Of a DNA stretch of 64,000 bases, positions 1 through 64,000 are shown piece by piece (positions within the stretch are counted from its first letter, which is position 1; every line of letters begins with the position of its first letter). The notes under the pieces are model-generated. The model saw nothing but the letters and a program-made list of their open reading frames with translations, made no database searches and had not been told where the DNA came from. The stretch spans positions 7,330,001 through 7,394,000 of the forward strand of contig NZ_JAYMGI010000002.1 in assembly GCF_035825295.1 (NCBI RefSeq), in the 5' to 3' direction. The DNA is from Actinacidiphila sp. DG2A-62 (GTDB lineage Bacteria; Actinomycetota; Actinomycetes; Streptomycetales; Streptomycetaceae). Both the position numbers and the translations under genes were made by a program.

Positions 1-105
1 GCGGCCGGTGCGGTTCCCTCCGGGGCGGTCCACCGCGGTGCGTGCGCCCGCGCCGGGGCCACCGGCCCGGCCGGCCGGCGCCCGGTTCGCGCCGCGGCCG
101 GGAGG

Positions 106-1740
106 TCAGCGCTCGCTGACCCGCCCGCCGGCGACCTCCAGCCGCCGGGTGGTGTGCACCGCCTCCAGCATCCGGCGGTCGTGGGTGACCAGCAGCAGCG
201 TGCCGTCGTACGAGGCGAGCGCCGACTCCAACTGCTCGATGGCGGGCAGGTCCAGGTGGTTGGTCGGCTCGTCGAGCACCAGCAGGTTGACGCCCCTGGC
301 CTGGAGCAGCGCGAGCGCGGCACGGGTCCGCTCGCCCGGCGACAGCGTCGCCGCCGGCCGCTTCACGTGGTCGGCCTTGAGCCCGAACTTCGCCAGCAGG
401 GTGCGGATCTCGGCCGGCTCCAGGTCGGGCGCCGGCGCCCGGAAGGCGTCGAGCAGCGTGTCCTCACCGCGGAACAGGGCGCGGGCCTGGTCGACCTCGC
501 CGACCCGCACGCCGGGGCCGAGCGCGGCGCTGCCCTCGTCGGGTGCGATCCGGCCGAGCAGCGCGGCCAGCAGGGTGGACTTGCCCGAGCCGTTGGCCCC
601 GGTGATCGCCACCCGGTCCGCCCAGTCGATCTGCAAGTCCACCGGGCCCAGGGTGAAGTCGCCGCGGCGGACCACCGCGCCGCCCAGGGTGGCCACCACC
701 GCGCCCGAGCGCGGCGCCGCGGCGATGCGCATCCGCAGCTCCCACTCCTTGCGGGGCTCCTCGACCACGTCGAGCCGCTCGATCAACCGGTCGGTCTGCC
801 GTGCCTTGGCGGCCTGCTTCTCGCTGCCCTCGGCGCGGGCGCGGCGCGCCACCTTGTCGTTGTCCGGCGCCTTGCGCAGCGCGTTGCGGGTGCCCTTGTC
901 CATCCAGGCGCGCTGCCTGCGGGCGCGCTCCTCCAGGCCCGCCTTGGTCTCGGCGTACTCCTCGTACTCCGCGCGCGCGTGCCGGCGGGCGGTGGCGCGC
1001 TCCTCCAGGTACGCCTCGTATCCGCCGCCGTAGGAGGCCACGGTCTGCTGGGCGAGGTCGAGCTCGACGACGCCGGTGACCGTGCGGGCCAGGAACTCGC
1101 GGTCGTGGCTGACCAGGACGGTGCCCGAGCGCAGCTCCGAGACGAACTTCTCCAGCCGCTCCAGGCCGTCCAGGTCCAGGTCGTTGGTCGGCTCGTCCAG
1201 CAGGAAGACGTCGTAGCGGCTGAGCAGCAGGGAGGCCAGGCCCGCGCGGGCGGCCTGCCCGCCGGACAGCGACCGCATCTGCTGGTCCAGGCCGACCCCC
1301 AGGCCCAGCGCGGCGGCGGCCTCCTCGGCGCGCTCGTCCAGGTCCGCGCCGCCCAGGGCGAGCCAGCGCTCCAGGCCGGCGGCGTACGCGTCGTCCGCGC
1401 CGGGCGCGCCCTCCACCAGCGCCTGCGTGGCCGCGTCCAGGGCGGCCTGCGCGGCGCTCACCCCGGTCCGCCGGGCTAGGAACTCCCGTACGCTCTCCGC
1501 GCGCCGGTCCGGCTCCTGCGGCAGGTGCCCGACGGTGGCGGTCGCCGGGCTGAGCCGCAGCGTGCCCTCCTCGGGCTCGCCGAGCCCGGCCAGCAGCCGC
1601 AGCAGTGTGGACTTGCCCGCGCCGTTCACACCCACCAGGCCGATCACGTCCCCGGGGGCGACCACCAGGTCGAGCCCGGAGAACAGCACGCGGTCGCCGT
1701 GGCCTGCGGCGAGGTTCTTCGCAACGAGGGTCGCACTCAT
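106..1740 (-). CDS. ABC-F family ATP-binding protein (two ATPase domains)
   Basis: This 544-residue protein has two ABC ATPase domains and no membrane segment, the layout of ABC-F proteins. These soluble ATPases act on the ribosome, in translation control or antibiotic protection. The first Walker A (GVNGAGKST) is near residues 37-45 with signature LSGGQ and Walker B LLDEPTND; the second half has GANGSGKST near residue 378, signature LSPGE and LVLDEPTNHLD. A charged, Arg/Lys-rich linker separates the halves, as in the family. I start at the ATG at 1740 because MSATLVAKNL opens the first domain; the frame stays open further upstream, but that part is Gly/Pro/Arg-rich and looks non-coding. Which ABC-F subgroup it belongs to cannot be told by eye. 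Confidence 0.93.
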   Translation of the reverse strand: MSATLVAKNLAAGHGDRVLFSGLDLVVAPGDVIGLVGVNGAGKSTLLRLLAGLGEPEEGTLRLSPATATVGHLPQEPDRRAESVREFLARRTGVSAAQAALDAATQALVEGAPGADDAYAAGLERWLALGGADLDERAEEAAAALGLGVGLDQQMRSLSGGQAARAGLASLLLSRYDVFLLDEPTNDLDLDGLERLEKFVSELRSGTVLVSHDREFLARTVTGVVELDLAQQTVASYGGGYEAYLEERATARRHARAEYEEYAETKAGLEERARRQRAWMDKGTRNALRKAPDNDKVARRARAEGSEKQAAKARQTDRLIERLDVVEEPRKEWELRMRIAAAPRSGAVVATLGGAVVRRGDFTLGPVDLQIDWADRVAITGANGSGKSTLLAALLGRIAPDEGSAALGPGVRVGEVDQARALFRGEDTLLDAFRAPAPDLEPAEIRTLLAKFGLKADHVKRPAATLSPGERTRAALALLQARGVNLLVLDEPTNHLDLPAIEQLESALASYDGTLLLVTHDRRMLEAVHTTRRLEVAGGRVSER

Positions 1741-1900
1741 CAGGCTGTGCATCCTAGCCGCCGCGGGTGCGGCCCCACCTCCCGGTTCGCCGCCGGCGGC
1801 GGTGTGCGGCCTGCCGGCGGCGGGCGGTGTGCGGGGCGGCGCGCGTGTCCGTCGTACGGGCCCGGCCGGCTCCGGACCGGCTCCGGACCGGCCCTCCACG

Positions 1901-1968
1901 GCCTCCCACCGGCCTCCGGCCTCCCACCGGCCTCCGGCCTCCCACCGGCCTCCGGCCTCCCACCGGCC
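1901..1968. repeat. 18-bp tandem repeat, about 3.7 copies, in intergenic DNA
   Basis: Three identical 18-bp units (gcctcccaccggcctccg) start at 1901, 1919 and 1937; a fourth starts at 1955 and diverges near its end. They lie between the 5' end of the ABC-F gene and the 3' end of the crotonase gene. No function is apparent. Such arrays vary in copy number by slippage. Confidence 0.9.
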
Positions 1969-1992
1969 CCGGACCGACGCTCGGAACGGTCC

Positions 1993-2838
1993 TCAGACCG
2001 GCCCGGTCCAGCCGAACGCCGGCTCGCGGCGCTCCAGGAAGGCCGCGGCGCCCTCCTTCGTCTCGCCCGAGGCGTCGGCCTGGCCGGCCCAGTAGCCGGC
2101 GCGGACCCGGTCGGAGCCGGAGCCGGAACCGGAGCCGGAACCGGAGCCGGAGCCGGAGTCGGCGGTGAGAGCGGGGCCGGCCTCCGGAGCGGCGAGGTAC
2201 TCCTTGGCGGCCACCTGGGTGAGCAGCGAGCGCCGGACCAGCGCCGCGGTGAACTCGCGGACGCGCGCGTCGAGTCCGTCCGGCTCCAGCACCTCGTCCA
2301 CCAGGCCGGTGCGCAACGCCCGCTCGTCGTCGATCAGTTCGGCCGAGAACAGCAGGTGCTTGGCGGTGGACGGCGAGGTCAGGGCGGCCAGCCGGCGGGT
2401 CGAGGACGGCGGGTAGGCCAGGCCGAGCCGCGCCGGGGTCACGCCGAACCGCGCGCCCCGCGCGGCGAACCGCAGGTCGCAGGCGACCGCGAGCTGGCAG
2501 CCGCCGCCCACGCAGAAGCCGCGCACCGCGGCCAGCGTCGGCTTCGGGAACGCGGCGAGCGCCTCCTCGGCCGCCACCGCGGCGTCCTGCGGCGCCCGCG
2601 GCCCGCCCGGCCCGGCGAAGTCGGTGATGTCGGCGCCCGCGCAGAAGGTGTCGCCCGCGCCGGTGAGCACCAGGACCCGCACCGCGGGGTCGGCCGCGAG
2701 GGCGGCGAGCAGCCGGGGCAGCGCGTGCCACATCTCCAGCGTCATCGCGTTGCGCCGGGCCGGGTTGCCGATGGTCACGGTCGCGACGCCGTCCCCGGTG
2801 CTCAGCAGCAGCGCGGGCGCGGGGTCGGGCGCGGGCAT
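1993..2838 (-). CDS. enoyl-CoA hydratase/isomerase (crotonase) family protein
   Basis: The 281-residue product is a crotonase-fold enzyme. The oxyanion-hole loop is seen as CAGADITDFAG and, later, VRGFCVGGGCQLAVACDLRF, typical of enoyl-CoA hydratases that add water to or rearrange 2-enoyl-CoA in acyl-CoA breakdown. The exact substrate cannot be inferred. The start at 2838 (MPAPDPAPA) sits just before the first family-like strand; upstream codons are Arg/Pro-rich and rejected. The C-terminal quarter carries a run of seven Ser-Gly dipeptides encoded by a hexanucleotide repeat (2111-2160), between the helical C-terminal module and the catalytic core. It looks like a recent slippage insertion and should be a flexible linker. 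The gene stands alone. Confidence 0.88.
   Translation of the reverse strand: MPAPDPAPALLLSTGDGVATVTIGNPARRNAMTLEMWHALPRLLAALAADPAVRVLVLTGAGDTFCAGADITDFAGPGGPRAPQDAAVAAEEALAAFPKPTLAAVRGFCVGGGCQLAVACDLRFAARGARFGVTPARLGLAYPPSSTRRLAALTSPSTAKHLLFSAELIDDERALRTGLVDEVLEPDGLDARVREFTAALVRRSLLTQVAAKEYLAAPEAGPALTADSGSGSGSGSGSGSGSDRVRAGYWAGQADASGETKEGAAAFLERREPAFGWTGPV
2111..2160. repeat. hexanucleotide repeat coding a (Ser-Gly)n linker
   Basis: About eight copies of ggagcc/ggaacc run in frame through the crotonase gene and give the SGSGSG stretch on the minus strand. The two hexamer variants are synonymous on the coding strand (Gly-Ser codons). Confidence 0.9.
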
Positions 2839-3108
2839 ACGGGCTCCTCGGCGGGCGGGACGCGGTCGGCGCGGCGGGCGCCGCGGACGTGCGCGCGCAC
2901 CCATGATCCCATCCGCGCCGTCCGGACCGGCAGCCGGTCGCCAGTGGTCGGAAACGGGCGGGAAACGGTCCCGTCCGGTCGTGAACCGCTGAAAGGCGCG
3001 GACTTACGGTGACCGGCCGTTGCGGCCCCGCGCGTCCCGGACACTCGAACGGTGAGGCGGGCCCGGCCGGGGGGCGGGGGACTCGCGCGGACACGTCACG
3101 CGAAGGCG

Positions 3109-3597
3109 ATGGTGGGTACGGTCATGGAGGTGCGCGGGAGCGTCCCGCCGGGTCAGGTTCCGTCCCCGAGGCCGTACGAGGGCGTGTGGCGCTTCACCGT
3201 GCCCGCCCTGGACTCCTCCGTCCCGCAGGTGCGCCACGGCGTCCGCGGCCTGCTGCGCGACCAGAGCGTGCCGGTGGAGGAGGACGTGCTGTACGGGCTG
3301 CTGGTGATCGTCTCGGAGCTGGTCACCAACGCGGTCAAGCACGCCGCGGTGCTCTCCCCGCAGATCGCGGTGGAGCTGGCGGTCGGCGCCGAGTGGGTCA
3401 GGGTCGCGGTCGAGGACAACCACCCGTACCGGCCCACCGCGCTGGAGACCGACCACGGGCGCACCGGCGGGCGCGGGCTGCTGCTGGTGAAGACGATCGC
3501 CGACGAGGCCGGCGGCTCCTACGACATCGCGCAGACGCCGGGCGGCGGCAAGGTGATCTGGGCGGCGCTGCCGCTGCGGCCTCCGTCGGTGTACTGA
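3109..3597 (+). CDS. ATP-binding protein, RsbW-like anti-sigma/HATPase_c domain
   Basis: A 162-residue single-domain GHKL ATPase. The N-box is seen as SELVTNAVKHA and the G-box as GRTGGRGLLLVKTIADEAG, the arrangement of RsbW/SpoIIAB-like kinases that are abundant in Streptomyces and act on sigma-factor or anti-anti-sigma partners. No partner sigma factor or STAS protein lies beside it, so its target is unknown. The ATG at 3109 is taken as start; ATG at 3124 is a possible alternative, and the frame extends to 3052 with a Gly/Pro-rich segment that looks untranslated. It converges on the idi gene, with a strong hairpin between them. Confidence 0.85.
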   Translation: MVGTVMEVRGSVPPGQVPSPRPYEGVWRFTVPALDSSVPQVRHGVRGLLRDQSVPVEEDVLYGLLVIVSELVTNAVKHAAVLSPQIAVELAVGAEWVRVAVEDNHPYRPTALETDHGRTGGRGLLLVKTIADEAGGSYDIAQTPGGGKVIWAALPLRPPSVY

Positions 3598-3608
3598 CAC
3601 CGCAGCGG

Positions 3609-3633
3609 GGCCCGGCCCGCGCGGGGCCGGGCC
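3609..3633. terminator. hairpin between convergent genes
   Basis: A perfect 10-bp inverted repeat (ggcccggccc ... gggccgggcc) with a 5-base loop sits between the stops of the RsbW-like gene and idi. Such GC-rich hairpins without a T-run are the usual Streptomyces terminator form, and this one could serve both strands. Confidence 0.7.
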
Positions 3634-3660
3634 GTGCGCCGCGCGTCCGCCAGCAGCAGG

Positions 3661-4275
3661 CTACCAGCCGGCCGCGCCGCCGGTGACCTCGCGGACCGCG
3701 GGCAGCACCGCGTCCAGCACGGTCGGGAACCACGCGGAGAACGGGCCGGTCCCGCGCAGCCGGTCCAACTGCTCCGGCGTGGCGAAGAGCGTCTCGCCGA
3801 TCTCCTCGGGGTCGGGGTCCAGCGGCGCGTCGACGGTGCCCACGAACAGGTGGTTGAACTCCTGCTCGACCAGTCCGGACGCCGGGTCCGGGTGGTTGTA
3901 GCGCACCGTGCCGGCCGCGCGCATCAGGGCGGGCGCGACGCCCAGCTCCTCCGCGGTGCGCCGGGCGGCGGCCACGAACGGCTGCTCGCCGGGGTACGGG
4001 TGGCCGCAGCAGGTGTTGGACCACACGCCCGGGGAGTGGTACTTCCCGAGCGCGCGGCGCTGCAGCAGCATCCGGCCCTGCTCGTCGAAGAGGAAGACGG
4101 AGAACGCCCGGTGCAGCCGTCCCGGCGCGAGGTGCGCCGACAGCTTCTCCGCCGTGCCGATCGTGACGCCGGCCTCGTCGACCAGTTCGAGCATGATCGG
4201 TTCCGCGACCCCGTTGGGGGACGGCGCGGCGGCGGGGGAGGAGCCCGGTCGGCCGGTGGCAGGACTGGTTGGCAT
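3661..4275 (-). CDS. idi: isopentenyl-diphosphate delta-isomerase, type I
   Basis: The 204-residue protein is a Nudix-fold IPP isomerase interconverting isopentenyl and dimethylallyl diphosphate. The catalytic Cys is in NTCCGHP, the Nudix-derived helix in AAARRTAEELGV, and the catalytic Glu in EQEFNHLF; length matches the family. The start is the ATG at 4275, which has GAAGG six bases upstream; an in-frame ATG at 4281 abuts that site too closely. The enzyme supplies the allylic primer needed by the polyprenyl synthase and squalene genes at 13-18 kb, so its position near the hopanoid operon fits a shared isoprenoid theme. It is transcribed on the opposite strand from that operon. Confidence 0.95.
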   Translation of the reverse strand: MPTSPATGRPGSSPAAAPSPNGVAEPIMLELVDEAGVTIGTAEKLSAHLAPGRLHRAFSVFLFDEQGRMLLQRRALGKYHSPGVWSNTCCGHPYPGEQPFVAAARRTAEELGVAPALMRAAGTVRYNHPDPASGLVEQEFNHLFVGTVDAPLDPDPEEIGETLFATPEQLDRLRGTGPFSAWFPTVLDAVLPAVREVTGGAAGW

Positions 4276-4416
4276 ATCCATCCTTCGGTTCGACGACAAG
4301 GCCCTAGTCTGCCTCACCGCCGACCGCGCACCCGCCCGGGCCACCGGGTCACCGCGGCGCCGGGTCCGCGTCGCAGCCTCACCGGAGCGCCGGCGCCGCC
4401 GGACCCGGCCGCCGGG

Positions 4417-5355
4417 TCACCGGCAGAGCCCCGCCTCGTGCTCCGCGTGCCCGGCCGGCTCCAGCTGGAACGTGCAGTGCCCGACGTCGAAGTGCGCGCC
4501 CAGGCAGCTCTGCAGGTCGTGCAGCATCTTCTCGTAGCCGACCGTCTCCAGTACGTCGTGGCCGACCACCACGTGCGCGGAGAGCACCGGCATCCCCGAG
4601 GTGATGGTCCAGGCGTGCAGGTCGTGCAGGCCCTCCACGCCGGGCAGCGACTCGATGTGCCGCCGCACCTGCGCCATGTCGACGTCCTTGGGCGCCGCCT
4701 CCAGCAGCACGTCCAGCGCCTCCCGCAACAGCTGCCAGGTGCGCGGCACGATCAGCACGCCGATCAGCAGCGACGCCACCGCATCCGCCTGCCGCCAGCC
4801 GGTGCCCAGATAGACCACGGCGGCGACCACCACCGCGAGCGAGCCCAGCGCGTCGGCCATCACCTCCAGGAACGCGCCGCGCACGTTGAGGCTCTCCGAC
4901 CGGCCGCGCAGCAGCACCGCCAGCGACACCGAGTTGGCGACCACGCCGATCAGGCCGAAGACCACGGTCAGCCCGGCGTCGATGCCGTGCGGGGTGATGA
5001 GGCGGCGCACCCCCTCGTAGAAGATGAACGCCCCGACCCCGAAGAGCAGCACCGCGTTGAGCACCGCCGCCAGGATCTCGGCGCGGGCGAAGCCGAAGGT
5101 GCGGCGCTCGCTGGGCGGCCGGGCCGCCACGTGCACGGCGAGCAGCGCCATGCCGAGGCCGGCCGCGTCGGTGGCCATGTGCCCGGCGTCGGCGAGCAGC
5201 GCCAGCGAGCCGGTCAGCGCGCTTCCGGCCACCTCGGTGGCCAGCACCAGCAGCGTGATGCCCAGCGCGATCCGCAGCCTGCCGCGGTACGCCGCGCCCG
5301 CCGTGCCGGACGCGGGCGGCCCGTGGTGATGGCCGTGGCTGTGCCCTGCCCCCAT
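4417..5355 (-). CDS. cation diffusion facilitator (CDF) metal exporter
   Basis: A 312-residue six-helix CDF transporter exchanging protons for divalent metals such as zinc. The N-terminus is His-rich (HSHGHHHG). The metal-site motif is seen as DAGHMATDAAG in the second helix and again around MADALGSL in the fifth helix; the C-terminal cytosolic domain (about residues 215-300) carries the usual His/Asp pairs. The ATG at 5355 has GGAAGGAG eight bases upstream, a strong ribosome site. It is separated from idi by about 140 bases and could be transcribed with it. Substrate could be Zn, Cd or Co; sequence alone does not decide. Confidence 0.93.
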   Translation of the reverse strand: MGAGHSHGHHHGPPASGTAGAAYRGRLRIALGITLLVLATEVAGSALTGSLALLADAGHMATDAAGLGMALLAVHVAARPPSERRTFGFARAEILAAVLNAVLLFGVGAFIFYEGVRRLITPHGIDAGLTVVFGLIGVVANSVSLAVLLRGRSESLNVRGAFLEVMADALGSLAVVVAAVVYLGTGWRQADAVASLLIGVLIVPRTWQLLREALDVLLEAAPKDVDMAQVRRHIESLPGVEGLHDLHAWTITSGMPVLSAHVVVGHDVLETVGYEKMLHDLQSCLGAHFDVGHCTFQLEPAGHAEHEAGLCR

Positions 5356-5971
5356 CGGTGCCGCTCCTTCCCCGAGGTTCCGCGGTTCTCCTGCCCGAGC
5401 TGCGCGGTCCGACCCGGGTGTCCGAGCGCCCCGCCCGCCCGGAACGCCCCGGACGCCTGGGCGCCCGAGTGCCGCGCGCCGGCCAGTCAACTACGGTCAC
5501 GCACCGTGGGCAAGCCGGTACTGGAGACCGTTGTCATGTGCGGTGACCTGCGGTGATGAGGCGCGCCCTGGGTGTGGCCGATCGGGCGGCGCGGATCACC
5601 CGAACGGATGACGGGAGGCGCGGCGGGAAGGTGACCGGCAATGCTTCGGCCAAGGCCGCCGCGGGCCGGTTGTCCGGCATGCGGCGAATCAAGGATGATG
5701 ATCACACCAAGGCGCCAAGTCCAGGCGAACGGGCAGTGAACGGCCGCCGTCCGCAATCCGATAGCCTCGCCGGTGCCCGGCCCGGCCCCGCCCTTCCCGG
5801 CGGCCCCGCGGCGGGCGCATTCCGCACGCCCCGACCTACGCTCCGACCCCCGTCACACACCAGACACCCCAGCCGCAGATCCGTCACCCGTCACATCACC
5901 CGTCGCACCGCCCGTCACATCACGCGTCACGCCGCCACCAGTCATCCGTACACCACGCATCGAGGGAGTGG
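5356..5971. other. 616-bp intergenic region ahead of the envelope operon
   Basis: No convincing gene is present; open frames here lack family resemblance and have poor codon bias. It lies between the divergent CDF gene and the DUF5941 gene, so it should hold both promoters. Around 5880-5935 there are several imperfect repeats of the form cgtcacatcac, perhaps regulatory or simple slippage. Confidence 0.6.
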
Positions 5972-7923
5972 GTTCCGCTGCCGACCGCCATCCTCACCGG
6001 CCCGCCCGCCGCCGGTACGCCGTCGCCGCTCGCGGAGGACCTGCGGGCACTGGGCTTCCAGGTCGCCGCCGCGGCGACGGCGGCCGAGGCCGCCGAGCGG
6101 CTGGCGGCCCTGCCGGCCGGGGAGCGGGTGGCGCTGGTGGACCCGCGCTTCGTCGGCCACCGCCACGCGCTGCGGCTGGCGCTCACCGACCCGCGCTTCG
6201 ACGCCGCCGCCGTCCCCGGCGCGCTGTCGGTCAAGCCCGCCGCCCGCCCCGCGCTCGGCCGCGCGCTCGCCGCGGCGGCCCGCGGCGACGACCGGCCGGG
6301 GACCGCCCCGGGCGGTGCGACCGGCGGCCCCGACGGCGGCGCCGTCAGCGGCCACGCCCCCGCCCACGCTCCCGCGACCGGCGGCGGCCTCGCCACCGCC
6401 CGCCCCGACGCCGGCCCGGAGACCCGCCCCGACGTGCTCCCCGACGTGCTCGCCGCCGGCCTCGACGCCGACGGACTGCTGCACCGCGTCGACCTCGGCG
6501 TGCTGGTCGCCGCCGTCCCGCGGGACGAGGCAGCCCGGGCCGAGGCCGCCGGCGCGGTCGCCGGCGTCGACGAGGAGTCCGTCCGGCTGCGCAGCGCCGT
6601 CAAGGCCCGCGACGGCTTCTTCACCACCCACTGCATCAGCCCGTACTCGCGCTACATCGCCCGCTGGTGCGCCCGCCGCGGACTGACCCCGAACCAGGTG
6701 ACCACCGCCTCCCTGGTGGTCGCGCTGATCGCGGCCGGCTGCGCCGCCACCGGCGCCGGGCCGGCTACGTCGCGGCCGGCGTGCTGCTGCTGGCGTCCTT
6801 CGTCCTGGACTGCACCGACGGCCAGCTGGCCCGCTACTCGCTGCAGTACTCCACCCTCGGCGCCTGGCTCGACGCGACCTTCGACCGCGCCAAGGAGTAC
6901 GCCTACTACGCGGGCCTGGCGCTCGGCGCGGCCCGCGGCGGCGACGACGTGTGGGCGCTGGCGCTCGGCGCGATGGTGCTGCAGACCTGCCGGCACGTGG
7001 TCGACTTCGCCTTCAACGAGGCCAACCACGACGCGACCGGCAACACCAGCCCCACCGCGGCCCTGTCCGGACGGCTGGACAGCGTCGGCTGGACGGTGTG
7101 GGTGCGCCGGATGATCGTGCTGCCCATCGGCGAGCGCTGGGCGCTGATAGCGGTCCTCACCGCGCTCACCACGCCGCGGATCACCTTCGTGGTGCTGCTG
7201 GTCGGCTGCGCCCTGGCCGCCTGCTACACCACCGCGGGCCGGGTGCTGCGCTCGCTGACCAGGAAGGCCCGCCGCACCGACCGCGCCGCGACCGCGCTGC
7301 ACGACCTGACCGACAGCGGCCCGCTCGCCGAGGCCGTCGCCCGCGCGGCGCGCCCGCTCGCCGCCCGGCTGCCCGGCTTCGCGCCGCCCGCCCTCGCCCT
7401 GGCCAGCGCCGGCCTGCTCACCGCGACCGCCGCGCTCGCCCCCGAGGGCAGCTGGTGGGTGGTCGCCGCGGCGGCGGTGTACGTGCTGACCTCGGGCGTC
7501 GCGGTCGCCCGGCCGCTGAAGGGCGCGCTGGACTGGCTGGTCCCGCCGCTGCTGCGGGCCGGCGAGTACGGAACCGTGCTGGCGCTCGCGGCCGTCTCAC
7601 AGGTGAACGGCGCGTTGCCCGCCGCTTTCGGGCTGGTGGCGGCCGTCGCCTACCATCACTACGACACGGTGTACCGCATCCGCGGCGGCGCCGGGGCGCC
7701 CCCGCGGGCCCTGGTGCGGGCGGCCGGCGGGCACGAGGGACGGGCACTGCTGGTGGTCGTCCTCGCGGCCGCCCTCGCGCAGCACACCGGATTCCGGACC
7801 GCCCTGACGGCGCTCGCCGCCGTACTCGCGGTCCTGGTCCTCATCGAGAGCATCCGCTTCTGGGTGGCTGCTCACCTGGCGGGCGCCCCCGCCGTCCACG
7901 ACGAATCAGGAGAACCCGCATGA
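5972..7923 (+). CDS. DUF5941 / CDP-alcohol phosphatidyltransferase family protein, apparent frameshift near 6755
   Basis: A membrane enzyme of about 650 residues that should transfer an alcohol phosphate from a CDP-alcohol to an acceptor. The CDP-alcohol motif is complete: DCTDGQLAR, eight residues, G, then two Asp spaced by three (GAWLDATFD). The N-terminal ~210 residues read in one frame (ALGFQVAAAA ... LVVALIAAGCAATG) and the rest in another, so the gene is broken near 6751-6762. Adding one base at ggcgccggg would restore GRRAGYVAAG. Multiple hydrophobic helices follow the motif. The start is uncertain: no ATG/GTG is in frame near the aggga site at 5963-5968, and CTG at 5978 is possible. 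The stop overlaps the next start as ATGA. Confidence 0.82.
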
Positions 7924-8672
7924 TCGGCCTCGTGCTGGCGGCCGGCGCCGGACGGCGTCTGCGCCCCTACACCGACACCCTGCCCAAGGCGCTGGTGCCG
8001 ATCGGTCCGGAGGGCGCGCGGGACAGCCTCACCGTGCTGGACCTCACCCTGGGCAACTTCGCCGAGATCGGCCTCACCGAGGTCGCGGTCGTCGTCGGGT
8101 ACCGCAAGGAGGCCGTCTACGAGCGCAAGGCGGCGCTGGAGGCCAGGTACGGCGTCACCCTGACCCTGATCGACAACGACAAGGCCGAGGAGTGGAACAA
8201 CGCCTACTCCCTGTGGTGCGCCCGCGACGTCCTCAAAGAGGGTGTGATTCTGGCCAACGGCGACACCGTGCACCCGGTGTCGGTGGAGCGGACGCTGCTG
8301 GCGGCCCGCGGCGACGGCAAGCGCATCGTGCTGGCGCTGGACACCGCCAAGAAGCTCGCCGACGAGGAGATGAAGGTCGTCACCGAGCCCGGCCGCGGGG
8401 TGCGCCGGATCACCAAGCTGATGGACCCCGCGCAGGCCACCGGCGAGTACATCGGCGTCACCCTCATCGAGGGCGAGGCGGCGGCCGAGCTGGCCGACGC
8501 GCTCCGGGCCACCTTCGAGCGCGACCCCGACCTGTACTACGAGGACGGCTACCAGGAGCTGGTGGACCGCGGCTTCACCATCGACGTCGCGCCGATCGGC
8601 GAGGTCGCGTGGGTGGAGATCGACAACCACGACGACCTCGCCAAGGGCAGGGAGATCGCGTGCCAGTACTGA
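7920..8672 (+). CDS. LicC-like sugar-phosphate/choline-phosphate nucleotidyltransferase
   Basis: A 250-residue nucleotidyltransferase of the GT-A-like NTP_transferase fold. The N-terminal nucleotide loop is LAAGAGRRLRPYTDTLPKAL, followed by ANGDTVH with the metal-binding Asp. EEWNNAYSLWCARD is similar to LicC-type phosphocholine cytidylyltransferases, so CTP and a polyol or choline phosphate are likely substrates; the exact alcohol is unknown. It overlaps the upstream CDP-alcohol transferase by 4 bases (ATGA) and the downstream dehydrogenase by 13 bases, indicating one transcript. In this setting it probably makes the CDP-activated head group used by one or both transferases. Confidence 0.9.
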   Translation: MIGLVLAAGAGRRLRPYTDTLPKALVPIGPEGARDSLTVLDLTLGNFAEIGLTEVAVVVGYRKEAVYERKAALEARYGVTLTLIDNDKAEEWNNAYSLWCARDVLKEGVILANGDTVHPVSVERTLLAARGDGKRIVLALDTAKKLADEEMKVVTEPGRGVRRITKLMDPAQATGEYIGVTLIEGEAAAELADALRATFERDPDLYYEDGYQELVDRGFTIDVAPIGEVAWVEIDNHDDLAKGREIACQY

Positions 8673-9721
8673 CCCGGCTGATCCCCTCGCCGGTCGTCGT
8701 CGACATCAACGGAGGGGCGCTCGCCGACCTCACCCGGCTGCTGGCCGACCAGCGCATCTCCACCTCCGGCCGGCTCGCCTTCGCCATGAGCGAGGGCTCC
8801 GGCGCCCGGCTGCGCGACCGGCTGGCGCCCGAACTGCCCGGCGCCGACTGGTTCCCGGTGGCCGGCGGCACCATCGACGCCGCGGTCAAGCTGGCCGACG
8901 CGATGCGCGGCAAGCGCTACGACGCGGTGGTCGGCCTGGGCGGCGGCAAGATCATCGACGTGGCCAAGTACGCCGCCGCGCGGGTCGGCCTGCCGATGGT
9001 CGCGGTCGCCACCAACCTCTCCCACGACGGCCTGTGCTCGCCGGTGTCCACCCTGGACAACGACAACGGCCGCGGCTCGTACGGGGTGCCGACCCCGATC
9101 GCGATGGTCATCGACCTGGACGTGATCCGCGAGGCCCCGGCCCGGTACGTCAGGGCCGGCATCGGCGACGCGGTCTCCAACATCTCGGCCATCGCCGACT
9201 GGGAGCTGGCCCACCGCACCAACGGCGAGCCGATCGACGGGCTGGCCGCCGCGATGGCCCGCAGCGCGGGCGAGGCGGTGCTGCGGCACCCCGGCGGCAT
9301 CGGCGACGACGCCTTCCTCACCACCCTCGCCGAGGGCCTGGTGCTCTCCGGCATCGCCATGTCGATCAGCGGCGACACCCGGCCCTCCTCGGGCGCCTGC
9401 CACGAGATCAGCCATGCCTTCGACCTGCTCTTCCCGCAGCGCGCCGCCGCCCACGGCGAGCAGTGCGGCCTCGGCGCCGCCTTCGCCATGCACCTGCGCG
9501 GCGCCCGCGAGGAGTCCGGGCTGATCGCCGAGACGCTGCGCCGGCACGGCCTGCCGGTGCTGCCCGAGGAGATCGGCTTCTCCGAGGCGGAGTTCGTGCA
9601 GGCCGTGCGGTACGCGCCGCAGACCCGCCCCGGGCGCTTCACCATCCTGGAACACCTCGACCTGTCCGACACCGACATCAGGGACGCATACGCCGACTAT
9701 GCCAAAGCCATCAGTAGCTGA
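8660..9721 (+). CDS. iron-containing alcohol dehydrogenase family, sn-glycerol-1-phosphate dehydrogenase-like
   Basis: A 353-residue protein of the AraM/EgsA-like branch. The NAD-binding loop is VVGLGGGKIIDVAKY near residue 95; metal ligands are expected at the Asp of GDAVSN, the His of GACHEISH and the His of AAHGEQCG. The family reduces dihydroxyacetone phosphate to sn-glycerol-1-phosphate, the stereoisomer of archaeal lipids and of a few bacterial polymers. The GTG start at 8660 follows CAGGGAG and overlaps the cytidylyltransferase by 13 bases. Sitting between a cytidylyltransferase and a CDP-alcohol transferase, it likely provides the polyol phosphate for an envelope lipid or polymer. Substrate assignment is inferred. 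Confidence 0.88.
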   Translation: MPVLTRLIPSPVVVDINGGALADLTRLLADQRISTSGRLAFAMSEGSGARLRDRLAPELPGADWFPVAGGTIDAAVKLADAMRGKRYDAVVGLGGGKIIDVAKYAAARVGLPMVAVATNLSHDGLCSPVSTLDNDNGRGSYGVPTPIAMVIDLDVIREAPARYVRAGIGDAVSNISAIADWELAHRTNGEPIDGLAAAMARSAGEAVLRHPGGIGDDAFLTTLAEGLVLSGIAMSISGDTRPSSGACHEISHAFDLLFPQRAAAHGEQCGLGAAFAMHLRGAREESGLIAETLRRHGLPVLPEEIGFSEAEFVQAVRYAPQTRPGRFTILEHLDLSDTDIRDAYADYAKAISS

Positions 9722-10476
9722 ACTGCGCCCCGTCGTGCACCCCGCGGGGGTCAAGGACCGGCGCAGCGGCGAGCACTGGGCCGGCCTGCTACATGCGCGA
9801 GCTGTCGCTCCGCATAGACCGGCACGTGGCGCCCACCGCGATCACCCCCAACCAGCTCACGTACCTGATGACCGTGTGCGGCGTGCTCGCCGCGCCGGCG
9901 CTGCTGGTGCCCGGGATCGCCGGCGCCGTGCTCGGCGTCGTGGCCGTCCAGCTCTACCTGCTGCTGGACTGCGTGGACGGCGAGATCGCCCGCTGGAAGA
10001 AGCAGTTCTCGCTGTCCGGGGTCTACCTCGACCGGGTCGGCGCCTACCTGTGCGACGCCGCCGTCCTGGTCGGCTTCGGGCTGCGCGCCGCCGACCTGTG
10101 GGGCGACGGCCGGATCGACTGGCTGTGGGCGTTCCTCGGCACCCTCGCTGCCCTCGGCGCGGTGCTGATCAAGGCCGAGACCGACCTGGTCGGGGTGGCC
10201 CGCCACCAGGGCGGGCTGCCGCCGGTCAAGGAGTCCGCCGCCGAGCCGCGCTCGTCCGGCGTGGCACTGGCCCGCCGGGCCGCCGCCGCGCTGAAGTTCC
10301 ACCGGCTGGTGCTGGGCGTCGAGGCGTCGCTGCTCATCCTGCTGCTGGCGATCGTCGACCAGGTCCGCGGCGATCTGTTCTTCACCCGGCTCGGCGTCGC
10401 CGTCCTGGCCGGAATCGCCCTCCTGCAGACGCTGCTCCACCTGGTATCGGTCCTCGCCTCCAGCAGGCTGAAGTGA
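9699..10476 (+). CDS. CDP-alcohol phosphatidyltransferase, apparent frameshift near 9790
   Basis: A membrane transferase of about 260 residues. The first ~31 residues (MPKPSVAELRPVVHPAG...) read from ATG 9699, which overlaps the upstream stop; the remainder (MRELSLRIDRHVAPT...) reads from the frame of 9793. I recall homologues running through LYMREISL here, so two bases seem to be missing near 9789. The motif is DCVDGEIAR, eight residues, GVYLD, but the final Asp of the signature is Ala (GVYLDRVGA), so the usual catalytic base is absent. About four further hydrophobic helices follow. The stop overlaps the next gene as GTGA. Confidence 0.82.
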
Positions 10477-11366
10477 CCGGCGGGCAGGCGCCGCTGAAGC
10501 TCGGCGCGGTGATCATCACCATGGGCAACCGGCCGGCGGAGCTGCAGGACCTGCTGGACTCCGTGGCCAAGCAGCAGGGCCCGCCGATCGAGGTGGCCGT
10601 GGTCGGCAACGGCTCCCCGCTGCCGCCGCTGCCGCCGGGCCTGCGCACCGTGGAGCTGTCGGAGAACCTCGGCATCCCCGGCGGGCGCAACGTCGGCATC
10701 GAGCTGTTCGGCCCCGGCGGCTCGGACGTGGACGTGCTGCTCTTCCTCGACGACGACGGCCTGCTGCCGCACCAGGACACCGGCGAGCTGCTCCGCGAGG
10801 CCTTCGCCGCGGACCCGCGGCTGGGCATCGTCAGCTTCCGCATCGCCGACCCGGAGACCGGTGTCACCCAGCGCCGCCACGTCCCCCGGCTGCGCGCCTC
10901 CGACCCGATGCGCACCTCGCGGGTGACGACCTTCCTCGGCGGCGCCAGCGCGGTCCGTACGGCGGTGATCGGCGAGGTCGGACCGCTGCCGGCGGAGTTC
11001 TTCTACGCCCACGAGGAGACGGACCTGGCCTGGCGGGCGCTGGACGCCGGCTGGATGATCGACTACCGCTCCGACCTCGTGCTGCACCATCCGGCCACCT
11101 CGCCGGCCCGGCACGCGGTCTACCACCGGCTGGTGGCCCGTAACCGGGTGTGGCTGGCCCGTCGCAACCTGCCCTGGCCGCTGGTCCCGGCGTACCTCGG
11201 CGTATGGTTCGCGCTGACCGTGCTGCGGCGGCCGTCCCGGCCGGCGCTGCGCGCGTGGCTCGGCGGGTTCCGCGAGGGCTGGGCCACGCCGTGCGGTGAG
11301 CGCAGACCCATGAAGTGGCGGACGGTCTGGCGGTTGACCCGACTGGGCCGACCCCCGATCATCTGA
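10473..11366 (+). CDS. glycosyltransferase family 2 protein
   Basis: A 297-residue GT-A glycosyltransferase. The nucleotide-sugar fold begins AVIITMGNRP and the metal-binding acidic motif is LLFLDDDG; EFFYAHEETDLAWRA is the acceptor/base region typical of rhamnosyl- or galactofuranosyl-type GT2 enzymes. A C-terminal amphipathic segment rich in Arg and Trp may hold it at the membrane. The GTG start overlaps the preceding stop by 4 bases. Together with the exporter genes just downstream it suggests assembly of a surface glycan or teichoic-acid-like polymer on a lipid carrier. The sugar donor cannot be read from sequence. Confidence 0.9.
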   Translation: MTGGQAPLKLGAVIITMGNRPAELQDLLDSVAKQQGPPIEVAVVGNGSPLPPLPPGLRTVELSENLGIPGGRNVGIELFGPGGSDVDVLLFLDDDGLLPHQDTGELLREAFAADPRLGIVSFRIADPETGVTQRRHVPRLRASDPMRTSRVTTFLGGASAVRTAVIGEVGPLPAEFFYAHEETDLAWRALDAGWMIDYRSDLVLHHPATSPARHAVYHRLVARNRVWLARRNLPWPLVPAYLGVWFALTVLRRPSRPALRAWLGGFREGWATPCGERRPMKWRTVWRLTRLGRPPII

Positions 11367-11439
11367 CAAGCTCGGACCTGAGAGCATCAGGCGCAGCCCG
11401 GGAATCCCCCTGCACCCGGCGCGCACCTTGAGGACGAAA

Positions 11440-12378
11440 GTGTCAACTGTGAGCGAGACAACGCACGATGGTGCGGTCGCCGTGGGCGCCCCCCCAGCGC
11501 CGACGGCCGACGACGGCCTCAGCCCCGCGCAGCTTGCGGCCAAGTACGGCCTGTCGGTCAGCGGCGCCCGACCCGGTCTGCTGGAGTACACCCGGCAACT
11601 GTGGGGACGCCGACATTTCATCAACGAGTTCGCCAAGGCACGCACCCAGGCCCAGTACACCCAGGCCCGCCTCGGCCAGCTCTGGCAGGTCATGACGCCG
11701 CTGCTCAACGCGGCCGTCTACTACCTGATCTTCGGTCTGCTGATCGGCACCAGCAAAGGCATCGACAACTTCATCGCCTTCCTGGTGACCGGCATCTTCA
11801 TCTTCACCTTCACCCAGTCCTCGGTGCTCAGCGGGGTCCGCGCGGTGGCCGGCAACCTCGGGCTGATCCGCGCGCTGCACTTCCCCCGGGCCTCGATGCC
11901 GATCGCCTTCACGCTGATGCAGCTCCAGCAGCTGATGATGTCGATGTTCGTGCTGATCGCCATCGTGCTGATGACCGGTGAGGTGCCGGACGCCTCCTGG
12001 CTGCTGGCGATCCCCGCGCTGCTCACCCAGTGGGTGTTCAACACCGGCCTGGCGATGATCGTGGCCCGGCTGGGCAGCAAGATGACCGACCTCGCCCAGC
12101 TGATGCCGTTCATCCTGCGCACCTGGATGTACATGTCGGGCGTGATGTACAGCATCACCAACCTGACCAACCACGCGCCGCACTTCGTGCGCATCCTGCT
12201 CGACATCAATCCCGCCGCGGTGTACATCGACCTGATGCGCTTCGCGCTGATCGACAGCGTCACCGGCTCCCAGCTGCCGCCGCACGTGTGGGCGAGCGCG
12301 GTGTGCTGGGCGGCGCTGGTCGGGGTCGGCGGCTACATCTACTTCTGGAAGGCTGAGGAGCAGTATGGCCGTGGCTGA
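11440..12378 (+). CDS. ABC transporter permease, TagG/Wzm type
   Basis: A 312-residue ABC-2 permease with a cytosolic N-terminal segment and about six membrane helices (for example the VYYLIFGLLIG and FLVTGIFIFTF stretches). It resembles exporters of wall teichoic acid or O-antigen-like polymers. GTG at 11440 is preferred because GAGGA sits five bases upstream; an in-frame TTG at 11428 and GTG at 11449 are less likely. It overlaps the ATPase gene by 14 bases, so the two subunits should be made together. The cargo is probably the lipid-linked glycan made by the upstream operon; this is inferred from neighbours only. Confidence 0.92.
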   Translation: MSTVSETTHDGAVAVGAPPAPTADDGLSPAQLAAKYGLSVSGARPGLLEYTRQLWGRRHFINEFAKARTQAQYTQARLGQLWQVMTPLLNAAVYYLIFGLLIGTSKGIDNFIAFLVTGIFIFTFTQSSVLSGVRAVAGNLGLIRALHFPRASMPIAFTLMQLQQLMMSMFVLIAIVLMTGEVPDASWLLAIPALLTQWVFNTGLAMIVARLGSKMTDLAQLMPFILRTWMYMSGVMYSITNLTNHAPHFVRILLDINPAAVYIDLMRFALIDSVTGSQLPPHVWASAVCWAALVGVGGYIYFWKAEEQYGRG

Positions 12379-13171
12379 GCAGCAGACCGTCGAGCGGAAG
12401 CCCGCCGCCGGCACCCGGGTGCCGACCGTCGTCGTGGACGACGTGCACATCGTCTACAAGGTCTACGGGGCGGGCACCGGCAAGGGCAGCGCCACCGCCG
12501 CGCTGGCCCGGCTGCTGTCCCGCAAGTCCAACCCCAACATCCGCCGGGTGCACGCGGTGCGCGGCGTCACCTTCACCGCCTACCGCGGTGAGGCGATCGG
12601 CATCATCGGCTCCAACGGCTCCGGCAAGTCCACCATCCTGCGCGCCATCGCCGGGCTGCTGCCGCCGGAGAGCGGGAAGATCTACACCGATGGTCAGCCG
12701 TCGTTGTTGGGTGTGAACGCGGCGTTGATGAATGATCTGACCGGTGGGACGAATGTGATCCTGGGTGGTCTGGCGATGGGGATGTCGCAGGAGGAGGTGC
12801 GGCGTCGGTATCAGGGGATCGTGGATTTCTCGGGGATCAACGAGAAGGGTGATTTCATCTCGTTGCCGATGCGGACGTACTCCTCGGGCATGGCGGCGCG
12901 GTTGAGGTTCTCGATCGCGGCGGCGAAGAATCATGATGTGCTGATGATCGACGAGGCGCTGGCGACGGGTGACCGGGCGTTCCAGAAGCGGTCGGAGGCG
13001 CGGATCAGGGAGTTGCGCAAGGAGGCCGGCACGGTCTTCCTGGTCAGCCACAACAACAACTCCATCCGGGACACCTGCGACCGGGTGCTGTGGCTGGAGA
13101 AGGGCGAGCTGCTGATGGACGGCCCGACCGACGAGGTCATCAAGGCGTACGAGGCCCACACGGGCAAGTGA
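12365..13171 (+). CDS. ABC transporter ATP-binding protein, TagH/Wzt type
   Basis: A 268-residue ATPase paired with the permease. Walker A is IGSNGSGKST, the signature YSSGMAARLRF, Walker B LMIDEALATGD and the switch His is in LVSHN, all typical of polysaccharide exporters (TagH, Wzt, RfbE). It has no C-terminal carbohydrate-binding extension, so cargo recognition would lie elsewhere. Between about 12690 and 13015 the third codon positions turn T-rich (ttg, ggt, gat codons), unlike the rest of the gene and its neighbours, which suggests a patch of foreign origin by gene conversion or a constraint at RNA level. It is the last gene before a strong hairpin. Confidence 0.93.
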   Translation: MAVAEQQTVERKPAAGTRVPTVVVDDVHIVYKVYGAGTGKGSATAALARLLSRKSNPNIRRVHAVRGVTFTAYRGEAIGIIGSNGSGKSTILRAIAGLLPPESGKIYTDGQPSLLGVNAALMNDLTGGTNVILGGLAMGMSQEEVRRRYQGIVDFSGINEKGDFISLPMRTYSSGMAARLRFSIAAAKNHDVLMIDEALATGDRAFQKRSEARIRELRKEAGTVFLVSHNNNSIRDTCDRVLWLEKGELLMDGPTDEVIKAYEAHTGK

Positions 13172-13226
13172 CGTGACCCGGCGTCGCCCACTCGGCGCCG
13201 CCGCGGGAAACACCGCGGAAATACCC

Positions 13227-13255
13227 GACCCCCGCCGGATGATCCGGCGGGGGTC
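13227..13255 (+). terminator. 13-bp stem hairpin after the exporter genes
   Basis: A perfect inverted repeat of 13 bp with a 3-base loop (gacccccgccgga / tccggcgggggtc) lies 55 bases after the ATPase stop. It is preceded by a smaller ccgcgg ... ccgcgg repeat at 13201-13218. No T-run follows, as is usual in Streptomyces. Confidence 0.8.
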
Positions 13256-13498
13256 GCGTGTTGTCACCGATGCCGAACTGTCATGCCCCAGGCGTACGCC
13301 GGGGCCTGGCCGGTCGTAAGCTGTACCGGTGCTGGGAGCCCTGCCGATGACCGATACCGGGTGTGTGACGCCCATCGCGGCGTGTCCGAAATGGGAAGAT
13401 TCGTCCGGGCGGTGTAGAACGGGGGATGTGGCGGCCATGACGATCGGGACCATCGCGTTCCTGGGCACGCACGCCGCCTGCGTACCGGGTACCGCGCG
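13256..13498. promoter_or_regulatory. intergenic region upstream of the hopanoid operon
   Basis: About 240 bases after the terminator and before hpnC hold no supported gene. The hopanoid operon promoter must lie here or nearby. I cannot pick a -35/-10 pair with confidence. Confidence 0.45.
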
Positions 13499-14392
13499 GT
13501 GACCGGGGACACTGCGTCCCGGGCGGTGCTGGACAAGGCCGCGCGCGAGAACTTCCCCGTGGCGCCCGTGTTCCTGCCGCGCGCCTGGCGCCAGGACCTG
13601 ATGGCCGTGTACGGCTTCGCCCGGCTGGTGGACGACATCGGCGACGGCGACCTGGCCGGCGGCGGCCGCGACGACGCGGTGCTGCTCGGCCTGGACCCCG
13701 AGGCGGCCGGCGACCGGGTCGCCATGCTGGACGCCTTCGAGGCCGACCTGCGCCGGGTCTTCGACGCCCCCGGCGAGCCGTCCCACCCGCTGCTGCGGGC
13801 CCTTGGGCCCACCGTGCGGCGGCACTCGCTCAGCCCCGAGCCGTTCCTCGGCCTGATCGCCGCCAACCGGCAGGACCAGACGGTGCGGCGCTACGCCACG
13901 TACGAGGACCTGCTGGCGTACTGCGAACTGTCCGCGAACCCGGTCGGCCGGCTGGTGCTCGCCATCACCGGCACCGAGAGCCCCGAGCGGGTCAGGCGCT
14001 CCGACGCCGTGTGCACCGCGCTGCAGATCGTCGAGCACCTCCAGGACGTCGCGGAGGACCTCGGCAGGGACCGGATCTACCTGCCCGAGCAGGACATGAA
14101 ACGCTACGGCGTGGACGAGGCGGACCTCGCCGCGCCGCGGGCGGACGAGCGGGTGCGCGCCCTGATCGCCTTCGAGGCGGACCGGGCGGGCGACCTGCTG
14201 GACGACGGGACGCCGCTGGTGGGCAGCGTCCGCGGCAGGCTGCGACTGCTGCTCGCCGGCTTCGTCGGCGGCGGACGCGCCGCGCTGCACGCGGTCGAGG
14301 CCGCGGGGTACGACGTGCTGGCCGGTTCGCCCAAAGCCACCAAGCCCGGCCTGCTGCGCGCGGTGGGATCGACATTGCGAAGGAAGGGGTGA
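13499..14392 (+). CDS. hpnC: squalene synthase-like HpnC
   Basis: A 297-residue trans-isoprenyl diphosphate synthase homologue. The first Asp-rich motif is LVDDIGDGD near residue 42 and the second is HLQDVAEDLGRDRIYLP. In bacteria HpnD converts two farnesyl diphosphates to presqualene diphosphate, HpnC converts that to hydroxysqualene, and HpnE reduces it to squalene. GTG at 13499 is the start because stops close the frame just upstream; the ribosome site is weak. It is the first gene of the hopanoid operon and overlaps hpnD (GTGA). Confidence 0.94.
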   Translation: MTGDTASRAVLDKAARENFPVAPVFLPRAWRQDLMAVYGFARLVDDIGDGDLAGGGRDDAVLLGLDPEAAGDRVAMLDAFEADLRRVFDAPGEPSHPLLRALGPTVRRHSLSPEPFLGLIAANRQDQTVRRYATYEDLLAYCELSANPVGRLVLAITGTESPERVRRSDAVCTALQIVEHLQDVAEDLGRDRIYLPEQDMKRYGVDEADLAAPRADERVRALIAFEADRAGDLLDDGTPLVGSVRGRLRLLLAGFVGGGRAALHAVEAAGYDVLAGSPKATKPGLLRAVGSTLRRKG

Positions 14393-15333
14393 GCCGGGAC
14401 GTGAAGGGTTCCGAGCACACGTCCGGTCAGGTACTTGCCGCATACAGGTACTGTGAGACCGTGACCGGCCATGAGGCCCGCAACTTCGCGTACGGGATCC
14501 GCCTGCTGCCCACCGCCAAGCGGCAGGCGATGTCCGCGCTGTACGCGTTCTCCCGGCGGGTCGACGACATCGGCGACGGCGACCTCGCCACGGACGAGAA
14601 GACCCGTCGGCTGGAGGAGACCCGCCAGGTGCTGGTCCGGGTCCGCGCCGGCGAGGTCGCGCAGGACGACACCGACCCGGTCGCGGTCGCACTCGCCGAC
14701 TCCGCGCGGCGCTTCCCGCTGCCGCTCGGCGGTCTGGACGAACTGATCGACGGCGTCCAGATGGACGTTCGGGGCGAGACCTACGAAACGTGGGACGACC
14801 TGGCCGTTTACTGCCGTTGTGTGGCAGGTGCGATCGGAAGGCTCTCCCTGGGCGTTTTCGGCACCGTGAATGGGCACGATCATGCACGTGCCGCCGAATA
14901 CGCCGACACGCTCGGCCTCGCCCTGCAGCTCACCAACATCCTGCGCGACGTCCGCGAGGACGCGGGCAACGGACGGACGTACCTGCCCGCCCAGGACCTG
15001 GCCAAGTTCGGCTGCGCGGCCGGCTTCGAGGGCGACCTCCCGCCGGCCGGCTCCGACTTCGCCGGCCTGGTGGAGTTCGAAGTGCGCCGCGCCCGCGCCC
15101 TGTTCGCCACCGGCTACCGGCTGCTGCCGATGCTCGACCGGCGCAGCGGCGCCTGCGTGTCGGCGATGGCCGGCATCTACCGCCGGCTGCTGGAGCGGAT
15201 CGCCGCCGACCCCGAGGCGGTGCTGCGCGGCCGGGTCTCGCTGCCCGGCCGGGAGAAGGCCTACGTCGCGGTCCGCGGCCTGGCCGGACTCGACGCCCGC
15301 CGCACCGCCCGCGAGCCACGGAGCGACGCGTGA
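14389..15333 (+). CDS. hpnD: presqualene diphosphate synthase HpnD
   Basis: A 314-residue squalene/phytoene-synthase-family enzyme. Motifs are SRRVDDIGDGD and LQLTNILRDVREDAGNGRTY, both Asp-rich sites complete. It condenses two farnesyl diphosphates to presqualene diphosphate. I use GTG 14389, which overlaps the hpnC stop as GTGA and follows AAGGAAGG; GTG at 14401 is also in frame. The N-terminal VSRDVKGSEH segment resembles the N-termini I recall for Streptomyces homologues, supporting the longer form. The next gene starts 128 bases downstream. Confidence 0.94.
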   Translation: MSRDVKGSEHTSGQVLAAYRYCETVTGHEARNFAYGIRLLPTAKRQAMSALYAFSRRVDDIGDGDLATDEKTRRLEETRQVLVRVRAGEVAQDDTDPVAVALADSARRFPLPLGGLDELIDGVQMDVRGETYETWDDLAVYCRCVAGAIGRLSLGVFGTVNGHDHARAAEYADTLGLALQLTNILRDVREDAGNGRTYLPAQDLAKFGCAAGFEGDLPPAGSDFAGLVEFEVRRARALFATGYRLLPMLDRRSGACVSAMAGIYRRLLERIAADPEAVLRGRVSLPGREKAYVAVRGLAGLDARRTAREPRSDA

Positions 15334-15460
15334 CTCCTTCCCGCGACGGCGCGGGTCACCACCCACGGCACCAGGCAACCCCGCAGGCCCGCACCGCGTC
15401 ACTTCCCGCGACAGGCAGCGCCGGCGACGTCGCGCGCGCCGCCGCACGAGGGGAGGGCGC

Positions 15461-16930
15461 ATGACCACCGCACCGGCCGGCCCGCAGGTCGGCACCGGTC
15501 CCGGCCCCCGTACGGCCGTGGTGGTCGGCGGCGGTCTGGCCGGCGTCACCGCGGCCCTCGCCCTGGCCGACGCGGGGCTGCGCGTCACCCTGACCGAGGC
15601 CCGCCCACGCCTGGGCGGCCTCGCCTTCTCCTTCCGCCGCGGCGAGTTGTCGGTCGACAACGGCCAGCACGTCTTCCTGCGCTGCTGCACCGCCTACCAG
15701 TGGTTCCTCGACCGGATCGGGGCCCGCGACCTGGTCACCGTGCAGCGCCGGCTGGACGTGCCGGTGCGCGACGCGGCCACCGGCCGGGTCGGCCGGATCG
15801 GCCGCACCGCGCTGCCGGTGCCGCTGCACCTGGTGGCGAGCCTGGCGCGCTACCCGCACCTGTCGCTGAAGGAGCGCGCCTCGGTCGGCCGGGCCGCGCT
15901 GGCGCTGCGTGGCCTGGACCCGCAGGACCCGGCGCTGGACGGCGTCGACTTCGGCGGCTGGCTGGCCGGCCGCGGCCAGTCGCCGCGGACCGTGGAGGCG
16001 CTGTGGGACCTGGTCGGCGTCGCCACCCTCAACGCCAGGGCGGGCGACGCCTCGCTGGGCCTGGCCGCCAAGGTCTTCAAGACCGGACTGCTCTCCGACC
16101 CGGCCGCCGCCGACATCGGCTGGGCCTCGGCCCCGCTCGGCGACCTGCACGACGGCCGCGGCCGCGGCGCGCTGGACGCCGCCGGGGTGCGCGTCCTGCT
16201 GCGCGCCCGGGCCACCCGGATCGCCGCGGCGCCGGCCGACGACGGCGGCCCGCGGGGGACTGCCGGCGCCACGGCGCGGGCGGACGGCGCCGGCTGGCGG
16301 GTCGACATCGAGACCGGACCCGGCCGTGGCGAGCAACTGACCGCCGACACCGTGGTGTTGGCCGTGCCGCAGCACGAGGCGCACGGCCTGCTGCCGCAGG
16401 GCGCGCTGGAAGAGCCGGAAAAGCTGTTGCGCATCGGCACGGCCCCGATCCTCAATGTCCATGTGATCTACGACAGACAGGTGCTCGACCGGCCGTTCCT
16501 CGCGGCCGTCGGCAGCCCTGTCCAGTGGGTCTTCGACCGCACCACCAGCTCGGGACTCACCGGCGGCGGCCAGTACGTGGCCGTCTCCCAGTCCGCGGTG
16601 CACGACGAGATCGACCTGCCCGTCGCCGAACTGCGCGAGCGCTACCTGCCGGAGCTCGAGCGGGTGCTGCCCGCCGCCCGGGGCGCGGGGGTCCGCGACT
16701 TCTTCGTCACCCGCGAGCGCACCGCGACCTTCGCGCCGACCCCCGGGGTCGGCGCGCTGCGCCCGGGCGCGGCGACGCGCCTGCCGGGCTTCTTCCTGGC
16801 CGGCGCGTGGACCGCCACCGGCTGGCCCGCGACCATGGAGGGCGCCGTGCGCAGCGGCCTGCGGGCCTCCCGAGAAGCGTTGTCCGCCCTCGGACTGCCG
16901 TTCGACTCCGGCGTCCTGGAGGCGGCATGA
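15461..16930 (+). CDS. hpnE: hydroxysqualene dehydroxylase HpnE
   Basis: A 489-residue FAD-dependent amine-oxidase-fold protein. The dinucleotide-binding motif VVVGGGLAGVTAAL starts near residue 22 and the C-terminal FAD contact is FFLAGAWTATGWPATMEGA. It reduces the hydroxysqualene made by HpnC to squalene. ATG at 15461 follows GGGAGGG. The stop overlaps the following polyprenyl synthase start as ATGA, supporting one transcript. A short Ala/Gly-rich insertion near residues 255-280 is a likely surface loop. Confidence 0.94.
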   Translation: MTTAPAGPQVGTGPGPRTAVVVGGGLAGVTAALALADAGLRVTLTEARPRLGGLAFSFRRGELSVDNGQHVFLRCCTAYQWFLDRIGARDLVTVQRRLDVPVRDAATGRVGRIGRTALPVPLHLVASLARYPHLSLKERASVGRAALALRGLDPQDPALDGVDFGGWLAGRGQSPRTVEALWDLVGVATLNARAGDASLGLAAKVFKTGLLSDPAAADIGWASAPLGDLHDGRGRGALDAAGVRVLLRARATRIAAAPADDGGPRGTAGATARADGAGWRVDIETGPGRGEQLTADTVVLAVPQHEAHGLLPQGALEEPEKLLRIGTAPILNVHVIYDRQVLDRPFLAAVGSPVQWVFDRTTSSGLTGGGQYVAVSQSAVHDEIDLPVAELRERYLPELERVLPAARGAGVRDFFVTRERTATFAPTPGVGALRPGAATRLPGFFLAGAWTATGWPATMEGAVRSGLRASREALSALGLPFDSGVLEAA

Positions 16931-17997
16931 GTGCAATTGGTGCGACAAGAGGAGAGAACGTGACCGCTGACAGCGTCTCCGCGCTGCTGGAGAACGGCCG
17001 CATCCTGACCACACCGGTACTGCGCGCGGCCGTGGCACGCCTCGCCCCGCCGATGGACACCGTCGCCGCCTACCACTTCGGCTGGATCGACCAGGCGGGC
17101 CGGCCCGCGGACGGCGACGGCGGCAAGGCGGTGCGGCCCGCGCTCGCGGTGCTGTCGGCGCAGGCCGCGGGCGCCCCGCCGGAGACCGGCGTGCCGGGCG
17201 CGGTCGCGGTGGAACTCGTGCACAACTTCTCGCTGCTGCACGACGACCTGATGGACGGCGACGAGCAGCGCCGGCACCGCGACACGGTGTGGAAGGTGCA
17301 CGGTCCGGCCCAGGCGATCCTGGTCGGCGACGCGCTGTTCGCGCTGGCCAACGAGGTGCTGCTGGAGCAGGGCACGGTCGACGCGGGCCGGGCCACCCGG
17401 CGGCTGACCACGGCCACCCGCAAGCTGATCGACGGCCAGGCCCAGGACATCTCCTTCGAGCACCGCGAACGGGTCACCGTGCAGGAGTGCCTGGAGATGG
17501 AGGGCAACAAGACCGGCGCGCTGCTGGCCTGCGCCAGCTCCATCGGCGCGGTGCTCGGCGGGGCCTCGGAGTCCGACGCCGACGCGCTGGAGGAGTACGG
17601 CTACCACCTCGGGCTGGCCTTCCAGGCGATCGACGACCTGCTCGGCATCTGGGGGGACCCGGCGACGACCGGCAAGCAGACCTGGAGCGACCTGCGGCAG
17701 CGCAAGAAGTCGCTGCCGGTGGTGGCCGCGCTGGCGGCCGGGGGGTCGGCGTCGGAGCGGTTGGGTGAACTGCTGGCCGCCGACGCGAAGAATCTGGAAA
17801 ACGACGCCTTCAGCGAGGAAGAGTTCGCCATGCGTGCGGCGTTGATCGAGGAGGCCGGTGGCCGTGAGTGGACTTCGCAGGAAGCCCGCAGGCAGTACGC
17901 GACCGCGATCGCCGCGCTGGACAAAGTGGACATGCCAGACGAAGTCCAACGTAAGCTCGTAGGCCTGGCGGATTTTGTGGTGGTTCGCGAAAAGTAA
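16927..17997 (+). CDS. polyprenyl synthetase (farnesyl/geranylgeranyl diphosphate synthase family)
   Basis: A 356-residue trans-polyprenyl diphosphate synthase. The first Asp-rich motif is LLHDDLMDGD and the second is QAIDDLLGIWGD, with GKAVRPAL and EGNKTGALL around them. It should make farnesyl diphosphate for the HpnD reaction from IPP and DMAPP. The ATG at 16927 overlaps hpnE; a GTG at 16960 in the same frame has AGGAG five bases upstream and may be the true start (345 residues). The intergenic gap to shc is about 95 bases. Confidence 0.94.
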   Translation: MSAIGATRGENVTADSVSALLENGRILTTPVLRAAVARLAPPMDTVAAYHFGWIDQAGRPADGDGGKAVRPALAVLSAQAAGAPPETGVPGAVAVELVHNFSLLHDDLMDGDEQRRHRDTVWKVHGPAQAILVGDALFALANEVLLEQGTVDAGRATRRLTTATRKLIDGQAQDISFEHRERVTVQECLEMEGNKTGALLACASSIGAVLGGASESDADALEEYGYHLGLAFQAIDDLLGIWGDPATTGKQTWSDLRQRKKSLPVVAALAAGGSASERLGELLAADAKNLENDAFSEEEFAMRAALIEEAGGREWTSQEARRQYATAIAALDKVDMPDEVQRKLVGLADFVVVREK

Positions 17998-18092
17998 GCC
18001 GATGTGGAGCGCATGACGTCGCCGGTCCCTAACGTGTGACGGCAGACGGCCGCCCCCAACACCGCAGAAGTCTCAACTGCAAAGGGGAAGCC

Positions 18093-20141
18093 ATGACAGC
18101 GACGACCGACGGAAGTCCAGGGACGCCAGCCCGTAGGACGCCTTCGGCCAGCAGCGCCTCGTCGCCGGATCCTGTTCCATCCGGCGGAGCCGAGGCGGCG
18201 GCGCAGCGTGCCGTGCAGCGCGCCGCAGACCACCTTCTGGCACGGCAGCACCCGGACGGATGGTGGAAAGGCGACCTCGAAACCAACGTGACCATGGACG
18301 CCGAGGACCTGATGCTCCGTCAGTTCCTGGGCATCGACGATCCGTCGGTCACGGCCGCCTCGGCCCGCTGGATCCGTTCGCAGCAGCGTGAGGACGGCGC
18401 CTGGCCGACCTTCCACGGCGGCCCCGGGGACCTGTCGGCGACCGTCGAGGCGTACGTGGCGCTGCGGCTGGCCGGCGACGCGCCGGACGAGGCCCATATG
18501 CAGCTCGCCGCCAAGTGGTCGCGGGCCGAGGGCGGCGTGGCCTCCGCGCGGGTCTTCACCCGCATCTGGCTCGCCCTGTTCGGCTGGTGGAGCTGGGACG
18601 ACCTGCCCGAGCTGCCGCCGGAGGTCATCTACCTGCCCAAGTGGATGCCGCTGAACATCTACTCCTTCGGCTGCTGGGCCCGGCAGACCATCGTGCCGCT
18701 GACCGTGGTCGGCGCGCACCGCCCGGTGCGGCCGGCGCCGTTCGGCATCGACGAGCTGCACGTCGACCCCCGGCGGCCCAACCCGCCGCAGCGCAAGGCG
18801 CCGCTGACCTCGTGGGACGGCGTCTTCCAGCGGCTGGACCAGGTGCTGCACCTGTACCGCAGGATCAGCCCCCGGGTGGTGCGGCGCAGCGCGATGAACG
18901 CCTGCGCCCGCTGGATCATCGAGCGCCAGGAGGCCGACGGCTGCTGGGGCGGCATCCAGCCGCCCGCCGTCTACTCGGTGATCGCCCTGCACCTGCTCGG
19001 CTACGACCTGGACCACCCGGTGCTCAAGGCGGGCTTGGAGTCGCTGGATCGTTTCGCCGTGTGGCCCGAGGAGGGCGTGCGGATGATCGAGGCGTGCCAG
19101 TCCCCGGTCTGGGACACCTGCCTGGCCACCATCGCGCTCGCCGACTCCGGCCTGCCCGCCGACCACCCGGCGCTGATCAAGGCAGCCGACTGGATGCTCG
19201 GCGAGCAGATCACCCGTCCGGGCGACTGGTCGGTGCGCCGCCCGCAGCTCGCGCCCGGCGGCTGGGCCTTCGAGTTCCACAACGACAACTACCCCGACAT
19301 CGACGACACCGCCGAGGTCGTGCTGGCGCTGCGCCGGGTCGCCCACCCCGACCAGGCCAGGGTGGACACCGCCATCGACAAGGCGGTCCGCTGGAACGTC
19401 GGCATGCAGTCCAGGAACGGCGCCTGGGGCGCCTTCGACGCCGACAACACCAGCCCCTTCCCCAACCGGCTGCCGTTCTGCGACTTCGGCGAGGTCATCG
19501 ACCCGCCGTCGGCCGACGTCACCGCGCACGTCGTGGAGATGATGGCGGCGCTCGGCCTGGAGAAGGACCCGCACACCCGGCGCGGCATCGACTGGCTGCT
19601 GGCCGAGCAGGAGGACAACGGCGCCTGGTTCGGCCGCTGGGGGGTCAACTACATCTACGGCACCGGCTCCGCGGTGCCCGCGCTGACCGCCGCCGGCCTG
19701 CCCGCCTCCCACCCGGCGATCCGCAAGGCCGTCGCCTGGCTGGAGTCGGTGCAGAACGCCGACGGCGGCTGGGGCGAGGACCTGCGCTCCTACTCCGACC
19801 TGGAGTGGGCCGGCCGCGGCCACTCCACCGCCTCCCAGACCGCCTGGGCGCTGCTGGCGCTGCTGTCGGCCGGGGAGCGGGACAGCGACGCGGTCACCCG
19901 CGGCGTCGCCTGGCTGACCGCCACCCAGCAGGAGGACGGCTCCTGGGACGAGCCGTACTTCACCGGGACCGGCTTCCCCCGGGACTTCTCGATCAACTAC
20001 CACCTGTACCGCATGGTCTTCCCGCTCACCGCGCTCGGCCGCTACGTGCGCGACGAGCCCTTCGGAACCACGCACGTCGCGGCGACCGCGGCGACCACCG
20101 CCGGCGGCGTCCCCGCCGGCACGACAGGAAGGGGTGCCTAG
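18093..20141 (+). CDS. shc: squalene-hopene cyclase
   Basis: A 682-residue class II triterpene cyclase that folds squalene into hopene and hopanol at the membrane. The catalytic DxDD is DIDD at residues 402-405. QW repeats of the type QxxxGxW are visible several times (for example QREDGAW, QNADGGW, QQEDGSW). The Pro/Ser/Ala-rich first ~45 residues are probably disordered. The ATG at 18093 follows AAAGGGGAAG. It is the central gene of the operon, between squalene formation (hpnC-E) and side-chain building (hpnG, hpnH, hpnO). Confidence 0.97.
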   Translation: MTATTDGSPGTPARRTPSASSASSPDPVPSGGAEAAAQRAVQRAADHLLARQHPDGWWKGDLETNVTMDAEDLMLRQFLGIDDPSVTAASARWIRSQQREDGAWPTFHGGPGDLSATVEAYVALRLAGDAPDEAHMQLAAKWSRAEGGVASARVFTRIWLALFGWWSWDDLPELPPEVIYLPKWMPLNIYSFGCWARQTIVPLTVVGAHRPVRPAPFGIDELHVDPRRPNPPQRKAPLTSWDGVFQRLDQVLHLYRRISPRVVRRSAMNACARWIIERQEADGCWGGIQPPAVYSVIALHLLGYDLDHPVLKAGLESLDRFAVWPEEGVRMIEACQSPVWDTCLATIALADSGLPADHPALIKAADWMLGEQITRPGDWSVRRPQLAPGGWAFEFHNDNYPDIDDTAEVVLALRRVAHPDQARVDTAIDKAVRWNVGMQSRNGAWGAFDADNTSPFPNRLPFCDFGEVIDPPSADVTAHVVEMMAALGLEKDPHTRRGIDWLLAEQEDNGAWFGRWGVNYIYGTGSAVPALTAAGLPASHPAIRKAVAWLESVQNADGGWGEDLRSYSDLEWAGRGHSTASQTAWALLALLSAGERDSDAVTRGVAWLTATQQEDGSWDEPYFTGTGFPRDFSINYHLYRMVFPLTALGRYVRDEPFGTTHVAATAATTAGGVPAGTTGRGA

Positions 20142-20144
20142 TTC

Positions 20145-20786
20145 GTGGGCCATACCCGACCACCGCTGCTCGTGGTGTGCGCCCTGCGCATCGAGCGGTT
20201 CGCCCTGCGCAGGGGCGCGGCCAGGAGCGCCGCCTCGACCGCGGACGCTCCGGACCTCGCGGACACCGTGACCGTGCTGCGCACCGGCATGGGACCGAAA
20301 GCCGCGCACCACGCCGTGGTCGAGGCCCTGCACGACCCGAAACTGCACGACGCGGCCGTCGTCACGACCGGCTTCTGCGCGGGGCTCGCCCCGGGCATGC
20401 GGCCGGGCGACATCGTCGTCGCCGACGACGGCCACGAGAGCGCGGTGCTGGCCGCCGCGCTCAAGGCCGTCCTCGCCGACCGGGGCCACACCGTGCACAC
20501 CGGCACCCTGGCGGAATCCGACCATGTCGTGCGGGGCGCCGAGCGCACCGCACTCGCGGCGACCGGTGCCATCGCCGTCGACATGGAATCGGCCGCGATG
20601 CGGCGCGCCGCGCTCTCCGAGGGCGCGCACCGCGTCGCGGCCGCGCGCGTCGTCGTCGACACGCCCGAGTACGAACTCGTGCGCGTCGGAACGCTTCGCA
20701 CCGGGATCATCGCTTTCCGGGTGCTCAGAGATCTTGTTCCCGCCCTTCTCGAATGGCACCGCACTACCGCGCTCCCCTGGAGGTGA
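20145..20786 (+). CDS. hpnG: hopanoid-associated nucleoside phosphorylase HpnG
   Basis: A 213-residue protein of the purine-nucleoside/MTA phosphorylase fold. In hopanoid producers HpnG removes adenine from adenosylhopane to give ribosylhopane. The seven-stranded core shows as VVTTGFCAGLAPGM and AIAVDMESAAMRRAAL, the latter carrying the MES-type ribose-binding Glu. GTG at 20145 is taken as start, four bases after the shc stop. The AGGAAGGGG site is about 10 bases further upstream than ideal. hpnH, which makes its substrate, follows directly. Confidence 0.92.
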   Translation: MGHTRPPLLVVCALRIERFALRRGAARSAASTADAPDLADTVTVLRTGMGPKAAHHAVVEALHDPKLHDAAVVTTGFCAGLAPGMRPGDIVVADDGHESAVLAAALKAVLADRGHTVHTGTLAESDHVVRGAERTALAATGAIAVDMESAAMRRAALSEGAHRVAAARVVVDTPEYELVRVGTLRTGIIAFRVLRDLVPALLEWHRTTALPWR

Positions 20787-20791
20787 GCTAG

Positions 20792-21820
20792 ATGGCCATG
20801 CCGCTCCGTCAGACCATCCGTGTCGCGTCGTACCTCTTCGAACAGAAAATGGTCAGGCGCCGCGAAAAGTTCCCGCTCATCGTCGAACTCGAACCGCTCT
20901 TCGCCTGCAACCTCAAATGCGAGGGCTGCGGCAAGATCCAGCACCCGGCCGGGGTGCTGAAGCAGCGCATGCCGGTGGCACAGGCCGTCGGCGCGGTGCT
21001 GGAATCGGGTGCGCCGATGGTGTCGATCGCGGGCGGCGAGCCGCTGATGCACCCCCAGATCGACGAGATCGTGCGGCAGCTCGTAGCCCGTAAGAAGTAC
21101 GTGTTCCTGTGCACCAACGCGCTGCTGCTGCGCAAGAAGATGGACAAGTTCACCCCGTCGCCGTATTTCGCCTTCACCGTGCACATCGACGGCATGCGCG
21201 AGCGGCACGACGAGTCGGTGGCCAAGGAGGGCACCTTCGACGAGGCCGTGGAGGCGATCAAGGAGGCCAAGCGCCGCGGCTTCCGGGTGACCACCAACTC
21301 CACCTTCTTCAACACCGACACCCCGCAGACGATCATCGAGGTGCTCGACTACCTCAACGACGACCTGCAGGTCGACGAGATGATGCTGTCGCCCGCCTAC
21401 GCCTACGAGAAGGCGCCCGACCAGGACCACTTCCTGGGCGTGGAGCAGACCCGCGAGCTGTTCCGCAAGGCCTTCGGCGACGGCAACCGCAAGCGGTGGC
21501 GCCTGAACCACAGCCCGCTGTTCCTGGACTTCCTGGAGGGCAAGGCGGACTTCCCCTGCACGGCCTGGGCCATCCCCAACTACTCCCTGTTCGGCTGGCA
21601 GCGCCCCTGCTACCTGATGAGCGACGGCTACGTCCCCACGTACCAGGAGCTGATCGACAAGACCGACTGGGACAAGTACGGCCGCGGCCGGGACGCCCGC
21701 TGCGACAACTGCATGGCCCACTGCGGCTACGAGCCGACCGCCGTCCTCGCGACCATGGGCTCGCTGAAGGAGTCCATCCGCGCCGCCCGGGAGACCGTCG
21801 CGTCGAACCGCGCCAAGTGA
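20792..21820 (+). CDS. hpnH: adenosyl-hopene transferase HpnH (radical SAM)
   Basis: A 342-residue radical SAM enzyme that attaches the adenosyl group to hopene, opening the C35 side chain. The [4Fe-4S] cluster ligands are Cys39, Cys43 and Cys46 in CNLKCEGC, and [11 protein letters not shown] is the SAM-binding GGE motif. A C-terminal cysteine group ([13 protein letters not shown]) is usual for the family. ATG at 20792 sits after GGAGG at the end of hpnG. About 125 bases separate it from dxs; in S. coelicolor I recall an ispG gene in this position, but none is here. Confidence 0.96.
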
Positions 21821-21945
21821 CGACCGCGGACGAGTCACCGGCCGGCGCCCACGGGTCCGGCCGGTGGCTCGTCCGCGTACCGTCGGCGGCCACGGACAGG
21901 AGACCGCCGATACGCACCCATCCGGCAGGGGAACGAGGTCTGCAC

Positions 21946-23904
21946 ATGTCGATGCTGGAGAACATCAGAAGCCCGCGCGACCTGAAGGCGCTGCCCGACG
22001 GCCGGCTCGACGAGCTCGCCGCGGACATCCGCCACTTCCTCGTCCAGACCGTGGCCAGGACCGGCGGCCACCTGGGGCCCAATCTCGGCGTGGTGGAGCT
22101 GACCATCGCGCTGCACCGCGTCTTCGACTCGCCGGCCGACCGCATCCTGTGGGACACCGGCCACCAGGCCTACGTCCACAAGATCCTCACCGGCCGCCAG
22201 GACTTCTCCAAGCTGCGCAGCAAGGGCGGCCTGTCCGGCTACCCCTCGCGCGCGGAGTCCGAGCACGACGTGATCGAGAACAGCCACGCCTCCACCGTGC
22301 TGGGCTGGGCCGACGGCCTGGCCAAGGCCAACGAGGTGCGCCACCGCAGCGACCACGTGGTGGCCGTCATCGGCGACGGCGCGCTCACCGGCGGAATGGC
22401 CTGGGAGGCGCTGAACAACATCGCCGCCGCCAAGGACCGCCCGCTGATCATCGTGGTCAACGACAACGAGCGCTCCTACGCCCCCACCATCGGCGGCCTG
22501 GCCAACCACCTCGCCACCCTGCGCACCACCGACGGCTACGAGCGCTTCCTGTCCTGGGGCAAACAGCTCCTCCAGCAGACCCCGGTGGTCGGCCGCCCCC
22601 TCTACGAGTCGCTGCACGGTGCCAAGAAGGGCTTCAAGGACGCCTTCGCGCCGCAGGGCATGTTCGAGGACCTGGGGCTGAAGTACCTCGGCCCGATCGA
22701 CGGCCACGACATCGCCGCGGTGGAGTCCGCGCTGCGCCGCGCCCGCCGCTTCCACGGCCCGGTGCTGGTGCACTGCCTGACCGAGAAGGGCCGCGGCTAC
22801 CCGGCCGCCGAGCAGGACGAGGCGGACCGCTTCCACACCGTGGGCGCGATGGACCCGCTGACCTGCGCGCCGCTCGCGCCCTCCGCGGGCCCGTCGTGGA
22901 CCTCGGTGTTCGGCGACGAGATGGTGCGGATCGGGGCCGAGCGGCCCGACGTGGTCGCCATCACCGCCGCCATGCTCCAGCCGGTGGGCCTGGCGAAGTT
23001 CGCCGAGGCGTTCCCCGACCGCGTCTTCGACGTCGGCATCGCCGAGCAGCACGCGGCGACCTCGGCCGCGGGCCTGGCCACCGGCGGCCTGCACCCGGTC
23101 GTCGCGGTCTACGCGACGTTCCTGAACCGGGCCTTCGACCAGGTGCTGATGGATGTCGCACTGCACAACTGCGGGGTGACGTTCGTGCTGGACCGGGCCG
23201 GCGTGACCGGCGTGGACGGCGCCTCGCACAACGGCATGTGGGACATGTCGATCCTCCAGGTGGTGCCCTCCCTGCGGATCGCCGCGCCGCGCGACGCCGA
23301 CCAGCTGCGGGCGCAGCTGCGTGAGGCGATCGCGGTGGACGACGCGCCCACCGTGGTCCGCTTCCCCAAGGAGACCGCGGGCGAGGCCGTCCCCGCCGTC
23401 GGCCGCGTCGGCGGCATGGACGTGCTGCACACCCCGGCCGACGGTCTCGGCGAGGACGTGCTGCTGGTGGCCGTGGGCGCGCTGGCCGGCGCCTGCCTGT
23501 CCGCCGCCGACCTGCTCGCCGGGCGCGGCATCGGCGTCACCGTGGTGGACCCGCGCTGGGTCAAGCCGGTCGACCCCGAGCTGCCGGGCCTGGCCGCCCG
23601 GCACCGGCTGGTGGCCGTGGTGGAGGACAACGGCCGGGCCGGCGGCGTCGGCTCCTCGGTCGCCCAGGCGCTGCGCGACGCCGGGGTGGACGTGCCGCTG
23701 CGCGACTACGGCATTCCGCAGCAGTTCCTCGCGCACGCCAAGCGCGGCGAGGTGCTGGCCGACATCGGGCTGACCCCGGCCGAGATCGCCGGCGGCATCG
23801 GCGCGGCGCTGACCCGTATCGACGCGCGCGCCGCCGTGCCGGCCGTCCGCGGCGGCGACCCCGTACCCCAGGGCAAGGACATGCAAGGAGCAGGAGAGCG
23901 ATGA
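21946..23904 (+). CDS. dxs: 1-deoxy-D-xylulose-5-phosphate synthase
   Basis: A 652-residue thiamine-diphosphate transketolase-like enzyme, first step of the MEP isoprenoid route (pyruvate plus glyceraldehyde-3-phosphate). [16 protein letters not shown] is the thiamine/Mg site and [16 protein letters not shown] holds the catalytic Glu. The length and the C-terminal transketolase domain are normal. ATG at 21946 is chosen; ATG 21952 is two codons inside. The stop overlaps hpnO as ATGA. Being inside the hopanoid operon, this is probably an operon-dedicated copy that boosts precursor supply; whether a second dxs exists elsewhere cannot be seen. Confidence 0.96.
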
Positions 23905-25328
23905 CAGCGTCCGACGGCACCCAGACGGCGCCGGCGACCGAGCCGACCAAGGGCTTCGACCTGGCGACGCTGCTCGCCGAGCGCGGCGGCGAGCGCTACG
24001 AGCTGCACGCCAGGTACCTCAACCACCAACTGCCGCGCATGCTGCACACCATCGGCTTCGACAAGGTCTACGAACGGGCCGAGGGCGCCCACTTCTGGGA
24101 CGACGAGGGCAACGACTACCTCGACATGCTCGCCGGCTTCGGCGTGATGGGCGTGGGCCGGCACCACCCGGTGGTCCGCAAGGCGCTGCACGACGTCCTC
24201 GACGCCGGACTGGCCGACCTCACCCGGTTCGACTGCCAGCCGCTGCCCGGCCTGCTCGCCGAGAAGCTCCTCGCGCACACCCCGCACCTGGACCGGGTGT
24301 TCTTCGGCAACAGCGGCACCGAGGCGGTCGAGACCGCGCTGAAGTTCGCCCGCTACGCCACCGGGAAGCCGCGCGTGCTGTACTGCACCCGCTCCTTCCA
24401 CGGCCTGACCACCGGCTCGCTGTCGGTCAACGGCGAGAGCGGCTTCAAGGACGGCTTCGCGCCGCTGCTGCCGGACACCGCCGTCGAGGTCGGCGACCTG
24501 GACGCGCTGGCCAGTGAGCTGAAGCGGGGCGACGTGGCCGCGCTGATCGTGGAGCCGATCCAGGGCCACGGCGTGCACATCCCGCCGCCCGGCTACCTGC
24601 GCGCCGCCCAGGAGCTGCTGCACCGGCACAAGGCGCTGCTGATCTGCGACGAGGTGCAGACCGGCATCGGCAGGACCGGCACCTTTTGGGCCTACCAGCA
24701 GGAGGAGGGCGTCGAGCCGGACCTGCTGACGGTCGCCAAGACGCTGTCCGGCGGCTACGTCCCGGTGGGCGCCACGCTCGGCCGGGACTGGATCTTCAAG
24801 AAGGTCTACTCCTCGATGGACCGGGTGCTGGTGCACTCGGCGAGCTTCGGCTCCAACGCGCAGGCGATGGCAGCCGGCCTGGCCACCTTGTCGGTCGTCG
24901 AGGACGAGCAGCTGGTGGAGAACTCCCGCCGGGTCGGCGGCCTGCTGCGCGACCGGCTGGCCGCGCTCACCGACCGGTACGAGTTCCTGAAGGAGGTCCG
25001 CGGGCGCGGCCTGATGGTCGCCATCGAGTTCGGCCGGCCCAAGTCGCTGGGCCTGCGCAGCCGCTGGACGATGCTGCAGGCCGCCCGCAAGGGCCTGTTC
25101 GCGCAGATGGTGGTGGTGCCGCTGCTGCAGCGGCACCGCATCCTCACCCAGGTCTCCGGCGACCACATCGAGGTCATCAAGCTGATCCCGCCGCTGGTCT
25201 TCGACGAGGCCGACGTGGACCGCTTCGTCACCGCGTTCACCGCGGTGATGGACGACGCGGAGGGCGGCGGCGGCCTGATGTGGGACTTCGGCAAGACCCT
25301 GGTCAAGCAGGCCGTCGCCAACCGCTGA
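23901..25328 (+). CDS. hpnO: class III aminotransferase HpnO (aminobacteriohopanetriol synthesis)
   Basis: A 475-residue PLP enzyme of the ornithine/acetylornithine aminotransferase class. The PLP Lys is Lys280 in TVAKTLSGG, and [15 protein letters not shown] and [15 protein letters not shown] are the cofactor-binding segments. In hopanoid clusters this protein aminates the ribosylhopane-derived aldehyde to give aminobacteriohopanetriol. It overlaps dxs by 4 bases and is the last gene of the operon. The 93 bases after it, before a convergent phosphatase gene, are low-complexity ggc/cgg-rich DNA. Confidence 0.93.
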
Positions 25329-25421
25329 CGGGGGCCCGGCCGGGCCCGACGCGGCCCGGCGGGCTCGGCGGGCCTGGCGGGCTCGGTCCGGTCGGTCCGG
25401 TCGGGCTTCGGCCGGCCCGGC

Positions 25422-26336
25422 TCAGTCCGCGGTGAGGAACCGCTCCTGGAGCAGGGCCCGGCGCGCGTGGCCGAGCCCGAGGCCCTCCTCCAGGTAGCGG
25501 TCCACCGAGCCCCAGCGCTCCTCCATCGTGGCGAACGCGGTGTGCAGGTACTCCAGCCGCGCCTCGAACAGCGGCGCGAGCAGCTCGCTCACCACCGGGT
25601 CGATGTCCGTTCCGCTGCTGCCGTCGCCGCGCACGACCTTGTAGCGGCGGTGCCGGGCGTTGCTCGCCAGGTAGTCCTCCTCGATCGCCGAGCGCCGCAC
25701 GCCGAGCGCCAGGAGCACGATCGCCATCGTCGTCCCGGCCCGGTCCTTGCCCGCGGCGCAGTGCATCAGCGCCGGGGCCGCCGGGTCGCCGTCGTCGGCG
25801 AGCATCGCCAGCACCCGGCCGTGCTCCCCGGTGCGCTCCAGGACCAGCGCGCGGTAGGCCGCGGTCATCCGGGCCGCCGCCCGGCCCTCGCCGAGCAGTT
25901 CGCGCAGCGCCGCCACGTCGCCGTTGCGCACGATGCTCCAGAAGCCGGCGCCCTGCGCGCCCTCCGCGGGGTCGCTGAGCGGCAGGTTGAGGTTGCGGGT
26001 GCCGGGCAGCGCGGTGTCCGGGCCCTCCAGCGCGATGTCGTCGCGGTTGCGGAAGTCGAAGACGGTGTGCAGCCCGAGCCCGGCCAGGTACGCGGCGTCG
26101 TCCTCGGTGGCGTGCGCGAGGTGGCCGCTGCGGAAGAGCAGGCCGGGGCGCACCCGGCGGCCGTCCTCGGTCGGCAGCCCGCCGACGTCGCGGAAGTTGC
26201 GCACGCCCGTCAGCGCGGGCTCCGGCGCCGGCTCCCACGACGGCGACCCGGCCGGTCGCGCCGGTCCCGCCGCCGCTCCCGCTCCCGCCGCCCCGGCCGG
26301 TCCCGCGGGGGCGTCCTGGCTCGCTTCCTGCGTCAC
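25422..26336 (-). CDS. tyrosine/serine protein phosphatase, DSP-like
   Basis: A 304-residue phosphatase of the Tyr_phosphatase3 (MptpB-like) type. The active-site loop is HCAAGKDRAG with nucleophile Cys193; upstream GVRNFRDVGG and FRSGHLAHA are family hallmarks. Such enzymes act on phosphotyrosine or phosphoinositides. I choose the GTG at 26336, which has AAGGAG five bases upstream, over the longer open frame. The first ~50 residues are Ala/Pro/Gly-rich and probably flexible. No secretion signal is seen. It is convergent with hpnO and divergent from the SGNH hydrolase gene. Confidence 0.9.
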   Translation of the reverse strand: MTQEASQDAPAGPAGAAGAGAAAGPARPAGSPSWEPAPEPALTGVRNFRDVGGLPTEDGRRVRPGLLFRSGHLAHATEDDAAYLAGLGLHTVFDFRNRDDIALEGPDTALPGTRNLNLPLSDPAEGAQGAGFWSIVRNGDVAALRELLGEGRAAARMTAAYRALVLERTGEHGRVLAMLADDGDPAAPALMHCAAGKDRAGTTMAIVLLALGVRRSAIEEDYLASNARHRRYKVVRGDGSSGTDIDPVVSELLAPLFEARLEYLHTAFATMEERWGSVDRYLEEGLGLGHARRALLQERFLTAD

Positions 26337-26607
26337 CTGTGCTCCTTTTCCCGCACCGGCGCGCTCCCTCGCGCCCGGTGCGCTGCGGCTCGTCCCGCGG
26401 CCCGGGCCGCCCGTCCGGCAGCCCCGCGCGGCTGGGGCCTGTCGTGTGGATCTCCGCGGCCCCAGTGCCGACGATACGGCAGCGGCGCCGGCGCGCAGGC
26501 CCGCGTATTCCGGCTGGCGGCGGGGTGACCTGGTGGGATGAATCACGTCGCACGCCCGCGTCCCTACGGTCGCGTAGGTCGCGGGGTGAGGGGAAAGATG
26601 GCGGGAC

Positions 26608-27474
26608 GTGGCTGACAGTTCGCGCAAGGACAACGGCATCTCCGGCAACCCCGGCGCCTCGGACGGGACCCGCGCGCCGCGCGCCTCCGGCGACCCCGGC
26701 GCCTTCGGATCGTACACCGCGGTGGGGGACAGCTTCACCGAGGGCGTCGGCGACCCCGGCCCCGACGGCAGCTTCGTCGGGTGGGCCGACCGGCTCGCCC
26801 TGCTGCTCGCCGAGAACCGCGCGGCGGCCGGGCCGCCCGGCGACTTCCGCTACGCCAATCTGGCGGTGCGCGGCAAGCTGCTGGACCAGATCGTCGCCGA
26901 GCAGGTGCCGCGCGCGGTGGAACTCGCCCCGGACCTGGTGACCTTCTGCGGCGGCGGCAACGACATCCTGCGCCCCGGCTCCGACCCGGACGCGGTCGCG
27001 GCCCGCTTCGAGGCCGCCGTCGCCGACCTGACCGCCGCGGTCGGCACGGTGATGGTCTGCACCGGCTTCGACACCCGCGGGGTGCCGGTGCTCGGCCTGC
27101 TGCGCGGCAAGATCGCCACGTACAACGCGCACATCAGGGCGGTGGCCGACCGCTACGGCTGCCCGGTGCTCGACCTGTGGTCGCTGCGCTCGGTGCAGGA
27201 CCGGCGGGCCTGGAGCGAGGACCGGCTGCACCTGTCCACCCAGGGCCACACCCGGGTGGCGCTGCGCGCCGCGCAGGTGCTGGGGCTCACGCCGCCGGCC
27301 GACCCGGACGAGCCGTGGCCGCCGCAGTCCCGGCGGCTGCCCTCGGAGGTGCGCAGGGAGAACATCCAGTGGGCGCGCGCGTACCTGGTGCCGTGGATCG
27401 GCCGCCGGCTGCGCGGGGAGTCCTCGGGCGACGACGTCGAGCCCAAGCGCCCCGACCTGCTGCCGCTGCGGTGA
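26608..27474 (+). CDS. SGNH/GDSL hydrolase family protein
   Basis: A 288-residue SGNH-fold esterase/lipase-like enzyme. Block I carries the nucleophile in AVGDSFTEG, block III is CGGGNDIL, and the catalytic Asp/His pair is DRLHLSTQGH. No signal peptide is visible, so a cytosolic role is likely. The substrate is unknown. The first ~30 residues are low-complexity. GTG at 26608 is the only reasonable start after the divergent promoter region. A short hairpin follows the stop. Confidence 0.9.
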   Translation: MADSSRKDNGISGNPGASDGTRAPRASGDPGAFGSYTAVGDSFTEGVGDPGPDGSFVGWADRLALLLAENRAAAGPPGDFRYANLAVRGKLLDQIVAEQVPRAVELAPDLVTFCGGGNDILRPGSDPDAVAARFEAAVADLTAAVGTVMVCTGFDTRGVPVLGLLRGKIATYNAHIRAVADRYGCPVLDLWSLRSVQDRRAWSEDRLHLSTQGHTRVALRAAQVLGLTPPADPDEPWPPQSRRLPSEVRRENIQWARAYLVPWIGRRLRGESSGDDVEPKRPDLLPLR

Positions 27475-27493
27475 GCTGACCGGAAACGTCAGC
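27475..27493. terminator. short hairpin between convergent genes
   Basis: A 6-bp stem (gctgac / gtcagc) with a 7-base loop spans the 14-base gap between the SGNH hydrolase and the kinase-like gene and enters the end of the latter. It is a weak terminator candidate. Confidence 0.4.
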
Positions 27494-27947
27494 GGGGCGT
27501 GCGGTGCGCGGCCAGTTCGGCCCACACCACACGCCCCGTACCGCTGTCCGCCGGCTGCGAGCCCCAGGCCAGCGCCAGCACGCTCACCAGCAGCAGCCCG
27601 CGCCCGCCCTCCTCGTCGGCCTCGGCCACGCACGGCACCGGCGCTCCCGTGCCGCAGCCCTGGTCGGCGACCTCCAGCCGGACCACCGCGCCCGCGTCCT
27701 TCAGCACGCAGGTGATCTTCTCGCTGTCGGTGTGCCGGACCGCGTTGGTGAACAGCTCGGTGACCACCAGACCGGCGTCGTCCCACACCTCGGGCGTACA
27801 GCCCCACTCGCTCAGGCGCGCACGTATGCGCCCGCGGGCGTCCGCCACGGACGCGCTCTGCGCGGGCAGCCGGAAGACGTCACGGCGGCCGAGGTCGCCG
27901 ACACCCTCCCGGCGGCCGAGCCGGACGGTGTCAGAGGAAGGAACCAC
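27489..27947 (-). CDS. ATP-binding protein, anti-sigma/HATPase_c-like
   Basis: A 152-residue GHKL ATPase like RsbW: N-box LVVTELFTNAVRHTD and G-box EGGRGLLLVSVLALAWG. It is divergent from an XRE/DUF5753 regulator and its DUF397 partner. This trio is repeated many times in Streptomyces genomes and is thought to act in developmental or sigma-factor control, though its precise job is poorly known. I start at GTG 27947, just before the conserved region; the frame extends to a GTG at 28049, but that would leave almost no room for the neighbour's promoter. Confidence 0.82.
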   Translation of the reverse strand: MVPSSDTVRLGRREGVGDLGRRDVFRLPAQSASVADARGRIRARLSEWGCTPEVWDDAGLVVTELFTNAVRHTDSEKITCVLKDAGAVVRLEVADQGCGTGAPVPCVAEADEEGGRGLLLVSVLALAWGSQPADSGTGRVVWAELAAHRTPR

Positions 27948-28041
27948 CCCGTAACTATGAGGCTCGCCCGGGACACATGGCAAGCGTCGTTCTGTAATTT
28001 GCAGAATCGTGGGGAACACGCTGTTCGCGGTCGTGACGACA

Positions 28042-28058
28042 TGACACACTACGTGTCA
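28042..28058. promoter_or_regulatory. palindrome upstream of the XRE regulator
   Basis: A perfect 6-bp inverted repeat, tgacac-actac-gtgtca, ends 25 bases before the regulator start and lies between divergent genes. It could be the operator bound by the XRE protein. This is inferred from position only. Confidence 0.5.
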
Positions 28059-28083
28059 GTCAAGGGAGTTGGAGGGCAGGCAC

Positions 28084-28950
28084 GTGATGGACCCCCGGCC
28101 GGGAGGTGCCCCGACCGTTCTCCGCATGGTGCTCGGCAAGCGCCTCCAGGACCTCCGGGAGAAGGCCGGCCTCAGCTACGAGGAAGCCGGACGCGCACTC
28201 GATGTGACGCACGCCACCATCCGCCGGATGGAAAAGGCGGAAGTGGGACTGAAGCTCCCGTACGTCGAGAAACTCCTGATCACGTACGGAATCACCGAGG
28301 CCGAGCAGATCGGCGGGTTCCTCGCCCTGGCCCGCGAGGCCAACCGGCCCGGCTGGTGGCACAGCTTCCGCGACGTGCTCCCCGACTGGTTCAGCGCCTT
28401 CGTCAGCCTCGAGGGCGAGGCCGCGGTGATCCGCGCCTACGAGCCGCACTACGTCCCCGGCCTGCTGCAGACCCCCGACTACGCCCGCGCGGTGCTGCAC
28501 GCGGGGCTCCCGCACGCCGCCGCCGAGGAGATCGACCGGCTGGTCGACCTGCGTATCGAGCGGCAGTCCCTGCTCACCCGGCCGGACGCGCCGCTGCTGT
28601 GGGTGGTGATGGACGAGACGGTGCTGCGCCGCTCGATCGGCGGGCGCGAGGTGATGCGCGACCAGGTCGCCGCCCTGGTGCGCGCCACCGAGCTGCCCAA
28701 CGTACGCCTCCAGGTGATGCCGTTCGCCGCAGGTCCGCACCCCGCGATGTACGGGCCGTTCCACATCTTCCGGTTCCAGATCCAGGAGCTGCCGGACATC
28801 GCCTACTCCGAAAGCCTGGTGGGCGGCGTCTACTTCGACGATCGCGACGACGTGTCGACGTTCCTGGAGGCCCTGGACCGGATGTGCGCCCAGGCTGCGC
28901 CCGCACAGAGCACCAAGGCCATCCTCGATGGCATGCGCAAGGAGATCTGA
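28084..28950 (+). CDS. XRE-family helix-turn-helix regulator with DUF5753 domain
   Basis: A 288-residue regulator: an N-terminal helix-turn-helix (about residues 12-70, including LSYEEAGRALDVTHATIRRME) and a C-terminal DUF5753 domain with YEPHYVPGLLQTPDYAR and PFAAGPHPAM. Members such as BldB-neighbour/WhiJ-type regulators work with small DUF397 partners, one of which follows immediately. GTG 28084 is chosen, eight bases after GGAGG; ATG 28087 is also possible. The palindrome upstream may be its operator, and it probably also affects the divergent kinase-like gene. Confidence 0.92.
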   Translation: MMDPRPGGAPTVLRMVLGKRLQDLREKAGLSYEEAGRALDVTHATIRRMEKAEVGLKLPYVEKLLITYGITEAEQIGGFLALAREANRPGWWHSFRDVLPDWFSAFVSLEGEAAVIRAYEPHYVPGLLQTPDYARAVLHAGLPHAAAEEIDRLVDLRIERQSLLTRPDAPLLWVVMDETVLRRSIGGREVMRDQVAALVRATELPNVRLQVMPFAAGPHPAMYGPFHIFRFQIQELPDIAYSESLVGGVYFDDRDDVSTFLEALDRMCAQAAPAQSTKAILDGMRKEI

Positions 28951-28953
28951 ACC

Positions 28954-29202
28954 ATGGATCGCGTCAGCAATGACGGCATATACAACGGCATGCCCGCCAA
29001 CCGCCTCGGCACCGACGGCTGGCGGAAGCCGTGGAGCGGCGGGAACGGCGGTTCCTGCGTCGAGGCGAAGAAGCTCAACGACGGCCGGGTGGCGCTGCGG
29101 CAGTCGACCGACCCCGACGGGCAGGCCCTGATCTACACCAACCACGAGATCACCTCGTTCATCATGGGTGCCAAGGCCGGAGAAGCGGATTTTCTGCTGT
29201 GA
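28954..29202 (+). CDS. DUF397 domain protein
   Basis: An 82-residue protein with the DUF397 pattern: W..PWSGGNGGSCVEAKKL followed by VALRQSTDPDGQAL and a C-terminal helix. DUF397 proteins are near-constant partners of XRE/DUF5753 regulators in Streptomyces and are thought to antagonise or modulate them. It begins three bases after the regulator stop. The C-terminus (GAKAGEADFLL) is usual for the family. Confidence 0.92.
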   Translation: MDRVSNDGIYNGMPANRLGTDGWRKPWSGGNGGSCVEAKKLNDGRVALRQSTDPDGQALIYTNHEITSFIMGAKAGEADFLL

Positions 29203-29254
29203 AGACGAACCAGGCGGCGAAGGCGAACCCGCCGCAGCGAGTGGAGGACGGCGC

Positions 29255-30070
29255 GTGACCGAGCAGGGGTTCACCGCGGACCAGATCGACACCAGCCTGC
29301 CGCACCCGGCCCGGATGTACGACTACTTCCTCGGTGGCAAGGACAACTACGAGGTCGACCGCGAGGCGGCCGACAGAGTGCTGGCCGCCGCTCCCGAGGT
29401 CGCGGTCTTCGCCCGCGCCAACCGCGCCTTCCTGGCCAGAGCGGTCCGGCACCTGGCCCGTTCCGGGGTGCGGCAGTTCATCGACATCGGCACCGGCATA
29501 CCGACCTCGCCGAACACCCACGAGGTCGCCCAGGCGGTCGACTCCGAGGTGCGCGTGGCGTACATCGACAACGACCCGATCGTGGCCACCCACGCCGGCG
29601 CGCGGCTGCTCGGCACCGGCAACACCGGGTTCTTCCTGGGGGACATGCGCGACCCGAGCACCATCCTGGGACACCCCACCATCGGCGAGCTGATCGACGT
29701 CCAGGAGCCGATCGCCGTCCTGCTGGTCTCGGTGCTGCACTTCGTCGGCGACGCGGACGACCCGGCCGGCCTGCTCGCCGCCTACCGCCGGGCGCTGCCG
29801 CCCGGCAGCTTCCTGGTGCTCTCGCACGCCACCGCCGACTTCCACCGGGAGGAGGCGGTCGAGGTGGCCGAGATCTACAAGAACAGCACCGCGCCGCTCA
29901 CCCCGCGCACCCACGCCCAGGTGCTGGACCTCTTCGCCGGCTTCGAACTGGTCGAGCCCGGTCTGGTCCAGGTCCACCAGTGGCGCCCGGACGAGGACGC
30001 CGCCCCGCACGGCGGCGGCCCGGTCGGCGTCTACGGCGGCATCGGCAAGGTCGCCGGGGGCCCGGCATGA
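29255..30070 (+). CDS. SAM-dependent methyltransferase, DUF574 family
   Basis: A 271-residue protein of the DUF574 group: IDTSLPHPARMYDYFLGGKDNYEVDR in the N-terminus, the SAM-site FIDIGTGIPTSPNTHEVAQ, and VAYIDNDPIVATHA. The substrate of this actinobacterial family is unknown. GTG 29255 has GGAGG seven bases upstream. It overlaps a second, closely similar copy by 4 bases (ATGA), so the two arose by tandem duplication and are cotranscribed. The gene starts 52 bases after the DUF397 gene. Confidence 0.92.
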   Translation: MTEQGFTADQIDTSLPHPARMYDYFLGGKDNYEVDREAADRVLAAAPEVAVFARANRAFLARAVRHLARSGVRQFIDIGTGIPTSPNTHEVAQAVDSEVRVAYIDNDPIVATHAGARLLGTGNTGFFLGDMRDPSTILGHPTIGELIDVQEPIAVLLVSVLHFVGDADDPAGLLAAYRRALPPGSFLVLSHATADFHREEAVEVAEIYKNSTAPLTPRTHAQVLDLFAGFELVEPGLVQVHQWRPDEDAAPHGGGPVGVYGGIGKVAGGPA

Positions 30071-30875
30071 CCCAGGAGGGCTTCCCCGCCGAGCGGATCG
30101 ACACCAGCAAGCCGCACCCGGCCCGGATGTACGACTACTACCTGGGCGGCAAGGACAACTACGAGGTCGACCGCGAGGCCGCCCAGCGGGTGGTCGACGT
30201 GCTGCCGGACATGCCGGCCGGCGCGCGCGCCAACCGGGACTTCCTGCAGCGCACGGTCCGCTACCTCGCGCGGTCCGGTATCCGGCAGTTCATCGACATC
30301 GGCACCGGCATCCCGACCTCGCCGAACACCCACGAGGTGGCCCAGTCGGTGGTCCCGGACGCCCGCGTGGTCTACGTGGACAACGACCCGATCGTGGCCA
30401 CCCACGCCGGCGCCCGGATGGTCGGCAGCGGCAGGACCGGGTTCTTCCTCGGGGACGTCCGCAGCCCGCGGACCATCCTGGAGCACCCGTCCGTCGCCGA
30501 ACTGATCGACTTCGACCAGCCGGTGGCCCTGCTGCTGGTGGCGCGGTGCTGCACTTCGTCACCGACGACGAGGACCCGGCCGGCATCCTCGCCGAGCTGC
30601 GCGAGGCGCTGCCGGCCGGCAGCCACCTGGTGCTCTCGCACGCCACCGAGGACTTCCACCGGGGGAGGCTGAACGAGGTGTACAAGGTCTACACGAAGGC
30701 CACCGCGACCCTCAACACCCGCAATCACGCCGAGGTGCTGGCCCTGCTCGACGGCTTCGACCTGCTGGAGCCCGGCCTGGTCCAGGTGCCGCTGTGGCGC
30801 CCGGACGGCGCGCAGCCGACCGCGGAGGACCTGGCGAAGGTCGGCTTCTACGGGGCGGTCGCCCGCACGTCCTGA
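30067..30875 (+). CDS. SAM-dependent methyltransferase, DUF574 family, second copy with apparent frameshift near 30541
   Basis: The tandem partner of the preceding gene, about 268 residues if the frame is repaired. The N-terminal part (PARMYDYYLGGKDNYEVDR, FIDIGTGIPTSPNTHEVAQ) ends as ALLLVARCC; the C-terminal part (LHFVTDDEDPAGIL ... WRPDGAQP) continues in the next frame. The first copy reads LLVSVLHFVGDADDP at the same place. One missing g in gtggcgcggtgctg explains the break. It ends at a long hairpin shared with the convergent gene. Confidence 0.86.
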
Positions 30876-30913
30876 GCCCGCGGCCGGTCACGGCGCTCGC
30901 CGCGGTGTCCGTC

Positions 30914-30958
30914 GCGGCCCCGGCCCCCGTTCCCATCCGGAGCGGGAGCCGGGGCCGC
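30914..30958. terminator. long hairpin between convergent genes
   Basis: An 11-bp inverted repeat (gcggccccggc / gccggggccgc) with a smaller cccg/cggg repeat inside separates the methyltransferase and the saccharopine-dehydrogenase-like gene. It is likely a bidirectional terminator. Confidence 0.7.
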
Positions 30959-30979
30959 GTCACCGCTGCGCGACCATCG

Positions 30980-32005
30980 TCACCGCAGCGCGTCCATCGT
31001 CACCGTCACGCCGTCCAGGGACGCCGCGAAGTCCGCGCCGAGCGCCCGCGACGGCGTCTGGAAGCCGGTCGGCAGCCGCCCGATCCGCGGCATGATCCGC
31101 AGCACCGAGTCGGCCGTCAGGCTGTACGGGTTCGGGCCGGTGAGCGTGGCCGTCACCGTGTTTCCCGCCGCGTCCCTCGCCCGCCCCCACACCTCGCAGC
31201 GCGCGCCGTCCAGAGCGCGTTCGCCGGGTCCGCGCACCAGCTTGCCCGCCACGCCCGCCACCGCGCCCCGCAGCGGCCCGCGCAGCATCCGCGCCGCGGC
31301 CAGCGCCGCCGCGGGCACCGCGGTGTAGGTGGTGATGTCGGGGATGCCGGTGGAGTGGTACGCCGTGCTCACGTCCCCCCACGGCACCGACACCACCGTG
31401 CGCGCGCCCGACGGGAACGCCGCCCGTACCCGGCGCGACCCCAGCGGCACGGTACGGATCTCGCCGCCCGCCCTGATCCTGCCGCCCTCGGCCGCGCCGG
31501 TCAGCGCGGTGCGCGCGGTCCCCGGGCTGGCGCCGCCGCCGGCCAGGAACGCCAGGTCCAGCTGGGTGGCGTCGGGCAGCCGGGCGGCGAGCAGCGCCGC
31601 CACGCAGTCGGTCGGCACCACGTCGAAGCCCGCGCCGGGCAGCAGCACCACCCCCGCCTTCGCCGCGCGCGGGCCGAACGCGAACAGCGCCTCGAACACG
31701 TCGATCTCGCCGGTGATGTCGAGGTAGGCGGCGCCGGTGTCGACGCACGCCCGGGCCATCGGCAGCGCGGTCCGCCCGAACGGCCCCGCGCAGTGCGCCA
31801 CCGCGTCCACCCCTTCCAGGCCGCGGCGGATCGCGGCCTCGTCGTCTAGCCCGAACACCCGGTGCTCCAGGCCGAGTTCGGCGGCCAGCGGCAGCAGCTT
31901 GGCGGCGTTGCGGCCGGCCAGCACCGGACGGGCTCCGTCCGCCGCGGCACGGCGCGCGATCAGCCGGCCGGTGTACCCGGTGGCCCCGTACAACAGCCAG
32001 GTCAT
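30980..32005 (-). CDS. saccharopine dehydrogenase-like / trans-acting enoyl reductase family protein
   Basis: A 341-residue Rossmann-fold oxidoreductase. The dinucleotide motif is LYGATGYTGRLIARRA at the very N-terminus. Later AHCAGPFGRTA, YLDITGEIDV and GAGFDVVPTDC are typical of the saccharopine-dehydrogenase-like/trans-acting enoyl reductase group. The substrate is unknown; relatives act in lipid reduction. ATG 32005 lies right at the divergent boundary with the DUF5302 gene. No membrane segment is obvious. Confidence 0.85.
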   Translation of the reverse strand: MTWLLYGATGYTGRLIARRAAADGARPVLAGRNAAKLLPLAAELGLEHRVFGLDDEAAIRRGLEGVDAVAHCAGPFGRTALPMARACVDTGAAYLDITGEIDVFEALFAFGPRAAKAGVVLLPGAGFDVVPTDCVAALLAARLPDATQLDLAFLAGGGASPGTARTALTGAAEGGRIRAGGEIRTVPLGSRRVRAAFPSGARTVVSVPWGDVSTAYHSTGIPDITTYTAVPAAALAAARMLRGPLRGAVAGVAGKLVRGPGERALDGARCEVWGRARDAAGNTVTATLTGPNPYSLTADSVLRIMPRIGRLPTGFQTPSRALGADFAASLDGVTVTMDALR

Positions 32006-32107
32006 GGATGTGATCCTCCTCGGCGGTGGTGACCGGAACCGTACACGCGCCGTCTGTCACCCGGATATCCGGTGGGCGGCGAGGGCGTGGCGTGGGAGCC
32101 TGGTGGT

Positions 32108-32497
32108 ATGAGCGAGACACAGCACACCGCCGCCGCGGCCGCCTCACCCGCCGAGGCCGTCCGGGACGCCGCGCCGGCCGGGGACGCGGGGGCCGACGCG
32201 CCGGACGCCGCCGCGGCGTCGGAGGCGTCGGGCGCCCCCACGGCGTCCGCGGCGTCCGCGGCGTCCGAGGCGTCCGCCGGGAGCGCCTCGGGGGACGCGT
32301 CGCAGGACACACCGGGGGACGCGTCGCAGGACGCGTCGGAGGACGACGTCAAACGCAAGTTCCGTGAGGCGCTGGCCCGCAAGCAGGGCTCCCGCCGCGG
32401 CGGCGCCGGGGGCGGCGGCGGGCCCGACCAGTCCAAGGTCCACGGGGCGCACGGCCGCGCCGGAGGCCCCCGCGAGTTCCGCCGCAAGAGCGGCTGA
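32108..32497 (+). CDS. DUF5302 domain-containing small protein
   Basis: A 129-residue protein. The first ~80 residues are Ala/Ser/Asp/Glu-rich low-complexity sequence with repeats like [10 protein letters not shown]. The last ~45 hold the DUF5302 pattern [16 protein letters not shown] ... SKVHGAHG ... REFRRKSG, which I recall as a short actinobacterial family of unknown function. The acidic N-terminal tail is longer than usual. ATG 32108 is the first good start in the frame. Confidence 0.85.
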
Positions 32498-32595
32498 CCC
32501 CGCGTCACGCGCCGCGGCGGACCGGAACCCCGTACCCGGGTCCGGTCCGCCGTCACGGGCTGTGCGGCGCGACAGCGCAGCGTAGGGTCGGCCGG

Positions 32596-34613
32596 GTGAC
32601 CACGACGAACCCGTTCTTCGCCCCCAGCCCCCTGCCGTACGAGCTGCCGCCGTTCGCCGAGATCCGCGACGAGCACTACCTGCCGGCCTTCGAACGCGGG
32701 CTGGCCGAGCACCTGGCCGAGGTGGAGGCCATCGCGGCCGACCCCAGCCGGCCACCTTCGACAACACGCTGGTGGCGCTGGAGCGCAGCGGCGCGCTGCT
32801 GAACCGGGTCCACGCGGCCTTCGCCAACCAGGCGTCCGCGCACCTGACGCCGACCGTGCAGGAGATCGAGCCGCGGATCAGCGCGATGCTCGCCGAGCAC
32901 GACGACGCGGTGCACCTCAACTCCGCGCTCTACGCCCGGATCCGCGCCCTCCACGACAAGCGCGACGCGCTGGGCCTGGACCCCGAGTCGCTGCGGCTGC
33001 TGGAGCGCTACCACACCCGCTTCCGCCGGGCCGGCGCCGAACTCGACGAGGCCGGCCGCCGCCGGCTGCGCGGACTGAACGCCGAGATCGCCGCCGCCTC
33101 CACCGCCTTCGGCCAGAACGTGCTCGCGGCCGGCCGGGCCGGCGCCCTCGTCCTGGACGACCCCGCCCTGCTGGCCGGCCTGTCCCCGGACGCGGTCGCC
33201 GCCGCCGCGGCGAACGGCCGCGCGCTCGGCCACGACGGGAAGTGGGTGCTCAGCCTGCGCAACTTCTCCAACCAGTTCGAACTCGCCTGGCTGGAGAACC
33301 GCGAGGTGCGCCGCCGGCTGCTCGCCGCCTCGCTGGACCGGGCCCAGGACACCAACGGCCCGCTGGCCGTCACCATCGCCACCCTGCGCGCCGAGCGCGC
33401 CGCCCTGCTCGGCTACGACAGCCACGCCGCCTACGTGGTCGAGGACCGCACCGCGGGCAGCACCCGGGCCGTCACCGACCTGCTGGAGCGCCTGGTGCCG
33501 CCGGCCGTCGCCAACGCCCGGCGCGAGGCCGAGGCGCTCGCCGAACTCGCCGGCGGACCGGTCGAGGCGTGGGACTGGGCGTACTGGTCCGACAAGCTCC
33601 GCAAACAGCGCTACGACGTCGACGAGGCCGCGCTGCGCCCGTACTTCGAGCTGGAGCGGGTGCTGCACGACGGCGTCTTCCGCGCCGCCCGCGAGGTCTA
33701 CGGACTGACCCTCGCCGAACGCCCCGACCTGCCGGGCTACCACCCCGACGTCCGGGTCTTCGAGGTCTTCGACGCCGACGGCAGCGGACTCGGGCTGTTC
33801 CTCGCCGACTTCTACGCCCGCGACACCAAGCGCGGCGGCGCCTGGATGAACTCCCTGGTCCGCCAGTCGGGGCTGCTCGGCCACCGGCCGGTGGTGGTCA
33901 ACAACCACAACATCGCCAAGCCGGCGCCCGGCGCGCCCACGCTGCTGACCTTCACCCAGGTGGACACGCTCTTCCACGAGTTCGGCCACGCCCTGCACGG
34001 CCTGCTCTCCGCCGTGCGCTACCCGTACTTCTCCGGCACGGCGGTCCCCAGCGACTTCGTCGAATTCCCTTCCCAGGTCAACGAGATGTGGTCGCTGTGG
34101 CCCGAGATCCTCGGCCACTACGCGGTGCATCACGAGACCGGCGAGCCGATGCCCGCGGACGTGGTGGCGCGGATGAAGGACGCCGCCGCCTTCGGGCAGG
34201 GCTTCGCCACCGTGGAGTACCTGGCCGCGACGATGCTGGACTGGGCCTGGCACACACTGCGCGCCGGCGAGGACCCCGGCGACCCGCTCGCCTTCGAGGC
34301 CCGGGCGCTGGAGGACGCCGGACTCGCGCTGCCCGCCATCCCGCCGCGCTACCGCACCACCTACTTCACCCACGTCTTCAGCAGCCAGTACAGCGCGGGC
34401 TACTACTCCTACATCTGGAGCGAGGTGCTGGACGCGGACACCGTCGACTGGTTCGCCTCGCACGGCGGAATGCGGCGCGAGAACGGCGACGTCTTCCGCC
34501 GCGAACTGCTGTCCAAGGGCGGCAGCGTCGACCCGATGCAGGCGTTCGCCGCGGTCCGCGGGCGCGCACCGGACGTGGCACCACTGCTGCGCCGCCGCGG
34601 CCTGGCGAACTGA
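32596..34613 (+). CDS. M3 family metallopeptidase (oligopeptidase), apparent frameshift near 32742
   Basis: A thimet-oligopeptidase-like Zn peptidase of about 672 residues once repaired. The zinc motif is HEFGH in DTLFHEFGHALHGLL, followed by the third-ligand region DFVEFPSQVNEMW. The first ~50 residues (NPFFAPSPLPYELPPF) read from GTG 32596; the rest reads in the next frame from about 32745. Adding a single g in gaccccagcc restores DPEPATFDNTLVALERSG, the family consensus. It degrades short peptides in the cytosol. It starts about 100 bases after the DUF5302 gene. Confidence 0.87.
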
Positions 34614-34782
34614 GGCGGGAGCCTCCCGGCCTGCGGCGGCGCCCCGGCGGTGCCGGAGGCATCCGGCAGGCGCCCGGCGACGGGGCGGCTCGCGGCTCGG
34701 TGGCCCGGCGTCCGGTGCGCTCTCCCGTACCTCCGCCGGGGCGCCGAAAAGCCCGTGCGGCGCGCGCGGTCCCTGGGACACG

Positions 34783-35748
34783 ATGGGCGCCATGGGCTGG
34801 ACGCTGACCACCGACCTCGACGCCTTCCTCGCCGCCGCCGGCCCCTTCCTGCACGCCCGCCCGGTGGAGAACTCGGTACCGCTCACCATCCTCGACACCC
34901 TGCGCCGCCGGGGCCCGGACGCGTACGGGCCGCAGCCGCCGCTGTTCGGCCACTGGCAGGGGCTGGGTGCGGTGGGTGGGGCGGGCGCGGCCGGGGGAGC
35001 GGGGTTCGGGGAAGGCATGCCCGCAGCCGGGGCAGCCGCGTCCGCGCCTGGGGAGGACGTCGCCGCCGCCGTGCTCCAGACGCCGCCGTTCCCGCCGCTG
35101 CTCACGGCCGCGCCGCGGGCCGCGGCGGTCGCGCTGGCGGACGTGTGGGGGGAGGCCGTCGAGGCCGGTCGGGCTCCCGTGCCCGGCGGAGTGCGCGGCG
35201 AGGCGGCGGCGGCCCGCGCGTTCGCCGCCGGGTGGCAGCGGCGCACCGGCGCGGGCCTGGTGCCGCGTCGCGACACCCGCGTCCACCGGCTGGCCGCACT
35301 CACCCCGCGCGAGCCCGCGCCGCCGGGCGCGGCCCGGGTCGCCGGTCCGGCCGACCGGACGCTGCTGCTGCGCTGGCAGGCCGCGTTCGCCGCCGACGTC
35401 GGCGCGGACGTGCCCGGCGGCGACCGGGCCGTCGATGACGCCGTCGCCCACGGGCTGCGCACGCTGTGGGAGTTGCCGGACGGCCGTCCCGTGGCGATGG
35501 CGGGCGTCACCCTGCCCGCCGCAGGGGCGGTCCGCGTGGTGGCCGTCTACACACCGCCCGAGCACCGCGGCCGCGGCTACGCCGGCGCCGCCGTCGCCGC
35601 GGTCTCCCGCGCGGCCCTGGACGCCGGCGCGCGCGAGGTGCTGCTCGTCACCGACCTCGCCGACCCGGTCAGCAACGGCCTGTACCGCGCGCTCGGTTAC
35701 GTGCCGGTGGCCGACACGGTCGAACTCGACTTCACGCCCGCGCCCTGA
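34783..35748 (+). CDS. GNAT family N-acetyltransferase
   Basis: A 321-residue protein with a C-terminal GNAT domain; the acetyl-CoA loop is VYTPPEHRGRGYAGAAV (Q/RxxGxG/A type) near residue 255, followed by NGLYRALGYVPV. The N-terminal half (residues 1-170) includes a Gly/Ala-rich insertion around residues 60-90 that is probably a species-specific linker. The substrate is unknown. ATG 34783 or 34792 could be the start. It stands alone between the peptidase and the MBL-fold gene. Confidence 0.86.
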   Translation: MGAMGWTLTTDLDAFLAAAGPFLHARPVENSVPLTILDTLRRRGPDAYGPQPPLFGHWQGLGAVGGAGAAGGAGFGEGMPAAGAAASAPGEDVAAAVLQTPPFPPLLTAAPRAAAVALADVWGEAVEAGRAPVPGGVRGEAAAARAFAAGWQRRTGAGLVPRRDTRVHRLAALTPREPAPPGAARVAGPADRTLLLRWQAAFAADVGADVPGGDRAVDDAVAHGLRTLWELPDGRPVAMAGVTLPAAGAVRVVAVYTPPEHRGRGYAGAAVAAVSRAALDAGAREVLLVTDLADPVSNGLYRALGYVPVADTVELDFTPAP

Positions 35749-35901
35749 CCCCCGTGGTCCGCGGCGGGGCCCCGGCCGGGGCCCCGGGCGCCATGCCAAC
35801 TTGTCGCGGCGGCGGTCGGGGCCATGGGTGCAGCGCAGCGTCACCGCATAATGGAGTCGGCGGCGAACACCTCCGCCACCCCCGAACCCGCTGGAGGGCC
35901 C

Positions 35902-37092
35902 GTGACCGACGCCGGCCGACCGCCGTCCCGACTCGTGAGAATGCGGCCCGCGCCCTTCGGCGCCGACCCCGCCGGCGCCAGGCTGGAGCGCATCCTGCGG
36001 TCGCCCAACTACGCCGACGGCGCCTTCGTGAACCCCGTCGCGGGCAGCAGCGTGGCCACCGGCGGCCTGATCAAATCCCTCCCGGAGAGCATGCGCAAGG
36101 AGGCACGGCGGGCCCGCAAACCGCGGCGGCCGATCCCGGTGCACCCCACCACGCTCGCCGACCTCGCGAAACCGGCCGCGTCGGGCCTGCGGCTGACCTG
36201 GATGGGCCACTCCTCGGTGCTCGCCGAGATCGGCGGGCGGCGGGTGCTGTTCGACCCGGTGTGGGGCGAGCGCTGTTCGCCGTTCCCGTTCGCCGGGCCG
36301 CGCCGCGTGCACCCGACGCCCGTCCCGCTCACCTCGCTGACCGGCCTGGACGTCGTGGTCATCTCGCACGACCACTACGACCATCTGGACATGCCGTCGA
36401 TCACCGCGCTCGCGGACAGCGACGTGGTCTTCGCCGTGCCGCTCGGCGTCGGCGCCCACCTGGAGCACTGGGGCGTGCCCCCGGAGCGGCTGCGCGAGCT
36501 GGACTGGAACGAGTCCACCGAGGTCGCCGGGCTGACCCTGACCGCCACCCCGGCCCGGCACTTCTGCGGGCGCGGCCTGCGCGGACGCCAGCAGACGCTC
36601 TGGGCGTCGTGGGTGGTCACCGACGGCGACCACACCGTCTACCACAGCGGCGACACCGGCTACTTCCCCGGCTTCGCCGACATCGGCCGCGAACACGGCC
36701 CGTTCGACGCGACGATGATCCAGATCGGCGCGTACAGCGAGTACTGGCCGGACATCCACATGACGCCCGAGGAAGGCATGCGCGCCCACCTCGACCTGTC
36801 CGGCGGCACGCCGGCCGGCGTGATGCTGCCGATCCACTGGGGCACCTTCAATCTCGCGCTGCACCCCTGGGCGGAGCCCGCCGAGGGCACCGTCTCCGCG
36901 GCCCGCGCGGTCGGCGCGAAGATCGCCACCCCGCGGGTCGGCGCGCCCTTCGAGCCCGCGGACCCGCAGCCGGACGACTGGTGGTGGCGCGAGGTCGCCG
37001 TCCGCCCGCAGGGCGGCTGGCCCGAGCACCCCGCGCCGCCGCCCCCGCCGGAGGCCCCGGCGCCGCGGGACGGCGTGCCGGCGGAGGCGTAG
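35902..37092 (+). CDS. MBL-fold metallohydrolase (UlaG/NAPE-PLD-like)
   Basis: A 396-residue metallo-beta-lactamase-fold hydrolase. The metal motif HxHxDH is VVISHDHYDHLD, with further ligands in ATPARHFCGRG, HSGDTGYFPGF and MLPIHWGTF. The arrangement fits the NAPE-PLD/UlaG branch, which hydrolyses phosphodiesters or lactones; the substrate here is unknown. GTG 35902 follows CTGGAGGG; the frame extends upstream to 35824 without family resemblance. The last ~45 residues are Pro-rich and dispensable-looking. Confidence 0.88.
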   Translation: MTDAGRPPSRLVRMRPAPFGADPAGARLERILRSPNYADGAFVNPVAGSSVATGGLIKSLPESMRKEARRARKPRRPIPVHPTTLADLAKPAASGLRLTWMGHSSVLAEIGGRRVLFDPVWGERCSPFPFAGPRRVHPTPVPLTSLTGLDVVVISHDHYDHLDMPSITALADSDVVFAVPLGVGAHLEHWGVPPERLRELDWNESTEVAGLTLTATPARHFCGRGLRGRQQTLWASWVVTDGDHTVYHSGDTGYFPGFADIGREHGPFDATMIQIGAYSEYWPDIHMTPEEGMRAHLDLSGGTPAGVMLPIHWGTFNLALHPWAEPAEGTVSAARAVGAKIATPRVGAPFEPADPQPDDWWWREVAVRPQGGWPEHPAPPPPPEAPAPRDGVPAEA

Positions 37093-37133
37093 CAGCCGCC
37101 GGCCGCGGGAGCGGGGCGGGGGTGACGCCGCGG

Positions 37134-40474
<3,341 letters not shown>

Positions 40475-41317
40475 ATGGCACTCGGCCTTGTCCATGCCGC
40501 TCACGCCGCTCACGCCCTTCACGCCGCCCACGCCCTTCACACCACGCACACCGTGCCCGCCACGCACACCGTGCCCGCCACGCACACCGTGCCCGCCACG
40601 CACACCGTGCCCGCCACACACGCAGCCCACGCGGTCCCCGCGACCCCCGCACTCCACGTCGGCCGCGCCGCCGAGGCGGTCGACTCGCCCGCCGCCGCGG
40701 CCGGACCCGTCGCGGGGCTGGGCGGGCACGGCGCCTTCGTGCTGGTCGCCGTCGTGGTGGTGGTGATCGCGGCCGTGGCGATCATCCCGCTGATCATGGA
40801 CGTGCGCCGGGCCACGGCGTGGCGCCAGCAGATCACCGACCGGCTGATCGACCGCGCCGACGATTCGCAGGAGGTCCGCGACCTGCTGCGCGACCTGCGC
40901 GAACCACGCGGCGTACGCGGCCTGACCCGCAGTGTGATCGCGATCCTCATCCTGGCGCTGGTCGGCTTCGCGCTCGCCGTCGCGATGCTCTCCTCGGGCG
41001 CGGACTCCGGGGACCTGCGCAAGACGATCGTCACCTCGCTGATGACCGTCCTCGCCACCGTCGCGGGCTTCTACTTCGGCACGCTCGGCGCGCAGAACAG
41101 CGCGGAGGATGCGCGGCGCGCGGCATCCCCGTCCAAGAAGCAGCCCCCGGCGCCGCCCGGCGGCCCGGACCTGGCCGCCGCGCCGGCGCCCACTCCGGCC
41201 GCCGGGCCCGCCGCGTCCGCCGCGTCCGCCGCCGATCCCGCCGCGGGAAGCCCACCCCCGCCGCCTGCCCCGCCCGGCCGGTCGGCCCCGGGCGACCCGA
41301 CCGACCCGGCTGCCTGA
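40475..41317 (+). CDS. unrecognised membrane protein with His/Ala and THTVPA repeats
   Basis: I do not recognise a family. The 280-residue product begins with a low-complexity His/Ala stretch (VHAAHAAHALHAAH) and four exact THTVPA repeats, coded by an 18-bp tandem array. It then has a hydrophobic helix (AFVLVAVVVVVIAAVAIIPL), a charged cytosolic-looking segment with an RADDSQEVRDLLRDLREPRG helix, two more helices (VIAILILALVGFALAVAML and SLMTVLATVAGFYFGTL) and a Pro/Ala-rich tail. The His-rich region could bind metal, but that is a guess. ATG 40475 follows a gggggac site. The gene converges on the YiaA-like gene. Confidence 0.75.
   Translation: MALGLVHAAHAAHALHAAHALHTTHTVPATHTVPATHTVPATHTVPATHAAHAVPATPALHVGRAAEAVDSPAAAAGPVAGLGGHGAFVLVAVVVVVIAAVAIIPLIMDVRRATAWRQQITDRLIDRADDSQEVRDLLRDLREPRGVRGLTRSVIAILILALVGFALAVAMLSSGADSGDLRKTIVTSLMTVLATVAGFYFGTLGAQNSAEDARRAASPSKKQPPAPPGGPDLAAAPAPTPAAGPAASAASAADPAAGSPPPPPAPPGRSAPGDPTDPAA
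40544..40615 (+). repeat. four perfect 18-bp tandem repeats coding THTVPA
   Basis: The unit acgcacaccgtgcccgcc occurs four times without change at 40544, 40562, 40580 and 40598, inside the membrane-protein gene. Less regular cac-rich copies precede and follow it. Perfect copies suggest recent expansion. Confidence 0.95.
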
Positions 41318-41538
41318 GCCTGCGGGGCGCCGCGACCCGAGGCGGCAGGCGGCAGGCGGCCGTGCAGGGCGCCGGTACCGGGCGCCGGGCGGGAACAGGG
41401 CAGGGGTCGGGCGAGGAGCGGATCAGGTCCAGGAGCCGGCCAGGACCGGGCCAGGTTCAGGACCCCGTCAGGACCGGACCAGGTCCTGGAGCCGCCCAGG
41501 ACCGGACCCAGGCCCGACCCCGCCCGGCCCCTGAGCCC
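41318..41538. repeat. convergent intergenic region with degenerate repeats
   Basis: The 221 bases between convergent stops have no gene. From about 41425 to 41510 there are several imperfect copies of ccaggaccgg(g/a)ccagg, with shifted spacing, and some can pair as stem-loops (aggaccgg / ccggtcct-like). They may end transcription from both sides. Confidence 0.55.
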
Positions 41539-41832
41539 TCAGACGCCCTCGACCTTGAACGGATCATGCTCCGCGAGCAGCTTGTCGAGGCGGGCCTGGT
41601 CCACCCGGCTCACCACCTGCCCCACCTCCTGGCGGTCCCGCACCACCTTCGCGAGCGTGAACGCGGACGTCACCACATAGAGCAGCCCGACCGCCAGGAA
41701 CGCCCGTATCCAGGCGCCCACCGGCAGATACGCCACCCCCACCACCATCGCCCCGAGTGACAGCGCGAACGACAGTGCCGCCTGGACGGCGAACGCCGCC
41801 GTCGTCTGCTGCTGAGGAATCACCTTCGTCAT
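41539..41832 (-). CDS. YiaA/YiaB-like two-helix inner membrane protein
   Basis: A 97-residue protein with two membrane helices (AAFAVQAALSFALSLGAMVV and AFLAVGLLYVVTSAFTLAKV), a YiaAB two-helix domain pattern ending in VVRDRQE. The function of the family is not established. The C-terminal tail (DQARLDKLLAEHDPF) is charged and cytosolic-looking. ATG 41832 is the start. It sits divergent to the TPR protein gene. Confidence 0.85.
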   Translation of the reverse strand: MTKVIPQQQTTAAFAVQAALSFALSLGAMVVGVAYLPVGAWIRAFLAVGLLYVVTSAFTLAKVVRDRQEVGQVVSRVDQARLDKLLAEHDPFKVEGV

Positions 41833-41977
41833 GCCGCCCACTGTGCGCCGCGCCCACCCCGCGGGCATGAGTACGGGTACTCACGCCCTTGCGACCGCCT
41901 TACTCATCCCGCTTGCTCCGGTACGCGGCGCAACCGCGGCTGCTCCACCGGTCGTCGTTCTCTGTGAGGAGGGACAC

Positions 41978-43345
41978 ATGGCGACGGATCGTCAGCTCGC
42001 CGAGCTGCGCGCCCGGGTCGAGCAACTCCGGTCGGTGCACGGCGCGATGGCGTTGGAAACCGCGGCCGCGCGCCACGACCTGGCCGAGGCGCTGCACGAG
42101 GCCGGAGAACTGGCCGAAGCCGAGCGGCAGTTCACGCTCGCCTGCGAGGGCTTCGTGCGGCGCTTCGGCTCCTCCCACCCGTTCACCCTGACCTGTCTGA
42201 ACAACCTCGCCCTGATGCTGCGGGACATGCGCCGCTGGGACCAGGCGCTGAGCATCCTGGCTCGGGTGCACGGCGAACGCTCCGCGCTGTTCGGCGCCGC
42301 CCACCCGCTGACCCTCAACGCCGCCAACAACTTCCTCGGCGTGCAGGTCCGCAGGGGCGCGCTGGCCTCCGCCGCGTCCGAGTACCCGGCGCTGCTGGCG
42401 GCCTGCGAGCACACCTTCGGTCCCGACGACCCGTCGACGCGCGCGATCCGCCGGGACTACGCCGACGTGCTGACCCGCCTGGGCCGCCACGAGGACGCGG
42501 CCGCGCTCCGCGGAGCGTCCGCCGTGCACGGCATCGGCCCTGTCCTGCTCGGCTGCGCCCGGCTGGTGCGCTACACCGGGCTGTTCCCCATGTCGATGAC
42601 GGCGAGCCGGTACGGCGCCGACATGGAGCTGGCGGTCCACCGCGGCGCGAGGACCGACCTCGGCCGCGGCCGGGACATACGCGACGACGACCTGGGGATC
42701 ACCGTCGCCGTGGTGGCCGCCGACGATCTGCCGGGGCGGTACGACCCGTCGGAGAACCTCCTGGAGCCGGCCGACCACGTCGCCGACGCCCTCGGCGCGC
42801 TCGGCGAGCATCTGGCCGACGCCGACAGGGAGTTGGGCGACGGCAGACTGCGGGTGCGGGTCCATGTGCACCACGACGGGTGGCCGCGGCTCAGCCGGCT
42901 GCCGTCGCTGGCCGTCGACCGCCGGCTGATGTCCGCGCGGGACCGGGCCCGGCACGACCGCCTGATGGCGCAGACGCCGGTCGTGCCCCGCCGGGCCGGG
43001 GACCCGCGGGGCAAGCGCCGCGCCCTGCTCGGCGGGCGCGGGGGTTTCACGGTCCGCCTGGCCGCCGCGCCGTACGTCGTGGTGTCGACGACGGTCGGCG
43101 TCGCGCAGCGGCCCCTGCCCTCGCGTCGCAGGTGTGAGGTCTCCCGCTCGTTGCGACTGCGCGGACCGCGTCAACCGCTCGGCGGCGCACCGCCGTTGCC
43201 GTCGCGCGGGCCGTCCGCCGCGATGCCTGCCGTGGCGGCGGTGTCGTCCCGGCCGCTGCCGTCGTCCAGGTCCTTGCGCAGCAGTGACGTCACCGCGCCC
43301 CCTGCCTGCCGGGTGAGTCGCCCGGCGCAGTCGATCCCCAACTGA
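41978..43345 (+). CDS. tetratricopeptide (TPR)-repeat protein, possibly ending at 43137 after a frameshift
   Basis: An unassigned protein of about 386-455 residues. The first ~190 residues form TPR-like helical pairs: ETAAARHDLAEALHEAGE, HPFTLTCLNNLALMLRD, HPLTLNAANNFLGVQVRRG and DPSTRAIRRDYADVLTRLG. These match the NB-ARC/kinesin-light-chain type TPR series. The later part is an unclassified domain. ATG 41978 has AGGAGG six bases upstream. As given it runs to 43345, over the convergent gene's end at 43171, and the tail after about 43110 loses coding character. One deleted base near 43108 would give the tail AAAPALASQV and a stop at 43137, which leaves no overlap. It is near the CHAT gene and may be part of the same module. 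Confidence 0.75.
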   Translation: MATDRQLAELRARVEQLRSVHGAMALETAAARHDLAEALHEAGELAEAERQFTLACEGFVRRFGSSHPFTLTCLNNLALMLRDMRRWDQALSILARVHGERSALFGAAHPLTLNAANNFLGVQVRRGALASAASEYPALLAACEHTFGPDDPSTRAIRRDYADVLTRLGRHEDAAALRGASAVHGIGPVLLGCARLVRYTGLFPMSMTASRYGADMELAVHRGARTDLGRGRDIRDDDLGITVAVVAADDLPGRYDPSENLLEPADHVADALGALGEHLADADRELGDGRLRVRVHVHHDGWPRLSRLPSLAVDRRLMSARDRARHDRLMAQTPVVPRRAGDPRGKRRALLGGRGGFTVRLAAAPYVVVSTTVGVAQRPLPSRRRCEVSRSLRLRGPRQPLGGAPPLPSRGPSAAMPAVAAVSSRPLPSSRSLRSSDVTAPPACRVSRPAQSIPN

Positions 43346-44159
43346 CGTGCGAGACCACGCCCGTAGAGATCGACGGCGGCCTCGACGAGGTCCGCCTGCG
43401 CGCCGACGGCGAGCCGCGCCCGGTGACGCGCGGTGGCCAGCAGACCCGCGCCGAGGACGGCGGCCGGCCACCATGCCGCCGACAGCGGCAGGCAGAGCAG
43501 CCCCCAGCCCGTCAGGGTCGCCGCCGCACCGCAGCCGGCGCGTGCCTCGGTGAGCTCGGAGCGGACCTGATCGGGCACCAGCAGCCACAACCGCGGCCAG
43601 ACCGCGGTCAGATCGAGGTGGTACGCGGTGTGGACGCGCGTGTCGACCGCGTACAGCCGGTCCCCGATCCACGTCGGGCGGGACGCCGGCACCGGGCAGA
43701 TCGCGTCGCGCCGGGCGATCGCGGCCCGCAGCGCGTCCGCCGCCGGCCCTCGGCGCCGCCGACCGCGAAGAACGCCGACCTCGCGGCCGCCACCTTCTCC
43801 TCCGCACGTCGCCAGCGCTCCGCGCGCCGCTCGGCGAACGGCCGCAGCAGGCGCTCCCGGCCCGACGCCCACCACACCCGTTCGACCAGCCGCGCCGCCG
43901 CCGACGCCACGAGGCCGGCCGCCGCCGAGGCCGCGGTGAACCCGGCCGCCGCGATCAGCACCGTCCCGGCCCGGCCGCTGGCGGGCGCGCCGGCGACCGA
44001 GTCCAGCCAGTCGGTCAGCGGACGCGGATCGAGCGCGTGCCGCTGGCCGAGCACCACGGCGGCGGTCAGCGCGGAGACGTAGAGCGCGCCGGGGAGCAGC
44101 AGCAGCGCGGCCCAGCGGCCGGCCAACTGCCGCCCCAGCTCGGCCAGTACGGCGCTCAC
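43171..44159 (-). CDS. multi-spanning membrane protein, apparent frameshift near 43747
   Basis: An unrecognised protein of about 329 residues if the frame is repaired. Hydrophobic segments are WAALLLLPGALYVSALTAAVV, GTVLIAAAGFTAASAAAGLV and GWGLLCLPLSAAWWPAAVLG, so it has about three to four helices, with a soluble part between (DRLYAVDTRVHTAYHLDL). The two frames join if one c is restored in the run near 43747 (GAEGPADALRAAIARRDA). GTG 44159 overlaps the preceding 134-residue gene (GTGA), so they form an operon divergent to the CHAT gene. In CHAT-protease systems a membrane-active protein is often the effector; whether that holds here is a guess. Confidence 0.72.
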
Positions 44160-44560
44160 AGCCGGAACGTCCGGGACACCAGGCGGGCGTCGGTCAGACC
44201 GCACACCGGCGGCGCGGCCCGCGTGCCGTCCGGCGCGCGCTCCTGCGGCTCCAGGCGCGGGCAGGCGGCCGCCGCGGGGCACCCCCATGCGGTCACCACC
44301 GGATGCCCGCCGGCCGCGAACGGCCGGTACGCCCGCGATCCGGTGGTCAGCCCGTCGATACCGTGACGGGCGAAGGCGTCGTCCAGCGCGTCCAGGTCCG
44401 CCAGCACCGACGCCGACGAGCCGACGGCGCCCGCCCCGGCCGCCCCGCGCAGCCGGCGCAGCACGTCGCCGACCCCGTAGCGTTCCGCCCGCTCGCGCAG
44501 GCCCTCGTCCCCCGCCTGCGCGCACAGCCGCGCCAGCCGCTCCGCCGCCTCGTCCACCAC
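44156..44560 (-). CDS. hypothetical protein, operon partner of the membrane protein
   Basis: A 134-residue protein I do not recognise. It starts with helical sequence (AAERLARLCAQAGDEGLRER) and has two Cys pairs near the middle/end (GCPAAAACPRL, PPVCGLTD). It overlaps the membrane-protein gene by 4 bases and is divergent from the CHAT gene about 190 bases away. It could be a small regulator or adaptor. The Cys residues are not in a classical zinc-finger spacing. Confidence 0.65.
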   Translation of the reverse strand: MVDEAAERLARLCAQAGDEGLRERAERYGVGDVLRRLRGAAGAGAVGSSASVLADLDALDDAFARHGIDGLTTGSRAYRPFAAGGHPVVTAWGCPAAAACPRLEPQERAPDGTRAAPPVCGLTDARLVSRTFRL

Positions 44561-44748
44561 CGGCCCCCGTCCTGTCCGCGCCGCCCCTTACGCCCTACCC
44601 GTTTCAGAGGCAGGATCAAGTTACCGGCCCGGCACAGTCGTCGGGCCCCGCACGGCCGCCCTGCCCGCACCGTCGTGGTCGTCCGGTGGCCGCGGCGGCG
44701 AGGGCGGGGGACCGGGTGTCGGCTCCACCGGAACGGAGGTCGGGACGG

Positions 44749-47700
44749 ATGGGGGACCTGGAGCGCTACCTGCGGACCGGCGACGCGCGGGACCTGCCGC
44801 CGCTGCAACCGGCGGTGCTGCCCGCGCGGCCGGGCGAGGACGCGGCGGCCACCGCCCGACTCGCGGTGCTCCGGTGGTACCGCTACACGCATCTGCCGGG
44901 CGTCGCCGGCCTCCAGGAGTACCGCGCCGCGGTGCGGCTCGCGGCCCTGCTGCACGGTGTTCCGCGGGGCGCGCCCGAACTCCCGGTCGGACTGCGCCCG
45001 TACGCGGACGGTGTCCGCGACCGGCGGGCCGGACGTCGTACGAGCGGACGTGGCACGGGCCGGCGGCGGCCGGGAGAAGCGGCGAGCGGCGGCCCCTTCG
45101 GCGGCAGGTTCCGGCGCGGAGTCCGGCAAAGCGCAGGCGCGAGCGCGGACGCCGGAGTGCTCGGCCCGGCTCGGATCGACGAACTGCTGTTCCTCATGGA
45201 GCGGTTCGAACGACGCGGCGACTTCTCCGCGTTGGAGACCGCCCGGGGCCTGCAGGAGCGATGGCTGCGCGAGGACGCCACCTCACCGCGCGAGCGCGCG
45301 GCCCTGCTCACCGACCGGGCCCGGCTGCTGCTGGCCGTCGGCGACATGGGCGCCCACCGCTCATGGCTGGAGGAGGCCGAGCGCTGCGCCGGCCTCGCGG
45401 CAGAGCACTCCGCCAGGCAACCCGGCGACGACGAACCGCGCCTGGCCAACCGGCTCTTGCTGCAAGGTCGTTGCGCAGCCGCAAGCCACCCCGCCGACCG
45501 CGGCGGGCTCGAACGCGCGGTGCACGCCGTACGCCGCGGTGCCGAGGCGGGCCGGCAGCGCACTCCGGCACACCTGCACCACGCGGCCGAGCTGACGGAC
45601 CTCCTCACGCGCTGGTACGAGGCGACCGGCGCCCCGGAAGCACTGAGGGAGGCGCTGACCACCGCCCGCGATCTGGTCCGGGCCACGCCGCCCGAGCACC
45701 GAGCGCTGGCCGACCACCGGGACACGCTGGAGGCGCTGCGGGCGAAGGCGGCGCCGGTACTGGGCGTGCACGTGGTGGACACGCTGCTGCGGCCGGCGCG
45801 GGAGGGAGCCGGGGAAGCAAGGAGGGCCGGCGGGACCTCGGCGCGTACCGGCGCGGCTCCCGCACCCGCGGCTCCCGCGAGCGCGGCTCCCGCACCCGCC
45901 GCTCCCGCGAGCACCGTTCCCGGGCGAGCCGCTCCCGCGACCACAGGGGCAGCGCCCACCCGTGTCCCGGCCCCCGCCCCCGACCCCCGGCTCGCCGCAT
46001 GGTGGAGCACCGCCGAGAACGACGACGCGCCGTCCGCGGACCGGCGGGCCGCCGCGCTCGCCCTCGTGGACGCCGTGCCACCGGGGGACCCCGACCGGCC
46101 CGCCGCCCTGCTGCTCGCGGCGGAGACCGAGGTGGAGCACTGGACGCGCGGCTCGGACCAGGCGTCGCCGGCGCGGGCGCGCGAGTGGGCGCAACGGGCG
46201 GCGGACGCGGCACGGCCCGGACACCCGCTGGCCGGCCCGGCGCTGACCGCGCTCGCGGAGTCCACGCTGCTCATGGCCGCCAATCCGTCGCCCGGCGTCG
46301 GCACCACGTCCGTCGAGCGCCTCGCCGACGACGCGATCGCAGCGACCAGGCGCGCCGTGGAAGCCCTGCCGGCCGACGACCCGGACACCCCCCGCCGCCT
46401 GGAGCGGCTGGCGGACGTCATGATGGGCGCCGCCGACGTGCTGAGCGACCCCACCGTGGTGTCGGAGTCCATCGATCTGCGCCGGCGGGCTGCCGCGCTG
46501 ACGTCGGAGGACGACCCGTTCCGCCCGTTCCGGCTGTCCAACCTGGCACACGCCCTCGCCACGGGCGCCCGCACCGAGCGGTCCGCCGCCCTCGCCGAGG
46601 AGGGGCTCGCGGTCGCCCGGCAGGCCGCGGACGCGCTGCCGCGGGACCACCCACGCAAGCACGAACTCCTTCTCAACCTCGCCTCGCACCTCATCGAGAC
46701 CCGCGGGGAGGGCGACCAGGCCCTGCGACGGCTGGCCGAGGCCGAGCGGCTCTACCGGTTCGGCCTCACCAGGCTGCCGCCCGGCCACCGGGACCGCCCC
46801 CGTTTCACCAGCTCCGTGAGCCAGGTCCTGCACCTGCGGTACGACGAGACCGGTGACCGCGGCATCCTCGACGAGGCCGTGGCCCTGGCCCGTGAGGCGG
46901 TCGCCCAGACGCACGCCGACGACGAACACCGCACGTCGCGCCTGATCCTGATGGCTCGCGCGCTCACCGCCCGCCACGAGCTGAGCACGGCGGACGGCGC
47001 CCCCGACGCGGACCTGCGCGCCGAGGCGCTGGACGCCTGGGACGCCGTCGCCGCCGACCCGCGGCTGCCGGACCCCAAGCGTTTCGAGGCCGACGAGCAC
47101 CGCGCGGAGCTGGCCGCGGCCGGTGACGATCCGGAACGCGCGCTGGGCGTCCTCGCGGCGTCCCTCGCACGGATCTCCCCGCTCTCGCGCCGCTCGCTCA
47201 CCCGCCCGGTCCGGCTGGCCGCCACCTGGCGGGGAGCGCAGCTGGCCGCCAGGGCGGCCGTGGCGGCCATCGACGCGGGACATCCGGACCGGGCGGTCGA
47301 GCTGCTGGAGGAGGGGCGCGCGGTCCTCTACCACCAGGCCATGGCCTCCGGACGGCTGCGCACCCTGCTGCGCGAGACCGACCCGGGCGCGGCGCGGCGG
47401 CTGGCGGAAATCGACGAGGAGCTGTCCACCGCCGACGCCTACGGGAACATCGCCGCGATCGTGACCAGGACGCACGTCGAGCGCGGCTTCGGCCGGGCAC
47501 CAGAGGTCACCGAGGACAGCGTCGACCCGCGCCCCGGCCACGCCGCGCGCACCCGCCGGCTCGCCGCGGAACGCGAGCGTATCCTCGCAGGCCTCGCCGA
47601 CGACCCGCGCGTCACCGCTCCGGGGCCGGGACCGGGACCTGGCCTGTCGGAGCTGCGCGCCGCCACGGCCGGATGCACCGTGGTCTTCGTTCTGGCGCAC

Positions 47701-48804
47701 CGGACCCGCGGCGACGCCCTGCTGATCCCCGCCGACCCGGAGCAGCCCGTCGAGCACATCCCGCTCCCCGGCCTGACCGAGGCGGCCGTCGAGCGGCGGA
47801 CCGCCCTGCTGGAGGCGGCGGTCGGCGACGCCACCGACCCCGAGGTCGGCCCCGACCGCAGGGAGGGGGCCCAGCGCGACCTGCACGAGGTGCTCGCGTG
47901 GCTCTGGGACGAGGCGACCGAGCCGGTGCTGGCCCGGCTCCCGGACGCGTCGCCCGCGCCTGGCACGGCGCGGGCGGGCCACGCGGACGCGGCGGGCAAG
48001 CCACGGCTGTGGTGGTGCCCGGTGGGACCCGTGGTCCGGCTGCCCCTGCACGCCGCGGGACGCCACCCGCGCGACGCCGCGGACGACCCCCGCCCGTCCT
48101 TCGCTTCGGTGATCGACCGGGTGGTTCCCTCCTACACCCCTACGCTCGCGGCGCTGGCCCACTCCCGCAGGCCCGGGGCGACGCCTTCGGCCGGGACCGG
48201 GCGGGCCGGCAGCGCGCTGGTCGTGGCCGTACCGGAGAGCGGGGGAGCGCCGCCGCTGCCGCTGGCTCGGCGGGAGGCCCGGGCGGTGGGCGAGACGCTG
48301 CCGGGGGCCACGCTGCTGCTCGGCGACGACGCCGACAGCGCCACCGTGGAGGCGGCGCTCCCGCACCACGCGGTGGTCCATTTCGCGTGCCACGGGGACC
48401 GCGACCCGGCGCTCGGCCTCCTGATGGGCGGCCGCCTGCACCTGGCCAGGGGCGAGACGCTGTCCGCCGAGCGCGTCCAGGAGATCCCGCTGGAGCGCGG
48501 CGCCCTCGCCTTCCTCTCCGCGTGCAGTACGGCGGAGGCGGTGCCCGACCTGCCCGACGAGCCGATGCACCTGGCCGCAGCGTTCCAACTCGCCGGCTTC
48601 CGCGACGTGATCGGCACGCTCTGGCGCACCCCCGACACCCCGCGGATGGCCGGGGCGATCTACCGGGCCCTGACCGCCGACGGTACCCGTCCCCCCGACA
48701 CCACCGCGTGCGCCCGGGCCCTCAACGACGCCCAGCTCGCCGTCCGCGACGCCTTCCCCGCCACGCCCACCCGCTGGGCCGCCTACCTCCACACCGGCGC
48801 CTGA
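44749..48804 (+). CDS. CHAT-domain protein (caspase-fold protease) with helical repeats
   Basis: A 1351-residue protein. The C-terminal ~300 residues form a CHAT domain of the caspase fold; the expected catalytic pair is His1215 in VVHFACHGD and Cys1259 in AFLSACSTAE. Preceding it, residues ~140-1050 consist of many helical pairs of TPR type (for example HRSWLEEAERCAGLAAEHS, RGILDEAVALAREAV, HPDRAVELLEEGRAVLYH), broken by a Pro/Ala-rich linker around residues 365-405. CHAT proteins are cysteine proteases that work with TPR domains in stress, cell-death or phage-defence pathways. No gasdermin is recognised nearby. ATG 44749 follows AACGGAGG. The gene is divergent to a two-gene membrane operon and ends 99 bases before a tRNA-Pro carrying a mobile element. 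Confidence 0.9.
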   Translation: MGDLERYLRTGDARDLPPLQPAVLPARPGEDAAATARLAVLRWYRYTHLPGVAGLQEYRAAVRLAALLHGVPRGAPELPVGLRPYADGVRDRRAGRRTSGRGTGRRRPGEAASGGPFGGRFRRGVRQSAGASADAGVLGPARIDELLFLMERFERRGDFSALETARGLQERWLREDATSPRERAALLTDRARLLLAVGDMGAHRSWLEEAERCAGLAAEHSARQPGDDEPRLANRLLLQGRCAAASHPADRGGLERAVHAVRRGAEAGRQRTPAHLHHAAELTDLLTRWYEATGAPEALREALTTARDLVRATPPEHRALADHRDTLEALRAKAAPVLGVHVVDTLLRPAREGAGEARRAGGTSARTGAAPAPAAPASAAPAPAAPASTVPGRAAPATTGAAPTRVPAPAPDPRLAAWWSTAENDDAPSADRRAAALALVDAVPPGDPDRPAALLLAAETEVEHWTRGSDQASPARAREWAQRAADAARPGHPLAGPALTALAESTLLMAANPSPGVGTTSVERLADDAIAATRRAVEALPADDPDTPRRLERLADVMMGAADVLSDPTVVSESIDLRRRAAALTSEDDPFRPFRLSNLAHALATGARTERSAALAEEGLAVARQAADALPRDHPRKHELLLNLASHLIETRGEGDQALRRLAEAERLYRFGLTRLPPGHRDRPRFTSSVSQVLHLRYDETGDRGILDEAVALAREAVAQTHADDEHRTSRLILMARALTARHELSTADGAPDADLRAEALDAWDAVAADPRLPDPKRFEADEHRAELAAAGDDPERALGVLAASLARISPLSRRSLTRPVRLAATWRGAQLAARAAVAAIDAGHPDRAVELLEEGRAVLYHQAMASGRLRTLLRETDPGAARRLAEIDEELSTADAYGNIAAIVTRTHVERGFGRAPEVTEDSVDPRPGHAARTRRLAAERERILAGLADDPRVTAPGPGPGPGLSELRAATAGCTVVFVLAHRTRGDALLIPADPEQPVEHIPLPGLTEAAVERRTALLEAAVGDATDPEVGPDRREGAQRDLHEVLAWLWDEATEPVLARLPDASPAPGTARAGHADAAGKPRLWWCPVGPVVRLPLHAAGRHPRDAADDPRPSFASVIDRVVPSYTPTLAALAHSRRPGATPSAGTGRAGSALVVAVPESGGAPPLPLARREARAVGETLPGATLLLGDDADSATVEAALPHHAVVHFACHGDRDPALGLLMGGRLHLARGETLSAERVQEIPLERGALAFLSACSTAEAVPDLPDEPMHLAAAFQLAGFRDVIGTLWRTPDTPRMAGAIYRALTADGTRPPDTTACARALNDAQLAVRDAFPATPTRWAAYLHTGA

Positions 48805-48903
48805 CCACGACCCCCCGACGCCACGCGCGATCACCCCCCGAAGTGCGGTATTGTTCTCCTGCGCGGTCAGCCCGGGGCCTCCACCCCACCGGCCGACCAG
48901 CAC

Positions 48904-48986
<83 letters not shown>

Positions 48987-48989
<3 letters not shown>

Positions 48990-49027
48990 CCCGCTGGCGG
49001 AGTACGAAACTCCAGCTCAGCGGGCTT
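48987..49027. terminator. hairpin between attL and int
   Basis: A 10-bp inverted repeat (aagcccgctg / cagcgggctt) with an inner ggagt/actcc stem. It lies 20 bases after the int stop on the minus strand and so likely ends int transcription. The related hairpin at 59406-59448 sits in the same position relative to the second integrase. Confidence 0.75.
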
Positions 49028-49047
49028 CTTCGCGCTCGCGGACCCCG

Positions 49048-50310
49048 TCAGCGGACGATCCGCAGATGCCGCCTCGGCGTCGCCTCTGGGACCACTTTGG
49101 GACCAGCCTCGGGTTTGGGACCCGGCGCGGGGTCGATCTTGCCTCCACCCAGGTGCGCGGACAGCGCCGCGCCGGCCAGGTCGACCGAGCGCCGGTTGGG
49201 GTGGAGGTAGCGCTGCGTCGTCGTGAGCGATCCGTGTCCGGCGATCTTCCGCAGGACGTGGAGGGGGACCCCGGCATCCGCCATCCACGTCAAGCCGGTG
49301 TGCCGAAGGTCGTGACGCCGAAGGTGCTCGTACCCGAGGCGGACCACGACCTCATCCCAGTGGGTGGCGTCCCGCAGCACCGCCGTGGTGATCCGCCCAC
49401 CACGCGGGCCGGTGAACAACCGGGCCATCGGATCGCGGCCGGCCGCGTCGAGCCGACGAGCGACCATGGGGCGAATCTCGGGGATGATCGGCACCGTCCG
49501 ACGCCGCTTGCCCTTGGTGCCCTTGTCGATCAGCCCACCGGGTCCCGTGGTGGTCTGCCGGCACACCTCCCAGGTCCACGCCTCCCGGTCGATGTCCTTC
49601 ACACGCACACCGGAGACCTCGCCGATGCGGGTAGCCGTGCACGCCTCGAACCGCACCACGTCGCCCCAGCCCTCGAACTGCCCGGCCGACCGTGCGACGA
49701 GCGCCACCGCCAGCCGATCAAGCGCGTCCCAGCCCGGCAGCGCCAGCGATCGAGGATCGTCCAACTCGTCTTCGGCCCGCTTGTACTCCTGCTGCCAGCC
49801 CGAGACCCGCGCGGGATTCACGTCGACCAGACCGTCACGCACGGCCTGTTCCATGATCCGAACCAGGACGGCAAGGCTGTTCTTCACCGTCGACCGGCCG
49901 CACTCGTCAGCGATCCACGCGTACACCGCACGGTCCACCAGGCCGTTGACCAGAGTCTGCACCTGGAGATGTCCGAGCGCGGGCACCACGCGCAGTCGCC
50001 ACCCGGCACGGTACGGGTCGAGGGTCTTGGACTCCAATCCGCGCATGGCCAGATCCCACACGGAATCGCCGTACTCCGCCAGCGTCATCGTCGCGATGGC
50101 CGGCGTGATCCCCCGGCTTGCCGCCTTCCGCATCCGGTCGAGCCACGCATTCGCCGAATCCTCACTCGGCAGCATCTCCGAGCGGGACACCCGCCGCTTG
50201 GTCTGGGGATCGATCCAGCGCACCCGGGCGCGGTGGGGGTTGGGGTTGCCCGGCCGGTACTCGATATCGGTGGCGAGCTTGACGCCGGCCGGAGGGGTCT
50301 GCGCGGGCAT
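49048..50310 (-). CDS. int: site-specific tyrosine integrase (AICE int)
   Basis: A 420-residue tyrosine recombinase that integrates and excises the element at tRNA-Pro. An N-terminal arm-binding domain (KRRVSRSEMLPSEDSANAW) and SAM-like core domain (VNGLVDRAVYAWIADECGRS) are followed by the catalytic domain with Arg in CTATRIGEVSG, HxxR in HDLRHTG, His in AGHGS and the Tyr nucleophile in TTTQRYLHP. ATG 50310 overlaps the xis stop (ATGA). Its last codons include a 21-bp repeat that recurs at the other end of the element. Confidence 0.96.
   Translation of the reverse strand: MPAQTPPAGVKLATDIEYRPGNPNPHRARVRWIDPQTKRRVSRSEMLPSEDSANAWLDRMRKAASRGITPAIATMTLAEYGDSVWDLAMRGLESKTLDPYRAGWRLRVVPALGHLQVQTLVNGLVDRAVYAWIADECGRSTVKNSLAVLVRIMEQAVRDGLVDVNPARVSGWQQEYKRAEDELDDPRSLALPGWDALDRLAVALVARSAGQFEGWGDVVRFEACTATRIGEVSGVRVKDIDREAWTWEVCRQTTTGPGGLIDKGTKGKRRRTVPIIPEIRPMVARRLDAAGRDPMARLFTGPRGGRITTAVLRDATHWDEVVVRLGYEHLRRHDLRHTGLTWMADAGVPLHVLRKIAGHGSLTTTQRYLHPNRRSVDLAGAALSAHLGGGKIDPAPGPKPEAGPKVVPEATPRRHLRIVR
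49085..49105. repeat. 21-bp direct repeat, left copy (possible integrase arm site)
   Basis: The sequence beginning tctgggaccactttggg is found without mismatch at 59239-59259. The gap to the inner edge of the nearest att repeat is 95 bases at both ends. In the excised circle the two copies would flank the att core symmetrically, as the P1/P2 arm sites do in pSAM2. Confidence 0.75.
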
Positions 50311-50600
50311 CAGGCAGCCGCCCCGGGCACGACCCGGCGCGAGGACAACCACGCCTCCACGTCCGGCACGCTGTACATGGTCACCCGCGACGTGAGCCGC
50401 ACGAACGGCGGCCCCTGCATGGGTGTCGACGTCCGCCACCGCCGCAGCGTCGAAGGGTCGACCCCGAGCAGGTCTGCCACGTCCTCAGTGGTGTACCACC
50501 CGCTGTGCAGCAGGTCCGGGCGGTTGTCCCCCGCGTGCGGTTCCGCGGGCAGCACCCGCAGCAGACCACCGACTTGAGCAGTCGTCAGGAACCGTTTCAC
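50310..50600 (-). CDS. xis: excisionase-like helix-turn-helix protein (AICE xis)
   Basis: A 96-residue MerR-like/excisionase protein. TTEDVADLLGVDPSTLRRWRT is the winged helix-turn-helix and the later PPFVRLTSRVTMYSVPDVEAWL strand-helix completes the family pattern. It directs excision together with int. GTG 50600 overlaps the repSA stop (GTGA) and its own stop overlaps int (ATGA), so repSA-xis-int form one transcript as in pSAM2. The N-terminal ~30 residues are an extension of unknown role. Confidence 0.9.
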   Translation of the reverse strand: MKRFLTTAQVGGLLRVLPAEPHAGDNRPDLLHSGWYTTEDVADLLGVDPSTLRRWRTSTPMQGPPFVRLTSRVTMYSVPDVEAWLSSRRVVPGAAA

Positions 50601-51988
50601 GTCCAGTCCTCCTCTTCGGTGATCTCTGCGCGTGCTTGCCGTGCGGTGTCGCGTGCTTGGGTGATGTCGCGGTGGATCTGCTGGGCGAGCCAGGATTCGC
50701 CGGGGGTGTGTCCGTGGCCGGCGTAGGCCCAGTGCGCGATCACGAGGGTGGTTGCCTCGGGGTCGGTGTCGGGGTCGGGCAGGCCCAGGGCGCGGCGTTC
50801 CTGCTCGGCGCGGTAGTCGGCGCGTGCCTGGCGGAGCGCACCGAGGGTGGTGGAGTAGCGGCGGGCTTTGGTGGAGAAGTGGCCGCGGAAGCCGAGCATG
50901 TGTGCCCAGGCCCACAACCGCCGGCCCGGGTACAGAGTGTCAAGGTCCCAGCAGGCTTCGATCAGGCGGCGGGTGTGCTGGGGCAGGTCGGGCAGCTTGT
51001 CCAACTCCGCGAGTTCACCGATCCGCCGGTCGACAGTGCCGGTCGTCTCCGCTGCTTTGGTGGCGTACTTGGCAACGTAGGAGGCCACGGCCTGTTCGGT
51101 GAGTTCCTCGCCGTGTCCGAACGCGCCGATGGGCTGCACGTCGAGCTGGGTGCCCCAGCGCAGGGTGCGGGCCGGCTGGTCACCCGCGGCCGGGACCGAC
51201 ACGGAGGCGCGGGCGGCAGCGGCGCGCAGGGCATCACCGAGCAGGCCCGCGGTCGCCCACGAGGGCGGGGCGGTGTCGGGTCCTTCGGGGCCGTCGAAGC
51301 GGATCACGGCGTGGAAGTGGATCGCGCCGCGCTTTTGGTACTCGGCGACCTTCCCGTAGGACACGCGCAGGCGCTCGCGCAGCTCGCGTTGGGTGATGCC
51401 GGCGCGGGCGGCGAGTTCGCGGGGGAGGTAGATGGTGACGTAGCGCCACAGGTCGGAGGCGTGGTTGTTCCACAGCACCGCGCCGGCGTAGTCGTACGAC
51501 TCGGGGTCGATCGGCGTGCCCAGCTCCGCAGCACCGTCCGGGTGCGTGGTGCCGCAGCGGCAGCGACCGGCGGTGGGGCGATTGTGGACCGGGCCGAAGC
51601 TGGGGGCGGTGAGGGTGGCGAAGACGCGGGGATGGTCGGTGACGGTGGCCGGGACGCCTTTGCCGCCGGTCAGGCCGGACAGGATGAGCTGGTAGGTGTC
51701 GCCGGCGTAGGTCCACGCGCAGGCCGGGCAGCGCGAGGCGCGGCGGTTGCCGCAGGCGACGCGGAGCCGGCCGCCCGGCTCGTCGGCGGTGGAGTAGGAG
51801 TACAGGACCTGCCCGGTGCTCGGGTCGAGGGTGGTGGTCGAGCCGGTCAGGTGGATTGGGTCGGCGCAGCCGCCGGTTCGGGTGATCTGCTGCTGCCAGC
51901 GGTCGAAGCCCGGTTGCCCGGCCACCCGGAGGAAGTCCCCCCAGGTGGTCGGGTCCAGTCCCGCCGGTAGGTCGGCGGTGAGGGTCAT
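50597..51988 (-). CDS. repSA: replication initiator RepSA
   Basis: A 463-residue rolling-circle-type replication initiator of the RepSA family, which lets AICEs replicate during transfer. It has paired Cys motifs (ACGNRRASRCPACAWTYAGDTY; CRCGTTHPDG), likely zinc-binding, then the HxH metal motif in AIHFHAVIRFDGP and a downstream YVAKYATKAAE with a candidate nicking Tyr. The C-terminal part (HMLGFRGHFSTKARRYSTT) is conserved in the family. ATG 51988 overlaps the methyltransferase stop by 4 bases. Confidence 0.93.
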   Translation of the reverse strand: MTLTADLPAGLDPTTWGDFLRVAGQPGFDRWQQQITRTGGCADPIHLTGSTTTLDPSTGQVLYSYSTADEPGGRLRVACGNRRASRCPACAWTYAGDTYQLILSGLTGGKGVPATVTDHPRVFATLTAPSFGPVHNRPTAGRCRCGTTHPDGAAELGTPIDPESYDYAGAVLWNNHASDLWRYVTIYLPRELAARAGITQRELRERLRVSYGKVAEYQKRGAIHFHAVIRFDGPEGPDTAPPSWATAGLLGDALRAAAARASVSVPAAGDQPARTLRWGTQLDVQPIGAFGHGEELTEQAVASYVAKYATKAAETTGTVDRRIGELAELDKLPDLPQHTRRLIEACWDLDTLYPGRRLWAWAHMLGFRGHFSTKARRYSTTLGALRQARADYRAEQERRALGLPDPDTDPEATTLVIAHWAYAGHGHTPGESWLAQQIHRDITQARDTARQARAEITEEEDWT

Positions 51989-52650
51989 GCGGCGGCCCCC
52001 ATGCCGGATGCGGCGTGGTGGGCGAGGAACTGGCGGGCGATGTGCAGGGTGTAGGCCGGGGGGATGGCTTCGCGCAGGCCGTCGCGAGAGGCCCAGGGCA
52101 TGCCCATCACGACCCGGGCGAGGGGGACGTTGGAGAAGTTGCCGACGATGTGCATGAACTCCCCCGGGCCCACGGGGCGGCCCATCTTGGCGTTCGGCGC
52201 CAGGTGCCGGGGGTGGTGCCGGTGCCCGAGAGGGAACGAGGTCTCGAAGTGGCGGTGGCGGTAGGTGCGCAGTCCGAACATGGACCCGCACAGCTCTACC
52301 GGGTCGTTCAGCGGGGCGCCGGGCACGTTCTCCATCACCCACGGCCGACCGGACGCGTTGAGCAGGTCCCGGACAGGGGCGATCAGGTCAGGGTGGTCGC
52401 GGTGGCGGATCTGCTGGGCGCGGGTGTAGCGCTGGCACGGGCATGAGGCGTGGATCAGGTCGAACTCACCGCCGTGCGCGGCGAGGTACTCCAGCGCGTC
52501 ACCCTGGACGAAGGTGAACGGGTAGCGCGGCTGAGGGGCGAGATCGACGCCGGTCACGGTGAACCCGGCCAGGCGGTAGCCCATGCCGGCGCCGCCCTGC
52601 CCGCAGAACAGGTCCAGCACCCGCAGGCCATGGGAAGCAGGAGCATTCAC
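51985..52650 (-). CDS. DNA (cytosine-5) methyltransferase-like protein
   Basis: A 221-residue compact C5 methyltransferase. VLDLFCGQGGAGMGY is the SAM motif, ASCPCQRYT the catalytic Pro-Cys loop and WVMENVPGAPL the ENV motif. There is no room for a long target recognition domain, which is typical of phage and element-borne versions. No partner restriction enzyme is seen. It probably protects the element's DNA from host restriction during transfer. It is coupled to repSA by an ATGA overlap and starts within the end of the upstream small gene (ATGA-type 4-base overlap). Confidence 0.9.
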   Translation of the reverse strand: MNAPASHGLRVLDLFCGQGGAGMGYRLAGFTVTGVDLAPQPRYPFTFVQGDALEYLAAHGGEFDLIHASCPCQRYTRAQQIRHRDHPDLIAPVRDLLNASGRPWVMENVPGAPLNDPVELCGSMFGLRTYRHRHFETSFPLGHRHHPRHLAPNAKMGRPVGPGEFMHIVGNFSNVPLARVVMGMPWASRDGLREAIPPAYTLHIARQFLAHHAASGMGAAA

Positions 52651-52829
52651 CGCTGCTCACCGCCCTCGCGGGGATGGGTGTCGATCCACGCCTCTGCGCA
52701 CACCTTGTGGACGGGCTTGCCGCGCTCGGAGCGCAGCGGGGTCGGCTTGTCGCACAGGACGCAGGGCTTGTCGCCGGTGTGGTCGAAGTGCTCGGGCGAG
52801 CGCCAGTCGAGGAAGGCCACGACGGTCAC
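52647..52829 (-). CDS. small Cys-containing AICE protein
   Basis: A 60-residue protein with one CxxC pair (KPCVLCDKPTPL) followed by HKVCAEAW, so a possible zinc ribbon. GTG 52829 overlaps the upstream small gene (GTGA) and the stop overlaps the methyltransferase start. Function unknown; it is tightly embedded in the operon. Confidence 0.75.
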   Translation of the reverse strand: MTVVAFLDWRSPEHFDHTGDKPCVLCDKPTPLRSERGKPVHKVCAEAWIDTHPREGGEQR

Positions 52830-53011
52830 CGCCCGGCCGTGGCGAGCGCGGGGCGGGCGGGGGTGGTGCCGGTGCCCTTGCAGGCGGGGCAGGTGGCGGT
52901 GATGGTGCGGCGGGTGCCGTCTGTGTTGCGGGTGCCGGTGGTGACCTGGACGGTGGGGAAGCCGTCGCAGTGAGCGCAGATGTGGCCCGAGGCATGGGTG
53001 TGCTGGGGCAT
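52826..53011 (-). CDS. small zinc-ribbon AICE protein
   Basis: A 61-residue protein with two Cys pairs (GHICAHCDG and TATCPACKGTG) and a His-rich N-terminus (MPQHTHASGH). The CxxCxGxG pattern resembles DnaJ-type zinc modules often carried by AICEs. It overlaps the next gene (GTGA). A strong hairpin lies upstream of its start. Confidence 0.78.
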   Translation of the reverse strand: MPQHTHASGHICAHCDGFPTVQVTTGTRNTDGTRRTITATCPACKGTGTTPARPALATAGR

Positions 53012-53058
53012 GATGGGAGATCCCTTCCGGGTCGTTGATCTGGACTGGGGGTTGGGCT

Positions 53059-53098
53059 CCCGGGGCGGCGGATACTTGGCGGTAGAGGCCGCCCCGGG
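53059..53098. terminator. hairpin inside the AICE operon
   Basis: An 11-bp perfect inverted repeat (cccggggcggc / gccgccccggg) with an 18-base loop, between the 59- and 61-residue protein genes. It could be an internal terminator or a RNA-processing site that tunes expression of the downstream replication genes. Confidence 0.6.
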
Positions 53099-53104
53099 GG
53101 CCGT

Positions 53105-53284
53105 TCAGCGCTGGCCGGAGATCCGGCGGAAGATGCGGGAGCTGTAGTCCGGCTCGTTCCGCACCTCGGTCCCGTCCGGCATGATCGTCAGCAGGGTGCC
53201 TTTCTTGGCAGCCTTCTGAAGCCACCGGTCGTCGCGCATGAGGTGGGCTTCCACCTCGACGGTTTCGCGGATCTTCTTGAACAT
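53105..53284 (-). CDS. small AICE protein, 59 residues
   Basis: The product starts MFKKIRETVEVEAHLMRDDR and ends YSSRIFRRISGQR; it is basic, with a strand-rich middle (GTLLTIMPDGTEVRNEPD). I do not know its function. Codon bias and position in the series of same-strand small genes support it. It is a typical accessory gene of the spread region. Confidence 0.65.
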   Translation of the reverse strand: MFKKIRETVEVEAHLMRDDRWLQKAAKKGTLLTIMPDGTEVRNEPDYSSRIFRRISGQR

Positions 53285-53310
53285 GGCGGTCAGTTCTTTC
53301 GGTGTGGTGA

Positions 53311-53502
53311 TCAGCGGCGGCGGTTGCCGCGGCGCTTGGAGTAGGCGGGCGGGAGCGCGTTGTACGCCTCCTGGCCCTGCTGGAACGAAGCGGCGTCGCC
53401 CTCGTTCTGCGCGGTGTTGTCGAACTCGCGGGAGATGCGGCGCATGGTCCTGCGGTCGCCGTGGCGCTTGGCGATGGCGAACTCACGGCCGAGTTCGGCC
53501 AT
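53311..53502 (-). CDS. small basic AICE protein, 63 residues
   Basis: A short Arg-rich protein (MAELGREFAIAKRHGDRRT ... YSKRRGNRRR) with a helical N-terminal half. It lies between the spread protein and the 59-residue protein on the same strand. I do not recognise a function; the basic tail suggests nucleic-acid contact. Confidence 0.68.
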   Translation of the reverse strand: MAELGREFAIAKRHGDRRTMRRISREFDNTAQNEGDAASFQQGQEAYNALPPAYSKRRGNRRR

Positions 53503-53556
53503 GGCGGGGTTGGCCTGGCCTGTCCCCGCTGCTGCGACGGAACAGGCCCATGACGT

Positions 53557-53901
53557 TCACCGGCCCTTGCGGGAGTCGTTGAGGATCGCGCGGGCGACGA
53601 CCGCGACGACGGCCAGGGACATGGCGGTGATGGCGACGGCCAGCAGCATGGAGACCAGGACGACGCCGACGATCAGGACCACGGCGGTGCCGCCGACGAC
53701 GACGGTGGCGACGGTGCCGGGGGTGAGCTGGACGACCGGCCGGCCGGACTGCGCGACCGGGGCCGGGGTCGGGGCGGGGGCGATGGTGGTGGGCTGGACC
53801 GGGGCGACGGGCGCGGTGCCCGGGTCGGCCGGGACCGTGGTCGCCGGGGGCGCGGCGGGGGTGGTGTAGGTGTCGGTGGGCGGGTACTTGGGCTGGAACA
53901 T
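53557..53901 (-). CDS. SpdB-like membrane spread protein
   Basis: A 114-residue protein: a Pro/Thr-rich N-terminal half (TYTTPAAPPATTVP...) followed by two hydrophobic helices (VATVVVGGTAVVLIVGVVLV and LLAVAITAMSLAVVAVVARA). Small membrane proteins of this kind (Spd) help spread transferred plasmids within the recipient mycelium. ATG 53901. Assignment rests on layout and location. Confidence 0.72.
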   Translation of the reverse strand: MFQPKYPPTDTYTTPAAPPATTVPADPGTAPVAPVQPTTIAPAPTPAPVAQSGRPVVQLTPGTVATVVVGGTAVVLIVGVVLVSMLLAVAITAMSLAVVAVVARAILNDSRKGR

Positions 53902-53917
53902 GGCGTGTCCTTCCAGG

Positions 53918-54106
53918 TCAGGCGGTGCAGGTGTGGGTTCGGGCGGCGAGTTCGGCGGCGGAGCGGCTGGCGTAGTCGTTGGACCAGCCGCAGCGCGGGG
54001 CGGTGCACGCGGCGACGGTGGCGGTGCGTCCGTGACGGTCGCGGTGGTCGCCGACCTCCACGGGGCCGATCCGGGCGGTGTTGGTGAAGCGCTCGGGGCG
54101 CGACAT
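53918..54106 (-). CDS. mobile element transfer protein (small)
   Basis: A 62-residue protein with two Cys (CTAPRCGWSNDY) and the pattern RIGPVEVGDHRDRHGR ... YASRSAAELAARTHTC, which I recall from small AICE transfer (Spd-type) proteins. ATG 54106 follows GGAAGGAGAC. It lies in the run of spread genes between the TraB-like gene and repSA. Confidence 0.82.
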   Translation of the reverse strand: MSRPERFTNTARIGPVEVGDHRDRHGRTATVAACTAPRCGWSNDYASRSAAELAARTHTCTA

Positions 54107-54125
54107 GACGGTGTCTCCTTCCAGG

Positions 54126-54788
54126 TCAGGTGAGGTGCGCGGCGATGGCGTCGGCGAGCGCGGGCGGGACGCCGAGGCGGGTGCGCAGGGTCGCGGTGTC
54201 GATGGGCCGGCCGGTCTGCGCGTGGTACGCGTCGGCGATCTTGCGGGCATGCGCCACCAACGCGGCCGGGACCGGTGCAGGCGCAGGGGCGGAGGGAAGC
54301 TCCGGCACAGGCACCGGGCCAGAGGCCGGAACCATGGCGGGGGTGCGGTCGAGGGTGATCGGGTCGGGATCGGCCGGCGTATCGCTCGCGGTCGCGTCGT
54401 TGACCGAGACGGGAGCGGGGAGGCTGTGAGCCAGGAGGCTTCCGCCGAAGAACGCCAGGGCGGGCCATCCGGCAACCAGGACGCGAAGGACTGCCGGGAC
54501 GTGGTGCATGTCCAGCAATCCAGCGGTGGCGACGTTCGCACCCAGGGACGCGGCAAGCGCGATGACGAACCAGGTCCAAGCTGCGCGGGCGGGATGACCG
54601 GCCGCCCGCAGGGCGCGCATGCGGTGCCACGCAGCGACGAGAAGCAGATCAACGCTGATGGGGTAGGCCCAGGCTTTCCAACCGGTCTGTCCGGCAGCGT
54701 CGGCGATGTCGTGCAGGTGCGCGAAGGACAGCGAACCGGCGATCACGGCTTGGATCAGGATCGGGTCCACACGCGGGATGCGGGCCAT
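54126..54788 (-). CDS. DUF2637 membrane protein (SpdB-type spread protein)
   Basis: A 220-residue protein with about four membrane helices in the first half (IQAVIAGSLSFAHLHDIADA, YPISVDLLLVAAWHRM, FVIALAASLGANVATAGLL, VLVAGWPALAFFGGSLLA), the DUF2637 pattern. The C-terminal half is Pro-rich and ends in a small helical domain (AHARKIADAYHAQTGRPID). DUF2637 proteins occur in the transfer regions of Streptomyces plasmids and AICEs and probably act in intramycelial spread. Confidence 0.85.
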   Translation of the reverse strand: MARIPRVDPILIQAVIAGSLSFAHLHDIADAAGQTGWKAWAYPISVDLLLVAAWHRMRALRAAGHPARAAWTWFVIALAASLGANVATAGLLDMHHVPAVLRVLVAGWPALAFFGGSLLAHSLPAPVSVNDATASDTPADPDPITLDRTPAMVPASGPVPVPELPSAPAPAPVPAALVAHARKIADAYHAQTGRPIDTATLRTRLGVPPALADAIAAHLT

Positions 54789-54864
54789 GAGAGTTCACCT
54801 TCTTTCCGAGGGATCGGGCCCGGAGCCAGGCCAGGCGACACGGCCCCGGACGGAGCGAGGTTGA

Positions 54865-55041
54865 TCAGGCAGTGCCGGTGCCGAGGCAGGTCAGGCAGAC
54901 GCCTTCCTGCTGACCGACGTTGCGGTGGCGTCGGCCGACGCGGACGGTCACGGCGACCTGTCCGGTGCCCTTGCACACCTCGCACGGGTCCGGTGCCGGC
55001 GGTTGGGCCAGGGCGGGTACGGGGGTCTTCTTGCGGGCCAC
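54865..55041 (-). CDS. small zinc-finger AICE protein
   Basis: A 58-residue protein with two CxxCxGxG modules (DPCEVCKGTGQ and VCLTCLGTGTA), like the zinc-binding half of DnaJ. GTG 55041 has GGAGG eight bases upstream. Such DnaJ-like mini proteins are common between traB and repSA in AICEs; function unknown. Confidence 0.82.
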   Translation of the reverse strand: MARKKTPVPALAQPPAPDPCEVCKGTGQVAVTVRVGRRHRNVGQQEGVCLTCLGTGTA

Positions 55042-55132
55042 GGGGATGCCTCCTTCCAGGGGTTTTCGACATGGGGCGGGTAGGGACCTGGCGCGAGATG
55101 CGGTCGCGCCGACCGGTGGAGCAGGAGGGGAT

Positions 55133-56479
55133 TCAGGCGGTGGCCGGGACCGGCACACCCGTGGCGTCGTCGGGGAGCGGGGGCAGGTCCGGGCGGAAGT
55201 CGGAGAGCGCAGGCACGTCCGGCGTCAGGTCGGCGTGGCGGTTGCACGCGGCGACCGCGGTGCGCAGGGTGACGTTCGCGGTGCGGATACGCGACCACCC
55301 GCCCGTACTGTCCGCGGCGATGGCCACCCCGCGCTGTTCCGGCGCGATGGCGAGAACCGCGGCCAGGGCGTCGGGGGCGATGTCGCCGAAGGCCATCTTC
55401 GCGGAGGCTTCGTCGTTGACGCGGTGGCACACCCGGCCGGTGAGCTGGGCACGGAGCATGGTCACCCCGTCACCGAGTTCGGAGCCGAAGCGCTGCCCGC
55501 ACACTTCCAGGTAGATGCCGGCCGCGCGGGCGAGCTGGCCGAGGCGGATCAGGGCGGTGATGATCCGCTCCCGCCGCTTCTTCTGGGACGCCGCCGACAC
55601 CAGCAGCAGTTCCGCCACCTCGTCGACGATCACGACGATCGGCACCGGCCGGGTCTTGTCTGGCAGGCCCCAGATGTCGGACGTGATCTGCGCGTCGGGG
55701 GTGTCGGCGCTGATCCGCTGCGCGGCCCGGATGAGCTGGAACCGCTCGCCCATCTCCGCCACCAGCGCGTCCAGCAGGTCCGCGGCGGTGTCCGGGTCGG
55801 TGGCCAGGGCGGTGAACCGGCGGGCCAGCGGTGCGAGTTCCACGCCCTTGCAGTCCACGCCGACCAGCGCCACCCGCTGCGACGCCAACTCCTTGATCAG
55901 GCCACGCTGATACACCGACTTGCCCGATTCGGTCGCGCCCACGGTCAGGCTGTGCGGGACCCGGCGGAAGTCCCGGTAGTGCACCGACCCATCACCCCGG
56001 ACCGCGACCGGCACCCGCAGCGGCGAGCGCTCGGCACGGGCCGGCAGGTGCACGCGGTTCAGCACGTCGTAGCCGGTCATGGACAGTTCCAGGACCCCGG
56101 AGCGGATCTCCCGCACCGCCACGTGGTGCAGCCGCCAGGAGTGCCGCAGCCGGTCCGCCGCCGTGATCACGTCGTAGGCGTCCTGCCCCGGCTGCAACCG
56201 GATGCGGGCCACCAGGCCGGTCCGGGTCTGGCGCACCCGCAGCAGCTTGGGCGGGCGGTTGGCCGGCATCTCCCGACGCATCGCCCGCGCCAGCAGGATG
56301 CGCGCCCGCGACGGGGGCACCGACAGACCGCACGCGTCCATCACCGACGCGTAGGACCAGGTGACCCGGATGTGCGCCGCGGGGCCGCCGATGATCATCC
56401 AGTACAGGTCCGGGCGGACCCGGCGCACGAACAGCACCGCGGCGATCCCCCCGCCGGTCAGCACCAGGACAGTCACCAC
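55133..56479 (-). CDS. traSA: FtsK/SpoIIIE-like DNA translocase (TraB/TraSA type)
   Basis: A 448-residue protein with one N-terminal membrane helix (VTVLVLTGGGIAAVLFV) and an ATPase domain: Walker A GATESGKS at residues 181-188, Walker B IVVIVDE ending at D286-E287. This layout is that of TraB/TraSA, the single protein that pumps double-stranded plasmid DNA between Streptomyces mycelia. A C-terminal Pro-rich tail follows. GTG 56479. It lies downstream of the SCO3933-family gene, with six bases between. It is the key conjugation gene of the element. Confidence 0.9.
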   Translation of the reverse strand: MVTVLVLTGGGIAAVLFVRRVRPDLYWMIIGGPAAHIRVTWSYASVMDACGLSVPPSRARILLARAMRREMPANRPPKLLRVRQTRTGLVARIRLQPGQDAYDVITAADRLRHSWRLHHVAVREIRSGVLELSMTGYDVLNRVHLPARAERSPLRVPVAVRGDGSVHYRDFRRVPHSLTVGATESGKSVYQRGLIKELASQRVALVGVDCKGVELAPLARRFTALATDPDTAADLLDALVAEMGERFQLIRAAQRISADTPDAQITSDIWGLPDKTRPVPIVVIVDEVAELLLVSAASQKKRRERIITALIRLGQLARAAGIYLEVCGQRFGSELGDGVTMLRAQLTGRVCHRVNDEASAKMAFGDIAPDALAAVLAIAPEQRGVAIAADSTGGWSRIRTANVTLRTAVAACNRHADLTPDVPALSDFRPDLPPLPDDATGVPVPATA

Positions 56480-56485
56480 GGCCGG

Positions 56486-56842
56486 TCAGCCCTTGCCGTT
56501 CGACGCAGCCGCCGGCACCAGCGAGGTCACCGCGACCGCACGGAAGCTGATCCCGTGGCGCTTCTGCCCGTTGAACTCGTTCTCCCAGTCCCGCGCCCGC
56601 AACCCCGTGACCGCCACCAGCGTGCCCGGCGTCAGCGTCGCGTCCACACCAGTGTTCGGCACGGTCACCTGGTACAGGTCACCCTGCCCCTCGTCCGACA
56701 CCAGCAGGCCCACGGTCATGAGCTGCGCACCAGTCTCCCGGTCGACCGCGATCTCCCCGGTCTGCTTGTTCACCAGCTTCGGAACCGGAGGCGTCGCAAC
56801 GAACACCGCGGCGGTCGAAAGATCGATCTTGAACGAAGCCAT
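56486..56842 (-). CDS. SCO3933-family regulatory-type AICE protein
   Basis: A 118-residue protein with an OB-fold-like pattern (AVFVATPPVPKLVNKQTGEIAVDR, TPGTLVAVTGLRARDWE), matching the SCO3933 family found just before the transfer ATPase in AICEs. ATG 56842 follows a GAGGAG site. It is the first gene of the minus-strand transfer operon and its promoter region holds three TCTCTAGAGA-type palindromes, so the GntR repressor should control it. Confidence 0.85.
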   Translation of the reverse strand: MASFKIDLSTAAVFVATPPVPKLVNKQTGEIAVDRETGAQLMTVGLLVSDEGQGDLYQVTVPNTGVDATLTPGTLVAVTGLRARDWENEFNGQKRHGISFRAVAVTSLVPAAASNGKG

Positions 56843-56882
56843 CACGTTCTCCTCGGAGCGAGGCGACCGCCAGTCGGTCACC

Positions 56883-57027
56883 TCTCTAGAGATGACTCCA
56901 GTGAACGTCACCTCTCTAGAGATGTCAACACGTCTCTAGGGATGTTTGCCACGGTCCGTGAGGACACGCTCCTACCGTGGAACGTTTCTTTCGCGGAAGG
57001 AACGAAGACCCCTAAGCTGTCTAGAGA
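56883..57027. promoter_or_regulatory. array of TCTCTAGAGA operators between the transfer operon and gntR
   Basis: Two exact tctctagaga palindromes (56883-56892 and 56913-56922), one near match tctctaggga (56933-56942) and one tgtctagaga (57018-57027) lie in the divergent gap between the SCO3933-family gene and the GntR gene. The first two are 30 bases apart, about three helical turns. They are the probable binding sites of the GntR/KorSA-like repressor, acting on both promoters. The region is distinctly A/T-rich for this genome. Confidence 0.85.
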
Positions 57028-57046
57028 GGCAGAGGAGAGATCATCA

Positions 57047-57805
57047 ATGGGCACCCCTGACGCCGGGCGTCAGCCGAAGTACCAGCGGATTGCCGACGCG
57101 CTGCGGGAAGCGATCCAGTCGGGCGAGTACGGCCCGGGGGACCGGCTGCCAGGTGAGAACGACCTCATGGCCACCTACGAGGTCGCCCGGATGACCGCGC
57201 GGCAGGCTCTCGGAGTGCTCCAGAACGAAGGCGTCGCCGAGTCACGGAAGGGTGCGGGGGTGTTCGTCCGGTCCTTCCGGCCGCTGCGACGGCGGGGCAT
57301 CCAGCGGCTGGCCCGGTCCCAGTGGGGCGAAGGGCGCTCGGTCTGGGAGACGGACACCGAGGACCGCGCGCTGGTGGTCGATCAGCTCAAGGTCACGGAG
57401 GAGGAACCGCCCGAGCGCATCGCGGAGGTGCTCGGAATCGAAGCAGGCCAGCGCGCATGCGTCAGGAGCAGGCGGTTCGTCCTGGACGACAAGCCGATCC
57501 TGCTGGCGAAGTCGTACCTCTCCTCAGACCTGGTAGCCGGCTCGGCCATCACACAGGAGGACACCGGCCCCGGCGGGATCTACGCGCGACTCGGCGAACT
57601 CGGCTACAAGCCGGTGCACTTCCGCGAGGAGATCCGCAGCCGCATGCCGTCCGCCGACGAGGCCCAGCGACTCGGCCTCAGCATGGGCACACCCGTCATC
57701 CTGATCGTCCGCACCGCCTTCGCCGACGAGGGCCGCGCCGTCGAGGTGAACGAGATGACCCTCGACTCCGCGTCGTACATCCTGGAGTACGACTTCGACG
57801 CGTAG
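57047..57805 (+). CDS. korSA: GntR/HutC-family repressor (KorSA-like)
   Basis: A 252-residue regulator: GntR helix-turn-helix in the first ~75 residues (YQRIADALREAIQSGEYGPG, LMATYEVARMTARQALGVL) and a UTRA ligand-binding domain after residue ~90 (ERIAEVLGIEAGQ, GYKPVHFREEIRSRMPS). In pSAM2 KorSA represses the transfer genes and its own gene. ATG 57047 follows AGAGGAGAG. The four palindromes upstream, one overlapping its leader, support autoregulation. Confidence 0.92.
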   Translation: MGTPDAGRQPKYQRIADALREAIQSGEYGPGDRLPGENDLMATYEVARMTARQALGVLQNEGVAESRKGAGVFVRSFRPLRRRGIQRLARSQWGEGRSVWETDTEDRALVVDQLKVTEEEPPERIAEVLGIEAGQRACVRSRRFVLDDKPILLAKSYLSSDLVAGSAITQEDTGPGGIYARLGELGYKPVHFREEIRSRMPSADEAQRLGLSMGTPVILIVRTAFADEGRAVEVNEMTLDSASYILEYDFDA

Positions 57806-57814
57806 GCCATCGAC

Positions 57815-58735
57815 TCAGAGTTGCCGGTCGCTCCAACGGCGTTTCTGAGTGGCCTTCCACACGTCGGCTCGTCTGGCCACTTCGAACACCGACGAGACAC
57901 GATACTCCGGCAGGTGTTGGGGAAGAGAGGCGAGGTGTTCCGCAATGGAGAGCCCGTCAACGACCAGGACCGGCGGTGCGGTTGTCGTAATCTTCATTCC
58001 CGCTGCTCCGACGATGGCGATCACAGGCTGAACGGACACGGGCCATCCGCACCAGTAACGAAGGAGCTTGGCCGTACGGTCTGCCTCGTTTAGGGAGAAG
58101 CGGACGTGATCAGTGGTCCGGTTGTTCACCCGAATCACATGATCACCGACCCACACGCGGGCGTCTGGATGATGCTTCGAGTTGATCGTGAAGACGCCGG
58201 CCGGACCGATGGCCATGTGATCGATGTCGGCACCGCTCGGCCACCGGACAGCGTGAAGAATCCGCCAGCCGCGGGCTTTCAGCGCTTCGAGGGACTCACC
58301 GACTGCCTGCTCTCCTTCCAAGCCGGTACGCCAGTCATCGGCTCCAAGGGAGAGCCGAAGCCCTCTTGCCACGAGGCGGACGAGTGCACTGCGTTGGCTT
58401 TCGATCTCACGGACCTTGTCAGCCACGGCCGCCCCGGGAGGATTGCGGGCGAGGTCGTTATCCCGTGTCAGCGGGGGTAGGGGCGGAATCGACGTGGGAG
58501 CAGCCTTCAGCCGCGGCGGTAGCGGAGCCGGAGCCGGGCGTGGTTCGGACCTCTGATCGTGCTGCCAAGCTTTGAGTGCCTGGCGGGCCGCCGACTCGTA
58601 CTCGGGGACCTCGATCGTTACCTCTCCCGTCTTCATGTTCAGCCAGGCAACGGCCTGCCCCCGTGGGCCACCCAGGTTGACATACAGGCGGTCCTGCCCG
58701 TTTTTCCGCCACCGGTTGACGTGCAAGTCGTCCAT
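57815..58735 (-). CDS. NERD (nuclease-related) domain protein
   Basis: A 306-residue protein. Its C-terminal half holds a NERD domain: GEQAVGESLEAL near residues 141-152, then GADIDHMAIGPAGVFTINSKHH, which has the Asp and Lys of the PD-(D/E)xK-like core. The N-terminal half has a strand-rich part (DRLYVNLGGPRGQAVAWL) and a Pro-rich linker. NERD proteins are predicted nucleases or DNA-processing proteins. It is convergent with the GntR gene, leaving only 9 bases between stops. Its role in the element is unknown; it may be a cargo gene acting in defence or DNA handling. Confidence 0.85.
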   Translation of the reverse strand: MDDLHVNRWRKNGQDRLYVNLGGPRGQAVAWLNMKTGEVTIEVPEYESAARQALKAWQHDQRSEPRPAPAPLPPRLKAAPTSIPPLPPLTRDNDLARNPPGAAVADKVREIESQRSALVRLVARGLRLSLGADDWRTGLEGEQAVGESLEALKARGWRILHAVRWPSGADIDHMAIGPAGVFTINSKHHPDARVWVGDHVIRVNNRTTDHVRFSLNEADRTAKLLRYWCGWPVSVQPVIAIVGAAGMKITTTAPPVLVVDGLSIAEHLASLPQHLPEYRVSSVFEVARRADVWKATQKRRWSDRQL

Positions 58736-58920
58736 CGCACCCCCGAGTCCGCACTCCTCACGCACCCAGGTCAGCACACCGGAAGCCGGAGGCGGCAGAG
58801 CGCGAATCGGCCATCAGCGCGGCGATCTTGTTACAGGTTTCTCTACCTCATCAAGTGCCCGCGCACGGCGCGGGCTGGCCCCTGCTGCCCGGCCCGCCCC
58901 CTGCCTTCGGCGGGGCGGCC

Positions 58921-58946
58921 GGCCGCTGGGGCCGCTCCCAGCGGCC
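58921..58946. terminator. perfect 10-bp hairpin
   Basis: ggccgctggg ... cccagcggcc with a 6-base loop, about 190 bases upstream of the NERD gene start. Orientation of the transcript it would end is unclear. Confidence 0.5.
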
Positions 58947-59108
58947 CCGAGGGTAGGAATCGAACCGCGTGTCAGAGACGTGCCTCCGGCGGGGGCGCTC
59001 AGGCTCCGAGATGGACCAGGGTCGCCGGCGCCCGCGCGTTCGTCGGGGCGGGTGTGGGAGCTTCCATCCCGCCCGCCATCGACCCGGGCAAGCCGAGCAG
59101 GCGCGGCC

Positions 59109-59158
59109 CCTGGCGTCCAGATCGTTCGTACAGTGGCGCGCTCCATCTGGACGCCAGG
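59109..59158. repeat. 14-bp inverted repeat, 22-base spacer
   Basis: The arms cctggcgtccagat and atctggacgccagg are perfect complements. The long spacer and position near the element end suggest a protein-binding or single-strand replication/transfer signal more than a terminator. Confidence 0.65.
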
Positions 59159-59238
59159 AACCACGCCCGCTCCACAGGAGTGCGGGCCGAAGGCAGACGG
59201 GATGGAAGCCGGGGGAGTGGTGGGTTGAGGTGGGTTCG

Positions 59239-59259
59239 TCTGGGACCACTTTGGGACCA
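59239..59259. repeat. 21-bp direct repeat, right copy (possible integrase arm site)
   Basis: Identical to 49085-49105 and separated from the right att repeat by exactly 95 bases, mirroring the left side. The identity of distance makes a functional role in site-specific recombination likely. Confidence 0.75.
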
Positions 59260-59354
59260 CACGCTATGCACGCGGACGAACAACGCCAGCTCAGATGAAC
59301 GGTCGAACGTGACTCAATGCGTCTCTGACCTGCGGAAACCCTTGAACCTATGAT

Positions 59355-59408
59355 CTGGGGGTCAAGGGGTCGCAGGTTCAAATCCTGTCGTCCCGACGGT
59401 GCACGAAG
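59355..59408. repeat. attR: 54-bp direct repeat (right copy)
   Basis: A perfect copy of 48936-48989 without the 5' half of the tRNA. It also serves as the left boundary of a second, decayed int/xis unit. Confidence 0.95.
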
Positions 59409-59448
59409 GGCCCGCTGGACTGGCATTCGGCCAGGTCAGCGGGCCCTT
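59406..59448. terminator. hairpin between attR and the second integrase
   Basis: A perfect 12-bp inverted repeat (aagggcccgctg / cagcgggccctt) at the same place relative to att and int as the hairpin at 48987-49027. It supports a shared ancestry of the two integration modules. Confidence 0.75.
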
Positions 59449-59592
59449 TGTCCTCTCTGGTAATAATGTTCATCTGATGCCGGGTCAGTAGCCAGGGACC
59501 ACGTGGGGACGGTGGCTCAAGAAAACCTGCAGGTCAGCGGTTGTTTTGCCAGGGACCAAGATCGCCTTTTGCGGTCGGGCATTGTGTACTTC

Positions 59593-60715
59593 CTACAATC
59601 TCCTCAGCGTTGCCGACATGGCGGGTGAGGGTGGGGGAGGAGTGTGTACGCCGGTGAGGTGGGTGCTGAGGGTGTGGCTGGCGCGGGTGACGGTGTGCAG
59701 GTCGGGGTGCAGGTAGCGCTGGGTGGTCTGCAGGGAGCCGTGGCCGGCGATCAGGCGTAGGACGTGCAGGGGCACTCCGGCATCTGCCATCCAGGTCAGG
59801 CGGGTGTGGCGCAGGTCGTGGTGGCGCAGGTGGTCGTAGCCGAGGGCGAGTACGCGCTGGGCGATCATCGGGCGGACCTCCTGGACGAGGGGGACGCGGC
59901 GGGCGACCTTGCCCTTGGTGTTCTTGTCGGCGAGGCCGCCGGGGGAGGGCGTGGTCTGGCGCCGGACGGTCCAGATCCAGTTGGTGAGGTCGATGTCCTT
60001 GACGCGGGCGCCTGATACTTCGCCGATGCGGGCGGCGGTGCAGGCGGCGAAGGTGACGGCCTCGCCCCAGCCCGGGTACTGGTCGGCAGAGTGGGCGACC
60101 AGGGCCGCGGCGAGTTCCTGCAGCGCGCCCCAGTCGCGAAGGGCGAGCGCGCGGGGGTCGTCGAGTTCGTCTTCGGCGAGCTGGTACTGGCGTTGCCAGC
60201 CTTTGACCCGGGCGGGGTTGGCGGTGATGAGTCCATCGCGGACGGCCTGCTCCATGACGCGGACGAGGACGGCGAGGGTGCTCTTGACGGTGGAGCGTCC
60301 TTCGCCGTCGGCGATCCAGGCATAGGCGGTGCGGTCGACGGCGCCGTTGGTGACCAACGGTGACCGGCAGGTGCCCGAGCGCGGGCACGACGCGAAGTCG
60401 CCACCCGGCGAGGTAGGGGTCGGTGGTCTTGGGCTCCAGTCCGCGAAGCGCCAGTTGCATGTGGGCGTTGCCGTATGCGGCCAGGGTCTGCGTGGCGGCT
60501 GCCGGGTCGACGCCTCGGCTTGCCGAGGCGAGCAGGGAGTCGATCCATTCATGTGCTGCCTCGGGGGTGGGGTGTGCCTGGGTGATCGAGCGCCGGCGCT
60601 TGGTGTGGGGGTCGACCCAGCGGACGCGGGCCTTATAGGAGAGCCTTCGGTCCTGGCGGTGCTCGATGTCGTGCGACAGCGGGACGGCGACGGGGAGCTG
60701 GTGGCGGTAGGGCAA
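59593..60715 (-). pseudogene. second AICE integrase, decayed (frameshift and internal deletion)
   Basis: A relative of the intact integrase at 49048. The N-terminal ~115 residues (YKARVRWVDPHTKRRRSITQAH ... VVPALGHLPVTV) read in one frame from about 60715, the rest (VTNGAVDRTAYAWIADGEGRS ... TTQRYLHPDL) in another; one extra base near 60357 accounts for this. The catalytic domain keeps Arg in CTAARIGEVSG, HDLRH, AGHGS and QRYLHP, but it lacks about 36 residues between RPMIAQRV and LGYDHLRHHDLRH, which the first copy has. It is therefore probably inactive. It lies behind attR exactly as the first integrase lies behind attL. Confidence 0.85.
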
Positions 60716-61003
60716 TCAGGCCGCCTTTTGCCGCGGGTGGGGTGTGGTGCGGCGTGTGTCGAGCCAGTGCTGAAGGTCTTGCGCGGCGTAGAGGACGACG
60801 CGCTCGGACAGGCGAATGAACGGCGGCCCCTGCGGCGGCTGCTCGGCGCGCCACCGCCGCACCGAGGAGGGGTCGACCCGCAGCAGCCGGGCCACCTCCT
60901 CGGTGGTCAGCAAGGGCGAGGCGAGTGGGCCTGCCTGGGCCGGTCGGGCGGTGAGCGAAGCCGATAGGGAGGTCGGCTCCGGCGAGATGGCGTGCTGCGG
61001 CAT
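60716..61003 (-). CDS. excisionase-like helix-turn-helix protein (second element)
   Basis: A 95-residue protein with TTEEVARLLRVDPSSVRRWRA and GPPFIRLSERVVLYAAQDLQHWL, the same pattern as the xis at 50310. It ends at the start of the decayed integrase, as xis does for int. The gene itself looks intact, but no repSA or transfer gene lies upstream; only about 90 bases separate it from a MITE. It is a remnant of a second AICE. Confidence 0.85.
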   Translation of the reverse strand: MPQHAISPEPTSLSASLTARPAQAGPLASPLLTTEEVARLLRVDPSSVRRWRAEQPPQGPPFIRLSERVVLYAAQDLQHWLDTRRTTPHPRQKAA

Positions 61004-61093
61004 GCACTTCCTCGGTGATGATCACTGGGTCCACCGCGGCCGACGAGGACCGTCTGCGCTGGCAGGAGGCATCGCGTGCTGCCTCCTGCAGCT

Positions 61094-61327
61094 CTAGGGC
61101 GTGTCCGCAAAGTCGTGCCTGCCCCGCGACGCCTGGCACGCGCTCCCCCAGCCTGGCGGCCGGGGGTGCCCCCAGCTGCGTTGTCGGGCCCGTCCGAGTA
61201 GGCCCACTACGAGGACGACCCTCCGCCTTGCGATCTGGGGGCGCCGCCCAGGCGAAGCCCTGGGGGAGCACCAGACGCCGCGGGGCCGCCCTCCGGGCGA
61301 CGACACGACTTTGCGGACACGCCCTAG
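61094..61327. mobile_element. MITE with 24-bp perfect terminal inverted repeats
   Basis: A ~230-bp element. The left end (agggcgtgtccgcaaagtcg, 61096 on) and the right end (its exact complement, to 61325) are perfect over 22 bases, or 24 if the flanking ctag is counted. CTAG at both edges may be the target duplication (YTAR-type, as in IS5-like elements). It contains no transposase gene, so it would need one in trans. The inner part is GC-rich with smaller palindromes. Confidence 0.88.
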
Positions 61328-61448
61328 CGGTGCCTGACCTGCGGTGCACCAACCATCTTCACCACGAAACGCGTTTTGCCTGACGGAACTTTCCGTGCTG
61401 CTTGGCAAGTGGGCAGCGCCGAACGCCGCCGCGCAGGCGTTGTAGCAG

Positions 61449-61490
61449 GTGCCTAGAAGGCGCCTGCTCTATCCGCTGAGCTACGGGGGT
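61449..61490 (-). tRNA. tRNA-Arg (TCT) 5' half, fragment
   Basis: Read on the minus strand, the sequence (a)cccccgtagctcagcgg... has a D-arm (gctc/gagc), and an anticodon-stem/loop start ggcgc-cttcta with anticodon tct, as in Streptomyces tRNA-Arg. The 3' half (T-arm and acceptor) is missing; the downstream sequence does not fold. It is a broken tRNA gene, perhaps left by integration or deletion of an element. The first base is a where g is expected. Confidence 0.7.
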
Positions 61491-61593
61491 TGACCTGCGC
61501 GAACGAGAGACTGATGGGCACTGGCCCCTGCTGTCGTGGGACGAATATTAATGGTGACGTCGGGTATTGGAACTGTCCGAATGCCCCTGCGGG

Positions 61594-62232
61594 TCACGTG
61601 TGCTGTGCATCTGGTGCTGTGTTGAGGAGAGGTGCCAGGGCACTGCGGAGATCTTCGATCTGCCGGTAGTAGAGGGCGGTCATCCCCACTTCGCGGGCTG
61701 CTGTGACGTTGGCGGCAGTGTCGTCGATGAACAGGCAGCGGTGGACCGGGGCACCGGCCTGTGCGGCGGCCGTGATGTAGACGCGTGGATCAGGCTTCAT
61801 GACCCCGATGCGGGAGGTGTTCACCACGGCGTCGGCGAGATCGTCGAGCCCTTGCTGGGCGAGGTCCCATTCCAGCCGGGTGGTTGCGTTGGAGACCAAG
61901 GCGACGGTTGCGACCGTGCGGGCTTGGGCGAGGAGGGACACGACCTGGTGATCGACGCGGGGCACCAGACTGGACCAGTCGGTGACTGCGGCGTGGGCGC
62001 GGTCAGCCGATCCGCAGATCGCAGCGAGGTCCGCAGCCCCTGCGGAGCGCCACTGCTCGTCGGTGATCTTTCCTGTGATTGCGGGGTGCAGGCGAGACGG
62101 GGCGAAGGCTGCTGCCGCGATTGCGCCTGTCGGGAGTCCATGGCTGCTTTCGATGTCACTGGCGGTGGGCCAGTGTCGAAGAACGCCATCGATGTCGCAG
62201 AGCACGGCGTCGTAGGGGCGTGTGGTCATCAT
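61594..62232 (-). CDS. HAD-family hydrolase
   Basis: A 212-residue HAD-like phosphatase. Motif I is DIDGVLRHW with the nucleophile Asp and the general-acid Asp; motif II is ALVSNATT; motif III is the Lys in GVMKPDPRVY; motif IV is CLFIDDTAANV. It has a small cap after motif I. The substrate is unknown. ATG 62232 follows AAGGAG by six bases and overlaps the end of the broken recombinase gene. It lies in a debris zone but looks intact. Confidence 0.9.
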   Translation of the reverse strand: MMTTRPYDAVLCDIDGVLRHWPTASDIESSHGLPTGAIAAAAFAPSRLHPAITGKITDEQWRSAGAADLAAICGSADRAHAAVTDWSSLVPRVDHQVVSLLAQARTVATVALVSNATTRLEWDLAQQGLDDLADAVVNTSRIGVMKPDPRVYITAAAQAGAPVHRCLFIDDTAANVTAAREVGMTALYYRQIEDLRSALAPLLNTAPDAQHT

Positions 62233-63170
62233 GAGTACTCCTTGGTGATGGCTTTCCGCGCGCTCACTTCGGCGGCGTAGGTGGCCCAGTCGCCGGCGGA
62301 GAGACGTTGCCAGGCGACGGCGATGTCAGTGTGAATGCCCGGGGTGCGGGCGAGGATCGCGGCGGGGATCTCGGTGGCGAGCTGGAAGAGTGCGCTGCTG
62401 CGGGCCTGGTTGGGCCGGATGCCCAGGTTGTTCAGCCGCTGGGTCAGCTGTGTGGTGCTGATCGGCCGTCCGGGCTGGCCGCCTGGAAAGAGCCAAGGTG
62501 ATGGTGTTAGGGCGCCGATGGTCGCGTGGCCCTTGCGGTTCGCGGCGACCATGCGGGCCAGTTCGGCGACGGGCTCGGTCAGTTGTATGGGTGCATTGCC
62601 GAGGTGTAGACGTACTTCGTGAGCGCCGACCTCGACGTCCTCGATGGCCAAGCGTGGCGCCGACGCCGACCAGGACTTGGCGGAGGTGGGCGAGGGGAGG
62701 GCTGTCGGGCAGTTCATCGAGGGCCTCGTGGGTGAGGGCTCGTCGGCCGGCCGCGAGGTCGGCCAGGACCGGGGAGACGGAGGTTTGTTCAGCCACCGCC
62801 TGGCGGTGATGGGGTGCTCGGTGGTGGCGATGTTGCGCCGAAGTGCTTCGAGGCCGGGGTGGAGGGCATTGGACGCAGGGCCGAGCAGTTCGTTGAGGCG
62901 TCGGTTGATGAGGCACGCGCGCACTGGCCGGGGTGCGGGTAGTCGGGATCGTTACAGGTGGGGCAGGTGTGCTAGACCTCAGGGACGGTGCAGTCTACGC
63001 AAAGGGGCTCGTCGAGCGTGCCGGAGACGACCGCCTCGAATCTCCCGCATTCCGAGCATGATGCCGGGCGGCGCTGACAGGCCGGGCACCACGGTCGGCC
63101 CGTGGTGCGGGAAGTGCCAAACTCCCTGATCAGGCCACTAAGTTGTAGGAGGATGAAGTCCCCGCTGGGT
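62229..63170 (-). pseudogene. recombinase/integrase-like protein, broken
   Basis: A decayed gene for a tyrosine-recombinase-like protein. Reading right to left: LSGLIREFG ... CPACQRRPASCSECGRFEAVVSG ... VDCTVPEV ends in a TAG where a Trp codon is expected; then CPTCNDPDYPHPGQCAR, a frame change to LINRRLNELLGPASNALHPG, another to SPVLADLAAGRRALTHEALDELP and a third to DVEVGAHEVRLHLGNAPIQL ... PWLFPGGQPGRPISTTQLTQRL. The middle of the protein, including the core, is missing. I recall intact versions of about 600 residues in Streptomyces. The right edge is approximate. Confidence 0.7.
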
Positions 63171-63565
63171 GCCGCCCTGACCTCGCGACCTGCAGTTTCT
63201 CGCCCGTCTGATGCAATTCCCGAGGGCTGGGATAGGGAGGCTTCCTCGTCGTCCGGTTCGCACGTCTCCCGCTGTCGACTGATGGCGGTGGCGAACCGGA
63301 CGGGCATCGAGCCCCCGCGAGCCCCTGCCGAGTGCTGTGCCCCCTGGCGGCGGCAGATCGAGAGATGTCTCCGAGAGACCAAGCGAGTCGGTTACACGTT
63401 GCCGTTGCCCGTCGGGCTGCCCCCTCCGCTCCGAAAGACCAGGCCGCCGTGACCTGTCACATACTGAGCCGGTGTGCCGCGTGCACCGCGCGCAGGACGT
63501 CACTTTCGCCGACGCGGCCAGGGCGTGACACCGGCGGGCTGCCGGCAGCTCAATCAGGCGAGGGG
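63171..63565. other. 395-bp region with no supported gene
   Basis: Open frames here have weak codon bias and no recognisable domain. The sequence is less GC-rich than the chromosome. It may hold the remains of the recombinase-like gene's 5' end. Confidence 0.5.
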
Positions 63566-63793
63566 TCAGGGCCGCGGGCAGTCAGGGCCAGCCGGATCGC
63601 CGTTGGGGCGCCGGTCCATCGCTCGGATGAGGAGTTCGGCCCGGACCAGCAGGCCGACGCCGAAGACCGTGCAGGCGAGCATGATGCACCAGCCGACGGC
63701 TTGGGCGTTGGACTCGTGGTGGAAGACGTACGGGGTGAGCACCGCCATCACGACGGCGAGCGCCGTCAGTGCGGCCAGCCACAGCCATCTCAT
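63566..63793 (-). CDS. small two-helix membrane protein
   Basis: A 75-residue protein with two hydrophobic helices (MRWLWLAALTALAVVMAVLT and AVGWCIMLACTVFGVGLLV) and a charged tail (RMDRRPNGDPAGPD-like). ATG 63793 has GGGAGAGG upstream. No family is recognised. The frame stays open to the window edge in the upstream direction, so a longer or fused gene is possible. Confidence 0.65.
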   Translation of the reverse strand: MRWLWLAALTALAVVMAVLTPYVFHHESNAQAVGWCIMLACTVFGVGLLVRAELLIRAMDRRPNGDPAGPDCPRP

Positions 63794-64000
63794 CGGCCTC
63801 TCCCTTGGATCGTCACCGGCACGCGGCAGGGCTGCACGGCTGGTGGTGTCAGGACGGGCCCGCCTTGGACTCGCCCCGCTTGGGCAACCCTCTGAGCACT
63901 CGGGGGACACGGCCGCCGGCAGCAGCCACAGGCCGGTCATGCCGGTGAAGGTGATCGCCGCGACCATGAGCACGTCGCCGAAGTCGCGGTTCGTGGTGCC
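63794..64000 (-). other. open frame running off the window edge
   Basis: The minus strand stays open to base 64000 in the frame of the preceding gene and reads GTTNRDFGDVLMVAAITFTG, with a hydrophobic stretch near its start. It may be the end of a separate small membrane protein or an extension of the previous one; the start lies outside the window. Confidence 0.4.

What the first reader, a model, noticed from the sequence alone, without database searches (positions are those of the whole stretch)
49085..59259. 21-bp direct repeat exactly 95 bp inside each att copy
The sequence at 49085-49105 and 59239-59259 is identical, and the gap to the adjacent att repeat is 95 bases at both ends. In the excised circle these would flank the att core symmetrically, as the arm-type sites P1/P2 do for pSAM2 integrase. 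The left copy lies within the last codons of int, so its sequence does two jobs at once.
Basis: partly seen in the sequence, partly recalled or inferred. Interest (0 to 1): 0.62.

Follow-up and report, generated by a model that had tools for sequence, protein, structure and literature searches.

The report
Paired integrase arm sites flanking att
A short doubled DNA word sits just inside both ends of a mobile element in an actinobacterium, very probably as a docking site for the enzyme that moves the element; relatives across the Actinobacteria keep the same word at a few preferred distances from the insertion point, spaced by about one DNA helical turn.

Summary
Confirmed: TCTGGGACCACTTTGGGACCA at 49085-49105 and 59239-59259, each 95 bp from the 54-bp att repeat. 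The repeat is two half-sites 11 bp apart (int-sense GGTCCC-N5-GGTCCC). 69 of 81 loci with this kind of integrase have such a pair near the int stop. In 11 elements with both ends resolved it sits at both ends, on the same strand. Whole-genome scans that ignored int found 74 far-side and 136 int-side sites beside tRNA ends, none for the reversed pattern.

The arm-type-site reading is well supported. The exact 95/95 symmetry is not: it depends on where the identity block happens to end. The far-side arm is 139-141 bp from the tRNA 3' end at 12 of 13 far att copies. The int-side arm clusters near 64, 97, 109, 118, 130 or 142 bp, roughly 11-bp steps. Overlap with int is real but incidental: the site lies in two reading frames, after the stop, or (six relatives) apart from int, up to 14.4 kb beyond its stop, while staying 108-110 bp from the tRNA.

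No binding was tested. Arm-type sites are a known kind; new are this motif family and the stepped spacing.

The parts
48904..48978 (+). tRNA-Pro(GGG), the attachment target; its 3' 43 nt form the att core
48936..48989 (+). att copy 1 (int side of element 1)
   Evidence: 54/54 identity
48986..49029 (.). GC-rich hairpin between tRNA and arm (approximate limits), probably a terminator shared by the convergent tRNA and int genes
   Evidence: fold
49085..49105 (+). int-side arm site: half-sites TGGGACCA 49087-49094 and 49098-49105; 109 bp from the tRNA 3' end; inside the int CDS
49048..50310 (-). int, tyrosine integrase (PF00589); ATG start proposed here (the longest ORF runs to 50439)
50310..50915 (-). 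ORF with an HTH_17 domain, probable xis (excisionase)
50597..52342 (-). RepSA-type replication initiator
   Evidence: PF20199, 5.5e-152
55133..56479 (-). FtsK/SpoIIIE-type transfer protein
   Evidence: PF01580
59239..59259 (+). far-side arm site: half-sites 59241-59248 and 59252-59259; 139 bp from the tRNA 3' end of att copy 2
59355..59408 (+). att copy 2, junction of element 1 with a second element
59495..59511 (+). int-side arm of element 2 (GGGACC-N5-GGGACg, 1 mismatch), 97 bp from the tRNA 3' end

Best explanation
The repeat is the pair of arm-type binding sites (one per arm) of the element's own tyrosine integrase. Each site is two GGTCCC half-sites one helical turn apart (11 bp), so two Int N-terminal domains could sit side by side on one face of the DNA. 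Int would bridge each arm to the core in the tRNA-Pro anticodon-loop region, with DNA bending between; this discriminates attP from attB and, with Xis, sets direction. The intasome fixes the far arm tightly and tolerates the int-side arm mainly at steps of about one turn. Shown: the anatomy, its place at the element ends, its conservation, and the clustered distances. Inferred: Int as the binder, the stoichiometry, the bending, the crossover point and the role in direction.
For: 69 of 81 int loci carry the site (at most 1 mismatch; 67 exact) near the int stop. A far-side site is 139-141 bp from the tRNA 3' end at 12 of 13 far att copies. Of 11 both-ended elements 9 have exactly two same-strand sites, one at each end; L085 has these two plus one weak internal match; L082 has one exact site and a one-mismatch far site. 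Scans without int: 74 far-side sites in 59 of 394 genomes, 56 of 74 within a 4-bp range; 136 int-side sites in 114 of 384 genomes, 1 of them at 67-93 bp where about 60 would be expected if uniform; reversed control 0 in both. Far-side sites go with the integrase: 33 of 73 genomes with int against 26 of 321 without, odds ratio 9.4. In six of six fetched relatives whose tRNA lies 0.2-14.5 kb from the int stop, the site stays 108-110 bp from the tRNA. The site lies in two reading frames or after the stop. Int has a confidently modelled N-terminal beta-beta-beta-alpha domain, the topology I recall for lambda and Tn916 arm-binding domains.
Against: No binding data. A Xis-like ORF sits upstream of int in 95 of 104 loci (duplicates included), so Xis is not excluded as the binder by co-occurrence. 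The N-terminal domain alone has no Foldseek PDB match at E <= 0.001 and Pfam gives it no arm-binding family. 12 of 81 loci lack the site near int, and 22 of 92 distinct int CDS have no exact site near the stop; only five of the 22 were shown to have it elsewhere. 26 of 59 genomes with a far-side site have no integrase hit at E <= 1e-60. The int-side distance classes are several bp wide (95-101, 106-114).
Confidence: 0.85

Rival explanations
1. The sites bind Xis (the recombination directionality factor) rather than Int, as a filament of direct repeats one turn apart.
For: Direct repeats one helix turn apart are described for RDFs (abstract of PMC7498355, seen in the listing). A Xis-like ORF accompanies int in 95 of 104 loci. 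In three loci (L042, L065, L073) the motif is a GGTCCA variant and no window-type Xis was detected.
Against: RDF sites usually lie on one arm (recalled), whereas these lie on both. L037, L064, L086 and L171 (L086 and L171 are probably one locus) have the standard motif without a detected Xis-like ORF, but L064's int is itself truncated (its match starts at residue 83), so this is weak.
Confidence: 0.1
2. The repeat is a by-product: a duplicated scrap of the int 3' end left at the far end by an illegitimate event, without function.
For: The left copy is coding sequence, and the window's two copies are identical.
Against: The far-side site is at a fixed distance at 12 of 13 far att copies and recurs in elements found without int. 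In 7 of 11 elements the two copies differ. The site does not follow int when int lies elsewhere.
Confidence: 0.02
3. It is an operator or transfer/replication site (for example a clt or a regulator box) that happens to lie near att.
For: The element encodes RepSA and an FtsK-type protein and what I read by eye as a GntR-type regulator (not tested).
Against: Only one weak further same-strand match inside 11 elements; spacing is tied to the tRNA end, not to a gene.
Confidence: 0.03

Closest known systems
pSAM2 attP arm-type sites P1/P2 and the pACPL 21-nt repeats (actinomycete AICEs)
   Same: AICE with a repeat on each arm of attP; pACPL also uses a tRNA-Pro and a 43-nt core. pACPL repeats are GTCACCCAGTTAGT(T/C)AC(C/T)CAG, which I read as two half-sites about one turn apart (passages of PMC3364876; Int binding in pSAM2 as cited there).
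   Different: Different half-site (GGTCCC). The integrases may not be close: pMR2, another AICE plasmid, is 27.5% identical; pSAM2 Int itself was not compared.
Cluster J mycobacteriophage attP (Omega, BAKA)
   Same: 44-bp core whose left end is in a tRNA anticodon loop; pairs of imperfect direct-repeat arm sites on both sides; attP 3' of int (passages of PMC3706429).
   Different: Half-site TGCATACg/tPuPy, phage, tRNA-Leu.
Lambda Int arm-type sites
   Same: Heterobivalent integrase logic (recalled); the Int model matches full-length lambda Int (1z1b, 1.2e-8).
   Different: Different sequences and layout (recalled); no IHF or Xis site mapped here.

Membership tests
Arm-type sites of lambda-like tyrosine integrases | Repeated site on both sides of the attP core, outside it | tested here: met
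Arm-type sites of lambda-like tyrosine integrases | Absent from the chromosomal attB side | tested here: met
   Left flank only: upstream of the tRNA the window has just one match with up to 4 mismatches, 6.7 kb away. The right flank is occupied by element 2 and was not testable.
Arm-type sites of lambda-like tyrosine integrases | Integrase has an N-terminal arm-binding domain | tested here: inconclusive
   beta-beta-beta-alpha domain modelled; no significant PDB match of the domain alone
Arm-type sites of lambda-like tyrosine integrases | Int binds the sites | not testable with these tools
   needs gel shift or footprint
pSAM2 P1/P2 site family | pSAM2/pACPL-type sequence (GTCACCCAG-like) | tested here: not met
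   Window half-site is GGTCCC; compared by eye with the pACPL sequence printed in PMC3364876
[quoted passage not shown]
   xis by its HTH_17 domain and place only
RDF (Xis) binding sites | Helix-turn-spaced direct repeats on one arm only | tested here: inconclusive
   Spacing fits, but sites are on both arms; the one-arm rule is recalled

The most novel reading that the evidence does not exclude
The arm-to-core distance evolves in whole helical turns. The far arm is pinned (139-141 bp from the tRNA 3' end, with minority classes about 10 bp either way), while the int-side arm hops by multiples of about 11 bp (64, 97, 109, 118, 130, 142), possibly by gaining a half-site on the 11-bp lattice and losing an old one. 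The intasome would then be a flexible-length but phase-locked bridge, and int coding sequence is written over wherever the site lands.
Probability: 0.5. Interest if true: 0.6.

Novelty: new member of a known kind. Interest (0 to 1): 0.47.

Why it matters
It gives a sequence rule (GGTCCC-N5-GGTCCC at set distances from a tRNA end) that finds ends of a widespread family of actinobacterial integrative elements without knowing the integrase. It suggests a minimal attP for building integration vectors, and offers a natural series of spacings for testing whether an intasome is phase-locked rather than length-locked.

Tried and rejected
Exact symmetry as a rule was rejected. The genome-wide pair at G000:C2:4343114 was set aside: it lies in a GGTCCC-rich stretch with no tRNA on the 6.5-kb piece and no integrase that I recognised among its ORFs of 150 aa or more. 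The phylum-wide int search gave 4 of 396 genomes, all already known, so its sample was too thin. Structural search of the N-terminal domain gave nothing specific: no Foldseek hit at E <= 0.001; VIA-align's best rows are PH domains at Z 6.5, and an AP2 DNA-binding repeat (6sy0) is at Z 4.5; lambda and Tn916 arm domains were not among the rows shown, which excludes nothing. L044's far-side 'att' was judged not real because its identity runs the wrong way. Rfam gives only the tRNA in 48000-61000. The phase statistic on far-side shifts alone is weak (1596 of 20000 random sets reach it). A third GGGACC at 49117-49122, 18 bp from the second and so off the lattice, was noted and not used. Co-variation of motif variants with the Int N-terminus was not tested (too few independent changes). 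A third reading frame for the site was dropped: its only case is a read-through ORF.

Full report
Observation. The 21-bp repeat is present as stated and is beyond chance: two matches at up to 3 mismatches in the window, shuffle mean 0.00 over 100 shuffles. It is a tandem of TGGGACCA with an 11-bp period. On the int strand the constant part is GGTCCC-N5-GGTCCC. The att repeat is the last 43 nt of tRNA-Pro(GGG), from the anticodon loop to the 3' end, plus 11 bp.

Setting. Between the att copies lie int (PF00589), an HTH_17 ORF (probable xis), RepSA (PF20199), an FtsK/SpoIIIE protein, DUF2637 and NERD proteins: an AICE. By matching contig lengths I infer that the genus is that of Actinacidiphila (Streptomycetaceae). 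Element 1 is followed by a second element with an integrase remnant, then a third att copy followed by a truncated int 3' end that carries the same 21-mer. Element 2 has an int-side arm with one mismatch, 97 bp from its tRNA end, but nothing closer than 3 mismatches in the 360 bp around the expected far-side place. In the window's genus 12 of 35 genomes have an exact TGGGACCA-N3-TGGGACCA, control 0.

Relatives near int. The genome scan returned 80 loci, the best 80 of 125 relatives. With the window, 69 of 81 have a site (at most 1 mismatch to a slightly relaxed motif; 67 with none) between 150 bp before and 350 bp after the int stop. The 12 without are L015, L022, L025, L026, L031, L045, L046, L056, L058, L069, L072 and L076; for L045 the stop was probably mis-called, since one search shows a one-mismatch site. 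A tRNA was found near the int stop in 54 of 81, and only these could be searched for a far att copy.

Both ends. A far att copy was reported for 10 loci and for 3 of the int places in the 40 fetched Streptomycetaceae regions (regions are 20 kb at most, so longer elements are missed). Twelve of the 13 have a site 139-141 bp from the tRNA 3' end; the exception, L044, is probably not a real att. In the 11 elements with both sites usable, 9 have exactly two same-strand sites, at the ends; L085 has these plus one weak internal match, and L082's far site has one mismatch. Five weak reverse-strand matches occur in four elements; 0-0.85 matches per element are expected by chance. The two copies differ in 7 of 11, so the 21-bp identity in the window is more than the family requires.

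Scans that ignore int. GATTTGAACC-N{100,130}-GGTCCCN5GGTCCC matched in 59 of 394 genomes, reversed control 0. Of the 74 places 56 have a gap of 115-118, 14 of 125-126, 2 of 106-107 and one each of 102 and 114. The mirror pattern matched in 114 of 384 genomes, control 0. Its 136 places give distances 63-66 (58), 78 (1), 95-100 (26), 106-114 (50) and 118 (1, whose context does not look like a tRNA end to me), where 59-119 was open. Both scans fix a T-loop word typical of tRNA-Pro, so other targets are under-counted. Genomes with the far-side pattern are enriched for the integrase: 33 of 73 against 26 of 321, odds ratio 9.4 (from lists copied).

Phase. On an 85-protein tree the 64/65 class appears in two separate groups (Streptomyces, Nocardia), 108-112 mainly in the window's group, 118/129/130 in one Pseudonocardia group and 141/143 in another. 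Taking seven int-side shifts by hand from that tree, the mean cosine is 0.93 at an 11-bp period; 3 of 20000 random sets reach the best value over periods 10-12. Five far-side shifts alone are not significant (1596 of 20000); all twelve together 0 of 20000. The choice of shifts was mine, shared ancestry is only roughly handled, and single classes are up to 9 bp wide, so a strict lock is not shown.

Double use. Of 92 distinct int CDS, 42 hold an exact site and 30 have one after the stop (27 of them within 150 bp); 2 have both, and 22 have no exact site near the stop. Leaving out three read-through ORFs (L010, L079, L156), the sites inside int lie in two reading frames, 25 and 14. Inside int the site uses codons that are rare in these genes: GGT 0.117 of Gly, CCA 0.065 of Pro, AAA 0.143 of Lys, AGT 0.045 of Ser. 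In six relatives of the window's wider group, fetched because one search had shown a site in the same genome, the tRNA lies 0.2-14.5 kb from the int stop, the site is not in int, and it is 108-110 bp from the tRNA in all six. Other int loci without a site (for example L142, L155, L159, L161, L162, L168) were not resolved. I conclude that selection is on DNA tied to att, and that the overlap with int is a consequence of where int sits.

Integrase. The AlphaFold2 model (58 sequences, mean pLDDT 79) has an N-terminal beta-beta-beta-alpha domain, residues 13-65, with block means of 86-95 over residues 11-60; the domain alone repeats this. The full model matches Tn1549 Int (6emz, 6.9e-11) and lambda Int (1z1b, 1.2e-8). 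The domain alone has no significant match, so membership of the known arm-binding fold is likely but not shown.

Literature. Seven searches in the open library led to passages on arm-type sites for pACPL/pSAM2 (PMC3364876), cluster J phages (PMC3706429) and cluster K/L phages (PMC10865867). Passages of PMC9513070, PMC4111918, PMC9033027 and PMC6109161 added nothing on this motif. None of the listings or passages I saw mentioned a GGTCCC family or stepped spacing; the primary pSAM2 attP paper and an AICE review are not held, so priority cannot be claimed.

Verdict. These are very probably arm-type sites of a known kind, with a motif family and a stepped spacing that I did not find described and that deserve a direct test.

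Noticed in passing
window 48986-49029 and about 59403-59450; relatives: A GC-rich hairpin lies between the tRNA 3' end and the int-side arm; a perfect stem of 8 bp or more is present in 64 of 68 relatives' segments (duplicates included) against 20 of 340 mononucleotide shuffles. Probably a terminator that replaces the tRNA gene's own on integration.
   Followed up: partly
window 59040-59238: A very stable nested stem-loop just inside the far-side arm (-103 kcal/mol over 199 nt; inverted repeats I2 and I4). It could be a single-strand origin or a regulatory RNA; no shuffle control was run.
   Followed up: no
window 59534-60715: Integrase of the second element looks decayed: about 35 residues missing before the RHDLRHT motif and a probable frame change near the N-terminus, by comparing ORFs and repeat spacings by eye.
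   Followed up: partly
window-scale 69610-69870 (L005): Third att copy followed by a truncated int 3' end with an intact arm site: the relic of a third integration at the same tRNA.
   Followed up: yes
several G genomes, e.g. G237:C1:261438-261719, G030:C1:1769169-1769451: Att copies with an arm on both sides (overlapping matches), as at a junction of tandem elements or in a free circle.
   Followed up: no
L075, L150: Similar arm spacing beside other tRNAs: tRNA-Ala(GGC) at 98 bp and tRNA-Arg(ACG) at 96 bp, so the arm rule may not depend on the tRNA-Pro target.
   Followed up: no
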